Below are positions 1-51,833 of a stretch of 51,833 bases of DNA, piece after piece. Every line of letters begins with the position of its first letter. Within the stretch, counting starts at the first letter, position 1. The notes beneath the pieces were generated by a model. That model worked only from the letters and a program-made list of their open reading frames with translations, was not told the DNA's origin and made no database searches. The position numbers and the translations under genes were made by a program. This stretch comes from a virus. The stretch is from positions 95,642-147,474 of IMG/VR virus record IMGVR_UViG_3300030419_007368; one strand, written 5' to 3'.

Positions 1-145
1 CTGTTGACTCTCTTCCATAAATAGAAAAAGTTTCTAGAATATCAGCTGCGCCCATGTTTGATCCAGTTGCCCTGGTGGCTAAATCAATAGTGTAGGCATT
101 CGTTATTGTATTGTCTTTAGTTGCAACGTATCTTTTTATGCCCAT
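1..145 (-). CDS. Virion structural protein, N-terminal fragment (runs off left edge)
   Basis: Translation from the ATG at 145-143 gives about 48 residues beginning MGIKRYVATKDNTITNAYTI, with no stop before the window edge. This opening resembles a structural protein commonly found next to the baseplate genes of marine T4-like phages; that is recollection of the family, not a search. The start overlaps the stop of the gp6-like gene as TAATG, so it is translationally coupled to it and is the next gene downstream in the baseplate operon. The function is not known. Confidence 0.7.
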   Translation of the reverse strand, partial: MGIKRYVATKDNTITNAYTIDLATRATGSNMGAADILETFSIYGREST

Positions 146-1941
146 TATTTTATCGTCCCTTTAATATCCAAATTCGGATATTTTAGTTCATATATTACGT
201 TCTCCGGAGCATACAATATTCTACCATCAGCTGATATATATTCTTTAAGATTCAGAGTTTCGTCTGAATATAATCCTCCACTTTTGTTTTCTATAGTAAC
301 ATTGGTGACATCAACAATTTCGTCCAAATTATTTAAAACATCGTATATTTTGGTAATGTATATTGGTTGTGAAATGTCTAGCTTTTCTCTAAACATCTCT
401 TGTATTTCTGCTATGGCCACATTCAGAGCCTCAAACTTTTCTTGATCGTAGGAAACAACCGCAGAAAATTTAATACTTATGTTTATTATCCTCGGATCTA
501 AAACGTCGATTGTATCGTTTATCATCTTGTAATGATTTAACCAAACCTTGAGATTGTTTTTCAATACTTGATTACTTGTTATCAGATCCCCGTTGGAGTT
601 CTCCGATAACACGTATAAGTTTAAATTTCTTTTAAATGAATCGTGGTCTCTTAAAATCTTGGCTCTTCGTATGCGTCCAAATTTTGGTGGCATCCTGTAA
701 ACCAACGCTTCATAGTCTTCCGCTGTGACAGCTCTATTTTGCGATGCAAAAACATCATTTATTCTTTGTTTTAACTCAGAGACTGATGGCAAGCTAACAT
801 CACCGGTTATTGCATCCTCATTGACAACTTCAAGACTATCTCTTACGAAAGCTATCTTGTCCTCATTGGTGGCGGATTCTTTAAAAATAAACAAAGGATC
901 GCTAATGGAAGTGACAGTCCTGCTGGCGCTGTTGACATTGTCGATAGTGTTTGTTCTATAGATGACCCTAAGAGACGTGTTGGCAGGCGCGATCCCAAAT
1001 TTGTCAGTTTCTAACAATTTAGAAGGGTCTAGGGTGGTGTCTGTTTCATAGTCCTTACCGTGCATTTTTAACACAACGTTAGAAGGGTGGGTTACCGGAT
1101 CTGTCTTTAAAGAAGATTCCGAACCATATCCAAATTTAAGAAAAAGCTGATTATTCCTATAAAAAACGGTGTATCTGCGCGGGACAGAAGTTGTGACTAT
1201 GATACTTGGCACGGTCTTTCTGGTGTTTGGGTCTTTATTCACAACAGACCTAAAGATTGTGTCTTGTGATAAATAATCCACTTCGAAATATTCATGACCT
1301 TCCGTGTCCGTTACAGAGACAACTTCTGTTATGTTAGGGTCAGAAAGAGGAATATTCAAAAATCTCGTAAAGTTACCTACATTAACGATTTCTTCATCTA
1401 TTTCGCCAGATATTATCCTTCCATATGCTTTAACAGCAAAAGCAGTTGGTGCACCGTCAGATACGTTCGATGTCGCGGTGACAATCTCATTATCGTCGTT
1501 AGAAAAATCAACATTATCGATCAAAGTAAACACCTGGCCAGAATCTGATGTGAATTTAGTACCCCTTGCTAATACCGGCAAATAAGTCACATCTGGCCCT
1601 GTGCCGTTTGGCTCAACTGGCGCCAAGACATACATAGACAATAGACCGAAAGACGTTGCTCTCAGTGGCTGCTTGTAACCAACTTGTTCGCCAAGCCTTA
1701 AAATATTGTCATACTCAACTGCTGTGTCTAAGAAAGATTCGTTTGTTTGATAATCCAGATAAAAGGAAAGTATGTCGCCAGCATAAGCCACTGTATCCAA
1801 CATCAAAGAGCCAAAAGATGCTTCTGAAAAATCTTTAAAAATATCCGGATAATAGCGACGAGCATAATCTACTAGTCCCTCTTTTATCGAATTAAATTCT
1901 CTATCTGTATATCTAATTAATTTTTTATTTTTTTTAGTCAT
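145..1941 (-). CDS. Baseplate wedge protein, gp6-like (baseplate J family)
   Basis: 598 residues, close to T4 gp6 (660). The protein should form the baseplate wedge ring that joins to the sheath-proximal baseplate. The N-terminal region (about 1-60) has the gp6/J-type opening with YPDIFKDFSEASFGSLMLD. The middle is beta-rich. From about residue 390 there is the typical segment LPSVSELKQRINDVFASQNR followed by AVTAEDYEALVYRMPPKFGR, which is the strongest family signature. The C-terminal third is the alternating alpha/beta part seen in gp6 homologues. It lies directly downstream of gp25-like (1 nt gap) and upstream of another structural gene, the usual order in this phage group. Confidence 0.88.
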   Translation of the reverse strand: MTKKNKKLIRYTDREFNSIKEGLVDYARRYYPDIFKDFSEASFGSLMLDTVAYAGDILSFYLDYQTNESFLDTAVEYDNILRLGEQVGYKQPLRATSFGLLSMYVLAPVEPNGTGPDVTYLPVLARGTKFTSDSGQVFTLIDNVDFSNDDNEIVTATSNVSDGAPTAFAVKAYGRIISGEIDEEIVNVGNFTRFLNIPLSDPNITEVVSVTDTEGHEYFEVDYLSQDTIFRSVVNKDPNTRKTVPSIIVTTSVPRRYTVFYRNNQLFLKFGYGSESSLKTDPVTHPSNVVLKMHGKDYETDTTLDPSKLLETDKFGIAPANTSLRVIYRTNTIDNVNSASRTVTSISDPLFIFKESATNEDKIAFVRDSLEVVNEDAITGDVSLPSVSELKQRINDVFASQNRAVTAEDYEALVYRMPPKFGRIRRAKILRDHDSFKRNLNLYVLSENSNGDLITSNQVLKNNLKVWLNHYKMINDTIDVLDPRIINISIKFSAVVSYDQEKFEALNVAIAEIQEMFREKLDISQPIYITKIYDVLNNLDEIVDVTNVTIENKSGGLYSDETLNLKEYISADGRILYAPENVIYELKYPNLDIKGTIK

Positions 1942-1942
1942 G

Positions 1943-2338
1943 TTATGCGATGTCTCCGCTGCTTAGTACAAGCTCTGTTAATAATTCCAAGCTTGGAACT
2001 GCATATTCTATAGTTACAGATAACGAGATAGAGTCTAAAACATCCGGTGTAAGTCGATTAGTGTCAAACGAAACTCTTCTAATCTCAACAAAAGGCATAT
2101 ATTTACTAACCTGATTTTCTATTCTCTGTCTTATTTGTGGTACAACGTGTTCTCGTGGCTCAAATAAAAACTGTCTCATACCAACGCCGAAATCTGGATT
2201 CATAACGCGTTCGCCAGGAGATGTTAATATTAAATTCTTAAAATTCTGTTTAACCACCTCTCTATAAGATGTTAAGAGAGAATAATTACCAAACCTCGTG
2301 TCTCTTTGAAGTGGTAGTTCTGGTGCAATTCCAAACAT
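1943..2338 (-). CDS. Baseplate wedge protein, gp25-like
   Basis: 131 residues, the normal length for the GPW/gp25 family, which has a lysozyme-like fold without need for lysozyme activity and links the wedge to the sheath. Recognisable family features are the central SPGERVMNPDFGVGMRQFLF segment (the LxTxxGER.xxPxFG core) and the C-terminal beta part describing residues 85-125. It is preceded by the giant gene with an 11 nt gap and followed by gp6-like, consistent with a co-translated baseplate cassette. Confidence 0.92.
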   Translation of the reverse strand: MFGIAPELPLQRDTRFGNYSLLTSYREVVKQNFKNLILTSPGERVMNPDFGVGMRQFLFEPREHVVPQIRQRIENQVSKYMPFVEIRRVSFDTNRLTPDVLDSISLSVTIEYAVPSLELLTELVLSSGDIA

Positions 2339-2349
2339 TTTTTTATCCT

Positions 2350-5300
2350 CTAAAGCTCTTCTTCGCAGTTCGCGCCTTTTGTTTTAGTAACCTCATCGTG
2401 CATCTTTTCTTCAAATGCATCTATAAATAGTATTGCAAGATAAATCATCCCCGGGAAGGTGCTTGGAGGACCAATTGGGAACGGAGTAATGCCGCCGCCA
2501 TAAGGTACCTGCGATGGTACAAGAGCCGCCCAGACGGATGGAAGTAAAAACGGAGACGCGAAAAGATCTTTCATCAGTTCTTCGGATTCTTTCACAACTT
2601 TTTCTAGATCGCACTCGACAGCCTTCATTTCTCCTTTTAGGCCGCTTCCTGGCGTTGTTTGCGTCTCCTCACCATCAGAACACTCTCCTCCCGGTTGTCC
2701 AATTTTATTTTTCAGAGTTTTATAATCAACCAACAATTTGTCTAACTCTTCAAACTTTTCTTTAGATTGCTGATACGCAGTCAAAAGCCCTTCCTGTTCA
2801 AGTTGGTCTTCTGCCCCTTCTGGTAACTCGGGTACTTCAACAGTCCAAGTCTCCAGACCATTGTTTTTATTAATTTTTGGCCTCAAGTTCTCCGGTATTG
2901 GCTGCGCTAAGGCTTCTCCAACTGTAGCTGCTGTAGCTACAGAAGCCTCCACTTTTGACAAAGCAGACTCTGCTTGCGAAATGGCCGTCTGCAGCGTTGT
3001 TTTTACGGTTTGCAAGGCTTGTTTTACAGCGCCAATTACAGCTTGCTGAACCATATTTGCTATATCAATTATTGCTTTGGCGATAATTATAGCAGGATCA
3101 GTTACTTCGACGAAGCCCTTCAAAATGAGTAACGGAGTTTCAAGAACAATTTGTAGTATTTTGCCAGTTAAGTCCGGGTTATTCGGTCGGGTGCCAGTCT
3201 CTGTCGTGAGCCCAACTAACGAGTTGACGACCTCATCCGGAACAAAAGTATAATCTCCTGAACTGATAATACCTTTTAACGTACCAATAATGGTTTCTTT
3301 AGTTTCTTCTAAGACGTTTGTCGGCTTAGAAATAAATTTAGACAAACCTTCTGCACCGTATATTGCAGCCAGGGCCATATACCTACGCATGGGAAATAGG
3401 TAGTCAAACAACAGCTTAAACTCTGGGGAGTTTTTCATATCATCTACAAGATCCTGAGCTACATTTTTATAGAAAAACTGGTGCCATGTGTTTAAAAGGA
3501 ATTTTGTCTCCTCTGGGTTAGCTAATGCCGCCAAGACATCTTCCTCTTGTTCTAAATTAACAATATAATCTAGATCTTCTGTAAATTTGGCAGGATAATA
3601 CCCTAATTCGTCGTACGATATTAGATCTCCGCCTATGTCAAACCCACCCGGAAGTAGGTTCAGGTTGTACGCCACCTCTTTAACAGGTATCATTAATTCC
3701 CTCAACATAGAGCCTTTTGCTTGGGCGCTATCTTTATATCCCTCGCCCTGAGCGCCCTGGTGGAGGCCGGCGTCGTTCGTAGGGCCCCCTATTATGTAAG
3801 GCCTGTCGTTGAAAAAGGTTTTGGATTCTAACAGTGATTGTTCAGGTATAGACTTGTAGAATGCTTCCATACTTTTCGAATCATCCCAGGCAAAATGCCC
3901 CGCCTCCGTTACCGGAAAGGATGTTGAATAGGACAATCTTATTCCAACTTTTATTTCTTTGAAAAACGGCTTTAAACCATATTTTTGAAATATACTTTTG
4001 GCTTTTTTGTTAATCTCCAGATATCTTACAAAAACATTAGTATAGAAACTGCTCCATATAGACAAGGGAACATAACCACCTATGTGCGCTCGAAATATGT
4101 TATGCTTCTCTCTGTATTCTTTGAAGAAAGGGTATGTCAATATATCATTTACGTCTTCTTTCAAAATTAAAGTTGGTATTTCACACGGATTACCTTCTTG
4201 GTCTGTATAGCTATACTCTTCTATCTCTAAATTTTTATTGTCCTCGGCCGTCGCATCAACTATTTTAACAAAAGGTTGGAATGTTATATTTCCAAATTTG
4301 GCATTAATATTGTTGCCATGTGTAGCCTCGTAAGTATTTTCGTTTCTCCAGGGTTCCGCCCCCTCAAGCAACTGCTCTTGGACATGCAACCACGACATCA
4401 TATGTGGAGCTGGCGCCGCATCGAATCCTTGATCAAGGTATTCGTCGCTGAATGATTTTTCTAATATATCGCCCTGTGGAACGTCTCCCGGAGAAGGGTA
4501 CGGCAACCAGTTGACCGGATAATTATCTTGCGTCGGGAAGTGAGCAGAGAACTGACCGATAATTTGCGGGCCGGCCCAGGTGAGACGATGAGATTCATAT
4601 CTCTTCCAGGCAGCTTCCGAATTATACCACTGGTCGACTATGTCTTTGTTTACTGCCTGCCCCCACTTAAGAACCTCATCTTGTTCAGTACCTTCAACTT
4701 CCGACAAGTCACCAGCTTCGTATGCATAATATCCAGTTCGATAAGGGCCGTTCGACACCTGAAAAGGGATCCCTTCTTTGCCCGGATGCCCCCAAAGTCC
4801 GTGCGAGGTCACAGCTGCGATGTTGGTTAACGGCAGGGAGTGAAAATAATTTCTTTGAACGCGTCCATCTAAAAGACTCCCCGCAGATGAGTCGAAGAGT
4901 TCGATATCACTAAGAACATTATAATACGATCCTTGCAGCGTGGATGCAATGGTCTCAGGAAACCCATATAAAAAAGATACATGTGATGTAACAAGTGCTG
5001 ATTCATCGAAATCTTTTATTGTTGTTTGTTTTCCGGAACCATAGTTCATTGTGTATATATTTTGTGTAAATTTTGCGTCGACGACATAATCGTATCCAGC
5101 TTCAGTGTGAAGGCTACTCAGTTTATGAGGAAGCTGGGCTGTTTCGTCCAGGCCTCTCAATTTTCTAAACCTCTCGGGAAAATCAGCGTCGGATGTTCTT
5201 AAGATGTCTAACGTCAAATCTGTTGAAAGCTGCTTGTTGTTGGTAAACATCGAATTTATGATCTTTGCAGCATTTTCGCCTTCTTTCTTTATAAGGTACT

Positions 5301-8300
5301 CTAATGAACTAAATTCAGACAAAGCAAGATATCCTTCGACGTCTGTTAAGTTCTCTTGGGCTCTTAAAATATTATTAGCAAAAAATGCCAACAAATCTTC
5401 GTCTTCAGCATTAGTGCTTTGTCGCATGTTATTAATAATAACCTGAACCATAGCATCGTCTTTAAACACATCCGAAATTTCAAAACTATCCCAAGCAACA
5501 ACGGAAGCGATGCAAGCTTCCAAGACATGCGCCTTTATCAGTAAAATTACACTACCTTCTATTAAAGTAGAGCGCACCGCATTTGAAGTTAGATCTTTAT
5601 ATGGCGTATCTTCAGTGTCTTGTTCGTGCACACTTCGACAGATGGATTTTTTATAAAAATTTAAAATTCTCGGCTTTACTTCAGATAGATTAAAAAAATC
5701 TGTCTCTGCTTCTTCTAAATCTTTACTAGAAGTGACACCAAGCTGATCGAATACATCTTGGCATCGTGGATCGACGGCCGAACCCGGGGTTCTTAATATT
5801 TTTTTCCAAAGTTTTCTCATGAACTTTCTAGAATTTAGTCGAGAATGCTTGAGCTTTAAAAACATTTGGTTTGAATATGCGAACTGTAAGGCAGAAAACC
5901 CATAAGATGACAAAATATATTGCAATTTTTGCCAAAATATATCTTTATTGCCGAATGAACCACCATATTGATCATAAAAAGTCCTCAATTTGTGTACTAA
6001 AAGCTTTCCAAAAATCGTTCCTTTAAAGTTAAGGGGATTTAAGATATAAGGAGACGGATCAACTTTATAATTGCTAAGACTAGGGTCAAGTGGTGGGTAT
6101 AATGTCAGTTCGCCCGTGATGGGGTCGACAGATCCACCGTGTACATAACTAGAAGCAGCATATTTATCATCGGCGCCGATTTCTTTCATCATTTGCGCAG
6201 GATCTTTTACTAATTGGCCGGCGAGTTCTGACCCTGGAGCAGAAACTGCTTTTGCCATACTCTTCCACTCATTAATTAATCGAGTAGAAGATGCACCTGC
6301 AGAGGTAATTAACGATGGATCGATATTATAAATTTCCGGAAAAATATCATATAAAAGATTCTGAACAGAGGGATCTAGCTTTTTCGAGACGTCAATTTCG
6401 TAATGGTCCAGCTTGGATACGTCAACATGGCTCGGGTCTGTTATAATTGCCGGTGGGCCGTCAGGGCTCGGAGAGATGGATTGATCACTTGGATATAAAG
6501 GAGTTAATTTACCTTTAACAAGCTTAAAAGCGTCTTTTACCCCCGAGTGTGATGGGTTTTCTGGGTTTATTTCTTGAGTAAAGATGTGCGATGTGTCACA
6601 AGGCGTTATAACGTGTTGAAGTGTTATGGAGGATTGTTTATTTACAACTGATAATTGATTCGTGATCTCCTGGACCTTGTCGTCAGAAGTCGATAGATTA
6701 TTAAACAACTCTATCATCTTCTCCGATGCTTCTTGAGCCTGCTGCCCTGCAGGATTATCAGTAACGAATTGAGTAAATGGTAGGTCGTATAAAAGTATAT
6801 TTGGATTAAAGTTTATGTTACTCTCTATATCTCTTGCAGCCAAAAATGAAGCATCGTCGCCCGAAAGATTCGCGCCCGCAATATCGTCAGTGTAGAGAGG
6901 TGCGGATGGTTCCACACGGTTGAGGTGAGGTCCCGCGCTGAGAGCTTCATGCAATTCTGGGCTGACTTTCTTGTCTTCCATGGAAAAATAATTTAATAAT
7001 TCCTGAGGGTCTGAATTTAAGACGCTATCCGGATCTCTAAATTGTTTTTTAAACACAATGTATAAAGGTATCGGACCCCAAGTGCCGAGCCCGTCACCAT
7101 ATGGATCGCTGCCACCATCGACTTCACTCCAGCCCTTACCAGTCGTTGTTTCAACCACATCATAAGTTCCGAGGAATTGACCTTCATCATCTTGTTCACT
7201 ACCGGGGTCTGCATGTTTGTCCTTTGTTTCAATGATCAAGCCATCGATTTCCAAAAAACCTTCTGTAAAAATAACACCTTCAATCGTACCTAAAACACCC
7301 GCAGACATCTCAGGATATAAGGCCTCCAGCCTTTCGCCCGTAAGACCAATCGCCTCACCAACTGTCATAGTTTCGAAAGCTTTAAAAACTGCATTGGCGC
7401 CCGAAAAACTGTTTATGTCCATAAGTTCTTCAATTCTAGTGTATGCCTCTAAACTATACTCTTTTAAAGCTGATGGAAGGAAATCTTTATGCTTTTTAAT
7501 GTCAAGAAGGCCGGTGTAGGCCCTTATAAGTTGTGTAAACTGGCGAAGGTTCGTCCCATTAGCATTAAATGCTTCTTTCAACGTCTTGTCAAGCGGCACG
7601 ACGGAACTGAGGTGGGATTTTCCTGAAAGAGAACCAGGGAACCATCCGGTGTCCACTATATATTCGCCGGTGTCCGTGTTGATGATGCCTGCACCCCCTT
7701 GCGGGTGTGGGATGGAACCTGGAGCGGCAAAGCCTCCCCACAGATTGGGCCTTTGAAGATCTTCATTTTTAAAATAACGCGGGGAATAGACCAGGTTTTC
7801 AAGGCCCATCGGTACAGTTTGTTGTCTAAAGAGTTTTGCAATTCTCTCTCCTAAATCTTGTTCAGAGGAGTACGAGGAAAGTATCTTTACGATCCGTTCG
7901 GTCTGGGATCCTAGGATCTCGGGTTTACCTGCCTCTGTCCATATTGTATCAGCAATTTTCTCTAACTCTTTGAGGACAGCGTAGCCGTCTGGTGTGTTAG
8001 GAAATTCTGGTACATCCAGAATCAGGGCAAGAATGTACTCAACACTAACGTCAAGGGGGTGAAAACATATATGATGTGTCGTCACAGGTTGAAAGGTAGT
8101 GTCTTCGCTATAAATTTCGTCCCAGTGATTGTCTGTTCCGTAATAGTCGTAGCTAGCTCTATGAGCCAAGCGCATGTGCGACGAGTTCGGCGAGGGAATG
8201 ACTGTCTTCAAGTCAGAATACAGGTCGCTATATTGACCAATCGTGTCCAGGCCGACCCCTGCTTGGATCAGCTGCTTAAGTTCTTTGTCGCCAACCATGA

Positions 8301-11300
8301 CCTTCGCATCGCCCGGCTGGATTGTCATATCACAATGTAGGTTCCTCCCGTAGACTAAATTATAAGTAAACACGGACGTGGCCATGAGATCTCCGTACCA
8401 TACACCGGTGTCTGCAACAGCAGCTAAACATGTCACCTCGTTGTTGTTCTTGACAGCTTTAGCAAACATGTCATGAGCTGCTTTTAATTCTTTAGGGTTA
8501 GTTGCTACCTGTACTGCCCGAGGAGGAATAGTAAGAAATTTCATGGTCGACATATCTTGCAACAGCGAACCCTGAACGTTAGTTAGCATATTTTCGGTTA
8601 TGCGGGACATCGTATCTTGCACACCTGGCGGCATAACAAAACCTCCGCCGGGGGAGCATGGATCTGGAAATGCATTTCGGAATGGATTTGCCCCTGGAAA
8701 CATAAGTTCTGTCATGGCCATGACGCGATTTTTTAAATCTTCCAACTCTCGGTTGATTTGTTCAGTGCACTCTTCTTCCGTCAACCCATGCAGCTTTAGT
8801 TCTTCGCACCTTGCATCGAAATCAAACGTGGCGCCGCAAGCATCCGTTATTATTGGAGCTGTTGCCTGGATTGCGTCGCAGATATCTAAATCAAGCTCCT
8901 TTCCGATCTGAAAAAATATATTTTGTATTTCAAATCTTGTGTTTATCCCTTTCTCGTATACGCTGTTCCAATCCTGTTTAGTCATTTCTAAGCACTTGTT
9001 AAGCAGACGCCGAGAAGGATCTCCGTACAACAAATCACAAATCTGCGCTGCTGGAAGTCGACTTAATATATCCTTCATCCACGCCAAAATGTAAGATGGC
9101 TCCAAGCCGGGAATAGTTGGTAGACTAGGAAGTGGTATCGACAAATCCGGAGGTGGCGAAGCTAGCGCTGGCGTGGTTGCCGAACCCATGTCGTCTTCTT
9201 CGCCATAACATTTGTTTAAGGCGTCTTCCAAGATCAAATTCAGAACTTGACCTAGAATCATACCAGCGAGTCCGAGAATAGTCTCCCAAAGTCGCTCACT
9301 ATAATCTCCCATATGGTTGTCTGTTTTCAGAGAAAAAGGGAATCTCATTGTAGGTACCGGCAAAGAATACCTTCGCTTCAATCCTTGCCAAAAATCCTCG
9401 CCCCAGTCAGACAAACCGCCGCCTGGATCTTCGGTGAACAGAAGACCTGGAATCTCTAATAATTTTCCAACAACTGCTTCACACAAAGCTCCAATATCTA
9501 CTAATGTCTTGAGCCACTGGACCCAAGCTTTAGCATCTTGTACTGCGGCGTTGATACTATTTCCTGAAACGTTCATTCCGTATATGGGAACATCTCCAAA
9601 CGCAGCTAAATCACTTTCTAATTTATCTAATGTTGATTCAAATCCGCCAGAACTGAGTAGACCTGAATATTGTGTCTCTCGCGGTATTAAGTACCCACTT
9701 TGAATTAGCAGCGCTTTTGCTTCTTTCTCGGAATAGCCTGCATTCATTAACCTAGCCTTTTCAGAATCAACTTCGTCCCATGTATAATTTGGAGTAGAAA
9801 TGGTGTAAGTTGAGCCGCCAATGTTAAGTTCATCTGGCAATATTCCGGTACCGTACGGAACTTCAATACTGTTTTCGCCAGTTGGCCGCGGGCCGGGCAC
9901 TAATTCAATTATAGTTCCCCCTTTTTCCATATTCAAGAGAATATTAACAATTACCGGGTCGGCACCTGTAAGAGCGAAAGCTGCTGCAATAGGTGCATTT
10001 CGAAATTTGGGATTCAGTTTTTGACCGTCCATATCGATAAGTTTATCTTCAACTTCTTCGGTCTCTGTCGCATCATTTTTCTCTAAATTTTCTATTATGC
10101 CAGTCACCTCATCGCCCAAATAACCACTCGTATCGCCCAAATATGGCGCCAACTCAGGTATATTCTGAATAATAGTCTTTTTGACATTTTCAATGCCGAT
10201 GCGCTCTATAACCTCAATGATTGCAGCTTCACACAGAGCTTCGGCTGTTATCGGGATACCAAGCTTGTGCTGCAAACACGCCATTAACAAAGCCATTAAA
10301 GCCTGAGGGTCTAGATTGTTTAAAAAAGATCTATAAAAAAGCTTGAAGTCTTCCAATGCACCGGAATTTTCGGATGCTTTCTGTGTTTCTTGTTGTTTTT
10401 TTCGCAAAGCAGCTTTTGAAGATTCAGGGTCTGTTGCTGGAGTTGCATCAGACCATTCCCTTTGCCACTCTTTCATGCAGTCTTCTCTTCTATAAAGCAA
10501 TTCTTGTAGTTTTTGCTGTTCAAGACCGGAATTCGGGCCTGATCTACGCAACCTTCTTATCAATTCTTTACACTCTAATTTGCCGACGACGAGCGTTCTA
10601 TTTCGTGAAAGAGAAATCTCGAAAGGAGGGACAGAGTGAGACTGCAGAAATTTAATCCAATCCTCTGATTTGAAATTACGAGTCCCTTTGTCGCTAAATG
10701 TAATTAAATTCTTATACGCCATCAGATAATGCAATGTTCTAGAGCCGATCACCCCGGGGAATTCTTCTCTAAACCAGTTCAGCCCAATACGCAACGGAAT
10801 AGCGCTTCTCTTTATAGATGTATTCCCAGATAGCTCATCGTCCGTCAAATACGGATCAAACTCAAATAAATTCAGGTTAGAGTTGTGTGATTCCTTTAAT
10901 GACTCAGGATCAGGAGAGAAAAGTACATATGATATTGTTTCTCTGGCGTCCCACCCGACAACATTGTTGTCTTTAAGACCTATCTGTATCATGTGGTCTT
11001 TAGTCGTTCTGATTCCTTCAGAACAAAGCTCCGATATATTATCGCTATTGGAACTGGCGGGAAATGTCTGTCTTTTTAAGAAACCGTCCAGCAGGTCTGG
11101 AAAATCTTCGAATGCCTTAATTTGGATGTCTATGTTGTAGTCTAAATTATAAGGGTTGAATATGAGACCACCAGTGTCTTTAAATTCACTTACTTTAGGT
11201 TTTATTTTCTTCTTAAAAAGGGTCGCTAACTCTTGTGATCTTTTTTTCACTTCTTTAAGAGGAAGTGTGAAAGCAAAGTTTTTTCCATTATAAAATAGAG

Positions 11301-12945
11301 ACTCAGAATCAAAATCTCTGCTATAAGGCCTAATAGAATCTGGCAACGCGTCGATATAGCTTGCCGCAATTGCAAAAAGTACTTTCTGATTTTTAGGATT
11401 AGATGACTTTGTAGCTACCTTCACAGCAACAGGCACAAAATGATCAGCGCGAAGCATATTATAAAGATTCGAGTTGATCTGGCCCATGTCTTTGTTCATG
11501 TATCTAAGAAGATCATTCCATGCTTGTTCTTTTATTTCAGCTGTTGTTTTCGCAGATTCTTTATTCTTCTCATCTTTAACTTCTTTGCTGTCATCGCCAG
11601 TTATTGGATCAGGTTCGGGATACTCATTCGGGCCTAGCAGAAAACCTTCAACTAACTGTTCAGTTGTAAGTCGACGGCCTTCGCCGGCAATGAAATAGTA
11701 ATAGCCTTCAGAATATCTTGTTGTTGGTTTACTTAACAAGCTAGAGAGGTTGTACACCAGCTTGTCTCCCATGTCTTTTTTATTAAATTTATTAAAATTA
11801 AAATAAGCTAATCTTACATCTTTAGGCTCCAGTTTAGTCCAGTTTAAATTTGAGTCAGGAGATATTAGCTTTACTCCATCTGGTAAATTGACATATGGTT
11901 CAGATACTTCGTGCGCGACTAATTTTCGTGAAGTATATGGATCCGGCGAAGAAACAATTTTTTCTTCTTTTTTGCGCACATATTCAACTCTTGTATATAA
12001 TGGGCGTTTGCCATCGGATGTCAAATCTTCTATCTTACCACTGGAAATTCTTTGATCGGAAAAGATTATCCCAACCCAAGTACCAGTAGCGCTTTCAACT
12101 ATTTCCGTGACCACGACGCCGGTGCCCAGAGGCACTTCGACACCATCGCCATGGTCGTGTTCTCTTTTAACCAAATCTCCGCCATTATTTAAAAAAGAAT
12201 ACCCTTGGTCTTCCCACCCTAATTTCAGCGGCTCCTTGTCATGAAACGGAGATGTGCGAAGGGGAATGTATGGAGAACTTCGTTTTCCATTTGATTTTTT
12301 GGCATCCAGCACCAAACCAATATAGTGATCAGCCTCGGACGGAGCTAGCGCTTCTTTAGCTAAATCACTAAATATGGGGGCCGGCCCCAGGGCGCTAGTA
12401 TCTGGAGTAGCTCTTATGTCTTTTTTGAGAGATATGGAATAACCTGGGTGGAGCGACAAATACTCCAATGATGATTCCATTACATTTTGCAATATTTCTG
12501 ATAAATTTGGCGGAGGAGTGGAGTCTTGGATCCAATTCCAAAATCCTCCGAGAATAGGAATGTCTGAAACCTGAGGAAAATATTTCTCCACCTCTTCCTG
12601 ATTCATATCAACAAATTTATTTTCCAATACTACCTTTATAGCTTGCAAAAAACTATTGATAGCAGGAGCAACAACGTCCTCATGTTGTTTTTTGGTTGGG
12701 TACCAATTAGCTTCCTCGCCGTCCTCTTTAATTTTCTCTGCTGTTTGATGTATGCTTTTTAGTTGATCGCGCAAGTCTCTTGCGGCTTTTAAATCTTCAG
12801 CAACAATAAAGTCTAAATCATCAAAAATATTAGCAGTTTCAGGAGCAGTTTGAATTTCGTCTAAATCTTCATCTAAAAGAGCTTCCCATGCGTCGCCCTC
12901 TACGAGTTCCTCAAACTTAAGTTTTAGTTCGTGATTTGTAGCCAT
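2350..12945 (-). CDS. Giant uncharacterised virion-associated protein (3531 aa)
   Basis: An uninterrupted frame of 10.6 kb that starts with MATNHELKLKFEEL and ends in a Cys-containing tail. I recognise no enzyme motif. It is mostly mixed alpha/beta with many acidic, Pro/Gly-rich linkers, suggesting many modules in a row. Residues from about 3270 to 3420 are strongly helical and Ala/Ile-rich (TLKGII..., AKAIIDIANMVQQAVIGAV) and look able to contact a membrane or form a coiled bundle. A short hydrophobic stretch sits near the C-terminus (PGMIYLAILFIDAF). Position between the spike gene and gp25-like says it is a tail or baseplate component; it is far longer than T4 gp7 (1032 aa) or the T4 tape measure gp29 (590 aa). 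Tape measure, baseplate wedge or ejected protein are all possible. Confidence 0.75.
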   Translation of the reverse strand: MATNHELKLKFEELVEGDAWEALLDEDLDEIQTAPETANIFDDLDFIVAEDLKAARDLRDQLKSIHQTAEKIKEDGEEANWYPTKKQHEDVVAPAINSFLQAIKVVLENKFVDMNQEEVEKYFPQVSDIPILGGFWNWIQDSTPPPNLSEILQNVMESSLEYLSLHPGYSISLKKDIRATPDTSALGPAPIFSDLAKEALAPSEADHYIGLVLDAKKSNGKRSSPYIPLRTSPFHDKEPLKLGWEDQGYSFLNNGGDLVKREHDHGDGVEVPLGTGVVVTEIVESATGTWVGIIFSDQRISSGKIEDLTSDGKRPLYTRVEYVRKKEEKIVSSPDPYTSRKLVAHEVSEPYVNLPDGVKLISPDSNLNWTKLEPKDVRLAYFNFNKFNKKDMGDKLVYNLSSLLSKPTTRYSEGYYYFIAGEGRRLTTEQLVEGFLLGPNEYPEPDPITGDDSKEVKDEKNKESAKTTAEIKEQAWNDLLRYMNKDMGQINSNLYNMLRADHFVPVAVKVATKSSNPKNQKVLFAIAASYIDALPDSIRPYSRDFDSESLFYNGKNFAFTLPLKEVKKRSQELATLFKKKIKPKVSEFKDTGGLIFNPYNLDYNIDIQIKAFEDFPDLLDGFLKRQTFPASSNSDNISELCSEGIRTTKDHMIQIGLKDNNVVGWDARETISYVLFSPDPESLKESHNSNLNLFEFDPYLTDDELSGNTSIKRSAIPLRIGLNWFREEFPGVIGSRTLHYLMAYKNLITFSDKGTRNFKSEDWIKFLQSHSVPPFEISLSRNRTLVVGKLECKELIRRLRRSGPNSGLEQQKLQELLYRREDCMKEWQREWSDATPATDPESSKAALRKKQQETQKASENSGALEDFKLFYRSFLNNLDPQALMALLMACLQHKLGIPITAEALCEAAIIEVIERIGIENVKKTIIQNIPELAPYLGDTSGYLGDEVTGIIENLEKNDATETEEVEDKLIDMDGQKLNPKFRNAPIAAAFALTGADPVIVNILLNMEKGGTIIELVPGPRPTGENSIEVPYGTGILPDELNIGGSTYTISTPNYTWDEVDSEKARLMNAGYSEKEAKALLIQSGYLIPRETQYSGLLSSGGFESTLDKLESDLAAFGDVPIYGMNVSGNSINAAVQDAKAWVQWLKTLVDIGALCEAVVGKLLEIPGLLFTEDPGGGLSDWGEDFWQGLKRRYSLPVPTMRFPFSLKTDNHMGDYSERLWETILGLAGMILGQVLNLILEDALNKCYGEEDDMGSATTPALASPPPDLSIPLPSLPTIPGLEPSYILAWMKDILSRLPAAQICDLLYGDPSRRLLNKCLEMTKQDWNSVYEKGINTRFEIQNIFFQIGKELDLDICDAIQATAPIITDACGATFDFDARCEELKLHGLTEEECTEQINRELEDLKNRVMAMTELMFPGANPFRNAFPDPCSPGGGFVMPPGVQDTMSRITENMLTNVQGSLLQDMSTMKFLTIPPRAVQVATNPKELKAAHDMFAKAVKNNNEVTCLAAVADTGVWYGDLMATSVFTYNLVYGRNLHCDMTIQPGDAKVMVGDKELKQLIQAGVGLDTIGQYSDLYSDLKTVIPSPNSSHMRLAHRASYDYYGTDNHWDEIYSEDTTFQPVTTHHICFHPLDVSVEYILALILDVPEFPNTPDGYAVLKELEKIADTIWTEAGKPEILGSQTERIVKILSSYSSEQDLGERIAKLFRQQTVPMGLENLVYSPRYFKNEDLQRPNLWGGFAAPGSIPHPQGGAGIINTDTGEYIVDTGWFPGSLSGKSHLSSVVPLDKTLKEAFNANGTNLRQFTQLIRAYTGLLDIKKHKDFLPSALKEYSLEAYTRIEELMDINSFSGANAVFKAFETMTVGEAIGLTGERLEALYPEMSAGVLGTIEGVIFTEGFLEIDGLIIETKDKHADPGSEQDDEGQFLGTYDVVETTTGKGWSEVDGGSDPYGDGLGTWGPIPLYIVFKKQFRDPDSVLNSDPQELLNYFSMEDKKVSPELHEALSAGPHLNRVEPSAPLYTDDIAGANLSGDDASFLAARDIESNINFNPNILLYDLPFTQFVTDNPAGQQAQEASEKMIELFNNLSTSDDKVQEITNQLSVVNKQSSITLQHVITPCDTSHIFTQEINPENPSHSGVKDAFKLVKGKLTPLYPSDQSISPSPDGPPAIITDPSHVDVSKLDHYEIDVSKKLDPSVQNLLYDIFPEIYNIDPSLITSAGASSTRLINEWKSMAKAVSAPGSELAGQLVKDPAQMMKEIGADDKYAASSYVHGGSVDPITGELTLYPPLDPSLSNYKVDPSPYILNPLNFKGTIFGKLLVHKLRTFYDQYGGSFGNKDIFWQKLQYILSSYGFSALQFAYSNQMFLKLKHSRLNSRKFMRKLWKKILRTPGSAVDPRCQDVFDQLGVTSSKDLEEAETDFFNLSEVKPRILNFYKKSICRSVHEQDTEDTPYKDLTSNAVRSTLIEGSVILLIKAHVLEACIASVVAWDSFEISDVFKDDAMVQVIINNMRQSTNAEDEDLLAFFANNILRAQENLTDVEGYLALSEFSSLEYLIKKEGENAAKIINSMFTNNKQLSTDLTLDILRTSDADFPERFRKLRGLDETAQLPHKLSSLHTEAGYDYVVDAKFTQNIYTMNYGSGKQTTIKDFDESALVTSHVSFLYGFPETIASTLQGSYYNVLSDIELFDSSAGSLLDGRVQRNYFHSLPLTNIAAVTSHGLWGHPGKEGIPFQVSNGPYRTGYYAYEAGDLSEVEGTEQDEVLKWGQAVNKDIVDQWYNSEAAWKRYESHRLTWAGPQIIGQFSAHFPTQDNYPVNWLPYPSPGDVPQGDILEKSFSDEYLDQGFDAAPAPHMMSWLHVQEQLLEGAEPWRNENTYEATHGNNINAKFGNITFQPFVKIVDATAEDNKNLEIEEYSYTDQEGNPCEIPTLILKEDVNDILTYPFFKEYREKHNIFRAHIGGYVPLSIWSSFYTNVFVRYLEINKKAKSIFQKYGLKPFFKEIKVGIRLSYSTSFPVTEAGHFAWDDSKSMEAFYKSIPEQSLLESKTFFNDRPYIIGGPTNDAGLHQGAQGEGYKDSAQAKGSMLRELMIPVKEVAYNLNLLPGGFDIGGDLISYDELGYYPAKFTEDLDYIVNLEQEEDVLAALANPEETKFLLNTWHQFFYKNVAQDLVDDMKNSPEFKLLFDYLFPMRRYMALAAIYGAEGLSKFISKPTNVLEETKETIIGTLKGIISSGDYTFVPDEVVNSLVGLTTETGTRPNNPDLTGKILQIVLETPLLILKGFVEVTDPAIIIAKAIIDIANMVQQAVIGAVKQALQTVKTTLQTAISQAESALSKVEASVATAATVGEALAQPIPENLRPKINKNNGLETWTVEVPELPEGAEDQLEQEGLLTAYQQSKEKFEELDKLLVDYKTLKNKIGQPGGECSDGEETQTTPGSGLKGEMKAVECDLEKVVKESEELMKDLFASPFLLPSVWAALVPSQVPYGGGITPFPIGPPSTFPGMIYLAILFIDAFEEKMHDEVTKTKGANCEEEL

Positions 12946-12954
12946 TACAATTTC

Positions 12955-14364
12955 CTAGTTTGACTTATTATTCCTGCTGTTGATAAAATTTTCACCACTT
13001 TCAACCAAAAAATTATGTTTTACACCTTGCAAATTGGTTATATGCTTCAACAAGGATATTTCCGATCTTGAAGCCGTTTCGACATCGCACTGAATACCAC
13101 TCATCATAGCTCTCTTCGATGGCAGAGCTTCTATCCCAAAAAATGGTGTAACATGTGTGTGTGTTTGCAAGGCTTGGTTGTATTTCATCTGATATTTCAT
13201 ATAGCCATGAAGTATTTTAGCTAGAGCTTCAACATTGTCCAATACAGTAATTAATGCCAATTGTAAATTATCACCCAGAACAATTGGCTGCAAATCCTCG
13301 ACTTTGTTCATAGCAACAAGCTCTACTCCAGACTTGCCAAGTATTTCTCCGCCGGCGGAATTAAATCTGTCTGTGCCGGTAACTATTCTAATACTCTCAC
13401 GGCCGATTATTCGAATATTATCAGCCTTAGCTACGACAGCAGACTTTGCTCCATATTTACCTATGTTTTTGTCGCCCTTGTCATCTAGTTTTGAACTAAA
13501 TTCTTCTCCAATGCCAAAGTTTTTGTCGACATTTGTTTTTTGACTTATGTAAACTCTAGCCGAATCAATATATGGGTCTGGATTTGTACTAACTGCTCTT
13601 TCAACTGTTTTGCTAGTACCATCTTCTGCTTCAACTTTAACTTTTTCAACTTCTCGCGGACACCAGCCACCTAGGCCTGCGACAAGATCAATAGCATCGC
13701 ATTGCGTATGGCCTTTACCTCCCCAGCCGGTATGAGCTTTCCCTACTCTGTCATTCCCTATCACTATGAAAGCATTATTATCTATTCCACGTCCTACTAC
13801 AACTTCAGAAGCACACGTATCTCGTTTGCACATAGCTTGAATGCGTTTAGTGCCGAAACCTCCGCTAATTTTGTTTTTTACTTTGTCTTCCGCAGACATG
13901 TTTTCATATTTTTTCCTCCTTGCTTCCGAAATACCACAAAGATCAACAGCTTTTTTTCTCAAATTAGCTGTAACCTGAGGTTTTCGTCGACCAGCGGATA
14001 CATTTTGCGAGAAGCTTCGTAAATCTTTTTCAGTTACGTCAACGCTGGTGTCGACAGGCAACAACTCCTCTAAATAATCATCCCTTTCTTCAAATCCACC
14101 AAATTCTATGTCCGTTTGTTTCTTAAATTCTCCACTTTGAAAGGGATTTTTCCCAACTTCACTATTAGTCGTCGAATTCGGATATTTATTCTTTTGTTGA
14201 TTGTAGTATGCTTCTGCTTCTTTAAGGCTTGTGGTGTTCTTGGAGGAGACGGTTTTACCGGTGTTAGGGTCAACGACGTCTAAGCTGTAATATGTTTTCT
14301 GTCCCTTGCTTGTTGCAACTGAAACAGTTGATACAGAAACATCAATTGGCTTTATATCTGGCAT
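12955..14364 (-). CDS. Baseplate/tail spike-like structural protein
   Basis: 469 residues. The N-terminal 140 residues look like a linker with an embedded small domain. A Cys-containing central part (about 140-235) contains GRGIDNNAFIVIGNDRVGKA and a GGKGHTQCDAIDLVAG segment. The region from about 270 to 345 has short repeated beta strands (KADNIRIIGRESIRIVTGTD) of the type seen in beta-helical spike proteins such as the C-terminal part of gp5. The C-terminal 120 residues are helical with an internal beta turn and end in FLVESGENFINSRNNKSN. It lies between the gp5-like lysin and the giant protein, so a central spike or hub-associated role is the best reading. The family assignment is from memory of similar marine phage proteins. 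Confidence 0.6.
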   Translation of the reverse strand: MPDIKPIDVSVSTVSVATSKGQKTYYSLDVVDPNTGKTVSSKNTTSLKEAEAYYNQQKNKYPNSTTNSEVGKNPFQSGEFKKQTDIEFGGFEERDDYLEELLPVDTSVDVTEKDLRSFSQNVSAGRRKPQVTANLRKKAVDLCGISEARRKKYENMSAEDKVKNKISGGFGTKRIQAMCKRDTCASEVVVGRGIDNNAFIVIGNDRVGKAHTGWGGKGHTQCDAIDLVAGLGGWCPREVEKVKVEAEDGTSKTVERAVSTNPDPYIDSARVYISQKTNVDKNFGIGEEFSSKLDDKGDKNIGKYGAKSAVVAKADNIRIIGRESIRIVTGTDRFNSAGGEILGKSGVELVAMNKVEDLQPIVLGDNLQLALITVLDNVEALAKILHGYMKYQMKYNQALQTHTHVTPFFGIEALPSKRAMMSGIQCDVETASRSEISLLKHITNLQGVKHNFLVESGENFINSRNNKSN

Positions 14365-14366
14365 AA

Positions 14367-17300
14367 TTATTTTCCTTCATCCGGAGATTTCACCTTGTTT
14401 ATTTCACTCCATCTAATGACAGAACCACCTTTCCAGAATTGGAAATGCATATGATCTTCTATTGTGTTCGAGTTCCAAGAAATAGCTTGTATCCTTTCTA
14501 CAATTCTTTCGATCCCATAAATTTTAGCAATCTCTTCCTTTTCATTTTCATTCCAGGTTTTTCCACCCTTCCAACGTCGTTTTAAAAAATATGCGTTGCC
14601 CCAATACATGTCTGTCGCTTCGCAAAATCTTAAAAGCCATAAAGTAGGGTTAGCTCCTTTTGGAACTATTGGCCCGCCTTTTGCTGCTTTCATCACGTTT
14701 CGTTTCAAGCCCATGCTCCCACCCTTGTAAGCGAGTGGCGCTTTCTCCCAGCTGTCTATTTGCCTTAGTACCGCCATTTGCGAATCCGGGTTCTCCCAAG
14801 CAGTCTTTACGTACACAGCTGGGTCTTCTTTAAAAACTCCCAATTCGTGTAATCTCTTAGCTTTCTTAAGATCTCCACCAATATTCCATGACCAGGCGCC
14901 TGTATACACCCCATAAATTGGCTCACCGTTTCTAGAGTATCCATTTATTTGAGCATCTAGATCAAACGACAACCCAAGGGCATGAGTAGACAAGCCCGCC
15001 GAATACGCTGAGGTGCCACTCGCGCCTTTATAGCCGCGAATACCGCTGGTTACTTGAAAAGGGTAATATTTCGACTCTTCGCATGCGCTTTTCCAAGCAT
15101 TCTCAACTATGTCTGCTAAGCAACTCCATATATTTTTACTTTTAAGAGATCTGATGGTTCCGTTTGGCCCTCTCGCAAGATAATTAAACTTCTTAATTTT
15201 AAAATTCTTGACGTCTGACAATCCGGTTTTTGAATAAGAGGTTCTTTTTCCTTTAAAGTCAAAGTCTTTTTTTCTTGGATAAAATGGTATCATTTTAGTA
15301 AGCTCGGCATATGTACCAGGCACTTTCACTCCCCCAGGTACGTCTTCACATGCAACTGCAACCACCTTAGCCTTCACTTGAGGTACAGGTATTTTTTTCT
15401 TTCTAGTGCCCAATTTTTTGGGTGGATCCACGCAACCTTTTGGTTTTTTACATGGTTCAGGGCCTTGTTTTTTTATTTTTTGTTTCAACAATTCAATAAA
15501 TTTTGTTAATGCTTCAATTTTCGCTAATTGACTGGCGATAAGAGCGATATTTCCTTTTCCGGGATTTCCGGGAGATACATTTGCGTTTGGACCGCTAAAA
15601 GCAGCTGCGCTATCAAAAAAACTTAACTGAAAAGACTTGTTAAACAAATTCCATTGGAATTCCCAACTGGGAGTCTGCGATGTCCAGGCTTCTTTCGCCA
15701 ACTTAAGTTCTTCTTGTCTTTGTTTGAGTTCTTTTTTAAAATCATGTGTTCTCAATCCTAATATCTTATTGTAGTTCTGCATATATTCAGTTATTTTCAT
15801 ATATTCTTTTTTATCATTTAAATATGATTTATATGCACTGAAAAATTGACCATCTTTGGCCGTGTAAAGCACGCCATTTTTACAAAAATGGCCATATTTC
15901 TTTATTTCATTTCCATTTTCCTCTTTCACGACCTCACATATAGCTGACATCCCTTTTTGACCTTGAGACAGAACCTGGAGAGTGTTCTCAAACTCCTCAA
16001 TTCTCTTTTTCAACTTCTCTTGTTCTGTAATATTAGATCTTTCTGCGGCCGGTGGAGGCTTTGAAGCTACAGACCCAGCATGATCAGGCACTGCTGAAGA
16101 AGGTGGCTGGCCGTCTTGGTTGCTGTCCTTCTTCTTTAGTGAGGTCGAGGGCGCATCTAGTAGAAAATCATTAACCATGCTAAACGCATATCCGACCGGT
16201 CGGTCGCCGGCGATATGCATGCTTATTGAGCTGTTGGTTGCCTCAGCATTACCTGTTTTGATTGAAAATTTTCTTTTTCCGAGCGCTCCGCTGGGCTTGT
16301 ATTCTTTTTGATACTTTTCTCCCAACCCTAGGTGTGTAAAAAACTTACTAGTTGAGTTGTTTTGTTTAAATTGAGTTATATAATTAAACTCTAGATAATC
16401 GACAATCAGTTCTGATTTTGGCAACAAATAATCCTCATACAGTGTCACAGACGGGACACTCGGAAAAGTATAATAAGTATCTTTATCCAGTCCAGTATCT
16501 ACAAAGTCTATCCTGTTGATTTTTAAAGTCTTAAGAGCTGATTCTGCGCTTGAGTGCATTTTACTGTTTGGTCTATTTTGTACCATAGAACAAAAGTTAA
16601 TGGCGCCCAAGCCATCTCCGAGGATAGAAACAAACTGGATATTATCATACCGAACGCCCAAATGTTGATCAACAACATCTAACACTTCGTTGTGAAAAAG
16701 CTTAAAATTGCCTCCAGAATAGGACCCATCAAACGTTGCAAACTGGCGCTCGCGCAAGTGAGTAACTTGCAGAAGATTTTCTTGTTGTGAGATTGGCAAG
16801 CTTTGTAAATATTTTTTTAATGCTGGTCTAATCTTAGGATCCGGATTAGATCGCGCCGTACGGCCGGTAAGAAGTCCCGGGACTACTTTTTTTCCAGAAG
16901 CCATTAATTCAACTCTCGGAGCATCCATTGGGGCTGTTCCAAAACCACGAGAATAGGCCATCTCTGGTATCACCAAGATAAAATTCCTACCATCTCGAAT
17001 CATATCTTTAATGCCAGGAGCTATTTTATCCTTAAAATCGCTCGATATCATCGCTCCACCGATTGATTGTTCTGGTGTTGTATTTGGGCCGGCGATCCAA
17101 GCGTGGCCGAAACCGGAGTCATCGTGAAAATAATATTTTATCTCAATAGGGGAAGAGGTGTCCAACATCTTCGGTGCATATATAATAGTCTCACGGCCGG
17201 GGCTTAGCGGGCGGTCGAGTAAGTCTAAGTATCCATTATTTTTTAAATGCCCAACCCAAATAAATGCATTATTTTTCCCTGGAGCTGCTCCAGGGATTTT

Positions 17301-18095
17301 ATGTTTAGCGGAAATAACAGAACTTGCAAGACTATTGTTAAAGAACGACTTGGTCTGATCTGAACCGTTGCCATAAATTCCAGTTTTTATTCTACCCTTT
17401 AATTTTCTTAAAGGCACCCCAGCGTTCAAGAAGTCAATTGTTTTTCCAACATATAAAGAACTTTGCACATCTTGATTTCGAACAGCCTGGCATGCTGGTG
17501 TATGTGCACTAGTAGGCGATAATTTGGTTTTTACCTTCTGAAAAGTTGATGGCTGGTGAAGGCCTATGACTTCTCCTGACGGAAGGCCACTTGCGGCTTG
17601 CTCACACCTCTCCTTGGAATAAGTAACCCATATCAAAGATCCAGGAGTTATTGATTTGAAGTCTTTATCTTCTACCCGACCATGGTACTCCCCATGAAGG
17701 GCAAGTCTTACGGGGTCTTCCTCACCAGATGGCCAAGGAATATCAACATCAAATTCCGGTATTCTTGCCACCACCCTTATTGAAGTTTTTCCAGAATTCT
17801 GCTTTTCTAGTTGAGCTGCTGTAGGGAACAACATAGTCATAGTTTTGGTAAGATTTCCGCCCGTCGAAGCTTGATTGTTCGCTTCGGGTCCTGAAAGTAC
17901 TTTTAAAACCACAGCAAGATACGGACCGGTACCTTGATGGACATCATATGAATACTTCTCACGAAAAATCTCTGCTATTGTAGAAAAAGCACTCTGGCGT
18001 TCGTCATATCTAGCTTCAAATATTGAACTATTTAAGGAATTTAATTCACCTATATCCCAGTTAACATAAGGAGAATATGGTGTCGTAGTAGCCAT
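14367..18095 (-). CDS. gp5-like tail lysin/hub protein with C-terminal M15 peptidase
   Basis: 1242 residues. Residues about 55-180 look like an OB-fold hub/spike domain (PYLAVVLKVLSGP ... PGSLIWVTYSKE). Residues 300-510 resemble an alpha/beta hydrolase: a strand ILVIPEMAYSRGFG, then ILGDGLGAINF where a nucleophile elbow would lie, but the expected Ser is Gly, so it is probably not an active esterase. Coiled coil is likely around 690-720 and 795-860. From about 1000 there is a peptidase M15 (VanY/D-Ala-D-Ala endopeptidase) domain: SGIRG, then STHALGLSFDLD (residues 1036-1047, the SxHxxGxxxD zinc motif) and EDHMHFQ near 1215 (second His motif). T4 gp5 has a lysozyme here; this phage appears to cut peptide cross-links instead. 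Upstream it follows a small gene; downstream it precedes the spike-like gene by 2 nt. Confidence 0.82.
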   Translation of the reverse strand: MATTTPYSPYVNWDIGELNSLNSSIFEARYDERQSAFSTIAEIFREKYSYDVHQGTGPYLAVVLKVLSGPEANNQASTGGNLTKTMTMLFPTAAQLEKQNSGKTSIRVVARIPEFDVDIPWPSGEEDPVRLALHGEYHGRVEDKDFKSITPGSLIWVTYSKERCEQAASGLPSGEVIGLHQPSTFQKVKTKLSPTSAHTPACQAVRNQDVQSSLYVGKTIDFLNAGVPLRKLKGRIKTGIYGNGSDQTKSFFNNSLASSVISAKHKIPGAAPGKNNAFIWVGHLKNNGYLDLLDRPLSPGRETIIYAPKMLDTSSPIEIKYYFHDDSGFGHAWIAGPNTTPEQSIGGAMISSDFKDKIAPGIKDMIRDGRNFILVIPEMAYSRGFGTAPMDAPRVELMASGKKVVPGLLTGRTARSNPDPKIRPALKKYLQSLPISQQENLLQVTHLRERQFATFDGSYSGGNFKLFHNEVLDVVDQHLGVRYDNIQFVSILGDGLGAINFCSMVQNRPNSKMHSSAESALKTLKINRIDFVDTGLDKDTYYTFPSVPSVTLYEDYLLPKSELIVDYLEFNYITQFKQNNSTSKFFTHLGLGEKYQKEYKPSGALGKRKFSIKTGNAEATNSSISMHIAGDRPVGYAFSMVNDFLLDAPSTSLKKKDSNQDGQPPSSAVPDHAGSVASKPPPAAERSNITEQEKLKKRIEEFENTLQVLSQGQKGMSAICEVVKEENGNEIKKYGHFCKNGVLYTAKDGQFFSAYKSYLNDKKEYMKITEYMQNYNKILGLRTHDFKKELKQRQEELKLAKEAWTSQTPSWEFQWNLFNKSFQLSFFDSAAAFSGPNANVSPGNPGKGNIALIASQLAKIEALTKFIELLKQKIKKQGPEPCKKPKGCVDPPKKLGTRKKKIPVPQVKAKVVAVACEDVPGGVKVPGTYAELTKMIPFYPRKKDFDFKGKRTSYSKTGLSDVKNFKIKKFNYLARGPNGTIRSLKSKNIWSCLADIVENAWKSACEESKYYPFQVTSGIRGYKGASGTSAYSAGLSTHALGLSFDLDAQINGYSRNGEPIYGVYTGAWSWNIGGDLKKAKRLHELGVFKEDPAVYVKTAWENPDSQMAVLRQIDSWEKAPLAYKGGSMGLKRNVMKAAKGGPIVPKGANPTLWLLRFCEATDMYWGNAYFLKRRWKGGKTWNENEKEEIAKIYGIERIVERIQAISWNSNTIEDHMHFQFWKGGSVIRWSEINKVKSPDEGK

Positions 18096-18106
18096 ATAAG
18101 ATCCTC

Positions 18107-18406
18107 TTATTTCTCGTCATCAATCAAATCATATATTTCAGATTTTTCATCCGATGAAAGACCTTTAAACGAGCCTTCTTTTTTCGTTATTAACGACGCC
18201 AACTTGACCAGCTGCTCGTTGGAACGTTGCAACGTTTCTAGATATTTAGCTGCTACTGGGCCGGAATGCTGATGTTTCGTCTCATCTTGCTTCAAGATTT
18301 TCATTAATTCAACTAGAAGAGTCGAGGCCATGGCCCTGTCGTCTCTTACATTAGATATAGCCTCTTCAATGAATGTCTTTGAATCTATATGTTTCCCTTT
18401 TCCCAT
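18107..18406 (-). CDS. Small helical phage protein, unknown function
   Basis: 99 residues, predicted all-helical, with a central GPVAAKYLETLQRSNEQLVK stretch and an acidic C-terminus (DEKSEIYDLIDDEK). Small proteins of this kind occur next to late-gene regulators in marine T4-like phages, but I cannot name a function; a DNA- or terminase-binding helper is possible. The start at 18406 overlaps the end of the sigma gene by 22 nt, so the two are probably translated from the same message. Confidence 0.65.
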   Translation of the reverse strand: MGKGKHIDSKTFIEEAISNVRDDRAMASTLLVELMKILKQDETKHQHSGPVAAKYLETLQRSNEQLVKLASLITKKEGSFKGLSSDEKSEIYDLIDDEK

Positions 18407-19086
18407 TCGCTTTTAAAATTCCTGTATCTTTTTCGTATACGATTTAAATTGTTTACAATTTGCTTTGTATTCAATCCGGTTATTTCCCGCATGTATAGAT
18501 AAATAGCTTTTTTGTTAAAAATATCTATCTCTTCTATGCTTTGAAACAAAATTTTAATCGCATCCAAGACCTTTCTCTCATTTTCTTTTAGTTTTAATTT
18601 TTCCCACTTGTCAAATTCTGCAAAAAGATGCGACCAAAATTCGTAATCCTCCCTTCTTGATTCATACAGGTTCTCTGTTGTAAGATTTTCAGCCTCTATC
18701 TCTGATGATATGTCTTCGTATTGCACATCTCTTTTAAGTCTTTTAGAATTTTGTTTGACTTTATGTATGAACCAGTTCTTGGTTATTACACTGAAGTATG
18801 AGAATGCTTTAGATTTTCTATTTGGGTCATATTTGTCTAAAATGGTGATAAGCCACAGTTTACAATCGTCCTTTAGATAATCTATATTTGGTAAAGTATT
18901 AAATTTATAAGTATAGACAATCTTGTCTACCATCTCACCAAATGCCGGCTCAATTAGTGTTATATATAAATCAGTTCGTACAGAACGGTCATCGGTTGAC
19001 GCATAATTTATTATAGCGACTTCATGATCTTTGGTGAAATAATCATTCTTTCGTCTCCGCCGGCGGCGTGCTGGCTTCTTGGTCAT
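18385..19086 (-). CDS. 55: Late-transcription sigma factor, gp55-like
   Basis: 233 residues. T4 gp55 is the minimal sigma factor that directs host RNA polymerase to late promoters (TATAAATA). Signs here are the RNA-polymerase-binding region 2-like block from about residue 55 to 115 (VYTYKFNTLPNIDYLKDDCK, then DPNRKSKAFSYFSVITKNWF), and a helical region-4-like C-terminus with a helix-turn-helix-like ITGLNTKQIVNNLNRIRKR. The N-terminus is a very basic RRRRRRK tract. Its first 44 nt overlap the end of the upstream membrane-protein gene; no later Met is plausible, so I keep the start at 19086. It implies that gp33/gp45-like coactivator and clamp lie elsewhere in the genome. Confidence 0.85.
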   Translation of the reverse strand: MTKKPARRRRRRKNDYFTKDHEVAIINYASTDDRSVRTDLYITLIEPAFGEMVDKIVYTYKFNTLPNIDYLKDDCKLWLITILDKYDPNRKSKAFSYFSVITKNWFIHKVKQNSKRLKRDVQYEDISSEIEAENLTTENLYESRREDYEFWSHLFAEFDKWEKLKLKENERKVLDAIKILFQSIEEIDIFNKKAIYLYMREITGLNTKQIVNNLNRIRKRYRNFKSEWEKGNI

Positions 19087-19444
19087 ATTCTTCCTCTTTT
19101 TCTTCAGAAACTACTTCTACTTCAAAGTATTTTTCTTGCATGCTTATCATGTCATTTATTAATGTTCTTGAATGTTCTAACATATTTTGTAGATCTTGGT
19201 CGCCATAATACATTTCCAAAGAGTGCACTTCTTCAATATGGTCTGCGAAGTTTTCCGTCATCTCAAGAATCGATTGCATATCTTCTTCGATTTCGTTATT
19301 TTTTTGAATTGCTTTCACAGAGAACCACACAAGAACAGCATTTATTATTATGCTAAGATATAAGAAGAATGGTAAAGGACCAAACAAGACCATGAGTAAT
19401 GCTGCATTTAAAACTATTGATGTTGTTATAATAATTCTATTCAT
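19043..19444 (-). CDS. Small two-helix membrane protein, unknown
   Basis: 133 residues. Two hydrophobic segments are seen at about residues 5-25 and 27-45 with a short turn between them, followed by a long acidic helical, probably coiled-coil cytoplasmic or periplasmic part and a Glu-rich tail (EEKEEEYDQEAST). No catalytic motif. It overlaps the sigma gene start and the zinc-ribbon gene end (8 nt). Similar proteins sit beside gp55 in marine T4-like phages. A membrane anchor or lysis-timing role is speculation. Confidence 0.7.
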   Translation of the reverse strand: MNRIIITTSIVLNAALLMVLFGPLPFFLYLSIIINAVLVWFSVKAIQKNNEIEEDMQSILEMTENFADHIEEVHSLEMYYGDQDLQNMLEHSRTLINDMISMQEKYFEVEVVSEEKEEEYDQEASTPPAETKE

Positions 19445-19721
19445 TTTCTAATGACCTATCTTGCCACATCTCATTTTTCAATTTTTCTTTTTCACTTTGT
19501 AGTTCTTCATGAAGTTCTGAAATTGTTTTATTTACCACCGTTCCTGGTTTTTTGTCAGCAGTGTGATGTTTGTCGACAGAGAAGGATATTTTTGATAGTT
19601 TTTTGACTAATGCAACTTCTCCACACTTCCCGCATGCTTCTTCTTCACGACTTTCAATCATTCCGTGAAAAATGAAGCGTTCTTCACCGCAGTTTTGACA
19701 TTTATATGCATATTTAGGCAC
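19437..19721 (-). CDS. FmdB-type zinc ribbon protein
   Basis: 94 residues starting with GTG. The N-terminal 40 residues show YKCQNCGEE and ACGKCGE, i.e. two CxxC knuckles about 20 residues apart with an aromatic start, the pattern of FmdB-family (putative regulatory) zinc ribbons known in cyanophages and bacteria. The C-terminal half is a charged helix (ISELHEELQSEKEKLKNEMW). A role in regulation or RNA polymerase contact is suggested only by family and by location beside the sigma factor. The start overlaps the upstream small gene stop by 8 nt. Confidence 0.8.
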   Translation of the reverse strand: MPKYAYKCQNCGEERFIFHGMIESREEEACGKCGEVALVKKLSKISFSVDKHHTADKKPGTVVNKTISELHEELQSEKEKLKNEMWQDRSLENE

Positions 19722-19881
19722 GATTTAAAACATCTCGGATCTTGTCTCTTACGCTCAGCAGTTCATTCAATTTGTACGTACTGTCCCAAAATTCTTTCTC
19801 TAAAAAATCTGTCTCGAATTTCCTCAAAGAGTGATTTAAAAAATTAAAAAGAACTTTCAACTCATCTTTATTCAAATCCAT
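19714..19881 (-). CDS. Small unknown protein (55 aa)
   Basis: Reading the minus strand from the ATG at 19881-19879 gives a complete 55-residue frame, MDLNKDELKVLFNFLNHSLR..., ending with TAA at 19714. It exactly fills the gap between two tightly packed genes and overlaps the zinc ribbon start by 8 nt, which supports it being real. It is predicted helical, with no recognisable motif. Confidence 0.6.
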   Translation of the reverse strand: MDLNKDELKVLFNFLNHSLRKFETDFLEKEFWDSTYKLNELLSVRDKIRDVLNRA

Positions 19882-19884
19882 AGC

Positions 19885-20097
19885 TTAATCCGAACCATTT
19901 TCATCAAACGGGTAAACGTCGTCATCGCCAGTCTCTGGAATTTTAAAAATTGGAGGGTTCATAACATACAACTCCTCTTTCTCGTTAACTCTGAAATTGA
20001 AACCTTTTAAAGTTGGCACGATATCGCTTTGTTCAAAAAGCGACTTTTGTAGCGCCATCATTATGGCCGCTAGGGCCTCGTCAGATAATCTTAGCAT
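19885..20097 (-). CDS. Small unknown protein (70 aa)
   Basis: 70 residues: a helical N-terminus (SDEALAAIMMALQKSLFEQS), then a beta-like middle ending in an acidic tail with DDDVYPFDENGSD. Good ribosome site (GGAG six nucleotides before ATG at 20097). It sits in the same cluster as the sigma factor and the zinc ribbon. I recognise no function. Confidence 0.65.
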   Translation of the reverse strand: MLRLSDEALAAIMMALQKSLFEQSDIVPTLKGFNFRVNEKEELYVMNPPIFKIPETGDDDVYPFDENGSD

Positions 20098-20098
20098 T

Positions 20099-20470
20099 TT
20101 AATCTCCTTTTATTACTCTATAGCTATCTTCATCAAAATGTTGCGTTGAAAATTCAAACAATTCAGAATCTTCCAAAGCAATCATCTGGTGTCTTAGTCC
20201 GGGATATATATAAAAATTTTGCCCGGGCTCCAATACAATCTCTTCAGCATTTTCTAAATCATCGTCTTCTGAGAATTTAACTAAAAGCTTGCCTGATTGC
20301 AGATAAAAAACTTCGTCTTTTATCACATGGTAGTGCCAGGAACATCGCTTGTCTTTTTCAAAAAAAAGAAGTTTGCCGCAATATTCTGGCTTGTTCACAA
20401 TCCATCTTTCGAAACCCCAGCCTTTCTTAACGAAATTCATTTCGGGTGTCTTATTAAGCGAAGAAGTCAT
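20099..20470 (-). CDS. Cupin-domain protein (sugar isomerase-like fold)
   Basis: The start is taken at 20470 because AAAGGAG lies 9 nt before that ATG; a longer version could begin at 20497. The protein (123 aa) is one cupin barrel: WGFERWIVN with a Trp-Gly opening, the first motif HYHVIKDEVFYLQSGK (HxH...E metal ligands) and the second PGQNFYIYPGLRHQMIA (His ligand). This pattern is typical of mannose-6-phosphate-isomerase-type and related small cupins. It begins the sugar island, overlapping the HAD gene by 17 nt, so a sugar-isomerase or sugar-sensing role is likely, but the substrate cannot be read. Confidence 0.75.
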   Translation of the reverse strand: MTSSLNKTPEMNFVKKGWGFERWIVNKPEYCGKLLFFEKDKRCSWHYHVIKDEVFYLQSGKLLVKFSEDDDLENAEEIVLEPGQNFYIYPGLRHQMIALEDSELFEFSTQHFDEDSYRVIKGD

Positions 20471-20786
20471 CAGCGAATACTCCTTTATCATCAACATAGT
20501 AATCTGCAGCCGGCTTGCCTAAGAACAAATGATGGTGCTTTGCCCCCCATTTAGCCAGCTGCTCTTTCGTCATGGCATAAAAGTCTTGTATCGCTAAAGC
20601 AGGATTGTTTTTATGGCGCCCCATACCTCTGGCTGTTAAATAAATAACCGTATTGCCTTGTTCAAACAAATCATTTATTTTATTTATTCTATCATAAAGT
20701 GGCTTTGCTTCACGATAATCTCCTCCCTCTAGCTCGCACAACTTACTGCAAATTGTTCCGTCTATATCAATTACGTATGTTTTCAT
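20454..20786 (-). CDS. Compact HAD-family phosphatase
   Basis: 110 residues with the four HAD motifs in a small form: DIDGT at residues 7-11 (nucleophile and acid/base Asp), a Thr motif YLTARG, Lys in LGKPAAD, and the DD pair in YYVDDKGVF. The cap is minimal. It resembles capsule/LPS-biosynthesis HAD phosphatases. Its neighbours (HldE-type nucleotidyltransferase right upstream with a 4 nt ATGA overlap) suggest it could remove a phosphate from heptose-1,7-bisphosphate, as GmhB does, but GmhB is much longer (about 190 aa), so that is inference. Confidence 0.78.
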   Translation of the reverse strand: MKTYVIDIDGTICSKLCELEGGDYREAKPLYDRINKINDLFEQGNTVIYLTARGMGRHKNNPALAIQDFYAMTKEQLAKWGAKHHHLFLGKPAADYYVDDKGVFADDFFA

Positions 20787-21169
20787 TTATAATCTCCAAT
20801 AATTTTAGAAGTTGAATATCCATCAATATACTGAAATAATTGTACTTCTGCTAAATCAGAACCAACAACTTCTTGTTTTTTATAATCGCCGCCTTTAACT
20901 ACAATATCAGGCTTAATTTCGTTAATCAATTCATACGGTGTGTCTTCCTCGAAGACCACCACTTCGTCGACATATTTACACGATTCTAGCATAAATTTTC
21001 GATCTCCTTGTGAATTAAACGGTCTTGACTCGCCCTTCAATCTCTTGACGCTAGCGTCGCTGTTAATTCCTACTATTACTTTCCCGCCGATTTGTTTACA
21101 AAAACTAAGTAACTCGACATGACCGCGATGTAATATATCAAAACATCCATTTGTAAAAACAACCTTCAT
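20783..21169 (-). CDS. hldE: HldE-type heptose-1-phosphate nucleotidyltransferase (separate half)
   Basis: 128 residues from the ATG at 21169, which overlaps the previous stop as ATGA (the in-frame codon at 21190 is less likely). The sequence matches the C-terminal half of HldE/RfaE: TNGCFDILHRGHVELL with the HxGH nucleotidyltransferase motif, then NSDASVKRLKGESRP and KPDIVVKGGDYKK, and the C-terminal DGYSTSKII. Known HldE activity transfers AMP to D-glycero-beta-D-manno-heptose-1-phosphate to make ADP-heptose. Only the transferase half is here; the kinase half is at 29706-30449. Other substrates (for example glycerol-3-phosphate cytidylyltransferases share the HxGH motif) are less likely because of the HldE-specific segments. 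Confidence 0.82.
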   Translation of the reverse strand: MKVVFTNGCFDILHRGHVELLSFCKQIGGKVIVGINSDASVKRLKGESRPFNSQGDRKFMLESCKYVDEVVVFEEDTPYELINEIKPDIVVKGGDYKKQEVVGSDLAEVQLFQYIDGYSTSKIIGDYK

Positions 21170-22104
21170 TTTTTTTGTTTGTTGTACCATTTAATTGTCT
21201 CTTCAAGCCCTTTTTCTAAAGAAACAGGGTTTTCTATTTCTATGCCGCATTCTTTCATCCTAGAGGAATCAAGCAATTTTCTAAATTGACCATCTGGTCG
21301 AGTTTTATCCCAAGTTATCTTTCCCTTAAATCCAGTTAACCTAGAAATCAGACTAGCTAAATCTTTTATACTAATATCCTGATTATAACCTATGTTTATT
21401 GGATAGTTAACATCATAATATTTCTCTAAAGCTTGAATCAATCCTTCAGCAGCATCCTCGCAATATATCAATTCTCTTCGGGGGGAACCTGTGCCCCAGC
21501 AAACTACTTCTTTCTCGTTATTGGCTACGGCATCAGAAAACTTCTTAATCAAGCCTCCGACAACTTTTGTCTTATTAACATCAAAAGAATCATGAGGGCC
21601 ATATGCAGTATTAAAGATTGTGCAAACAGCAATAACATCGTGCTGTTTATAAATTTGTTTTGAAAAATAATATAGAGATTTTTTGCTTAATCCGTGCGCC
21701 TCGACACTCTTGTCCGGCAGGCCTTCATTAAAATCACGCTCCTTTAGAGCCTGATCTGTGCTTCTGTACGCGCAAGATGCTAGCGCAGAAACAACTTTTT
21801 TCACACCTACATGCGCACATGCTTTTAAAGTGTTTAAGCCCATTATAGTGGTATTGTAGAATATGTCAGTTGGATATAATTTATTGAAATTTATATTTCC
21901 GTTGTAGCCGGCTGCATGAATACAATAATCCGGATTATACTTTTCAAAAACCCTTATCGTCTCTTTAAAATTCAACAAGTCACAATCTCTATGCAGAAGC
22001 TCATAGACATGAGCACCACGTTCTCGTAGTTTTCTAACAACTGCGCGGCCTATCATGGATGAAGCCCCAGTCACAATAACTTTTTTGTTTTTTAATTCTG
22101 TCAT
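21166..22104 (-). CDS. GDP-fucose/GDP-colitose synthase-like SDR reductase-epimerase
   Basis: 312 residues, an extended SDR with GASSMIG cofactor loop near residue 13. Alignment by eye to E. coli Fcl covers the whole length, notably YGPHDSFDVNKTKVV and WGTGSPRRELIYCEDAA near Fcl's YGPHDNF and WGSGTPMREFLHVDD. These enzymes epimerise C5 (and C3) and reduce the 4-keto group of GDP-4-keto-6-deoxy sugars; ColC is the colitose version. Ser110 and Cys111 correspond to Fcl Ser107/Cys109 and Lys141 is kept, but the catalytic Tyr is His137 and Fcl His179 is Lys180. Thus it may have a different reaction or a modified mechanism. It lies next to the gmd and ColD-like genes. Confidence 0.78.
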   Translation of the reverse strand: MTELKNKKVIVTGASSMIGRAVVRKLRERGAHVYELLHRDCDLLNFKETIRVFEKYNPDYCIHAAGYNGNINFNKLYPTDIFYNTTIMGLNTLKACAHVGVKKVVSALASCAYRSTDQALKERDFNEGLPDKSVEAHGLSKKSLYYFSKQIYKQHDVIAVCTIFNTAYGPHDSFDVNKTKVVGGLIKKFSDAVANNEKEVVCWGTGSPRRELIYCEDAAEGLIQALEKYYDVNYPINIGYNQDISIKDLASLISRLTGFKGKITWDKTRPDGQFRKLLDSSRMKECGIEIENPVSLEKGLEETIKWYNKQKK

Positions 22105-22110
22105 AATAAT

Positions 22111-22806
22111 TTAATGCTTCCTAATTAACGAAATTCCTGGTGGGATGATATTCGCCCCTTGATCATAATTTCCAGTTATCAGCCATTCTCCTGTTATTAA
22201 CTGATGGTCATAATTTGGTTCCAGAATTTCTTTTCTGAATCTTACTGAGCCGCCATCTGGAGTGGTACATGCGTTAGTGTCATGAATTAGGATCAACCCT
22301 CCTTTAGAAACTTTTGGATAATAATTTTCAAAATATTCTTTTACATCATAATATCCATGATTAGCATCGATGTGCAACAAATCGATGCTTTCGTCCTTTA
22401 CATAACAAAGTACTTTTTCTTTATCGTTGCAATCAGAAATAACGTATTTAACATTTCGATTTCGCTTTTTCAACTCTTCAACTATAGTTTTTGCTCCTAG
22501 TTCAAGAATAATATCTAATCCAACTATTTTAGAATCTTCGTTGCAAAACAAAAGACTGTACAACCACAAAGACCCTCCATCAGAAGTACCTATTTCAAAA
22601 AAATTCTTAAATTTTCTTTCTCCAATTATGTTTTTCAGCTTTGTGACCTCCTCTAAAGATTGTTGTAGGCCTCCGGTATTATCTGAATGTGTCTTCGGAG
22701 AAGGATCCCACAGAGAATAATACTCTAAAACCAGCTTTGATATTTGTTTATCGGGCCAACTTTCAATTATTTCATTGGATATTCTGTGAGCTTTTATTTT
22801 TGACAC
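22111..22806 (-). CDS. SAM-dependent methyltransferase (CmcI/Methyltransf_24 type)
   Basis: 231 residues. The Rossmann motif I is FFEIGTSDGGSLWLYS (residues about 68-83), motif II contains KIVGLDIILELG, and LLHIDANHGYYDVKEYFENY is the characteristic acidic/His segment. GGLILIHDT follows as the last strand. This family methylates small molecules and glycans, often on a sugar hydroxyl, with metal bound by the DxH-type residues. It is in the sugar island, so sugar O-methylation is the likely role. It overlaps the next upstream methyltransferase by 13 nt. Confidence 0.75.
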   Translation of the reverse strand: MSKIKAHRISNEIIESWPDKQISKLVLEYYSLWDPSPKTHSDNTGGLQQSLEEVTKLKNIIGERKFKNFFEIGTSDGGSLWLYSLLFCNEDSKIVGLDIILELGAKTIVEELKKRNRNVKYVISDCNDKEKVLCYVKDESIDLLHIDANHGYYDVKEYFENYYPKVSKGGLILIHDTNACTTPDGGSVRFRKEILEPNYDHQLITGEWLITGNYDQGANIIPPGISLIRKH

Positions 22807-23345
22807 TTCTTTGCCTCCACATTTAAACTCATTAATTTGCCGTTCTCTTTGTCCATATGCGGAAAATAAGTTTGTGAATAATCATCAATATAAAAATGTT
22901 CTGTTTCCCGCCAATCATAGCGCTTGATGTTTGAAAAGCCGGCTACCGTCAAGTCTTCTTCTAGTTTTTGAAAGTCCCATCCATTTTTATGATAATCATA
23001 AGGATGTCTTTGACTCCCCCAAAAAGTAGAATGTAATAACCTTAAGTCCTTGTGGTAATAATAATGTGCAAAATGAGCTTCCATGTCTGGTACCGCTAGT
23101 CGAAGCGTTCCGCCTTCTTTTAAAACATTGAACCATCGACTCAATGCTGCTTCTGACTCTTTATAGTCCGCATGTTCTAAGACGTGACAAGCGTAAATTA
23201 GATCGACAGAATTGTTTTTCACCTTTTCCAGCTTGAACACATCATCAAGTAAATCCGGATTGACGTCTTCTCTAATATCTACATTAATAAAGCCAGGGAT
23301 TTTTCTATCGTAACATCCTAAATTTAATTTTGTTTGTTTCATCAA
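22794..23345 (-). CDS. SAM-dependent methyltransferase (Methyltransf_11-like)
   Basis: 183 residues. LNLGCYDRKIPGFINVDI carries motif I in the variant seen in COG4627-like proteins, then VDLIYACHVLEHADYKESEA and RWFNVLKEGGTLRLAVPD give motifs II to post-II. These proteins often occur in surface-polysaccharide loci. Starts at a double ATG (23345) that overlaps the upstream gmd stop by 4 nt. The substrate is not readable; sugar or lipid methylation by context. Confidence 0.78.
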   Translation of the reverse strand: MMKQTKLNLGCYDRKIPGFINVDIREDVNPDLLDDVFKLEKVKNNSVDLIYACHVLEHADYKESEAALSRWFNVLKEGGTLRLAVPDMEAHFAHYYYHKDLRLLHSTFWGSQRHPYDYHKNGWDFQKLEEDLTVAGFSNIKRYDWRETEHFYIDDYSQTYFPHMDKENGKLMSLNVEAKKCQK

Positions 23346-24295
23346 GAGTTCCTATAGTGATCCAGCAAAAAATCTACACTTTCTTCCAAAGAGTATTTAG
23401 GAGACCATCCGGTTGCCGCGGCAAATCGACTCACATCCGGAACTTGTAAAGTAACATCAACCGGGCGAAGAAGTTTTTTATCCACCATTGATCTGATAGG
23501 GACTTTCGATTGTTTTTTCAATTGTTCTAAAAAGTCTCCAACTGTAATAATGCTGTCGCCACCGATATTATAAGGCACACCATACTCACACTTATTGCAA
23601 GCTATCCAGTATGTCTCCATGGCGTCTCTAACGTCGATTAACGTACGTACTGAATTTAGGTTTCCATGAGTTAAGACATCCTTCTCTCCTCTTTCTATCT
23701 CAACGATCTTTCTAGCAAAAGCGCTTGAGAATATGTCGCCTCGACGAGGATTAATATATGCGAACATGCGAGTTAATACAACCTTCATCCCATAGGAGTG
23801 AAAATAAGAACTAGCAATCTTCTCCTGAGTAAGCTTAGATACTGCATAAATATTGACAGGCTGGAGGGGGTGCTCCTCTGTAATTGGAGTGTTCTCTTTA
23901 TCTACTTGACCATAGACTTCTGATGTCCCGCAAAACTGTACTATAGGATCCATATCCAAAATTCGAATCGCTTCAAACAAGTTAATTGTATTGTTGATAT
24001 TGTTCTGCAACACTGCGATTGGATTAGAAAAACATACGTGAACGTTTGCATGTGCAGCTAAGTGAAATATATAATCTGGCTTACTTTGTTCAAGTGCTCG
24101 TATTGTCGCGCTCAGATCATTTAAATCGCACTCGTGCAATATGACGTCATTTTTTACATTTTTTAAGTTTGAGTTCGAAGTGGTGCTATGCCATCTAGAT
24201 ATACCGTGCACTTCTAGGTCAGTATTCTCTACTAAAAACTCTGCTAAGTGGCTTCCGCCTGAACCGGCGATGCCCGTAATTAAAGCTCTTTTCAT
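23342..24295 (-). CDS. gmd: GDP-mannose 4,6-dehydratase-like SDR
   Basis: 317 residues. Extended SDR: cofactor motif TGIAGSGGSHLAEFL at the N-terminus, and the Gmd catalytic set T124-S125-E126 in GTSEVYG, with Y150 and K154 in YAVSK. RRGDIFSSAFARKI corresponds to the Gmd R-G-x-x-F-V-T-R-K-I region. This reaction converts GDP-D-mannose to GDP-4-keto-6-deoxy-D-mannose, the common precursor of GDP-fucose, perosamine and colitose. It is followed downstream by methyltransferases and an Fcl/ColC-like enzyme and preceded by the ColD-like enzyme. Some related dehydratases use other GDP- or CDP-sugars, so the substrate is inferred. The length (317) is shorter than typical Gmd (about 370). Confidence 0.8.
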   Translation of the reverse strand: MKRALITGIAGSGGSHLAEFLVENTDLEVHGISRWHSTTSNSNLKNVKNDVILHECDLNDLSATIRALEQSKPDYIFHLAAHANVHVCFSNPIAVLQNNINNTINLFEAIRILDMDPIVQFCGTSEVYGQVDKENTPITEEHPLQPVNIYAVSKLTQEKIASSYFHSYGMKVVLTRMFAYINPRRGDIFSSAFARKIVEIERGEKDVLTHGNLNSVRTLIDVRDAMETYWIACNKCEYGVPYNIGGDSIITVGDFLEQLKKQSKVPIRSMVDKKLLRPVDVTLQVPDVSRFAAATGWSPKYSLEESVDFLLDHYRNS

Positions 24296-24297
24296 AA

Positions 24298-25467
24298 TTA
24301 AACACCCTTAACAATATTACAAATAAGCTCAATTTCTTCATTTGTTAATTCTGGATAATTGGGGAGGAAAAACCCGCAAGAATGAATCCTGTCGCTCATC
24401 TCATCGCGAAACTCTCCGTACAAATCAACCCAAAAAGGATGTCGGCCGAGGTTTCCAGCACTAAATATTCTTGTTTCTACTCCATTTTCCACTAATCTTG
24501 TGACTATTTCTTTCCTGTGTTGTGTGTTCTTGGCCAAAGCACCAAAAGAAATTGAAACCGGAAAATTATCACCCCAATCTTGAAATTCAACATGCCCCTT
24601 GAGCTTTTCTGCATAAAGAACGTGATTTTCATTTCTGTTCGTTGAAGCCCAATTAGCTTTCTTGACCTGCCTAATCCCTAAAAAAGCCTGCAAATCAGTA
24701 GATCTTAGATTGTAGCCTGCTACAAAAAAAGTAAACGGCTCGTGGAAGTCGTCTACACCATGCTGCTGCATAAGCTTGTCATAAGATTCTTTATTAAGAT
24801 CTTTTGCCCAGCCATGGCTTCGAAGCATTAAAAGCATCTCATGCAGTTCTTTGTCGTTAGTATTCACCATGCCGCCCTCTATTGTAGACAATTGATGGCC
24901 AAAATAAAATGAAAACGACGACATGTCACCTATCGTGCCAACTTTTGATCCGTCTGCGTATTCCGCTCCAAGGGCAGCGCATGCGTCTTCTAGTAGACAA
25001 AAATTATATTTTTCTTTTAGTTCTAAAAGGCGCTCTTTATAGTGAGGTACTCCAAGAACCTGCACAAAAATAACAGCGTCTGGGTTTTCTTTCTTGCAAA
25101 TTTCTTCTAGACTGTCTAGATCCATACCAAAAGTTTTTTCATCAGCGCCGCACATGATAGGCTCTAATCCAAGCTGTATGGCGGGAGATATGGTAGTAAC
25201 CCACCCCACCGAAGGCACAACAATCTTTTTGTTTGGAATTCTACCACATTGAAGGGCCGCGGCTACCATAAGTAAATTTGCTGAGGATCCTGAATTGTTA
25301 AAAACAGCATAATCAGTGCCAATGTACTCAGCCCAGTCTTTTTCTACTTCTAATGTTAGCTTTCCTTTTGTCAATCTAGGGTAGCTTTTCAGCCAATCAC
25401 ACAGCGCGTTGATGTCTTCTTCATTAATTGTTTCCTTGGCTAGAGGATATTTAATCTCTGTCATCAT
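24298..25467 (-). CDS. colD: ColD-like PMP/PLP-dependent sugar 3-dehydratase (DegT/DnrJ/EryC1/StrS fold)
   Basis: 389 residues, the full family length. The fold is shown by NSGSSANLLMVAA (residues 58-70), EDACAALGAE with the PLP Asp, and SFSFYFGHQLSTIEGGM. In aminotransferases of this fold the residue at position 191 is the Schiff-base Lys; here it is His. In characterised ColD (E. coli His188) and related 3-dehydratases that substitution is diagnostic for removal of the C3 hydroxyl rather than transamination. Together with Gmd and the Fcl/ColC-like gene this gives a proposed route to GDP-L-colitose or another 3,6-dideoxy hexose. The alternative, a PLP-less regulatory homologue, is less likely. 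Confidence 0.8.
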   Translation of the reverse strand: MMTEIKYPLAKETINEEDINALCDWLKSYPRLTKGKLTLEVEKDWAEYIGTDYAVFNNSGSSANLLMVAAALQCGRIPNKKIVVPSVGWVTTISPAIQLGLEPIMCGADEKTFGMDLDSLEEICKKENPDAVIFVQVLGVPHYKERLLELKEKYNFCLLEDACAALGAEYADGSKVGTIGDMSSFSFYFGHQLSTIEGGMVNTNDKELHEMLLMLRSHGWAKDLNKESYDKLMQQHGVDDFHEPFTFFVAGYNLRSTDLQAFLGIRQVKKANWASTNRNENHVLYAEKLKGHVEFQDWGDNFPVSISFGALAKNTQHRKEIVTRLVENGVETRIFSAGNLGRHPFWVDLYGEFRDEMSDRIHSCGFFLPNYPELTNEEIELICNIVKGV

Positions 25468-25476
25468 TTGTCTCCT

Positions 25477-26469
25477 TTAGAAAAATATATTCTCAATTTT
25501 GTCATAGTCTAATACATTTTGCTTTAAAAAGAAATTTTCTTTAATAAAATCTCGCAAATCGTTATTAAGACTATATCCATTTTTATCAAATTTGCTTGAA
25601 TCATGCATTAGATGGGGTTTATCTGCGGGACACTCCCCTTTTTCAATAAAAGGGGGCGCCCATTCCTCATAACCCAACCCGGAAGCGGCTGCTTTTGGAT
25701 CAGATATTATTTCTGAAATGGTTTTTGGAGTTCCAGGGAATAAACGGTCCCATGCGGCTCCATAAGACAATGTTTGCCCGTCTAAGCCGTGATGGCCGGC
25801 GCCGGGTACATGATTAGCGTGTTGAAAAGTTACGTCATTAGCTATTATAAACCTCTGCTGTACAGAAGCTGCTAAAAAAGAAAAAATAGTTTCGGTACAG
25901 TATGAAACAAACACGTCAGGCAACACTCTTCCGTACTCTTTAAAAATTTTATTAGAAAATATCTTACAGTGCATATTCGCTGTCGCGCCGAGAGGTACCA
26001 CAAAATCTTTATCTCTGCCAAACACATCCCACAAGTTCTCTGTCTGATCGAAGTTGAACCACCAATAGTATCCGTTATCCTTATCGATCTCTGGAGATAT
26101 AATTCCATTTTCAGGATTTTTTGTTCTTTCGTATAATCTTGATAGTGCTTTGCTATCTTCCGAAAAAGTCACATCTGACGCGACATACATATATCCATCT
26201 GATTCACCATAATTCTCAACACTTCTCAAAACTGAGTGATTGAATGATTGGTTAACAGCCAGACGTCCTTTAGTTAGACAATAGGTTATTTCGCGACCAA
26301 ACTCGTTAATGACTTTTTCAAAAACCTTAGGAGGAATATGATGGCCAGAAAAAACAACTCTCTTGTTCTCTAAATCTTGATTTAATATGCTTCTTACGTT
26401 CTTGATGTAAAAATCAGAATTGTCTCTTCCTGATAGGCCGCAGGCATTGTATATTATCGTTAGCGACAT
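25477..26469 (-). CDS. Glycosyltransferase-like protein, paralogue A
   Basis: 330 residues, homologous to the gene at 31342-32277 (shared CG[LF]SGR near the N-terminus, R[LI][AT]VNQSFNH near residue 70, Y[MV][AD]xxV and a C-terminal [KF]xxxFFLKQNVLDYDK / RMFLTKEQFDYDK pattern). The opening ITIIYNACGLSGRDNSDFYI is a Rossmann-like strand-loop of GT-A-type enzymes, but there is no clean DxD to name the family. A long conserved tail with GLGYEEW follows. It lies in the sugar island between the ColD-like gene and a series of GT2-like genes. Sugar transfer is inferred. Confidence 0.65.
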   Translation of the reverse strand: MSLTIIYNACGLSGRDNSDFYIKNVRSILNQDLENKRVVFSGHHIPPKVFEKVINEFGREITYCLTKGRLAVNQSFNHSVLRSVENYGESDGYMYVASDVTFSEDSKALSRLYERTKNPENGIISPEIDKDNGYYWWFNFDQTENLWDVFGRDKDFVVPLGATANMHCKIFSNKIFKEYGRVLPDVFVSYCTETIFSFLAASVQQRFIIANDVTFQHANHVPGAGHHGLDGQTLSYGAAWDRLFPGTPKTISEIISDPKAAASGLGYEEWAPPFIEKGECPADKPHLMHDSSKFDKNGYSLNNDLRDFIKENFFLKQNVLDYDKIENIFF

Positions 26470-26470
26470 A

Positions 26471-27259
26471 TTAAAATAACCTTTTTATTTCCTCTGAACT
26501 TTCTTCAAATCTTCTTTGCCAGACTGCTGGAGTGTCTTTCCAATTATCAAATTTTACTTTTCGCTCTAAACACGCTGGAGACCTCCAGATACTAGCATAT
26601 AGAGGTTGATCGTGTTCTAGTTGCGTGTTGTGCACTGGTACATGATCGCCAATTGCGCCGACTAATTGTTCACACTCAAAAACAACTTCCTCTAATAAAT
26701 ATGCTTTGCCACCGTTAAGTTGTGCGCGAGCACCCCAATCAGCATGGGCCATTGCTGTTACTTCGAATTCGCAGTCTAGACCCCCTGTTTCTTTGTAAAA
26801 ATCAAGAGTGGTTATTCCTAAATTAATTATTAAAAAATTATTGGGATAGTATGGTGACCTAATTGGCTCATGAAAATTCATGTAATAGTTTCTTAAAGCC
26901 AACTCATTTCCTTCAACGTAGTGCGTGGCCAAGATAGGGTTGTCAACGTTCCATTTTTTTAAGATTGACATGCATTTATCTAGCTTCCCGGGTATATACC
27001 ACCCATCGTCAGCGCCCCAAGTAACATATTTCCCTTGCGCGCGCGAAGCTGCTATCTGCTGCGCTCTAGTCGGAGAACCATAATCTTCTATTAGTACAAC
27101 ATTTTTTTTACTTTCTAGATAATCTGTTAAATCAGAATACGGCCCACACAATATTAATTCAAACGTGTGATCCCCTATTGACTCTACGATGCTGTCATAA
27201 AGTCTTTTCCAATTTTCTTTTCTAATAGAAGGCACACACACTGATAAATCATACATCAT
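26471..27259 (-). CDS. GT-A glycosyltransferase-like protein, tandem family member 1
   Basis: 262 residues. MMYDLSVCVPSIRKENWKRLY opens like a GT2 enzyme, WGADDGW (near residue 75) supplies a DDG equivalent of the DxD metal motif, and the tail ends with the family signature DNWKDTPAVWQRRFE. The segment GDHVPVHNTQLEHDQPLY is shared with the next three genes. Length is short for a bacterial GT2, so it is probably a single catalytic domain. It overlaps the upstream gene by 4 nt. Sugar donor and acceptor are not known. Confidence 0.72.
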   Translation of the reverse strand: MMYDLSVCVPSIRKENWKRLYDSIVESIGDHTFELILCGPYSDLTDYLESKKNVVLIEDYGSPTRAQQIAASRAQGKYVTWGADDGWYIPGKLDKCMSILKKWNVDNPILATHYVEGNELALRNYYMNFHEPIRSPYYPNNFLIINLGITTLDFYKETGGLDCEFEVTAMAHADWGARAQLNGGKAYLLEEVVFECEQLVGAIGDHVPVHNTQLEHDQPLYASIWRSPACLERKVKFDNWKDTPAVWQRRFEESSEEIKRLF

Positions 27260-28125
27260 TGTTCCTCTTTATTGTCAGTTAGTTTTAGGCTGGCGGGCGC
27301 TTTATATTCTCCATGTCCTGTCACATCAATTATATCTCCTGTGTCTACTCTCTGAAACCTTCTATTCCAAAATGGCGGAGAGGTCTTCCAGTTATCAAAA
27401 TTAATTTTTATTCTATCTTTTGATGTTTTTTTTCGCCAGATTAGTTTAAACTTGTTTTCATCAGAAATAACTTGCGCATCATGAATTGGACCATGGTCCC
27501 CTTCGTGCCCGGGACTGTGTGTACACTCAAATATAGCAGAAAAAAGGATAGGAAGGGCCCCGTCGTGTTGTGCGCGTACGCCAAAGTCTACAAACGCCAT
27601 AGGGCATGCTTCAAATGTTGAATCAAACCCACCTAATTCATGAAAATAGCTTGTATGCATTATTACAGAATTAAATATTAAATAATGATCTGGAATATAA
27701 GACGATCTTATCGGCAAATGATTATTAACAAAATACATCCCTTCTGCAACAGAGCCTAGTCCATCTTTTCCTCCCTCAACATATTGTGTTACAACGCAAT
27801 CTTTATTCGAGTCGTTACTAATAGAGTCTAGGTGGTTAATACAGGCTTCAAGACCGCCTTCATAGAACCACCCGTCGTCAGCTGCCCAAGTAATGTAACG
27901 GCCCGTTACATTCTCCATAGACATTTGCTGTGCGCGGACAGGTGAACCAAAGTCCTGTATGCATGAAACGTTACTCAGTCCCTGTAGCTCGTCCGGAAGT
28001 TCTTCGTGTGGGCCACAAAGAATAAGTTCAAAAGTATAGTCTCCTATCGAAGCTATAATACTTTCATAAAGTCTTTCCCAGTTATGTTTTCTAATTGCAG
28101 CTAAACAAACAGATAGATCGTACAT
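27256..28125 (-). CDS. GT-A glycosyltransferase-like protein, tandem family member 2
   Basis: 289 residues. Same layout as its neighbours: MYDLSVCLAAIRKHNWERLY, a metal-motif equivalent WAADDGWFYEG, GDHGPIHDAQVI and the tail DNWKTSPPFWNRRFQ. A C-terminal extension of about 25 residues (GHGEYKAPASLKLTDNKEEQ) is unique to this copy. It overlaps the next gene by 1 nt (TAATG) and the downstream one by 4 nt, so the group is co-translated. The divergence between copies implies different acceptors. Confidence 0.72.
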   Translation of the reverse strand: MYDLSVCLAAIRKHNWERLYESIIASIGDYTFELILCGPHEELPDELQGLSNVSCIQDFGSPVRAQQMSMENVTGRYITWAADDGWFYEGGLEACINHLDSISNDSNKDCVVTQYVEGGKDGLGSVAEGMYFVNNHLPIRSSYIPDHYLIFNSVIMHTSYFHELGGFDSTFEACPMAFVDFGVRAQHDGALPILFSAIFECTHSPGHEGDHGPIHDAQVISDENKFKLIWRKKTSKDRIKINFDNWKTSPPFWNRRFQRVDTGDIIDVTGHGEYKAPASLKLTDNKEEQ

Positions 28126-28895
28126 TAATTCTTTCTCCTAAATCTTCTAGACCATACTTTTTCAGTTTCTCTCCAGTTATCAATATTCAAAGTTGTCCTA
28201 TTAACACAATCTGGATTATTATAGATTGCTCTGTAGAGAGGCTCATCTGATTGCAAATGGGCATAATGAATTGGAGCATGGTCGCCAGTAGTACCAGGCA
28301 TATGGGTGCAGTCTAGAATTACTTCATTAACGAGAAAAACATTCGCCCCTGCTCGCTGTGCACGTGCTGAAATATCAGCGTACGCGATTGGGCATGCTTC
28401 AAAAGAACAGTCATAGCCACCAAGCTCTCGAAAGAACTCTGTATACATTGTTGCGACGTTGAATTGATACCACTCATCAGGAATATAAGGGGATCTAGGG
28501 TAGGCTACGTTCAGTCTAAGTACATCGTCGGTCTGTGCTGCGCCTGCTTCTCTGTAGTTGCTTATAACCACATCCTTTATGCTCTTATTTTTTTGAGATT
28601 CTAGACAATCTATTGCTTTATCTAGAGCCCCGGGCTGGAATGTGCCATCGTCAGAGGCCCAAAATATATATTTCCCTTCCGCCACCAGTGAACCAATTTG
28701 TGAAGCTCGTACAGGGTTACCGTAGTCTTTAACATATTTCACATTCACTACTTTCTGAAGTTCGTCAGGTAAAGAGTATGGCCCAACTATTATTAGCTCA
28801 AAGCTTCTTTTTGTGCTAGCTTTGATGGAGTTGTACATGTCGACCCATCTTTCTTTTCTGATAGCCGGCACCAATACTGTGAGATCAATATTCAT
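28125..28895 (-). CDS. GT-A glycosyltransferase-like protein, tandem family member 3
   Basis: 256 residues, beginning MNIDLTVLVPAIRKERWVDMY. It has WASDDGTFQPGALDKAID (DDG motif), YTEFFRELGGYDCSFEACPI, GDHAPIHYAHLQSDEPLYR and the tail DNWRETEKVWSRRFRR. It abuts the RmlD-like gene with no gap. As in the other copies, the GxxGDHxPxH motif near residue 195-205 may help bind the donor or the acceptor; its function is not known. Confidence 0.72.
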   Translation of the reverse strand: MNIDLTVLVPAIRKERWVDMYNSIKASTKRSFELIIVGPYSLPDELQKVVNVKYVKDYGNPVRASQIGSLVAEGKYIFWASDDGTFQPGALDKAIDCLESQKNKSIKDVVISNYREAGAAQTDDVLRLNVAYPRSPYIPDEWYQFNVATMYTEFFRELGGYDCSFEACPIAYADISARAQRAGANVFLVNEVILDCTHMPGTTGDHAPIHYAHLQSDEPLYRAIYNNPDCVNRTTLNIDNWRETEKVWSRRFRRKN

Positions 28896-29702
28896 TTATT
28901 GTCCTTGTTGTTGCAATATTAACCCATTTTTAAGAGAAATTTCAATATTTTTTAAAAAAACTTCAGAAGGTTGTAAATTTAGATGTTTTGGCCAATAACT
29001 AGTCTCAGGACTTTGACATGAAATTAAGCATTCCTTATTTAAACCGTTAATATCGCAGAATAAAGAAGCTAATTCATAGCGGTCAATGTAGATATCTGAA
29101 CATGCATGAATTACGCCGTATAAGCCTTCTTCTATGGTAGCAACAATAAATTCACTAAGATCCTCGACATGTGTTGGGCGACAAAAAATATCGTTATAAA
29201 TATCTATTTTCTTATTATTTGAAATATTTTCGATCAAGAACTGAATAAAGTTTTTCCTTTGCCAGTTTATATATCCATACAACATAGAAGTTCTTAAAAT
29301 TGTTACTTTATCAACATTTTGCAAAAGAAAATCTTCTGATTTAGATTTAGACTCTCCATAATCAGTTTCCGGAGATTTAACATCATGCTCTGTATAAAGC
29401 TTTTCACTGTCGCTTTTGAAAACATAATCTGACGACAGGAATATGAAATGTGTGTCAGATGTGCATGCTCTGGCAAGATTTTTTGTTCCCTCGTAGTTTG
29501 TTTGATAAAGATCATCAATAGAAACTATATTAGAGGGTTTTTTTGCTGCCAGATGAATTATGACGTCGACACTAGGAAGATTTATTTCTCCTGTAATATC
29601 GTCCGCTAAAACATATAAATTATATTTCTTTAGAGATAATAATTTTTGCAGCAGATATTTTCCAAAATATCCTGTGGCGCCGGTAATGGCTATTGTTTTC
29701 AC
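28896..29702 (-). CDS. RmlD-like NAD(P)-dependent sugar reductase/epimerase (SDR)
   Basis: 268 residues, extended SDR with ITGATGYFGKYLLQ (cofactor), IIHLAAKKPSN, LSSDYVF and the YGESKSKSE active-site Tyr-Lys pair (YxxxK). These residues match dTDP-4-dehydrorhamnose reductase-like and related sugar reductases. C-terminal part includes CRPTHVEDLSEFIVATIEEGLYGVIHAC, the typical substrate-binding end. The sugar cannot be assigned; it might give the final reduction for a deoxy sugar or heptose epimerisation step missing from this window. Confidence 0.75.
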   Translation of the reverse strand: MKTIAITGATGYFGKYLLQKLLSLKKYNLYVLADDITGEINLPSVDVIIHLAAKKPSNIVSIDDLYQTNYEGTKNLARACTSDTHFIFLSSDYVFKSDSEKLYTEHDVKSPETDYGESKSKSEDFLLQNVDKVTILRTSMLYGYINWQRKNFIQFLIENISNNKKIDIYNDIFCRPTHVEDLSEFIVATIEEGLYGVIHACSDIYIDRYELASLFCDINGLNKECLISCQSPETSYWPKHLNLQPSEVFLKNIEISLKNGLILQQQGQ

Positions 29703-29705
29703 TGC

Positions 29706-30449
29706 TTATCCCCCAGCAGCCACAACACCACGCTTTTGCACTACTCGTGTTGCACACTCATTTGCAAATTCAATAGAAGCATCAATATCCTTAGTTTCAA
29801 TAAATTTTATAGCTAGAGCTGCTATGAATGTGTCGCCGGCGCCTGAAGAGTCTTTGATTTCGACTTTCTTAACAGGATATACTCTTTCTCCGTAGCGACA
29901 ACCTTTTGAACTTAAAGTAACAATTAGTTTTTCTTGAACTCTTTTCGTAATGGTGTGTTGTGTTTTTTTATATTCATCGTTATTAATCTTAATAAACTTA
30001 ACATCCTTGCACCATTTTTCATCTAAAATTTTCTTAGTGTCCAAAAACACATTTTCATGTTTAGACGCAATATATCCAATCTGCTGCGGAGATAAAAAGC
30101 CCTTATTGTAGTCAGAGATTATCACAGCAGAATACTGCGAGTAATCAATATCTTGTAAATCTTCAGCTTGTGGGAATCTACCATCATTGGCGTCGACTCT
30201 GATAAACATATGATTAAAATTATGATCTATATAGCGAGTCTTAGTAATACTTTCCCAGTTTGCATTCGTAAATATATCACACTCAGCACCTAATGACAAC
30301 ACATTTTTTTGTACATTTTTCGCCATTCCACCATTGTCTGTCTTAAACATTGGATTAAAAACTGGCGCTGGGGCTTCTGGGCATAATCGTGTGCACTTTC
30401 CGTACACAAATTCGTCGCGACAGGCCTCTCCTACTACTAGTATCTTCAT
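29706..30449 (-). CDS. hldE: HldE-type heptose-7-phosphate kinase (separate half, PfkB family)
   Basis: 247 residues, shorter than the 315-residue kinase half of HldE. The N-terminus matches HldE almost residue by residue (VVGEACRDEFVYGKCTRLCP then EAPAPVF), followed by the PfkB motif GGMAKNVQKNVLSLGA and ISDYNKGFLSPQQI. The catalytic motif is SSGAGDTFIAAL with Asp206 as base. It phosphorylates D-glycero-D-manno-heptose-7-phosphate at C1 in the known pathway. Its start overlaps the upstream glycosyltransferase by 4 nt, so it is embedded in the glycosyltransferase run, away from its partner half. Confidence 0.82.
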   Translation of the reverse strand: MKILVVGEACRDEFVYGKCTRLCPEAPAPVFNPMFKTDNGGMAKNVQKNVLSLGAECDIFTNANWESITKTRYIDHNFNHMFIRVDANDGRFPQAEDLQDIDYSQYSAVIISDYNKGFLSPQQIGYIASKHENVFLDTKKILDEKWCKDVKFIKINNDEYKKTQHTITKRVQEKLIVTLSSKGCRYGERVYPVKKVEIKDSSGAGDTFIAALAIKFIETKDIDASIEFANECATRVVQKRGVVAAGG

Positions 30450-31336
30450 GCACTCCTCATCTCTTGTAGTTTCTCTTTCATGATTTGTATATCATCTAAA
30501 TTATATCCTTGTTGTGCGCAGAGATCTTCATAAGTTTCAGGACGATCCGCACTAAATCTTCTGCGCCAGATAGCTGGAGAGGTCTTCCAGTTGTCAAAAT
30601 CTATTTTCACTCTATTCTCGTAAAGATGAGGCACAGAATACAGCATGTTAAAATATGGGATATCTTTGTGATATGCATTATGAACAGGGCCGTGATCTCC
30701 AGACTTTTCATATAAATGTGTCGCTATGCATACGTGCGTAGGGGAGAAGTGAATTTTTCCGCCGTCTCTCTGCAATCTAAACATAAAATCGTGTATCGGC
30801 TTGTCTAAATATTCAAAATTTTCTGCGTCGACGCCACCAAGCTCGATAAAACGGTCTTTCCTCATGAGACATTGATTTGCTATTCGCCAAGAACGATCAA
30901 TGCCGGGTAAATTCAACGGAGCAGCTATATCTGGCCGGCCAGGTGGGCCCTGCACTGTCCAGTATTCCTTGGGAAGTGCATTGCCTCCCTCACTGTATAG
31001 CATAGCCATGGCATCTTTCTCACCACACGTCTTGTTATACTCCTCCATGGCAAGATCAATCGAGTTTTCTGCAAACACACAATCGTCTACAGTTAGAAAA
31101 AACAACTCACCCTGCGCTTTTTGTACTCCCAATTGCACACATCTCACAACATTTCCATAATCTTTCAATAAAGAAACGTTTTCTTTTTCTTGCAATCCTG
31201 GTGGTAAATCAAACGGAGAAACAAACAATAATTCCCACTTGTATTTCTTGCATGCGTCTTTGGCACTCTCGTAGAGGTTTTCCCATAAAGGTACTCTAAA
31301 CGCTGGTATTACAATTGTCAAATCATACTTTTTCAT
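30446..31336 (-). CDS. GT-A glycosyltransferase-like protein, tandem family member 4
   Basis: 296 residues from the ATG at 31336; a GTG at 31345 that overlaps the upstream stop is a possible alternative, but the ATG gives the family N-terminus MKKYDLTIVIPAF. It has TVDDCVF as the DxD equivalent, CGEKDAMAMLYSEGG, GVDAENFEYLDKPIHDFM, SGDHGPVHNAYHKDIPYF and the tail DNWKTSPAIWRRRFS. It is the most divergent copy, with a substrate loop around PGRPDIAAPLNLPGIDRSWR. The kinase gene follows directly. Confidence 0.7.
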   Translation of the reverse strand: MKKYDLTIVIPAFRVPLWENLYESAKDACKKYKWELLFVSPFDLPPGLQEKENVSLLKDYGNVVRCVQLGVQKAQGELFFLTVDDCVFAENSIDLAMEEYNKTCGEKDAMAMLYSEGGNALPKEYWTVQGPPGRPDIAAPLNLPGIDRSWRIANQCLMRKDRFIELGGVDAENFEYLDKPIHDFMFRLQRDGGKIHFSPTHVCIATHLYEKSGDHGPVHNAYHKDIPYFNMLYSVPHLYENRVKIDFDNWKTSPAIWRRRFSADRPETYEDLCAQQGYNLDDIQIMKEKLQEMRSA

Positions 31337-31341
31337 TTTCT

Positions 31342-32277
31342 TCACTTAATAAATTTATGAACAACCTTGTCATAGTCAAACTGTTCTTTAGTTAAAAACA
31401 TCCTTGTCCTAATAAACTCTTTCAAGCGTTCCGGGTCTTGGACCTCTCCCTTCTCATTATATTTTTTAGGATCGTGAAAAAACACTCCTTGCATTTCTTC
31501 GTAACCAAACCCAGACTCCCAAGCTTCAGGATCTTTGCATATCTCATATATATCAAGATCAGCAAACAGGTTATTCTTGTTATCACCCTTAGGGCCGGTA
31601 TGATTAAACCCGCATGTAGCGCCGTCGATGCTTTTTAAATGCTCTAGCACCATATCTTTCATGATGACCCATTTTTGTCTAGTTGCAGCAGTTAAAAAAG
31701 AAAAAACCGATTCAGTACAATATGCAACAAAAATATCCGGAATTATTTTATTATCAAAAGCTTTAAAAATATCATTTGAGAAAATTTGAGTATGTAAATT
31801 GCATGCTCGACCAACGGGAATTTCAAAATTTTCTCCCGTAATATATCCATCAACACCTATCCACTGTTTAAACCCGTTATCGTTGCTAGCTTGTATTGTG
31901 ACCATCCCGTAATTACTAGACTTAAATAATTTATAGGCCTCACTTAAGACGTTCTTGTTATCTCTAACATTAACTCCAGAATCAACATAGAGATACCCTT
32001 CAAATTCTCCTAATTCCTCTACACACTTTTTTACTGTATGGTTGAAGCTTTGATTAACCGTTATTCTATCATTAATAAAATTATAAGACACTTTGTCTTT
32101 AAAAGTTTCAACAAGCTTTTTTATAGCAGGTAGTCTGTTTCCACAACTGGATATTACGAGCCTAAAATCTTCAAAATCTTGATTTAAGAGATTGTTAATA
32201 CAGTCGATATACCAGTCTACATGTTCTCTACCGGAAAAACCACACGTATTGTAAACGACCAAAAGCTTATTTTTCAT
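31342..32277 (-). CDS. Glycosyltransferase-like protein, paralogue B
   Basis: 311 residues from ATG 32277, chosen because GGAG lies 9 nt before it. Paralogue of the protein at 25477-26469: shared CGFSGREHVDWYI opening, TVNQSFNHTVKK, IPDIFVAYCTESVFSFLTA matching DVFVSYCTETIFSFLAA, and the terminal FLTKEQFDYDKV. The two copies flank the block 25.5-31.3 kb that contains the four tandem GT-like genes. It overlaps the E1-beta-like gene by 11 nt. Transfer function inferred by context. Confidence 0.65.
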   Translation of the reverse strand: MKNKLLVVYNTCGFSGREHVDWYIDCINNLLNQDFEDFRLVISSCGNRLPAIKKLVETFKDKVSYNFINDRITVNQSFNHTVKKCVEELGEFEGYLYVDSGVNVRDNKNVLSEAYKLFKSSNYGMVTIQASNDNGFKQWIGVDGYITGENFEIPVGRACNLHTQIFSNDIFKAFDNKIIPDIFVAYCTESVFSFLTAATRQKWVIMKDMVLEHLKSIDGATCGFNHTGPKGDNKNNLFADLDIYEICKDPEAWESGFGYEEMQGVFFHDPKKYNEKGEVQDPERLKEFIRTRMFLTKEQFDYDKVVHKFIK

Positions 32278-32806
32278 TATAATAATCTCCGTACTCGACA
32301 AGTATTGTGCATTTGCCGTCAGTTCTATTATATGCTTTTTGATATGCGGGGAATATATCTTCTGGTTCTTCCAAACGAATAACTTCGGTATTTTTTAGTA
32401 TCAAGCGATACCCATCCGTGAAGTCACCAACATGTTGTGCCTGCGGGTGTAGAGGCCTTTCAGATCCAATGCTCGTTCTTATAATCGCTTTTGGCACGTA
32501 CTCTCCATGAGAATATTCCGTCATTCTGTCTAAATGATTTACTAGTTGGTTTGTAGCTAGCAGAAGAAAATTCCATCTAGGATAAATACTTACCGGCACA
32601 GTGCCGTTAAGAGCTAAACCATTGGTTATTCCCATTTGCATTTCTTCATCAACAGGCATTTCTAACAATTTTTCTCTTGAAACTCCCTTAAGGGTGTTTG
32701 TCATGGCAGTCCCTTTATATTCGACTGCCTGTCCCAGAAAGAAAGTATCAGGCTGTTGACCCAGAAAGTCCATAGCTCTTTTTAATTCATCAAAATATTT
32801 TGCCAT
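32267..32806 (-). CDS. Minimal thiamine-diphosphate enzyme, E1 beta-like (pyrimidine domain)
   Basis: 179 residues, about half of a pyruvate-dehydrogenase E1 beta chain (about 325): it has the transketolase pyrimidine-type domain but no C-terminal transketolase_C domain. Seen in sequence: FFLGQAVEYKGTAMTNTLKG and GITNGLALNGTVPVSIYPRWNF, a PYR-domain layout, followed by TSIGSERPLHPQAQHVGD as in the E1 beta loop. With the alpha-like partner at 32809-33423 (2 nt away) it would form a full TPP active site. Acyl transfer or decarboxylation to a sugar intermediate is a possible function. Confidence 0.7.
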   Translation of the reverse strand: MAKYFDELKRAMDFLGQQPDTFFLGQAVEYKGTAMTNTLKGVSREKLLEMPVDEEMQMGITNGLALNGTVPVSIYPRWNFLLLATNQLVNHLDRMTEYSHGEYVPKAIIRTSIGSERPLHPQAQHVGDFTDGYRLILKNTEVIRLEEPEDIFPAYQKAYNRTDGKCTILVEYGDYYNEK

Positions 32807-32808
32807 AA

Positions 32809-33423
32809 CTAAAATTGCACCCTTGTTCCTGCTCCGGCATGCGGATATTTATCTAACTTATATTTATAATATGTCACGTACTCATCTTGCACGCCTTCAT
32901 AGGTCAAGACATCCATATTCCATGTCTTTCTAGTATCGGTGCACACAGACTTTCCGTTATCTTCGACGATGAAGTGGATTGGTAATTTGTGATTTCTAGA
33001 ATATTTTATGCACTCGTGTGCAGTACCAGTTTCTGACGTCATATCCCCCATGAAGCAAAAAACTCTTCCCGGGAGGCCTCTTCTTTTAATGTCCAGTGCT
33101 GTTCCAACGGCTATAGGTATCGCACCGGTGACGATACCAGAAGACATGACCTTGTAGTCTTTAAAACATAAAGATATAGACCTTCCTTGTAAAATAGCCT
33201 CTTTAAGAATATCCTTAGGAACACCTTTTAACAAGCACTGATAGTGGCTGCGCCATGAACACATAACCCAGTCGTCCGGACCAATATTATGATCTTTAAA
33301 TACTTTTATTATCTCTTTTTCGTTTCCGTTGTAAAGATGAACCGGTGCTTTTATTTGTGCATTATTGAAACATTCTGCCATTTCGTTTTCAAATTCTATC
33401 AACTCTTCAGCTGTATACATCAT
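32809..33423 (-). CDS. Minimal thiamine-diphosphate enzyme, E1 alpha-like (TPP-binding domain)
   Basis: 204 residues versus 330-370 for normal E1 alpha. The TPP-binding motif is visible: CFMGDMTSETGTAHECIKYS (residues 123-142, GD...E) and IHFIVEDNGKSV with the terminal Asn (156). CSWRSHYQCLLKGVP and FKDYKVMSSGIVTGAIPIAV look like the E1 alpha active-site entry (the H of SHYQ and VTG). The protein is tightly coupled with its beta partner. A similar short split pair is known in acetoin/pyruvate-type enzymes, but this size is unusual. Its location suggests sugar chemistry rather than central metabolism. Confidence 0.72.
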   Translation of the reverse strand: MMYTAEELIEFENEMAECFNNAQIKAPVHLYNGNEKEIIKVFKDHNIGPDDWVMCSWRSHYQCLLKGVPKDILKEAILQGRSISLCFKDYKVMSSGIVTGAIPIAVGTALDIKRRGLPGRVFCFMGDMTSETGTAHECIKYSRNHKLPIHFIVEDNGKSVCTDTRKTWNMDVLTYEGVQDEYVTYYKYKLDKYPHAGAGTRVQF

Positions 33424-33424
33424 A

Positions 33425-34936
33425 TTACTCCAAAATTTGTCGATTGAGGGTGTGCGTGGCCATGTCCTCGATTGATTGCCTTGTTTCTTTATTGAACTTA
33501 TTTTCTATAAATGACAAGTACTTTTCATTTTGATAGTATTTGTCAAACGCTTCGTCCCTAAAAGAAAGAACTTCGGCTGCAGAAATATGTTTAGTTGGTA
33601 AGGGTTTGCACTCATATGAATGTTGTGAGTAACCAACATAGCTGTCTGGTAGCTCCCACCCTTCTTTAATTGCGTCTAAATATAGTTTGGACCCAGGATA
33701 AGCCATTGTCGAATAAAAATTTGCAAATTCACAATTTAAGTCGATGGCCATATCTAAAGTTTCTTGCATGGTTTCTACAGTGTCTTCCGGAAGCCCAAAA
33801 ATATAATTTCCAATCACATTTATTCCAGCATCTTTGATTTTTCCGACCAAATCAGAAATATTTACTTCTGTAAACTTCCCTTTCACCACATCTTTTCTTA
33901 CTACTTTATTACCTGATTCGATGCCAAGAGCGAGCCAGTTAACGCCGGCTTTTTTAAGTGTGTCTAAATATTCTTCTTTAACAGTATCAATCCTAGCATA
34001 CGCCCATATATTAAAGTCGTGCTCTCGGTCAATAATATTGTTGCATAATTTAAGAAAATGCTGTTTATTCATTACAAACATTTCATCTGCTATCTTTATA
34101 TTACGAATACCCATTTCATGAATCTTGTCAAATTCAGTTATAATGAAATCCGGATCCCAATATCTAAACTTGTTTCTTCCAAAATCCCAATTTTCGACGT
34201 TGTTATTCCCAAACGGCGCGTTTATGCAACAAAAGCTACATTTAAACGGACAACCCAGACTTGTATACAAAGAAGCAAAAGGTGTCTTGTCATTATTGTT
34301 TGACATAGCATGCCAATTTGAGGTGCGGTATTTTTCCATAGGCAGCAAATCCCAAGCCATACCCGGAAGTTCTTGTTGCATCTCGTTTTGTTTGATTAAA
34401 GGCGCCGGCTTAGTAAAACAAATATTAGAATCTGAATCTCTATACCACAGGCCTGGCACTTTCTTTAATTGTGTTTCGTCTGATAAATCAGAAATCTGTA
34501 AAAGCCCGGTTATAGTCTTAGGACCTTCCCCCTGACATACAAAATCAGCCTTTTCTTGTTGCATAGTTAACCTAGAGACAGCTGAAGGATAGAGTCCTGT
34601 TAAAAGTACTTTATTTTCTGGCCATTGCTCTTTTAATACTTCTAGTATGTCGTTAACGCCTTGCATATTCTGAGTTGAAGCAGACGGTTGTTGTCCATAT
34701 ACAACAATGACAGTTAATTTGGCTCCAATATCATTAATAGCGCGCGCGCTTACTTGAGCAGTCATCTGCTCTGCTTCACAATCCAATATTCCGGCGGCAA
34801 ACCCTTTCGAAACAACATGTTTAGCTAAAAGAGCAGCCCAGATAGGTGGCTCAATCGCAGACAAGTCTTTGCTAAGGTCCTGATATACACGCCGAGAAGC
34901 GTTTGGATGTACAAATAAAACGTCTAATTTACGCAT
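33425..34936 (-). CDS. B12-binding-domain radical SAM enzyme
   Basis: 503 residues. N-terminal 1-150 is a cobalamin-binding-like Rossmann fold (LFVHPNASRRVY ... KVLLTGLYPSAV) without the DxHxxG His motif. Radical SAM motif CPFKCSFC gives C229, C233, C236 (CxxxCxxC, the [4Fe-4S] ligands), followed by IADEMFVMNKQHF and GVNWLALGIESGNKVVR (substrate and SAM strands). Such enzymes act as class B methyltransferases or other C-H modifiers. Immediately next to the split TPP enzyme, it points to an unusual branched or C-alkylated sugar. The product remains unknown. Confidence 0.82.
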   Translation of the reverse strand: MRKLDVLFVHPNASRRVYQDLSKDLSAIEPPIWAALLAKHVVSKGFAAGILDCEAEQMTAQVSARAINDIGAKLTVIVVYGQQPSASTQNMQGVNDILEVLKEQWPENKVLLTGLYPSAVSRLTMQQEKADFVCQGEGPKTITGLLQISDLSDETQLKKVPGLWYRDSDSNICFTKPAPLIKQNEMQQELPGMAWDLLPMEKYRTSNWHAMSNNNDKTPFASLYTSLGCPFKCSFCCINAPFGNNNVENWDFGRNKFRYWDPDFIITEFDKIHEMGIRNIKIADEMFVMNKQHFLKLCNNIIDREHDFNIWAYARIDTVKEEYLDTLKKAGVNWLALGIESGNKVVRKDVVKGKFTEVNISDLVGKIKDAGINVIGNYIFGLPEDTVETMQETLDMAIDLNCEFANFYSTMAYPGSKLYLDAIKEGWELPDSYVGYSQHSYECKPLPTKHISAAEVLSFRDEAFDKYYQNEKYLSFIENKFNKETRQSIEDMATHTLNRQILE

Positions 34937-34944
34937 TTTTCACC

Positions 34945-35871
34945 TTAATAATTTGCATACCACGGACTTTCAATGACCGAGAATGCTTTCTTTAATTGTA
35001 TTATACCATCATCTAAATCAAATTTACAATCAAAACCTTTCTTATAAATTTTTTCGCTGCTGACAATATAATCTCTGGTATCCGGATCGGATGTAAATTC
35101 AGCCTTTATTATCTCTAAGGGCATATGTTCTGATATTTTCTGCGCCAGCTGTAACTTATTCATATTAATAGCGTCATTACCTACATTATAAGTTTCATTC
35201 TTGCAAGATTCCCAGTTATCAATAATAAACTGATATGATCTACAAACATCATGTATGTGAACATAATTTCTCATGAATTCACATTCGTATAAAACAATAA
35301 CCCTATCATTCATCGCTCTTAAAACAAAATTATTAACTAATAGATCACTGCGCATTCTAGAGCTTGGTCCAAAAACGGTCGCTAGCCTAAAAGTAACATG
35401 GTTGTCCACGCCCTTATAAGCATTCTCCGCGTCGACTTTTGTTACGCCATACAAAGTCAAAGGATTGAGTGGTGATTCTTCTGTGCACACACCATCGCTT
35501 TTTGAGCCATATCCAGAGTTTGTACAGGGATAAATAACCATTTGATCATTAGACTTGTTATCTGCTATCCATTGATTTACTTTATAATTTATCTCTTTCG
35601 CGTCTCTAGGGTTGTCGCGACAAAGGGGAAACCCAACGAGTGCCGCCAATGGTACAATAACATCAGCTTTCTTGACGTGTTTTGATAATTTTGTTAAATC
35701 TCTGACGTCGGCCTTTACAAAATTAAAGTTCGGATGGCTTGTGTATCTAAGAAGAGACGTCGCATCATACATAAGGTTATCATACACCTCGACACTATGC
35801 CCATCATCCAAAAGATACTGAACTAGTTCGCTTCCGATATATCCAGCGCCTCCGGTAATTAAGATATTCAT
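34945..35871 (-). CDS. UDP-glucose 4-epimerase-like SDR
   Basis: 308 residues when started at 35871, where ATG overlaps the preceding stop as ATGA and AAAGG lies upstream; the ORF beginning 42 nt earlier is less likely. NAD-binding motif ILITGGAGYIGSELVQYLL, YDNLMYDATSLLRY, PCTNSGYG and YGVTKVDAE as active-site Ser/Tyr/Lys set. FMRNYVHIHDVCRSYQF is the substrate-lobe signature of UDP-sugar epimerases and dehydratases. It is likely a sugar-nucleotide epimerase or dehydratase supplying the glycosyltransferases nearby. Confidence 0.78.
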   Translation of the reverse strand: MNILITGGAGYIGSELVQYLLDDGHSVEVYDNLMYDATSLLRYTSHPNFNFVKADVRDLTKLSKHVKKADVIVPLAALVGFPLCRDNPRDAKEINYKVNQWIADNKSNDQMVIYPCTNSGYGSKSDGVCTEESPLNPLTLYGVTKVDAENAYKGVDNHVTFRLATVFGPSSRMRSDLLVNNFVLRAMNDRVIVLYECEFMRNYVHIHDVCRSYQFIIDNWESCKNETYNVGNDAINMNKLQLAQKISEHMPLEIIKAEFTSDPDTRDYIVSSEKIYKKGFDCKFDLDDGIIQLKKAFSVIESPWYANY

Positions 35872-36158
35872 CTCTCCACCTTTCCTAAAATCCAATCTTT
35901 TAACATTATCCAATCACATGCCTTCGCCCAAAGCGGTTTTGAGAATGCGGCCGGCTTATTCTTTTCAAAAAAGAAATGACCTGACCATGCAAATGGATAT
36001 ACAACGAACGGCACAACCAGAAGAAGCAACCATGTCTTGGTTGACAGCGCGTAAAATAGTGTCAATAAAGTAAAAAATTGACCCATCACATGAAGTCGCC
36101 GGCATGTCTTGTTTTGATGCAGCGTCAAATAATATTGATAATACTCTTTAAAGTTCAT
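35868..36158 (-). CDS. DUF962/Mpo1-like membrane protein
   Basis: 96 residues from the ATG at 36158, which overlaps the previous stop as TGATG and has GGGAGGTGA upstream. YYQYYLTLHQNKTCRRLHVM, two hydrophobic segments (about 32-43 and 46-64) and HFFFEKNKPAAF with the conserved His match the Mpo1/YGL010w-like (DUF962) family, members of which are fatty-acid hydroxylases/dioxygenases in yeast. In a phage it may change host lipids or act only as a membrane scaffold. Its place among sugar genes is notable. Confidence 0.72.
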   Translation of the reverse strand: MNFKEYYQYYLTLHQNKTCRRLHVMGQFFTLLTLFYALSTKTWLLLLVVPFVVYPFAWSGHFFFEKNKPAAFSKPLWAKACDWIMLKDWILGKVER

Positions 36159-36559
36159 CACCAACTCACCTCCCAATCTTTAAATTCTGCAGCTAAACAG
36201 TCGATCTTGTAATCCTTACGACCACCAACAAGTTCTTGAATTTTATTTTTGGCTGTGTTTCTGATGCCGTTTATTCCATGTGTTAATTCAAGATTGTTTC
36301 CGTCTTTAATTCCTTTACGGTAATTTGATTCATTGTGCCAAATATGAAGATTCATTTGTGATAAGACCACAATAGCCCTAATAACCTCCGCATCAACCTT
36401 CTCACAATCATCAAGTACCAACTGTATATCATGAACTATATCTTTTATCTCCTGTCCGTATTCTTTCTTGTGCTCAGGTATGAAAACTTCCTTAAGTTGT
36501 ACTATAGAAAGTCGGTCAACCAATTCACTTAAAGTTGGCAGGTATTTTCTCTTCCCCAT
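36158..36559 (-). CDS. Conserved phage protein of unknown function
   Basis: 133 residues, helical, with LSELVDRLSIVQLKEVFIPE at the start, a central AIVVLSQMNLHIWHNESNYR and GNNLELTHGINGIRNTAKNK towards the C-terminus. These stretches are conserved in similar proteins beside glycosyltransferases of marine phages and bacteria, as I recall it; the function is unknown to me. The His/Glu/Asn-rich core could be an active site. It is co-translated with the Mpo1-like gene. Confidence 0.65.
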   Translation of the reverse strand: MGKRKYLPTLSELVDRLSIVQLKEVFIPEHKKEYGQEIKDIVHDIQLVLDDCEKVDAEVIRAIVVLSQMNLHIWHNESNYRKGIKDGNNLELTHGINGIRNTAKNKIQELVGGRKDYKIDCLAAEFKDWEVSW

Positions 36560-36560
36560 C

Positions 36561-38198
36561 TCATGTTCCTTTTAAGATTTGACTAAAGTAGGGTCTAAAT
36601 TTTGCAAAATTCGTGCCAAATAAATGTGCATACTTAAAAAACACATTTGCTTCTTCGCGAAGCTGTTCTGTATTATTATCTTGTCTGGAACGACCTCCAG
36701 AATAATATAGCCCTACTTTTTCGTTTATTTTTTTAAAAAGAGAGCCATTATTGACAGCCCTCAGCCACATCTCCCAATCATCAGCAAAATTACAGCCTTC
36801 TTGATCAAAAAATCCGGATTTATCATGCATTGTCTTTCTCCACAGCGGCATTGGACCAGGAACACACTTTACCATGTTTTCTTTTGAAAAACTATACCTA
36901 GAATGTTCAAATAGCGTCCCATTAGAAGAATTACTATCAAACGTTTCATTTATTTCGTCAGTTTGCAAAACATCTCCATAAACTAAGTCAATATTACCAT
37001 TATTCTCTATTTCGTTAAGCAAAATCTCCAAACAATTGAATTTTCTTCTATCATCAATAAACCCAAAGGTTAAATACTCCCCAGAAGCTTCTTTAATTGC
37101 CATATTCAAACAAGGAGTCGGTTTAAGCTTATTTTCAAGCCGTATATAGGAAATATTATCATATTTAGCCATATATCGTTCTATTGTGCTCATTTCCTCG
37201 CCAATACTGCCGGCATCTACAAAAATTAGCTCACATTCATCAAATTTTGTCTGTTTCGTGATATCGTCCAAAAACCCCTCTAAATGAGCTTCCCCATCGT
37301 GAAAAGTGCTTATAATAGAGACTTTTTTGGTCGAAAATAGACGTTTTTTTGCGTTTTTAACCGTATTTTCGACAAAATTAGCTATTTCTTGTCTTTTTTC
37401 GATCATATGATCAATAAGTGCTTCTCCCTTCAATTCAAACCACTTTTCTTGACATGCAGCGACTAATGAGTTCGTTTTAACAGACATGCCCATCATTCTG
37501 GCCTCAACCACGACTCTTGAGAGTGTTTCTGGGGTTTTTGGAAGAAAAACAAACGTTTTATTTGCACCTAGCTTATCTAAAAATGCTTCATAGTTATTAT
37601 CAGAGACTAACTCATACTCCAAATCATTCTCGCTGCAGTATGATACGGCTCCAGACGTGTTTTTATGAAGAATATTGGATTCTAGTACGGAACACCTAGT
37701 ATTTTTCTGTTTTTTGCAATTACTTCGAAGTTTGTTTAGAGAAGAAAGAGACCACAGGTTGCCAGAAATGTTAAAAACATTATCCAGAGCCAAATTTTTC
37801 TCAATTATCTCTTTATGAAGAGAAGACTGTGCAATAACCGCCTCTGCGTTCTTGTAAAAGAAGAAATTTCTTATTTCTTTTTGAGGTGCCTTGAAATTTC
37901 TGTAATTAGCTGGGTTTCTTGTGTTCAAATATTTATGATCATGCTCATAGATCACATAATTGCAATTTTTTCCGATCCACTTTTTAGAGTTGAAAGGTAA
38001 ATTACAAAAATTCGATATTATAAAAAAACAATCCTTATTTCTGTGAAGAAAATCTAAATTTACTGTGTGGGATTGGGCCTTTTTTACATTGAAGGCCTTT
38101 TCTTTCAATAATTTTATTAATTCATCGTCATTTAATTCGCAGCCGCCAATTATATGTTCGATAAAAAAATCAGATACATAAATTATTTCTTTATTCAT
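36561..38198 (-). CDS. Two-domain glycosyltransferase (GT4-like N-terminus, GT2 C-terminus)
   Basis: 545 residues from ATG 38198 (the TTG at 38210 is an unlikely start). The N-terminal 270 residues look like a GT-B fold with KTFVFLPKTPETLSRVVVEARMMG near 220-245 where GT4 proteins carry the EX7E motif. The C-terminal part is a GT2 domain beginning KVSIISTFHDGEAHLEGFL, with ELIFVDAGS, ASGEYLTFGFIDDRR as the DxD-like motif and EDWEMWLRA-type FADDWEMWLRA acceptor motif. A bifunctional transferase that extends a glycan by two sugars is the usual interpretation. It starts inside the end of the preceding GT4 gene (8 nt overlap). Confidence 0.75.
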   Translation of the reverse strand: MNKEIIYVSDFFIEHIIGGCELNDDELIKLLKEKAFNVKKAQSHTVNLDFLHRNKDCFFIISNFCNLPFNSKKWIGKNCNYVIYEHDHKYLNTRNPANYRNFKAPQKEIRNFFFYKNAEAVIAQSSLHKEIIEKNLALDNVFNISGNLWSLSSLNKLRSNCKKQKNTRCSVLESNILHKNTSGAVSYCSENDLEYELVSDNNYEAFLDKLGANKTFVFLPKTPETLSRVVVEARMMGMSVKTNSLVAACQEKWFELKGEALIDHMIEKRQEIANFVENTVKNAKKRLFSTKKVSIISTFHDGEAHLEGFLDDITKQTKFDECELIFVDAGSIGEEMSTIERYMAKYDNISYIRLENKLKPTPCLNMAIKEASGEYLTFGFIDDRRKFNCLEILLNEIENNGNIDLVYGDVLQTDEINETFDSNSSNGTLFEHSRYSFSKENMVKCVPGPMPLWRKTMHDKSGFFDQEGCNFADDWEMWLRAVNNGSLFKKINEKVGLYYSGGRSRQDNNTEQLREEANVFFKYAHLFGTNFAKFRPYFSQILKGT

Positions 38199-39456
38199 AC
38201 TCTTTGACAATTTCTTCTATTTCTTGCAACCAAGATTCTCTATCTTCTTCCGGAGAGATCAACTCAACCATTTTCTCATATTGCTTTTCAGCAGCAAATT
38301 CCTCACATACCCAAGATTGTAGATCTTTTGCCTGTTTTTTGAAGCGACTATGGTCTTTATAAATTTCGTCCATTGCCATCTTGATAGAGCCTGGTTCAGG
38401 ATAAGCCCAGTTAGAATTTTCATGTAATACTCCTTTCCAGACCACTTCCTTTTGAATAGGGCCCATCGTGTAGCTAATTCTTTTGAACATCGGCTTGAGT
38501 TTCTCTTTGCCGTTTTTTCTCTTAGTTGGCTTATAGAGGAAGTCTAAGTGACCACTCCAATCAGTTGCTGCGATTGGGAGACCATAATAGGAGGCTTCGA
38601 ATATTGGAAGTCCGAAGCCCTCGCCGTGAGTAGTAGAAACCAAGGCTTTTATGCTGGGGTGAGTGTATAGTCCAGCCATCTCTTCATCAGTCATATATCC
38701 ATGCAATAAATAAACTTTACATTTCGCATCTTGATAAGGGGCAAGAAGTACTTTTAATTTACTCTCAGTATTTACCCGATCCAATAGAGAGTTTTTTCCA
38801 ATGTTGACCTTCAACACTAAGCCAACATCCTCATTGTCTTTAAAATTGTCGAAGAAACAAGAAATTAATTGAGGCAAGTTCTTGCGCGGACTAATTTGCA
38901 CCACAGATAAAAAATTAAACTTTGTCGGTAGATCAAGATCTAGCTTTTTTGGTTCTTTTTGCAAAACCGGGTAAGATACATACTCAACAGGAGTTGGACA
39001 TGACAGCCTCATTTCCTCTCCTGTTTGTTCATTTTTTGCTTGATATGAAGTGCCGAGGAAGGTGTCTCTAGAGTGAGCCGAAATAGTTAAAATTTTATCA
39101 ACTACTGATGCTTTTTCAAGCCATTCCGGAGCTACTGCAGTAGTTTCTATACCAGCTGTGATTCCTATATTAACAGGAGCTACTCTTTGCCACTCATTCG
39201 GAATAGAGACCTGTAAAGACATATCAAACTGACCACCATTTCTAACATAATGGATTGTCTTTTCTAAAGTTTGATCGATCCACTTCCTCTCTTCATCGTC
39301 ATGCCAAATCCAACTGGTGGCGCCCCAATTCAATGCGTGTAGATAAATATCGAACAGATCTTCTCTTGTGCGCAAGGCTCTTAAAATAGTGCGAGTATGA
39401 TGTCCATAACCTGATTGAGTCAATAATGGACCACGCAACATCACTCTTTTCTTCAT
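38191..39456 (-). CDS. GT4-family glycosyltransferase
   Basis: 421 residues. GT-B fold: MLRGPLLTQSGYGHHTRTI opens with the flexible donor/acceptor loop typical of GT4, and THGEGFGLPIFEASYYGLPI is the donor-binding EX7E motif (about residue 275). LSVVQISPRKNLPQLISCF precedes the C-domain. A C-terminal acidic helix (EEIEEIVKEYE) ends the protein. Overlaps the next gene by 4 nt. The sugar is not known. Confidence 0.85.
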   Translation of the reverse strand: MKKRVMLRGPLLTQSGYGHHTRTILRALRTREDLFDIYLHALNWGATSWIWHDDEERKWIDQTLEKTIHYVRNGGQFDMSLQVSIPNEWQRVAPVNIGITAGIETTAVAPEWLEKASVVDKILTISAHSRDTFLGTSYQAKNEQTGEEMRLSCPTPVEYVSYPVLQKEPKKLDLDLPTKFNFLSVVQISPRKNLPQLISCFFDNFKDNEDVGLVLKVNIGKNSLLDRVNTESKLKVLLAPYQDAKCKVYLLHGYMTDEEMAGLYTHPSIKALVSTTHGEGFGLPIFEASYYGLPIAATDWSGHLDFLYKPTKRKNGKEKLKPMFKRISYTMGPIQKEVVWKGVLHENSNWAYPEPGSIKMAMDEIYKDHSRFKKQAKDLQSWVCEEFAAEKQYEKMVELISPEEDRESWLQEIEEIVKEYE

Positions 39457-40712
39457 ACTTTAACCTCTTTAAATTCCCAAGTTTTATAACCCTTTCTGGT
39501 GTCCCAAGACCCATGTTTCTCATAGACAGATTTAAGGATTTTATCCCACTTTTCACCGAAGTCGTTGAAGTTATAATTCTTTTCAACGTGTTTTCTGCCC
39601 TTAAGTCCAATTTCTCTTCTTTGTTCTCGACTGAACTCATACATTTTCATAAGAGCATTTACAAAGTCATCTTTGCTAATCCTATCTTCGTAGATATAAG
39701 GAATATCTTGAGAGCCGATAATGGACTTTGATGAAGGCTCAATGCCTACGCCGAACCACTCTTTGCCATCCGTTACCTGTTCTTGCAGGCCTCCGGTCAT
39801 AGTCGCGACAACCGGGGTCGCACATGACAACGATTCTAGGGCACTTAAGCCAAATCCTTCTGCATCGGAAATGTTAACAGTGACGTCTGCAATATTATAC
39901 ATTGCTGCTAATTGAGGAAAATCAACCTTTTTTGTTGAAAATCTGATTTCTCCGCTTGTTAAGCCAAGTTTGTCTATGACAGCGATCAAATTAGGGCCAT
40001 TTGGGTCAGAAGGATCAGTATGCATGACAAGCTTTGCTTTGTCGTGCCCAACCTTATCTAAAAATTCTTTGAACCAAAAACAAAGAGTGCCAGTGTGTTT
40101 CCTTCTTGCATTTCGACTATTGAAAAATACGACAAAATCGTCCGGAGAGACACCCATCTCTTTTCTTAAAGTTTGAATTTCTGCTTCTTCTAAAGGCTTA
40201 AAGAATTCAGAATTAACTGCATGTGGCAAATAGTGCCCCTCTACATCTGGAGATACGTTGTTCACTATATCGTGCGTAACTTTTGATATCGACACCACTA
40301 CGTCAGTAGAATCGTACCAGACCTTATTAAAGTCTGGATAAGGATAATTGTCCCAAACATGATAATACACCATGGGCACCAAAGATCTAACTTCATCTTC
40401 AATTTCCCACAACCATGGGAAAAATCTTGGATCTGTCATGAACCACAACATGTCTGGGCGAACCGTACGGAGCATAGATCTAACTATGTCCTGTGTGCCA
40501 TATCCATCAACTGGATATATAATGCAATCATCGCCGTAATCATCGACTTTTATTGGTGAATAATTCTCATGCTTAATTGCTCCACCTAGACATGTAAAAG
40601 AATAATCGCCAGTTTTCAGCAATGCCTCCAACATGTATCTGGTCTGTGTACCAACACCAGACGGGGACAACGGATGATCAGCAATTACCAATACTTTAAT
40701 TTTATCTTTCAT
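39453..40712 (-). CDS. GT4-family glycosyltransferase
   Basis: 419 residues. Starts VLVIADHPLSPSGVGTQTRYM (GT-B nucleotide-sugar loop), with VVVFFNSRNARRKHTGTLCF as the hinge, and ISDAEGFGLSALESLSCATPVV carrying the EX7E donor motif (about residue 290). Length and order are typical for GT4. It is the first glycosyltransferase after the DNA-metabolism genes, with its start 2 nt from the nuclease gene, and is coupled by a 4 nt overlap to the next. Confidence 0.86.
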   Translation of the reverse strand: MKDKIKVLVIADHPLSPSGVGTQTRYMLEALLKTGDYSFTCLGGAIKHENYSPIKVDDYGDDCIIYPVDGYGTQDIVRSMLRTVRPDMLWFMTDPRFFPWLWEIEDEVRSLVPMVYYHVWDNYPYPDFNKVWYDSTDVVVSISKVTHDIVNNVSPDVEGHYLPHAVNSEFFKPLEEAEIQTLRKEMGVSPDDFVVFFNSRNARRKHTGTLCFWFKEFLDKVGHDKAKLVMHTDPSDPNGPNLIAVIDKLGLTSGEIRFSTKKVDFPQLAAMYNIADVTVNISDAEGFGLSALESLSCATPVVATMTGGLQEQVTDGKEWFGVGIEPSSKSIIGSQDIPYIYEDRISKDDFVNALMKMYEFSREQRREIGLKGRKHVEKNYNFNDFGEKWDKILKSVYEKHGSWDTRKGYKTWEFKEVKV

Positions 40713-40714
40713 AT

Positions 40715-41494
40715 TTATTCACAAAACTCCGTATTTAAGAATTCACAAGGTCCGAAAACCGTGTGACAAGACAATCTGTTTTTGATATATCTTTTATTTT
40801 TTATATTATAGATTGCTTTGTCCAATAAGTTAATAGCATTTTGTGTTTTTTTTGCACCACTAGACACTTTGAATATTTCAACATTATTTCTCTTCGCCGT
40901 TCTTTTCAAGAGAGCAAAATAAGTTTCAATATTCTCGGGCTCTATACCGTGCTTAAGTGCAAAAAAGTGCTTATAAAACGTCAATTGATATGTAGTCATT
41001 TTATCGCTTTTTCTTTTCGAATCCCAGCCCCACGAGCAAGTTTTCCAATCTATTATGTGGTACTTGCCGTCTTCAGTTTTCAAAACTAAGTCTATATAAC
41101 CCTTGTAATTGAGACCACTTTCTAGTGGCTCAAGAAGTTCTTCCTCAGCAGAAACAACCTCGTAATCTTTAAAAAAATCTTTAACTGCCGGCAGGACGTA
41201 CTCAGTTAACGGTTCGCCCTGCTTGCGCATATCTCGCACAAGATCAGAACGAAGAGATACACCAGCTTTTTCTAAATCTTTCAACTCCTTTAAGAATTGA
41301 GTATTAAAAAGAGTTTTTGCATCAAAAGTTTCTTCAGATAATAAGAGTCTTTCACAAACATCATGAATAGCTTTACCAAAAGCTGTATGTTCGTTACCTA
41401 CGAATTTTTTTATCTCGTCAATATAAACTAGCTTATGTTTGTGTGGGCACTCCTGCCATTTCTTTAGCTCGGAGAAAGATATATGAGATCTCAT
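40715..41494 (-). CDS. PD-(D/E)XK nuclease with probable Fe-S cluster (RecB/Cas4-like)
   Basis: 259 residues. RecB-type nuclease core: FSELKKWQECPHKHKLVY, GYIDLVLKTEDGKYHIIDWK with D135, D149 and K151 as catalytic residues, and MTTYQLTFYKHFFAL as the Q/Y motif. Cys16 plus the C-terminal C-x6-C-x7-C arrangement (about 243, 250, 258) matches the [4Fe-4S]-stapled AddB/Cas4/Dna2 nucleases. A role in DNA processing or recombination is likely. It is coupled with its neighbour by ATGA; no Cas genes are nearby, so I do not call it Cas4. Confidence 0.82.
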   Translation of the reverse strand: MRSHISFSELKKWQECPHKHKLVYIDEIKKFVGNEHTAFGKAIHDVCERLLLSEETFDAKTLFNTQFLKELKDLEKAGVSLRSDLVRDMRKQGEPLTEYVLPAVKDFFKDYEVVSAEEELLEPLESGLNYKGYIDLVLKTEDGKYHIIDWKTCSWGWDSKRKSDKMTTYQLTFYKHFFALKHGIEPENIETYFALLKRTAKRNNVEIFKVSSGAKKTQNAINLLDKAIYNIKNKRYIKNRLSCHTVFGPCEFLNTEFCE

Positions 41495-41886
41495 TCATCC
41501 TCTTTTGTCTTTTTCACCGGCTTTTTAGTACGAGCATTGGTGGTCTTCTTGGGCTTGGCTTTAGATTTGGCCTTCCAATCAACGGCAGATGCTACAACCT
41601 TGCGTTGTTTAGAGCTTGGCAGAATTAGTTCAAAAATCCAAATTCCGGAGCACTTGTCCTGATGTGCATTATCTAAACCTTGAACAGGGTTTTTACACTC
41701 TCCAAGCTGAAAACCATCAATTAGTCCATGATAATCTCCATTTTGGTCAACATAATCGTCTACTAAAGATTTTATTGTAGGCCATCCAAGCTTGATTCTA
41801 GGATGTCCAGCTGTTTTTTTAAATTCAATAGAAACTGTTAACGTTAACAGCCTGCTGTTTTCGTCTAAATTAAAATTAAAATTCAT
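41491..41886 (-). CDS. Small beta-rich protein with basic tail, unknown
   Basis: 131 residues. Beta-like opening (NFNLDENSRLLTLTVSIEF), then a compact domain with WKDD-type residues around 40-90 and a very basic C-terminal tail (KAKSKAKPKKTTNARTKKPV). Such tails often bind nucleic acid. It is encoded between the nuclease and the metalloprotease-like gene, overlapping the first by 4 nt and the second by 11 nt. No family is recognised. Confidence 0.6.
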   Translation of the reverse strand: MNFNFNLDENSRLLTLTVSIEFKKTAGHPRIKLGWPTIKSLVDDYVDQNGDYHGLIDGFQLGECKNPVQGLDNAHQDKCSGIWIFELILPSSKQRKVVASAVDWKAKSKAKPKKTTNARTKKPVKKTKEDE

Positions 41887-42577
41887 TTAATTGTTCCTCA
41901 CTTTCTTTTTGGTGTAAAGAAAATAATTTTATATTAATATAAGGACATATTTTCTTTAAGTAAATACGATCTCCTAAATAAAACTCCTCAAAACCACGGG
42001 CAAAATATTCTCGCACAGAAGTGATTGAGTATGGCGCTAGGAACAAGCCAGGCACTAGGGACATTATCTTCTCATATCCAATTTGCCTGTGCAGTAAATT
42101 ATCAAACCCTTCATCGTACTCAGGATTAGTAAAGTCGACATGCCCAACATCATAGTCGGCGTGAACTAAGATTCTTTTGAGTCTATTTCTTTTTCCTAAG
42201 AATTCTCTTTCAACAGAACCATCGTCATATATAAAATGTCCATACGCGTCTTCGACGGCATGAGATAGTTCATGAACCAAATCATCAATTAGGTCGGAAT
42301 CAGAATCTTGAGTGTTCGTTGTGTATATGGCGCCGTCCATATATGAAGCGTTAACTGACTTTTCTCTTAAAAAATCAAAATCCCCAATATAAACAACATC
42401 AACAAGCTCTAAAAAATGATCTGGAATGATTTTTAGAATTTTCGCAAAAACAGCCGAGAGGTCAACTTCGTTCGTAATTTGATCTTTTATCACCACATTT
42501 AAGGGTCCGAACTTTTGTTGCCATAGGTTTTTTTGATTATTCTTCACATAGTTTACAACTTTTCCTTTGTTTATCAT
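41876..42577 (-). CDS. Putative zinc metallopeptidase (HExxH)
   Basis: 233 residues. LVHELSHAVEDAYGHF shows HExxH at residues 102-106 in a helix, and REYFARGFEEFYLGD (190-204) provides a downstream Glu for zinc, a gluzincin-like arrangement. GFDFLREKSVNASYMDGAIY gives the beta edge before the active site. There is no signal peptide, so a cytoplasmic or virion-delivered protease is implied; the target is unknown. Its start overlaps the upstream small gene by 41 nt, and there is no closer Met, so the start is reasonably set. Confidence 0.68.
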   Translation of the reverse strand: MINKGKVVNYVKNNQKNLWQQKFGPLNVVIKDQITNEVDLSAVFAKILKIIPDHFLELVDVVYIGDFDFLREKSVNASYMDGAIYTTNTQDSDSDLIDDLVHELSHAVEDAYGHFIYDDGSVEREFLGKRNRLKRILVHADYDVGHVDFTNPEYDEGFDNLLHRQIGYEKIMSLVPGLFLAPYSITSVREYFARGFEEFYLGDRIYLKKICPYINIKLFSLHQKESEEQLNEF

Positions 42578-42857
42578 TTTTTTTCTGTTCCAATTGAATT
42601 TCGATTTGTCCGGACTCGACGTCAGTTAAGGCTTGCTCGTAGCCACGAAGAAAATTTTCTTCCGCAATCACCAGCAGGAATTCCGGGAATTCCTCTGCCA
42701 TGACATCCACAATCATTTCCGTTGTGATGTTCCGGTCTGCAGGGTTGAGCTTTTCTCCCACATATTCCACTAACATGTTTTTTAAATCGTTATCAGGATC
42801 TACCAACTGATCGAGAGTTGGATTTTTATTATATTCTTTCGCGTCTACATGTTCCAT
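42537..42857 (-). CDS. Conserved small phage protein, unknown
   Basis: 106 residues. LKNMLVEYVGEKLNPADRNI, TTEMIVDVMAEEFPEFLLVI and AEENFLRGYEQALTDVESGQ make up a helical domain that I recall as frequent in marine T4-like phages, without known function. The C-terminus is charged and ends in CKLCEE with a CxxC pair. Located between the metallopeptidase-like gene and a lipoprotein. Confidence 0.66.
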   Translation of the reverse strand: MEHVDAKEYNKNPTLDQLVDPDNDLKNMLVEYVGEKLNPADRNITTEMIVDVMAEEFPEFLLVIAEENFLRGYEQALTDVESGQIEIQLEQKKNDKQRKSCKLCEE

Positions 42858-42868
42858 TTTACTCTACC

Positions 42869-43063
42869 TTACTCTCCATCAACGGAGTCTTCTCTAAATG
42901 CGTCCCCCACAGCAGAAACTGTTTCTACATCCAGGGTGGCGTCAGTAGAGAGTACGTCAACCTGCTGCTGACCTGGGCCACACGAAGTAGTCTTTTCGCT
43001 TAAACAGCCCGCAGAAAAGCACAAGGCCAACAAACAACACATAGTAATCTTAAGAAATTTCAT
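42869..43063 (-). CDS. Small predicted lipoprotein
   Basis: 64 residues. MKFLKITMCCLLALCFSAGC is a typical lipoprotein signal peptide with lipobox FSAGC (Cys20), and the mature part is only about 44 acidic residues with no fold I recognise. Lipid attachment would anchor it in the host envelope. Phage lipoproteins of this size include superinfection-exclusion and lysis (o-spanin) proteins; either would fit. It follows PhoH with a 12 nt gap. Confidence 0.7.
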   Translation of the reverse strand: MKFLKITMCCLLALCFSAGCLSEKTTSCGPGQQQVDVLSTDATLDVETVSAVGDAFREDSVDGE

Positions 43064-43075
43064 TTTTTTCTCCTT

Positions 43076-44383
43076 TTAAAGTATTTTTGATGCTAAAGTA
43101 GCCACTTTTGAGCGCTCACCCTTTGTTAACGCGACGTGGCCACTTAATTCATGAAATTTAAATTTTTCGACAGCATAAGACAGACCATTAGAAGTAGAAT
43201 CTAGATAGACACTATCTATTTGTTCTATATCACCTGTCAAAATTATTTTTGTATTTTCTCCAACTCTGGTAATTATAGTCTTTAATTCGTGAGTTGTTAA
43301 ATTTTGTGCTTCATCAACGATAATAAATGCATTTGAAATAGAACGTCCTCTTATGTAAGTCAGCGCTTCCACTTGAATTGTTTTATCATCATATAAATGA
43401 GCAATGTTTTTAGCTTTACCATTCAATAGAAAATCTAAATTATCTTGAATTGGCATCAACCATGGTTTCATTTTTTCTTCCATAGTGCCTGGTAAATATC
43501 CGATATCTTTTCCTAGAGGCTGCACAGGCCGCGTCACCACTAGTTTTTTATATTCGCTAGTCTCTAGAACTTGATGTAAACCTGCGGCTAAAGCCAACAA
43601 GGTTTTACCACATCCAGCTTTACCAATAAGAGTTATAATCGGTATTGCTGGATCTAATAAAAGATCCAAGCCAAACATTTGTTCTTTGTTCCTGGGCTTG
43701 AGGTTCCAGACAGAACCAGCATACTCATCAACTTTTTTTAGCTTTACGTTGTAATCGTTGAATCTTGCGAGAGCAGTCTTTTTTTCATTTGCATTTGATA
43801 CTAACATAACGAATTGATTAGGATACAACTTTACTTCTTCTTTTTCTAGAAAAACTTCCTCGCCAGAATAAAACTGGTCTATGGTCTGATCATCTACTAG
43901 GTGTTTTACAAAACCAGTATAAAGTTCATTAGTGCTTGAGACTATGCGATTTGGTACGTAATCTTCTGTTGGTATACCCAAGGAGTCACATTTAACGCGC
44001 ATATTGATATCTCGGGTTACTACAATCACCTTCCGTTTGACGTTTCTCTTCTTTTCAGTTATAGCAGTTGCAATTATTTCGTTATCCGCACTAGCAATAT
44101 CACATGCTACTGGGACGTCTTCTAAATCGTATCCTCGTACAGACAATATGCCTTTGCCGCGGCCGAGACGAACACCTTTGTGCAGGTTTCCTTTGCTCCG
44201 CAAATCGTCCAAGATACGAATTGTAGATCTCGTTTGCAAACCTACTCCATCTTGTCTTTTCTTGTGCTTATCAATCTCGTCAAGCACCTTTAAAGGGATG
44301 ACAATATCGTTGTTTTTGAATTCAAAAATACATTTTGCGTTAGTTAAAAACACGTTCGTATCAAGAATGTAGGTTTTTTTCAT
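43076..44383 (-). CDS. phoH: PIN-PhoH family protein (PhoH2-like ATPase/RNase)
   Basis: 435 residues with two domains. Residues 1-140 form a PIN RNase domain: LDTNVFLTN with D8, DEID (36-39), SADNEIIATA with D100 and VTRDINMRVK with D125 form the acidic pocket. From about 245 the PhoH ATPase domain has Walker A LIGKAGCGKTLLALA, and further on IIVDEAQNLT as Walker B and the GRSISNAFI helix. PhoH2 proteins unwind and cleave RNA in bacteria; phage copies are common in marine phages. It is divergent from the plus-strand protease gene with only 35 nt between, where both starts need to have their signals. Confidence 0.88.
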   Translation of the reverse strand: MKKTYILDTNVFLTNAKCIFEFKNNDIVIPLKVLDEIDKHKKRQDGVGLQTRSTIRILDDLRSKGNLHKGVRLGRGKGILSVRGYDLEDVPVACDIASADNEIIATAITEKKRNVKRKVIVVTRDINMRVKCDSLGIPTEDYVPNRIVSSTNELYTGFVKHLVDDQTIDQFYSGEEVFLEKEEVKLYPNQFVMLVSNANEKKTALARFNDYNVKLKKVDEYAGSVWNLKPRNKEQMFGLDLLLDPAIPIITLIGKAGCGKTLLALAAGLHQVLETSEYKKLVVTRPVQPLGKDIGYLPGTMEEKMKPWLMPIQDNLDFLLNGKAKNIAHLYDDKTIQVEALTYIRGRSISNAFIIVDEAQNLTTHELKTIITRVGENTKIILTGDIEQIDSVYLDSTSNGLSYAVEKFKFHELSGHVALTKGERSKVATLASKIL

Positions 44384-44418
44384 ATGTTACTCTTCTGTTA
44401 CAAACTATTTACCATGAT

Positions 44419-45171
44419 ATGAAAAAATATTTAAATCTTTTATTGATATTTATTGTACCATTTATAAGTAGTTGTGTTTCGCAAACGACCGTAGTTAAAC
44501 GCCTTTCTGATGTTAAAAAATCAGTAGTAAAAATAGAAACCTATATAAAGCCAGGGGCATGCTCTGATGGGAATACATGTTCTGCTCCAGAATATTCTCT
44601 CCATTCATCCGGATCCGGATCAATTATAATATATGGAGGGTCATTGGCAATATTAACAGCCGCGCATATATGCAACTTAGGACCTTTAGAGGATATTGTA
44701 CGTAAAAGTGGCGGAGACATAGTGCACAAGGCGATTGATCGGTCGAACAAAGTGCATGCGCTGTTCATATTAAAATATAATTTAAAATTAGACATATGTA
44801 TACTTGGCGCTCAAAAAACAAAAGATCTCCCAAATTATCCATTAGTGCTGGCGGTCAAAGCTCCGGAATATGCAGAAAAAGTATATAATCTAGCTGCGCC
44901 GGTTGGCATTATTGATGGAGAGATGGTGCCGGTGTATGAAGGCAGATTTTTTGGTAATAGTAAAAGAAATGCGTTTTACGGAATTCCCACTATTGGTGGT
45001 TCTTCTGGATCTCCTATTGTTAATATTAAAGGTGAATTAGTCGGTGTGATTCATTCTGTGCATTATAGGTTTCATCATATAACTCTTTCTGCAACATATA
45101 CAGATCTCTGGAACTTTATAAAGATTCCACGAAGCCATGAATCAATATATCAAAATTTATTGACACATTGA
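44419..45171 (+). CDS. Lipoprotein trypsin-like serine protease (only plus-strand gene)
   Basis: 250 residues. MKKYLNLLLIFIVPFISSC is a lipoprotein signal (Cys19). Chymotrypsin-fold motifs are TAAHIC with His83, LKLDICIL with Asp125, and GGSSGSPI with Ser196 (third residue of the GDSGGP-like box), so the catalytic triad appears complete. A lipid-anchored protease exposed in the periplasm or outer membrane is expected. It is transcribed opposite to everything else, suggesting its own early promoter or recent acquisition. No strong ribosome site is seen before its ATG. Confidence 0.78.
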   Translation: MKKYLNLLLIFIVPFISSCVSQTTVVKRLSDVKKSVVKIETYIKPGACSDGNTCSAPEYSLHSSGSGSIIIYGGSLAILTAAHICNLGPLEDIVRKSGGDIVHKAIDRSNKVHALFILKYNLKLDICILGAQKTKDLPNYPLVLAVKAPEYAEKVYNLAAPVGIIDGEMVPVYEGRFFGNSKRNAFYGIPTIGGSSGSPIVNIKGELVGVIHSVHYRFHHITLSATYTDLWNFIKIPRSHESIYQNLLTH

Positions 45172-45193
45172 GGGCGCAATATGTGTATCCTAA

Positions 45194-45421
45194 CTAAGAG
45201 GATAGAAGCTCTAAGTTTTTTCGACACCAGTGAAGAGTCTTAGTTTGCAAAGCGCCTGTACGTAGATTTTTTACTCTAGCTACATTAGCTACTTCATCAA
45301 TCTCAGTTATCATTACTTTTTCTGAAGAGCGAGCTTTTTTAACATAAATTTCATTCAGCGCTAACTGAATGTCTTTATATTTGTTATACTCAACTAAATA
45401 TTTTTTTTTGCTTTCTCTCAT
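45194..45421 (-). CDS. Small basic protein, unknown
   Basis: 75 residues when started at the ATG at 45421 (GGAAA lies nine nt upstream); a TTG at 45436 is a weaker start. Basic, with an N-terminal helix and a beta-rich end with MITEIDEVANVARVKNLRTG. It may be a small RNA- or DNA-binding protein. It lies immediately after the tRNA-like gene and convergent with the protease gene. Confidence 0.55.
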   Translation of the reverse strand: MRESKKKYLVEYNKYKDIQLALNEIYVKKARSSEKVMITEIDEVANVARVKNLRTGALQTKTLHWCRKNLELLSS

Positions 45422-45440
45422 TTTTTTTATTTCCAATGGC

Positions 45441-45520
45441 TGGTCGGGCAGGTGGGGATTGAACCCACGTGTAACCGACTACTCTTTCTACGCTTTATAA
45501 GAGCGAGGAGATACTGCCCG
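45441..45520 (-). tRNA. Atypical tRNA-like gene, candidate tRNA-Ile(UAU), no D arm
   Basis: The minus strand reads CGGGCAG at 45520-45514 pairing with CTGCCCG, then ACCA encoded at 45444-45441: a perfect seven-pair acceptor. The T arm GTGGG-TTCAATC-CCCAC is canonical. An anticodon-like stem-loop CGCT-CTTATAA-AGCG gives anticodon UAU in the usual CU-nnn-AA loop context (isoleucine AUA). Only 8 nt separate the acceptor from this stem, so there is no D arm, and the variable region is about 21 nt with a small GTAG-TCGG-TTAC hairpin. Either a degenerate or a truly noncanonical tRNA. Confidence 0.6.
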
Positions 45521-45563
45521 GTTCTGTACTATAATAGTAGCTACAAAATCGAGCGGTGTAAAG

Positions 45564-45731
45564 CTAATCTAAGAGAAGTTTAAGCTGACCTTTACTTTCT
45601 TTCAGATTACTCTCTTCTCTAATTTCTTCAAATTGAAGTCTGGCCAGATGAGGGTATTTATCAAATAACTGGGGGAGTGTCAGATTTTCCTCGACTTGAA
45701 TTCTTTTTATTTCGTCGTTTACCTTTCCCAT
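45564..45731 (-). CDS. Small basic/helical protein, unknown
   Basis: 55 residues from ATG 45731, which has GAGG about eight nt upstream; the reading frame could start 24 nt earlier. MGKVNDEIKRIQVEENLTLP then QLFDKYPHLARLQFEEIREE, helical with an acidic end. It overlaps the 3' end of the upstream gene by 71 nt, in a different frame. Function not known. Confidence 0.5.
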   Translation of the reverse strand: MGKVNDEIKRIQVEENLTLPQLFDKYPHLARLQFEEIREESNLKESKGQLKLLLD

Positions 45732-45945
45732 TTTTCTTTTCCTCTTTGATGTCAAAATCCGGATGCAGTCTAGTCTTTACTACATATCGGTCAGATAGCC
45801 GCTTTACTTTTGCTTGCATCCCTTCATGTTCTTTGTTTTCAGACCATATGTTAATTAGTTTTTTTCGAACTGTGTCTGCTTCTTCGAAGGTTGCATGAAA
45901 AGAATCATTTTTCCAGGGTTTGTTAAATACCTGCTTTACAGTCAT
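45661..45945 (-). CDS. Small charged protein, unknown
   Basis: 94 residues with a strong AAGGAGA ribosome site six nt before ATG 45945. Centre carries KRLSDRYVVKTRLHPDFDIK, tail is highly basic (KKNGKGKRRNKKNSSRGKSD). Possibly nucleic-acid binding. A late-promoter-like sequence lies upstream (45998-46005). It heads the cluster of small genes before the tRNA-like gene. Confidence 0.6.
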   Translation of the reverse strand: MTVKQVFNKPWKNDSFHATFEEADTVRKKLINIWSENKEHEGMQAKVKRLSDRYVVKTRLHPDFDIKEEKKNGKGKRRNKKNSSRGKSDTPPVI

Positions 45946-45997
45946 AATTATCTCCTTATAGTTAACTTGTAATTTTAGTTATATTATATAATAAGAT

Positions 45998-46005
45998 AAT
46001 TTATA
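45998..46005 (-). promoter_or_regulatory. Candidate T4-type late promoter (TATAAATT)
   Basis: Minus strand reads TATAAATT, one base from the T4 late consensus TATAAATA recognised through gp55, about 50 nt before the ATG of the gene starting at 45945. The gap between genes here (66 nt) is larger than usual, as expected for a promoter. Weak because the site is short and very AT-rich. Confidence 0.3.
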
Positions 46006-46011
46006 GAAAAG

Positions 46012-47742
46012 TTAAGAATTAATTTTAATTTTTATTTTATTTTTAGATCTTTGAAAATTTTTAGATTCTTGCAAATCCTGGGGAAATCCAGGAGCGTTCC
46101 ATCTTGTTGGATTTTGATACTCCGGAGAATCGGGCTTAAAAGTACGTCCTGAAGAATCTTTAGGCGCAGGAAATATTTTTTTCATAAACCCGCGGAGATT
46201 CTTACCCATTATCTTTCTTAAAGCTGGATCAACAAGATCGACTCCACTTTTTTGATATTTTCTAACTCGACGAAGTGTGTTACGATCTTCAGCGGTCCAG
46301 GGCCCTCCAGGTGTCTCAGTTCCAATTGGTATATTTTCCCAGTGTCTCTTCAAGAACATCATCTTGCTCCATGCAAGATAATATCTGGTTTGAATTTTAG
46401 CATGAAGATTAAAAAACTCTTCATGTACAAACCAATCGTCTTGATATCCAGCCCACCCAACAAGAAATTGAGCCAGCTCATCAAAACCATGACCTTGTGC
46501 TAAAGTTGTTAGCTTAAGCGCCTCTGAAGAGGTTGCGCCATGCATTTGTGCATCTTGTAACGCTTGATATATTACTACAGCATCAGCCGGAAGCATTAAC
46601 CATCCAGCTATTTTACCTAGGCCTCTGGCGCCCGTAGCGCCTGCGCGCTTAAGCGCTCCGCCAAGAGTTTTCTTTGTTGCGCCTCCAGAGTCTATTATGT
46701 CCTTTAAATCCTTTAAAGCTATTAATGACTGTCTTAGTTTCTGGGCTCGCTGAGTTTGCGCTGCTATTTTCTTTTCTGGAGATCCAGGAGTATTCATCAA
46801 TTTAACATTTTTTGCGCGCGCCTTAGCAAGATCTCTCTTGACTTTATTGATGTCTGCGTCAACTGCTGCAGACATTTTAACTCTCCCTCTTTTAGTCAAA
46901 GGAGGTGCGTTGATCGCGCTCATCTGTCTTCTATATATTTTTGATGTTGGGTCAAGTCGATCGATAACAAAACCCCAGCTAGTTCCAATAGTTGTTCTTA
47001 TTCTATCTGCAATTCTGCGCGCTAAAGAAGCAGTTTCTCCTTTTGCCAATCGGAATTCTTTAGAGCTAGATAAAGACCTCCAGCCTTTGCTTTGAGTTTC
47101 AACCATATCTGAAATTTCGTCTAATACGTGCTGATAATCTTGAGTCCATCTTTTTGGAAGGATGCCGTCAGCGTCAAGTTTGCGAAGATCATCTGCGCTA
47201 TAATGACCACGAAGATCCGAATTTACCACTATGTCTCCGTTAGCTAGTATCTCTACTGTCTCTAGAGGTATAGCGTGTGGAGTAAAGCCTGGCGCCGGCT
47301 TGCCGCTGGGAAGCCTAGGCGTTTCAACTCCTGGCGTCGGCGGAAGATTTTTCAGTCGGGGATTATCAGAGCCTGGCATCGGTTTGATTGGCCCGACGTC
47401 ACGCGGCGCGCCATACTTTTTTTTCGCCGCCGGCGGATCGCCGTAGTCAAGACCTTTAGCTGGACCCACGCCAGGCGCTGGCATGACCGTTGGAGTCCGC
47501 TTCCCGGCGGATCGTTGCCCGGGAAGCGTTTCAGTTCCCACAAAGATGCGACCCGCTGGATTTTCGAACGAGAACGCTCCAGTATCCGGATTAATTTTTA
47601 TAACTGGTTTCTGAATTGAAGAAGTATTTTTTGTCTTGTTGTGTAAATCAACGATGGCACGAAAAATTTCTTGTTTTTCCCGCATATCTAACATTGACCC
47701 TTCAGATAACAATTGCTTGTTGTTGATTTTAATTTTTATCAT
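46012..47742 (-). CDS. Putative capsid-internal/ejected protein with terminal processing signals
   Basis: 576 residues. It opens with MIKIKINNKQLLSEGSML; LSE fits the T4 prohead-protease rule (L/I)xE, giving a putative 14-residue propeptide. It ends with PQDLQESKNFQRSKNKIKIK, where LQE repeats the rule and IKIKI repeats the N-terminal sequence. Residues 65-165 are Pro/Gly-rich. The middle has long basic helices (RIADRIRTTIGTSWGF, INKVKRDLAKARAKNVKLMN). No enzyme motif. By analogy with T4 internal proteins (Alt, IPs) it would be packaged in the head and ejected with DNA; that is inference. Grouped with three other genes with the same signals. Confidence 0.65.
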   Translation of the reverse strand: MIKIKINNKQLLSEGSMLDMREKQEIFRAIVDLHNKTKNTSSIQKPVIKINPDTGAFSFENPAGRIFVGTETLPGQRSAGKRTPTVMPAPGVGPAKGLDYGDPPAAKKKYGAPRDVGPIKPMPGSDNPRLKNLPPTPGVETPRLPSGKPAPGFTPHAIPLETVEILANGDIVVNSDLRGHYSADDLRKLDADGILPKRWTQDYQHVLDEISDMVETQSKGWRSLSSSKEFRLAKGETASLARRIADRIRTTIGTSWGFVIDRLDPTSKIYRRQMSAINAPPLTKRGRVKMSAAVDADINKVKRDLAKARAKNVKLMNTPGSPEKKIAAQTQRAQKLRQSLIALKDLKDIIDSGGATKKTLGGALKRAGATGARGLGKIAGWLMLPADAVVIYQALQDAQMHGATSSEALKLTTLAQGHGFDELAQFLVGWAGYQDDWFVHEEFFNLHAKIQTRYYLAWSKMMFLKRHWENIPIGTETPGGPWTAEDRNTLRRVRKYQKSGVDLVDPALRKIMGKNLRGFMKKIFPAPKDSSGRTFKPDSPEYQNPTRWNAPGFPQDLQESKNFQRSKNKIKIKINS

Positions 47743-47745
47743 AGC

Positions 47746-48396
47746 TTATATCCTTCCTGGTTCACACTTTTTTCCTCCTCCATCGATAGCCGGCGTCGGC
47801 TTATATCCGGGAGGGCAATCCGGCCCTAAGATTTTTTCTATTGGGGCCGTGAGCACAAGCGGAAAATTACGGTTTTGAAACCGTTTCGCATCACGAATAA
47901 TTCTCAAATCTGATTTGGTAAATTTTCTTCTGTCTTTAAATGCTCTACCATCGCTACAATGTTCTTTTCGAACTTCTTTTGGTGTGTCTAAATCACAGTT
48001 TTCTAGATATACCCTGTATATTCCTACTTCGCCAACTCTTCCTCGTGTATATTTATAAAGATCCCATGCTTCTCGATATCTTATCTTTATTTTTCCTAAT
48101 TCCTCTGTAGGATCCCAGAAGCCTTGAGTGTAAAGTCTTTTATGAAACATATCTCTACATTTAGACTGCAAACCACCGGCAGACATACACTCTATGTAAA
48201 GATCTCTTGCTGGTATGAGTTCGCCGATCGCGGCCATGCCACTGGCCCACCCAACAACTTTGAAAAATCCTTTAAAGAAGTTTTTGAACGCCGACGTCGA
48301 GCCAGTTGCTAGTAACTCAGGATCTGGTAGTTTTGACCCTTCGCCTAATAACTCCCTTGACCTTTTTCTGCTTTCTTTTATTGTTACTCGGATCAT
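47746..48396 (-). CDS. Putative capsid-internal protein with N-terminal LxE propeptide
   Basis: 216 residues. The N-terminus MIRVTIKESRKRSRELLGEG has LGE|G, again matching the (L/I)xE cleavage rule and the MI(K/R) start of the gene just downstream (46012-47742, 3 nt away). The following part has a hydrophobic helix (SAFKNFFKGFFKVVGWASGM) and many Cys (CMSAGGLQSKC, LENCDLD, EHCSDG, PDCPPG, KKCEPG) that could form disulphides in the virion. No known function. Confidence 0.62.
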   Translation of the reverse strand: MIRVTIKESRKRSRELLGEGSKLPDPELLATGSTSAFKNFFKGFFKVVGWASGMAAIGELIPARDLYIECMSAGGLQSKCRDMFHKRLYTQGFWDPTEELGKIKIRYREAWDLYKYTRGRVGEVGIYRVYLENCDLDTPKEVRKEHCSDGRAFKDRRKFTKSDLRIIRDAKRFQNRNFPLVLTAPIEKILGPDCPPGYKPTPAIDGGGKKCEPGRI

Positions 48397-48429
48397 ACTA
48401 GTAATTAGTGCAATAAGTTTGTTATAATA

Positions 48430-48816
48430 TTAAGTACTGTATTTTTCTTTTATGTGCGGGCTTATTGGTACTGAGTCGCCGTCTCCATCAACTCTAACAA
48501 ATGTCATATCTGTTGAGCAAACACGACGTTGCGAGCCGTTGTATGGACTGTGCCTCCTGGCCTCCAAGCCCACGATTATTGAGGAGTTGCCAATTTTTTT
48601 AAGATCGCCATAAATTTTAATTATCTGCCCCGGCCTTACTGGTTTTTCAAAAATAACTTCTGTTATTTTTTTAGTCACCATCCTAGGTGATTCACAGATT
48701 TCAGCTGCTAGAGTGGCGCCGGCTTCATCGAGCCAAGATAACATGAGTCCTCCGAATAGATTTCCATGGAATCCAACGTCTTTTGTCATACAAACGTGAG
48801 ATGATATTAATTTCAT
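48430..48816 (-). CDS. Hotdog-fold acyl-CoA thioesterase (YciA-like)
   Basis: 128 residues. SSHVCMTKDVGFHGNLFGGL with Asn19 and MLSWLDEAGATLAAE with Asp30 are the typical hotdog active-site motifs; KKITEVIFEKPVRPGQIIKI is the second half. Known YciA-type enzymes hydrolyse acyl-CoAs. In a phage this is an auxiliary metabolic gene that may free CoA or fatty acids, or change lipid pools. Its start follows the small membrane gene's stop with no gap, so both are co-translated. Confidence 0.82.
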   Translation of the reverse strand: MKLISSHVCMTKDVGFHGNLFGGLMLSWLDEAGATLAAEICESPRMVTKKITEVIFEKPVRPGQIIKIYGDLKKIGNSSIIVGLEARRHSPYNGSQRRVCSTDMTFVRVDGDGDSVPISPHIKEKYST

Positions 48817-48984
48817 TTATTTTCCTTTGATTAAACGATTTAATCGTTTTATTTTTTTATCTAAAACAGATATTTCATCTTCTAAATTAGCTAATCGTTC
48901 TTGAGTAGAATAATAGAACCCACCCATTGTAGCAGCAAAAGCCACAATTGTTATCAAAGTTTTAAGATCTAAATTAATCTTCAC
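48817..48984 (-). CDS. Small single-span membrane protein (55 aa)
   Basis: From GTG at 48984 (overlaps the upstream stop by 11 nt) the frame reads MKINLDLKTLITIVAFAATM, then GGFYYSTQERLANLEDEISV and a basic end, stop at 48817. One transmembrane helix (about residues 8-25) followed by a coiled-coil-like segment with LxxLxxxIxxLxxKI spacing. This layout fits a small holin, an inner-membrane spanin or a phage membrane scaffold. Its zero-gap junction with the thioesterase gene (AAAGGAAAATAAATG) supports it. Confidence 0.72.
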   Translation of the reverse strand: MKINLDLKTLITIVAFAATMGGFYYSTQERLANLEDEISVLDKKIKRLNRLIKGK

Positions 48985-49408
48985 TTTCCATCTCACGCGG
49001 ATTATTTTTGATAGGTCCGCCAGAGGCCCAACTTAAACACGTTCTTTCTTGTCGGCATACAAAATCAAACTTGTGACAAAAGCCAAAACCGCCTGCGTCC
49101 CATTGCTCGTATTCATCGTCTGCGACTGCTTTCTCCAAACACTCTTTCATTTGAGAAGAAACATTGAAAAACCTGCAGTTATGACATCTCATACTTTTAG
49201 CTTGCTTTACATCTGTATTCCATTTATCTGCATAAAAATCCCAAAATTTTTCGTTGGCTTCACCAGGGTTCGCCGGCCCATATTTTGCTTCATCAATCGC
49301 TATTTGTCTTTTTTCATTGTTTAATTGTGAGTCTTGAGTTGCAGGAGGACAAACAAACTCTTTTACTTCATTTACAAATTTACGCCAGTTTTCAAATAAG
49401 TTTTTCAT
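48974..49408 (-). CDS. Cys-rich putative capsid-internal protein with targeting N-terminus
   Basis: 144 residues. MKNLFENWRKFVNEVKEF is strikingly close to the T4 internal-protein capsid-targeting sequence (for example IPIII, MKTYQEFIAEA), with VNE in place of the LxE site. The rest has a six- or seven-Cys pattern (MRCHNCRFFN, MKECLEKA, FGFCHKF, FVCRQERTCLSW) suggesting a small metal-binding or disulphide domain, and ends CLSWASGGPIKNN. It may be packaged with the genome. The metal and function are unknown. Confidence 0.65.
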   Translation of the reverse strand: MKNLFENWRKFVNEVKEFVCPPATQDSQLNNEKRQIAIDEAKYGPANPGEANEKFWDFYADKWNTDVKQAKSMRCHNCRFFNVSSQMKECLEKAVADDEYEQWDAGGFGFCHKFDFVCRQERTCLSWASGGPIKNNPREMESED

Positions 49409-49423
49409 AATATTAAATAGTTG
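49389..49423. repeat. Imperfect 35-nt direct repeat at a gene start (copy 1)
   Basis: This sequence covers the first codons and the ATG region of the 48974-49408 gene. It is nearly the same as 51354-51388, at the start of the 49439-51373 gene. It suggests that the 5' ends (targeting peptide plus leader) were copied from one gene to the other. Confidence 0.7.
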
Positions 49424-49438
49424 TTGATTGTTTATAAA

Positions 49439-51373
49439 TTACTTCCATTTTCGCCAGTTTTCGAAAATCATTTTCATTTCTTGTAAGTCTTGAGGAACAG
49501 GTCCTATTTCTTCTTTTTCACCTTTATCTCCATGGGCCCAAGAAGGCGTTTGATCAAGATCTGGATAATCCTCAATATCTTCTTTTGAAGGTCCAAGATA
49601 TCTTCTTCCTTTCATGAGCCATTCACCAACTTCCGAACCATATTTTTTAGCTAAAATCATAATTAATTCAGTTAATTCTACTCCTGGGTCAAATGACCTT
49701 GCTATTTCTAAAAGTATTAATGAATGAAGCTCTGCTTGAGAATCTCCAAGCGCAACTAACGGCATGCCGGCAAGCGTTTGAACTGCTCCGCCAACTGTCA
49801 TAGATGTTGTACCATCCCATTCTTCGCGAATGCCGGCTTTCCGCTCCAGTCCGCGTATATAAGCTGCATATGCTTCGTCATAAGGAAAAAGTGCTGTTGC
49901 AAAGAATGTGCTAAAGAACGGAATCTTTCTTAGAGTTCTTTTAAACCAGTTTTTATCAGGTTTCTTGTTCGCAACAGTCATTTCTCGCGAACCTTGTTCG
50001 GAAAGATCTTCTAAATCTAGCCGCATGTTACTTAGTTCTTCCCAGGACTCTACCATATCATCCAAGAGTTCTATGTTTTTTATAATTGGTTTTTTCTTGC
50101 CCATCAAATTAAAATTTCTGACTAGCACAAGACTAACTAAACGATTTCTAACTAATTTTCTCTCTAAAGGCTGCAATCTTTCCCAACCAACTCTTGATGC
50201 TTTAGAGATTATAGGATCGTTAGTTGCTTTACTAATGTACAATTCTAGATATTTTTCAGGATCGCGGGTTACTTGAGCCACAATTTTTTCTATATTTACT
50301 TGTTCGTCAGAGATTCTTTTCCAGAATTTTTCAGGAAGGATTTCTACTCCTTGTTCTCTGGTACCGACGGCCATGGCTTTTTCTGGATCCATGATCAAAG
50401 ACGGGCTGAAATGCTCCGTATCGTCGAGTTTATTCAGAGAGTGAAAAAGATCCGCCATGGCATCTCCATACACCACGGGAACAAACCTAGGTTTCCTCGG
50501 GCTCGGAGCCTTAAGGCGGCTTGCGACATCTGAGACGTCTTTTCGCACTCTTTTTGGATTTTCAATTTCAATGCTATAATATCGTGCTATGTCTTGTGCT
50601 ATGTCTCTTGAGTTTTTTGCCATCAAGCGTATTGTTTTTTCAGAATAAGGCATGCTTAAAATTATGGTGTTTAAGAGCCACTCTCTCATTGCGTACGCTA
50701 AGGCTGGTTTTTTTGTTGAGCTTGTTCGTCCAATGCCCCGCCGTTCGCGGTGGATGTTCAGGTGCTTAAACCACTCCTCAACAGCGAAATCAAGTATATT
50801 TGAATAATATGCCCATTGGCTTCTTTTTAATTCTTTACTTAATGCATGAAGTACATAACGATGCGGCGCCAGCTGCCGACCAATATGACCTTTACCATAT
50901 TCCAAATTATCAAAAAATTTATCTTGCAGTTTATCAGCAAATTCTTTTTGTTTTTTACCAGCGTCTGCGTACGCGCCATTCTTCCTGCGCCATCTTTCGA
51001 ATCTTTCTTTAAGATATGCTTCGGCTTGTTTTTTCTCGGTAAAGCTCAAATCTTTTATTCCTCTTCCGTCAGGAGATTTGGCTGTATCGAGAATACTCTG
51101 AAAAACAAATTCAATTCCTTTCGGGCCCGCATACCATTTAAAATTAAATTTTGCGCCTTTCGGCCAATATTTCCAACCATCTTCAATCCATGAATCAAGA
51201 CCTATTTTGTTTGGATCTCTTGTTAGATCCAGGACGTCTCCTTCGAAAGTTTCGAGGTATTGCTGAGGATTGGCCTCCATTTTATTTTTTAAAGCGTCCA
51301 GCGCGTCTTGTCCGGGAAGGTCTGTTGGCGCCTCGTTTAAGAATATTCTAAAATTTTCAAATAGTTTTTGCAT
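49439..51373 (-). CDS. Large putative capsid-internal protein with targeting signals at both ends
   Basis: 644 residues. N-terminus MQKLFENFRIFLNEAPTDLP has LNE|A, exactly the (L/I)xE rule, and closely matches the N-terminus of the gene just downstream. The C-terminus is PQDLQEMKMIFENWRKWK: LQE again, followed by a second copy of the FENWRK targeting peptide. The middle is mainly long basic helices (LVRNRLVSLVLVRNFNLMGK) and a hydrophobic part RKIPFFSTFFATALFPYDEA. No enzyme motif recognised. Probably packaged and ejected with DNA. The tmRNA gene ends 13 nt upstream of its ATG. Confidence 0.68.
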   Translation of the reverse strand: MQKLFENFRIFLNEAPTDLPGQDALDALKNKMEANPQQYLETFEGDVLDLTRDPNKIGLDSWIEDGWKYWPKGAKFNFKWYAGPKGIEFVFQSILDTAKSPDGRGIKDLSFTEKKQAEAYLKERFERWRRKNGAYADAGKKQKEFADKLQDKFFDNLEYGKGHIGRQLAPHRYVLHALSKELKRSQWAYYSNILDFAVEEWFKHLNIHRERRGIGRTSSTKKPALAYAMREWLLNTIILSMPYSEKTIRLMAKNSRDIAQDIARYYSIEIENPKRVRKDVSDVASRLKAPSPRKPRFVPVVYGDAMADLFHSLNKLDDTEHFSPSLIMDPEKAMAVGTREQGVEILPEKFWKRISDEQVNIEKIVAQVTRDPEKYLELYISKATNDPIISKASRVGWERLQPLERKLVRNRLVSLVLVRNFNLMGKKKPIIKNIELLDDMVESWEELSNMRLDLEDLSEQGSREMTVANKKPDKNWFKRTLRKIPFFSTFFATALFPYDEAYAAYIRGLERKAGIREEWDGTTSMTVGGAVQTLAGMPLVALGDSQAELHSLILLEIARSFDPGVELTELIMILAKKYGSEVGEWLMKGRRYLGPSKEDIEDYPDLDQTPSWAHGDKGEKEEIGPVPQDLQEMKMIFENWRKWK

Positions 51374-51388
51374 ATTATTAAATAGTTG
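51354..51388. repeat. Imperfect 35-nt direct repeat at a gene start (copy 2)
   Basis: Start of the 49439-51373 gene and its leader; matches 49389-49423 over about 35 nt with a few differences and a shifted base. Its last bases run into the CCA end of the tmRNA gene, so the tmRNA 3' end and the repeat are joined. Confidence 0.7.
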
Positions 51389-51740
51389 GTGGAGGTGCCG
51401 GGAGTCGAACCCGGGTCCTAAATATATCCACTATAACGTCATTCACAAGGTTAGTCAGTTATAAGAACTCTGACAAACACCCACCGAGCGCACCACCAAG
51501 TTTGTCCTATGGGCCTAACTTGGAAAAACCACTTGACCGTTTACTCCCCTTGCGGGTATCCTTCAACGGAACCAGTCTTTTGATGATAAGGCATTGGTCG
51601 CTCCCCATGTTTACGCCGCTAGGGCGTAATCAAATGCAACGTTGTCGTTGGCTTTTATAATTTGAGTGTTTTTACTGTGCCACACTCACACAGCCTTGCA
51701 CGCTATATTTTCAATACTCAGTCGATACCTATTCACCCCC
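51387..51740 (-). ncRNA. ssrA: Transfer-messenger RNA (tmRNA), one-piece, encodes tag ANDNVAFDYALAA
   Basis: 354 nt. The 5' end GGGGGTGAATAGGTATCGAC at 51740 pairs with CACCTCC at 51391-51397 (seven pairs, one G-U), followed by ACCA encoded down to 51387. The T arm CCGGG-TTCGACT-CCCGG is standard, as in bacterial tmRNA. The open frame at 51652-51611 reads Ala-Asn-Asp-Asn-Val-Ala-Phe-Asp-Tyr-Ala-Leu-Ala-Ala, then TAA: a complete proteolysis tag with the resume codon GCC. It starts 4 nt after the stop of a virion-type gene and ends 13 nt before the next gene, so it is part of the phage's operon. Confidence 0.94.
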
Positions 51741-51744
51741 GTGA

Positions 51745-51833
51745 TTACCACTTTACTTTATCAGCCCAATAAGCAGCCGACATCTTGCCTTTTTTAATAT
51801 TTTGCCCATGCCGAGCTTTAAAAGACTTTCTTT
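51745..51833 (-). CDS. C-terminus of a virion-type protein (runs off right edge)
   Basis: 29 codons of open frame, ending with TAA at 51745: the end reads SFKARHGQNIKKGKMSAAYW then ADKVKW. This kind of (F)KARH...AYWxxKVKW ending is conserved at the C-terminus of a marine T4-like structural/head-assembly protein, as I recall it, but I cannot name the protein. It lies just upstream of the tmRNA gene. Confidence 0.6.
   Translation of the reverse strand, partial: RKSFKARHGQNIKKGKMSAAYWADKVKW

Follow-up and report, generated by a model that had tools for sequence, protein, structure and literature searches.

Why should a large phage carry a tmRNA of its own, with a tag of its own? On the usual reading, phage tmRNAs have been captured from their hosts. 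The question is raised by a stretch of 51,833 nucleotides (the window), corresponding to bases 95642-147474 of a linear virus record of 147,474 bases, in which a tmRNA gene lies 93 bases from the record end. A preliminary description of this DNA held tmRNAs to be known in only a few phage groups, a view that is outdated given that 402 of 18,146 phage genomes (2.3%) carry one (PMC9004378). A tag and a 3′-end signature that appear virus-confined, covariation over dozens of viral copies and mainly synonymous change in the tag turn the need for a phage's own rescue system and own tag into a testable question. Our best explanation, to which we give a probability of roughly 0.7, is that the gene encodes a real, conserved one-piece tmRNA of a T4-like phage, which would provide extra ribosome rescue and tagging during infection, and that it belongs to a lineage carried by large phages rather than being a recent capture of a host ssrA.

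ARAGORN and Infernal with the Rfam models place a complete one-piece tmRNA (ssrA), including the encoded CCA, with identical bounds at window positions 51740..51387 on the minus strand. The match to RF00023 covers model positions 1-374 of 374 and reaches 124.4 bits (E 3e-48), the gathering threshold of the family being 47 bits. The preliminary description, which gave no strand, had described a complete one-piece molecule with a paired acceptor, T arm, CCA and a tag ending in ALAA; the two programs agree with it on these points, and the search with the Rfam tmRNA model that it had proposed returned this family. The 7-bp acceptor stem is formed by the 5′ strand GGGGGUG (51734..51740, minus strand), which contains G3 of the G3-U70 pair, and by the 3′ strand CACCUCC, which together with the T-arm, the discriminator A and CCA occupies 51387..51414 (minus strand; placed by Infernal, the sequence itself and covariation). 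The tag frame lies at 51611..51652 on the same strand (ARAGORN coding part 89-130) and reads ANDNVAFDYALAA followed by a stop, with GCC as the resume codon and ALAA as the tag end. Pseudoknot PK1 (51663..51694, minus strand) combines the stems CUGUG/CACAG and UGAGUGU/ACACUCA. Each defining feature of RF00023 that can be tested conclusively is found in the window tmRNA.

The internal domain scores below what is typical: phage tmRNAs reach 103-135 bits in Infernal, against about 160-240 bits for most of the sampled bacterial ones. The internal sequence of the PK2-PK4 region is too variable for alignment, covariation being found there only in a short 3′ hairpin, and folding the entire tmRNA as a single sequence gives no useful information (z -1.8). 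A two-piece (permuted) tmRNA was considered and rejected, as the match to RF04321 is a partial cross-match of 52 bits that runs off the contig end and the order of parts given by ARAGORN is that of a one-piece molecule.

The carrier of this gene is a large T4-like phage. Its record encodes a T4-type baseplate wedge and PhoH, as well as terminase, portal, head maturation protease (phrog_207), major head protein, tail sheath, tail tube, tape measure, DNA polymerase and ribonucleotide reductase; ARAGORN detected no further tmRNA and no ordinary tRNA in the whole record. Two other viral contigs, G001 (122,942 bases) and G003 (180,711 bases), are collinear with it gene by gene, and in both the tmRNA is internal, among phage genes, with its 3′ end at positions 19739 and 31193 and with 89% and 85% identity to the window tmRNA, respectively. 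The preliminary description had allowed for a host chromosome with an element integrated at ssrA. Neither host chromosome nor att junction occurs at the 3′ end, and phage genes are found throughout, as in the collinear phage contigs. Among named phages, the closest by terminase are Flavobacterium phage immuto (44%) and, next, Microcystis phage Mel-JY01 (40%), and neither has a tmRNA above cut-off. Elsewhere, a close relative of the tmRNA (L072:4-350) directly follows the gene of a DNA-primase-like protein, with an overlap of 8 nt, which indicates that the tmRNA gene has moved within the phage group. We also would like to point out a run of genes at window positions 33425-40712 (minus strand) with glycosyltransferases and a B12-binding radical SAM protein, partly common to related phages, which is possibly a surface-sugar or tail-modification island.

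The structure of the tmRNA is under selection. In an alignment of 25 one-piece viral relatives, including PK1, pairing is kept in 93% of pair cells, and two-sided changes are seen in 33 of the 52 pairs; the covariation score is 0.435 versus 0.166 for shuffled alignments, with none of the 500 shuffles and no slid version coming close. Two-sided changes occur in helices 2-6, that is, in the long P2 helix that closes the mRNA domain and in PK1, both stems of which covary (helices 5 and 6). G3-U70 is GU in all 25 relatives and the T-stem is 100% paired. The reading of this gene as a complete phage-borne tmRNA with its own tag, structurally conserved in relatives, is supported.

Selection on the tag itself was assessed from its codons. 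When viral contigs were searched for the 3′ end of the tmRNA, at least 120 stretches matched, and their tags were tabulated. Tags of the form ANDNVxFDYALAA, to which that of the window belongs, are kept mainly by synonymous change, pairwise comparison of codons in the tag-blind set giving 29 synonymous versus 13 nonsynonymous differences, a count of pairs among five sequences and not of independent events. In two other viral tag families the corresponding ratios are 68:75 and 51:42, so that the constraint on the peptide differs between tag families. Note also that eight viral one-piece tmRNAs (L029, L041, L053, L059, L078, L095, L120 and L125) have predicted tags of 23-32 amino acids, such as GEEKSSFTWEDAMSFIGADYAVAA, which recur in several contigs.

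Both the tag and the 3′ end appear, from the sequences sampled, to be essentially confined to viruses. The degenerate pattern ANDNxx[FY]DYALAA followed by a stop was found in 59 IMG/VR viral stretches and in 0 of 84,980 prokaryote species genomes. A tag-independent 3′-end signature, TGTGAAYGAC before the T-arm, occurs in 44 viral stretches versus two genome contigs, both from metagenome-assembled genomes (MAGs); plasmids gave only 3′-end matches. One MAG contig carries the viral tag ANNNLHFEQRLAA; the Marinimicrobia bin in which it lies has an ordinary tmRNA as well, with the tag ADYGYAAAA. The other is of uncertain origin, with no second tmRNA above cut-off. The tag had been proposed as a hint to the host group; it occurs in no sampled bacterial genome and gives no such hint, and the 3′-end signature, matched by these two MAG contigs only, was likewise rejected as a guide to the host. 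Of 75 phage tmRNAs placed in a tree together with 59 from bacteria, 72 form one clade apart from all the bacterial ones, with moderate support (0.89) and with Streptomyces phage EGole at the base. Since the bacterial sequences represent two broad groups, Marinimicrobia and Gammaproteobacteria, the phage-only character of this clade is a strong lead and not proof, and an unsampled host lineage could have the same type of tmRNA. No description of this tag lineage was found in the literature accessible without subscription.

Compared with bacterial one-piece ssrA (RF00023), the window tmRNA has the same order of parts, the G3-U70 acceptor, T-arm, CCA, long P2, PK1, an alanine resume codon and the ALAA end. 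It differs in its location on a phage without detected SmpB, in its lower model score and in a tag and 3′-end signature not found in sampled bacterial tmRNAs. Among phages, tmRNAs are known in the Streptomyces BE cluster (PMC13191466), with StarPlatinum and EGole as examples, and these have about 82% identity to the window tmRNA over 65 nt around the resume site. The BE phages are, however, siphophages with large tRNA sets and other tags (ANSNVASAYALAA in BE records, ANSKFAFALAA in EGole). Melnitz-type myophages of OM43 and SAR11 are also T4-like phages encoding a tmRNA, but that of Melnitz is a permuted molecule in two pieces, which is akin to the ssrA of alphaproteobacteria and linked to a glutamine riboswitch (PMC9004378), whereas that of the window is one-piece, of another lineage and among other neighbours. 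Phage-borne ssrA is further known from Bacillus phage G, mycobacteriophages Bxz1 and Wildcat, and others (PMC4131195); the three named belong to other phage groups than the window phage.

What might such a molecule do? SmpB was not detected in any of 20 phage records (the window record and 19 others), bacterial controls being matched, and host SmpB, AlaRS and EF-Tu would therefore have to serve the phage RNA. We infer that the expressed transcript would be cut by RNase P at its 5′ end and trimmed at its 3′ end as far as the encoded CCA; host AlaRS would attach alanine to it via G3-U70, and host SmpB and EF-Tu would bind it. Once inside a ribosome that had stalled, in the infected cell, on a broken or exhausted mRNA, it would add the phage tag ANDNVAFDYALAA and free the ribosome, while the ALAA end would still be readable by host ClpXP-type proteases. 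The benefit would probably be that ribosome recycling is kept up while host mRNA is destroyed.

A different purpose for the same reactions would be redirection rather than an addition to host proteolysis, the phage tmRNA outcompeting that of the host and so changing the adaptor or protease to which stalled proteins are delivered. The phage tag series ANDNVxFDYALAA, ANDDVExFEDFALAA and ANNNLHFxxRLAA are distinct from the sampled bacterial tags, and the mainly synonymous change in the family of the window speaks for this reading. However, the protease-read ends ALAA and RLAA are ordinary, the N-terminal AND resembles the tags of many bacteria, and the mere need for tagging would also explain conservation of the tag; we regard redirection as unlikely, although the strongest of the competitors. 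Less probable still is a decoy role, in which the phage RNA would titrate SmpB, AlaRS or EF-Tu of the host and dampen its trans-translation. Such a role has a parallel in mycobacteriophage DS6A, which has little beyond the tRNA-like domain, strong inhibition of tmRNA being reported for a similar molecule (PMC4131195), and the lack of detected SmpB in the phage record would suit it, but a decoy needs neither a tag frame nor a resume region, and both are conserved here, as are the long P2 helix and PK1. That the gene is a relic of host ssrA or a neutral hitchhiker, brought in for instance by integration, is disfavoured to the point of being very improbable: ssrA is a common integration site and its fragments travel with prophages (PMC9004378), but this gene is of full length, internal to collinear phage genomes and strongly covarying, with no close bacterial source found and a tag kept across divergent relatives.

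The surroundings of the gene bear on when extra rescue and tagging by the phage tmRNA might be available. The preliminary description was right in both gaps, TCAC (4 nt) separating the upstream stop codon from the tmRNA and ACTATTTAATAAT (13 nt) separating the tmRNA from the downstream ATG at 51373. It also placed the tmRNA inside an operon and suggested a role during late expression. T4 late promoters are the model by which we read motifs of the CTATTTA type. CTATTTA is strongly enriched upstream of genes in the genome of the window phage (G000), in G001 and in G003 (12 occurrences versus 0.59 expected, 9 versus 0.48 and 12 versus 1.05, respectively), being the top-scoring upstream 7-mer in the first two and among the top three in the last. 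The putative late-promoter motif of the phage, ACTATTTA, is also found upstream of the genes for tail sheath, tail tube and tape measure, which CTATTTA precedes by about 30-60 nt with a Shine-Dalgarno sequence between them. Besides its genome-wide copies in these three genomes, it occurs on the minus strand of the window at 51379-51385 and 49420. Copies fall into two classes. In one, the motif and the virion gene that it precedes are about 24-60 nt apart and a Shine-Dalgarno sequence lies in between; in the other, the motif stands 12-14 nt before the ATG, without Shine-Dalgarno sequence and putatively leaderless. This motif offers a handle on gene timing in an uncultured phage group. Note also that CTATTTA stands 14 nt before the ATG of a gene at 44419-45171 (plus strand, opposite to its neighbours), kept in G001 and G003, whose protease-like product (phrog_9683) begins with a signal peptide of the lipoprotein type.

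The 13-nt spacer after the tmRNA (51374..51386, minus strand) is itself a putative late promoter of the second class, 12 nt before the downstream ATG, and L060, L162 and the window all have it in identical form, although the downstream gene of the window has no detectable homologue in related records. Because the gap is a copy of the motif, identical in three phages, a single operon is unsupported; by analogy with T4, late transcription of the downstream gene probably begins separately, on an mRNA that is perhaps leaderless, and the tmRNA would therefore need only an upstream promoter. Late expression of the tmRNA likewise found no support: the 93 upstream bases present contain no late-promoter-like motif, and in a sister subclade (L187, L169 and L183) a sigma70-like promoter and a boxA-like GTTCTTTWAAAAT, read by eye, directly precede the tmRNA. 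The same leader, which resembles the boxA of rRNA antitermination, stands just before the tmRNA in L198 too, sigma70-like promoters being present in several of these four. In seven further relatives (L150, L163, L172, L179, L189, L161 and L165), the frame of an upstream gene of ~130 amino acids runs on for about 33-39 nt past the 5′ end of the tmRNA, so that coding sequence and tmRNA may overlap.

Both flanking genes had been called virion-type, a label for which the support is indirect. The upstream gene (51745..51831, minus strand) is cut by the contig end, leaving its last 28 amino acids, RKSFKARHGQNIKKGKMSAAYWADKVKW, which match uncharacterised proteins of Roseobacter phage CRP-9 and Vibrio phage D274; its DNA has 77-81% identity over 82-90 nt to genes of phages CRP-9, CRP-1 and D274. 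The downstream gene (49439..51373, minus strand) encodes 644 amino acids beginning with the capsid-targeting-like MQKLFENFRIFLNE; it matches no PHROG or Pfam family and has no relatives in the viral contigs or in 11 related phage records. With the gene that follows the tmRNA in L060 it shares only the start MQKLFEN, which indicates that the conserved unit is the tmRNA, spacer and first codons, and not the gene behind. Further cargo-like genes follow at 46012..49408 (minus strand), namely 48974-49408 (MKNLFENWRKFVNE), 47746-48396 and 46012-47742, the last two with LLGEGS / LLSEGS near the N-terminus; a 4HBT-fold thioesterase (48430-48816, minus strand) lies within this group.

In favour of the virion-type label are the common N-termini of the neighbours, MKxLFENWRxFVNE or MKITKxxLxxIIxEE (4, 4 and 8 genes in three genomes), which end in LNE, VNE or LDE, an (L/I)xE-like cleavage site, in a genome that encodes a T4-type head maturation protease (phrog_207); the 644-aa protein lends it no homology, and the upstream gene offers 28 residues only. 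T4 internal proteins are diverse anti-defence proteins with only the capsid-targeting sequence in common (PMC3012670). The N-termini seen here resemble such sequences, and by this likeness it is plausible that the neighbours are packaged in the head. In L060, the gene after the tmRNA (L060:6476-7594) fuses the N-terminus MQKLFENWRKY to a thioredoxin-like WCGPC domain, and its product is possibly a capsid-carried redox protein.

A second small RNA, of 80 nt, lies at 45441-45520 (minus strand) and was missed by ARAGORN. It has acceptor and T arms, an anticodon stem and an encoded CCA; no D-arm is present, a three-pair helix extends the anticodon arm and the linker holds a D-loop-like AGYYGGUUA. 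A second RF00023 match at this position was rejected as a second tmRNA, ordinary tRNAs scoring similarly low. The anticodon loop is CUUAUAA (UAU), with GAU in Streptomyces phages, both being isoleucine anticodons. Across 14 phage sequences, 99.2% of pair cells hold and 11 of 19 pairs are changed on both sides. A model of this RNA scores 97-107 bits in 11 phage records; elsewhere, 114 gammaproteobacterial genomes among them, no score exceeds 38 bits. This three-armed tRNA-Ile-like RNA is common to T4-like and Streptomyces BE phages, and several carriers, namely G000, G001, G003, G022, G025 and EGole, the last at the base of the viral tmRNA clade, also have a tmRNA.

Tentatively, and with far less confidence than the tmRNA itself commands, one may picture an old, independent phage tmRNA lineage that no longer exchanges with hosts and has its own tag series, placed in this subclade beside late-promoter-driven capsid-cargo genes and often accompanied by the phage-only tRNA-Ile-like RNA, the two perhaps forming a translation-takeover module common to T4-like phages and Streptomyces siphophages. 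Of the two RNAs, the tRNA-Ile-like one is possibly the more novel; it is present in about 45 Streptomyces phages, where it is mostly unannotated and once annotated as tRNA-Leu.
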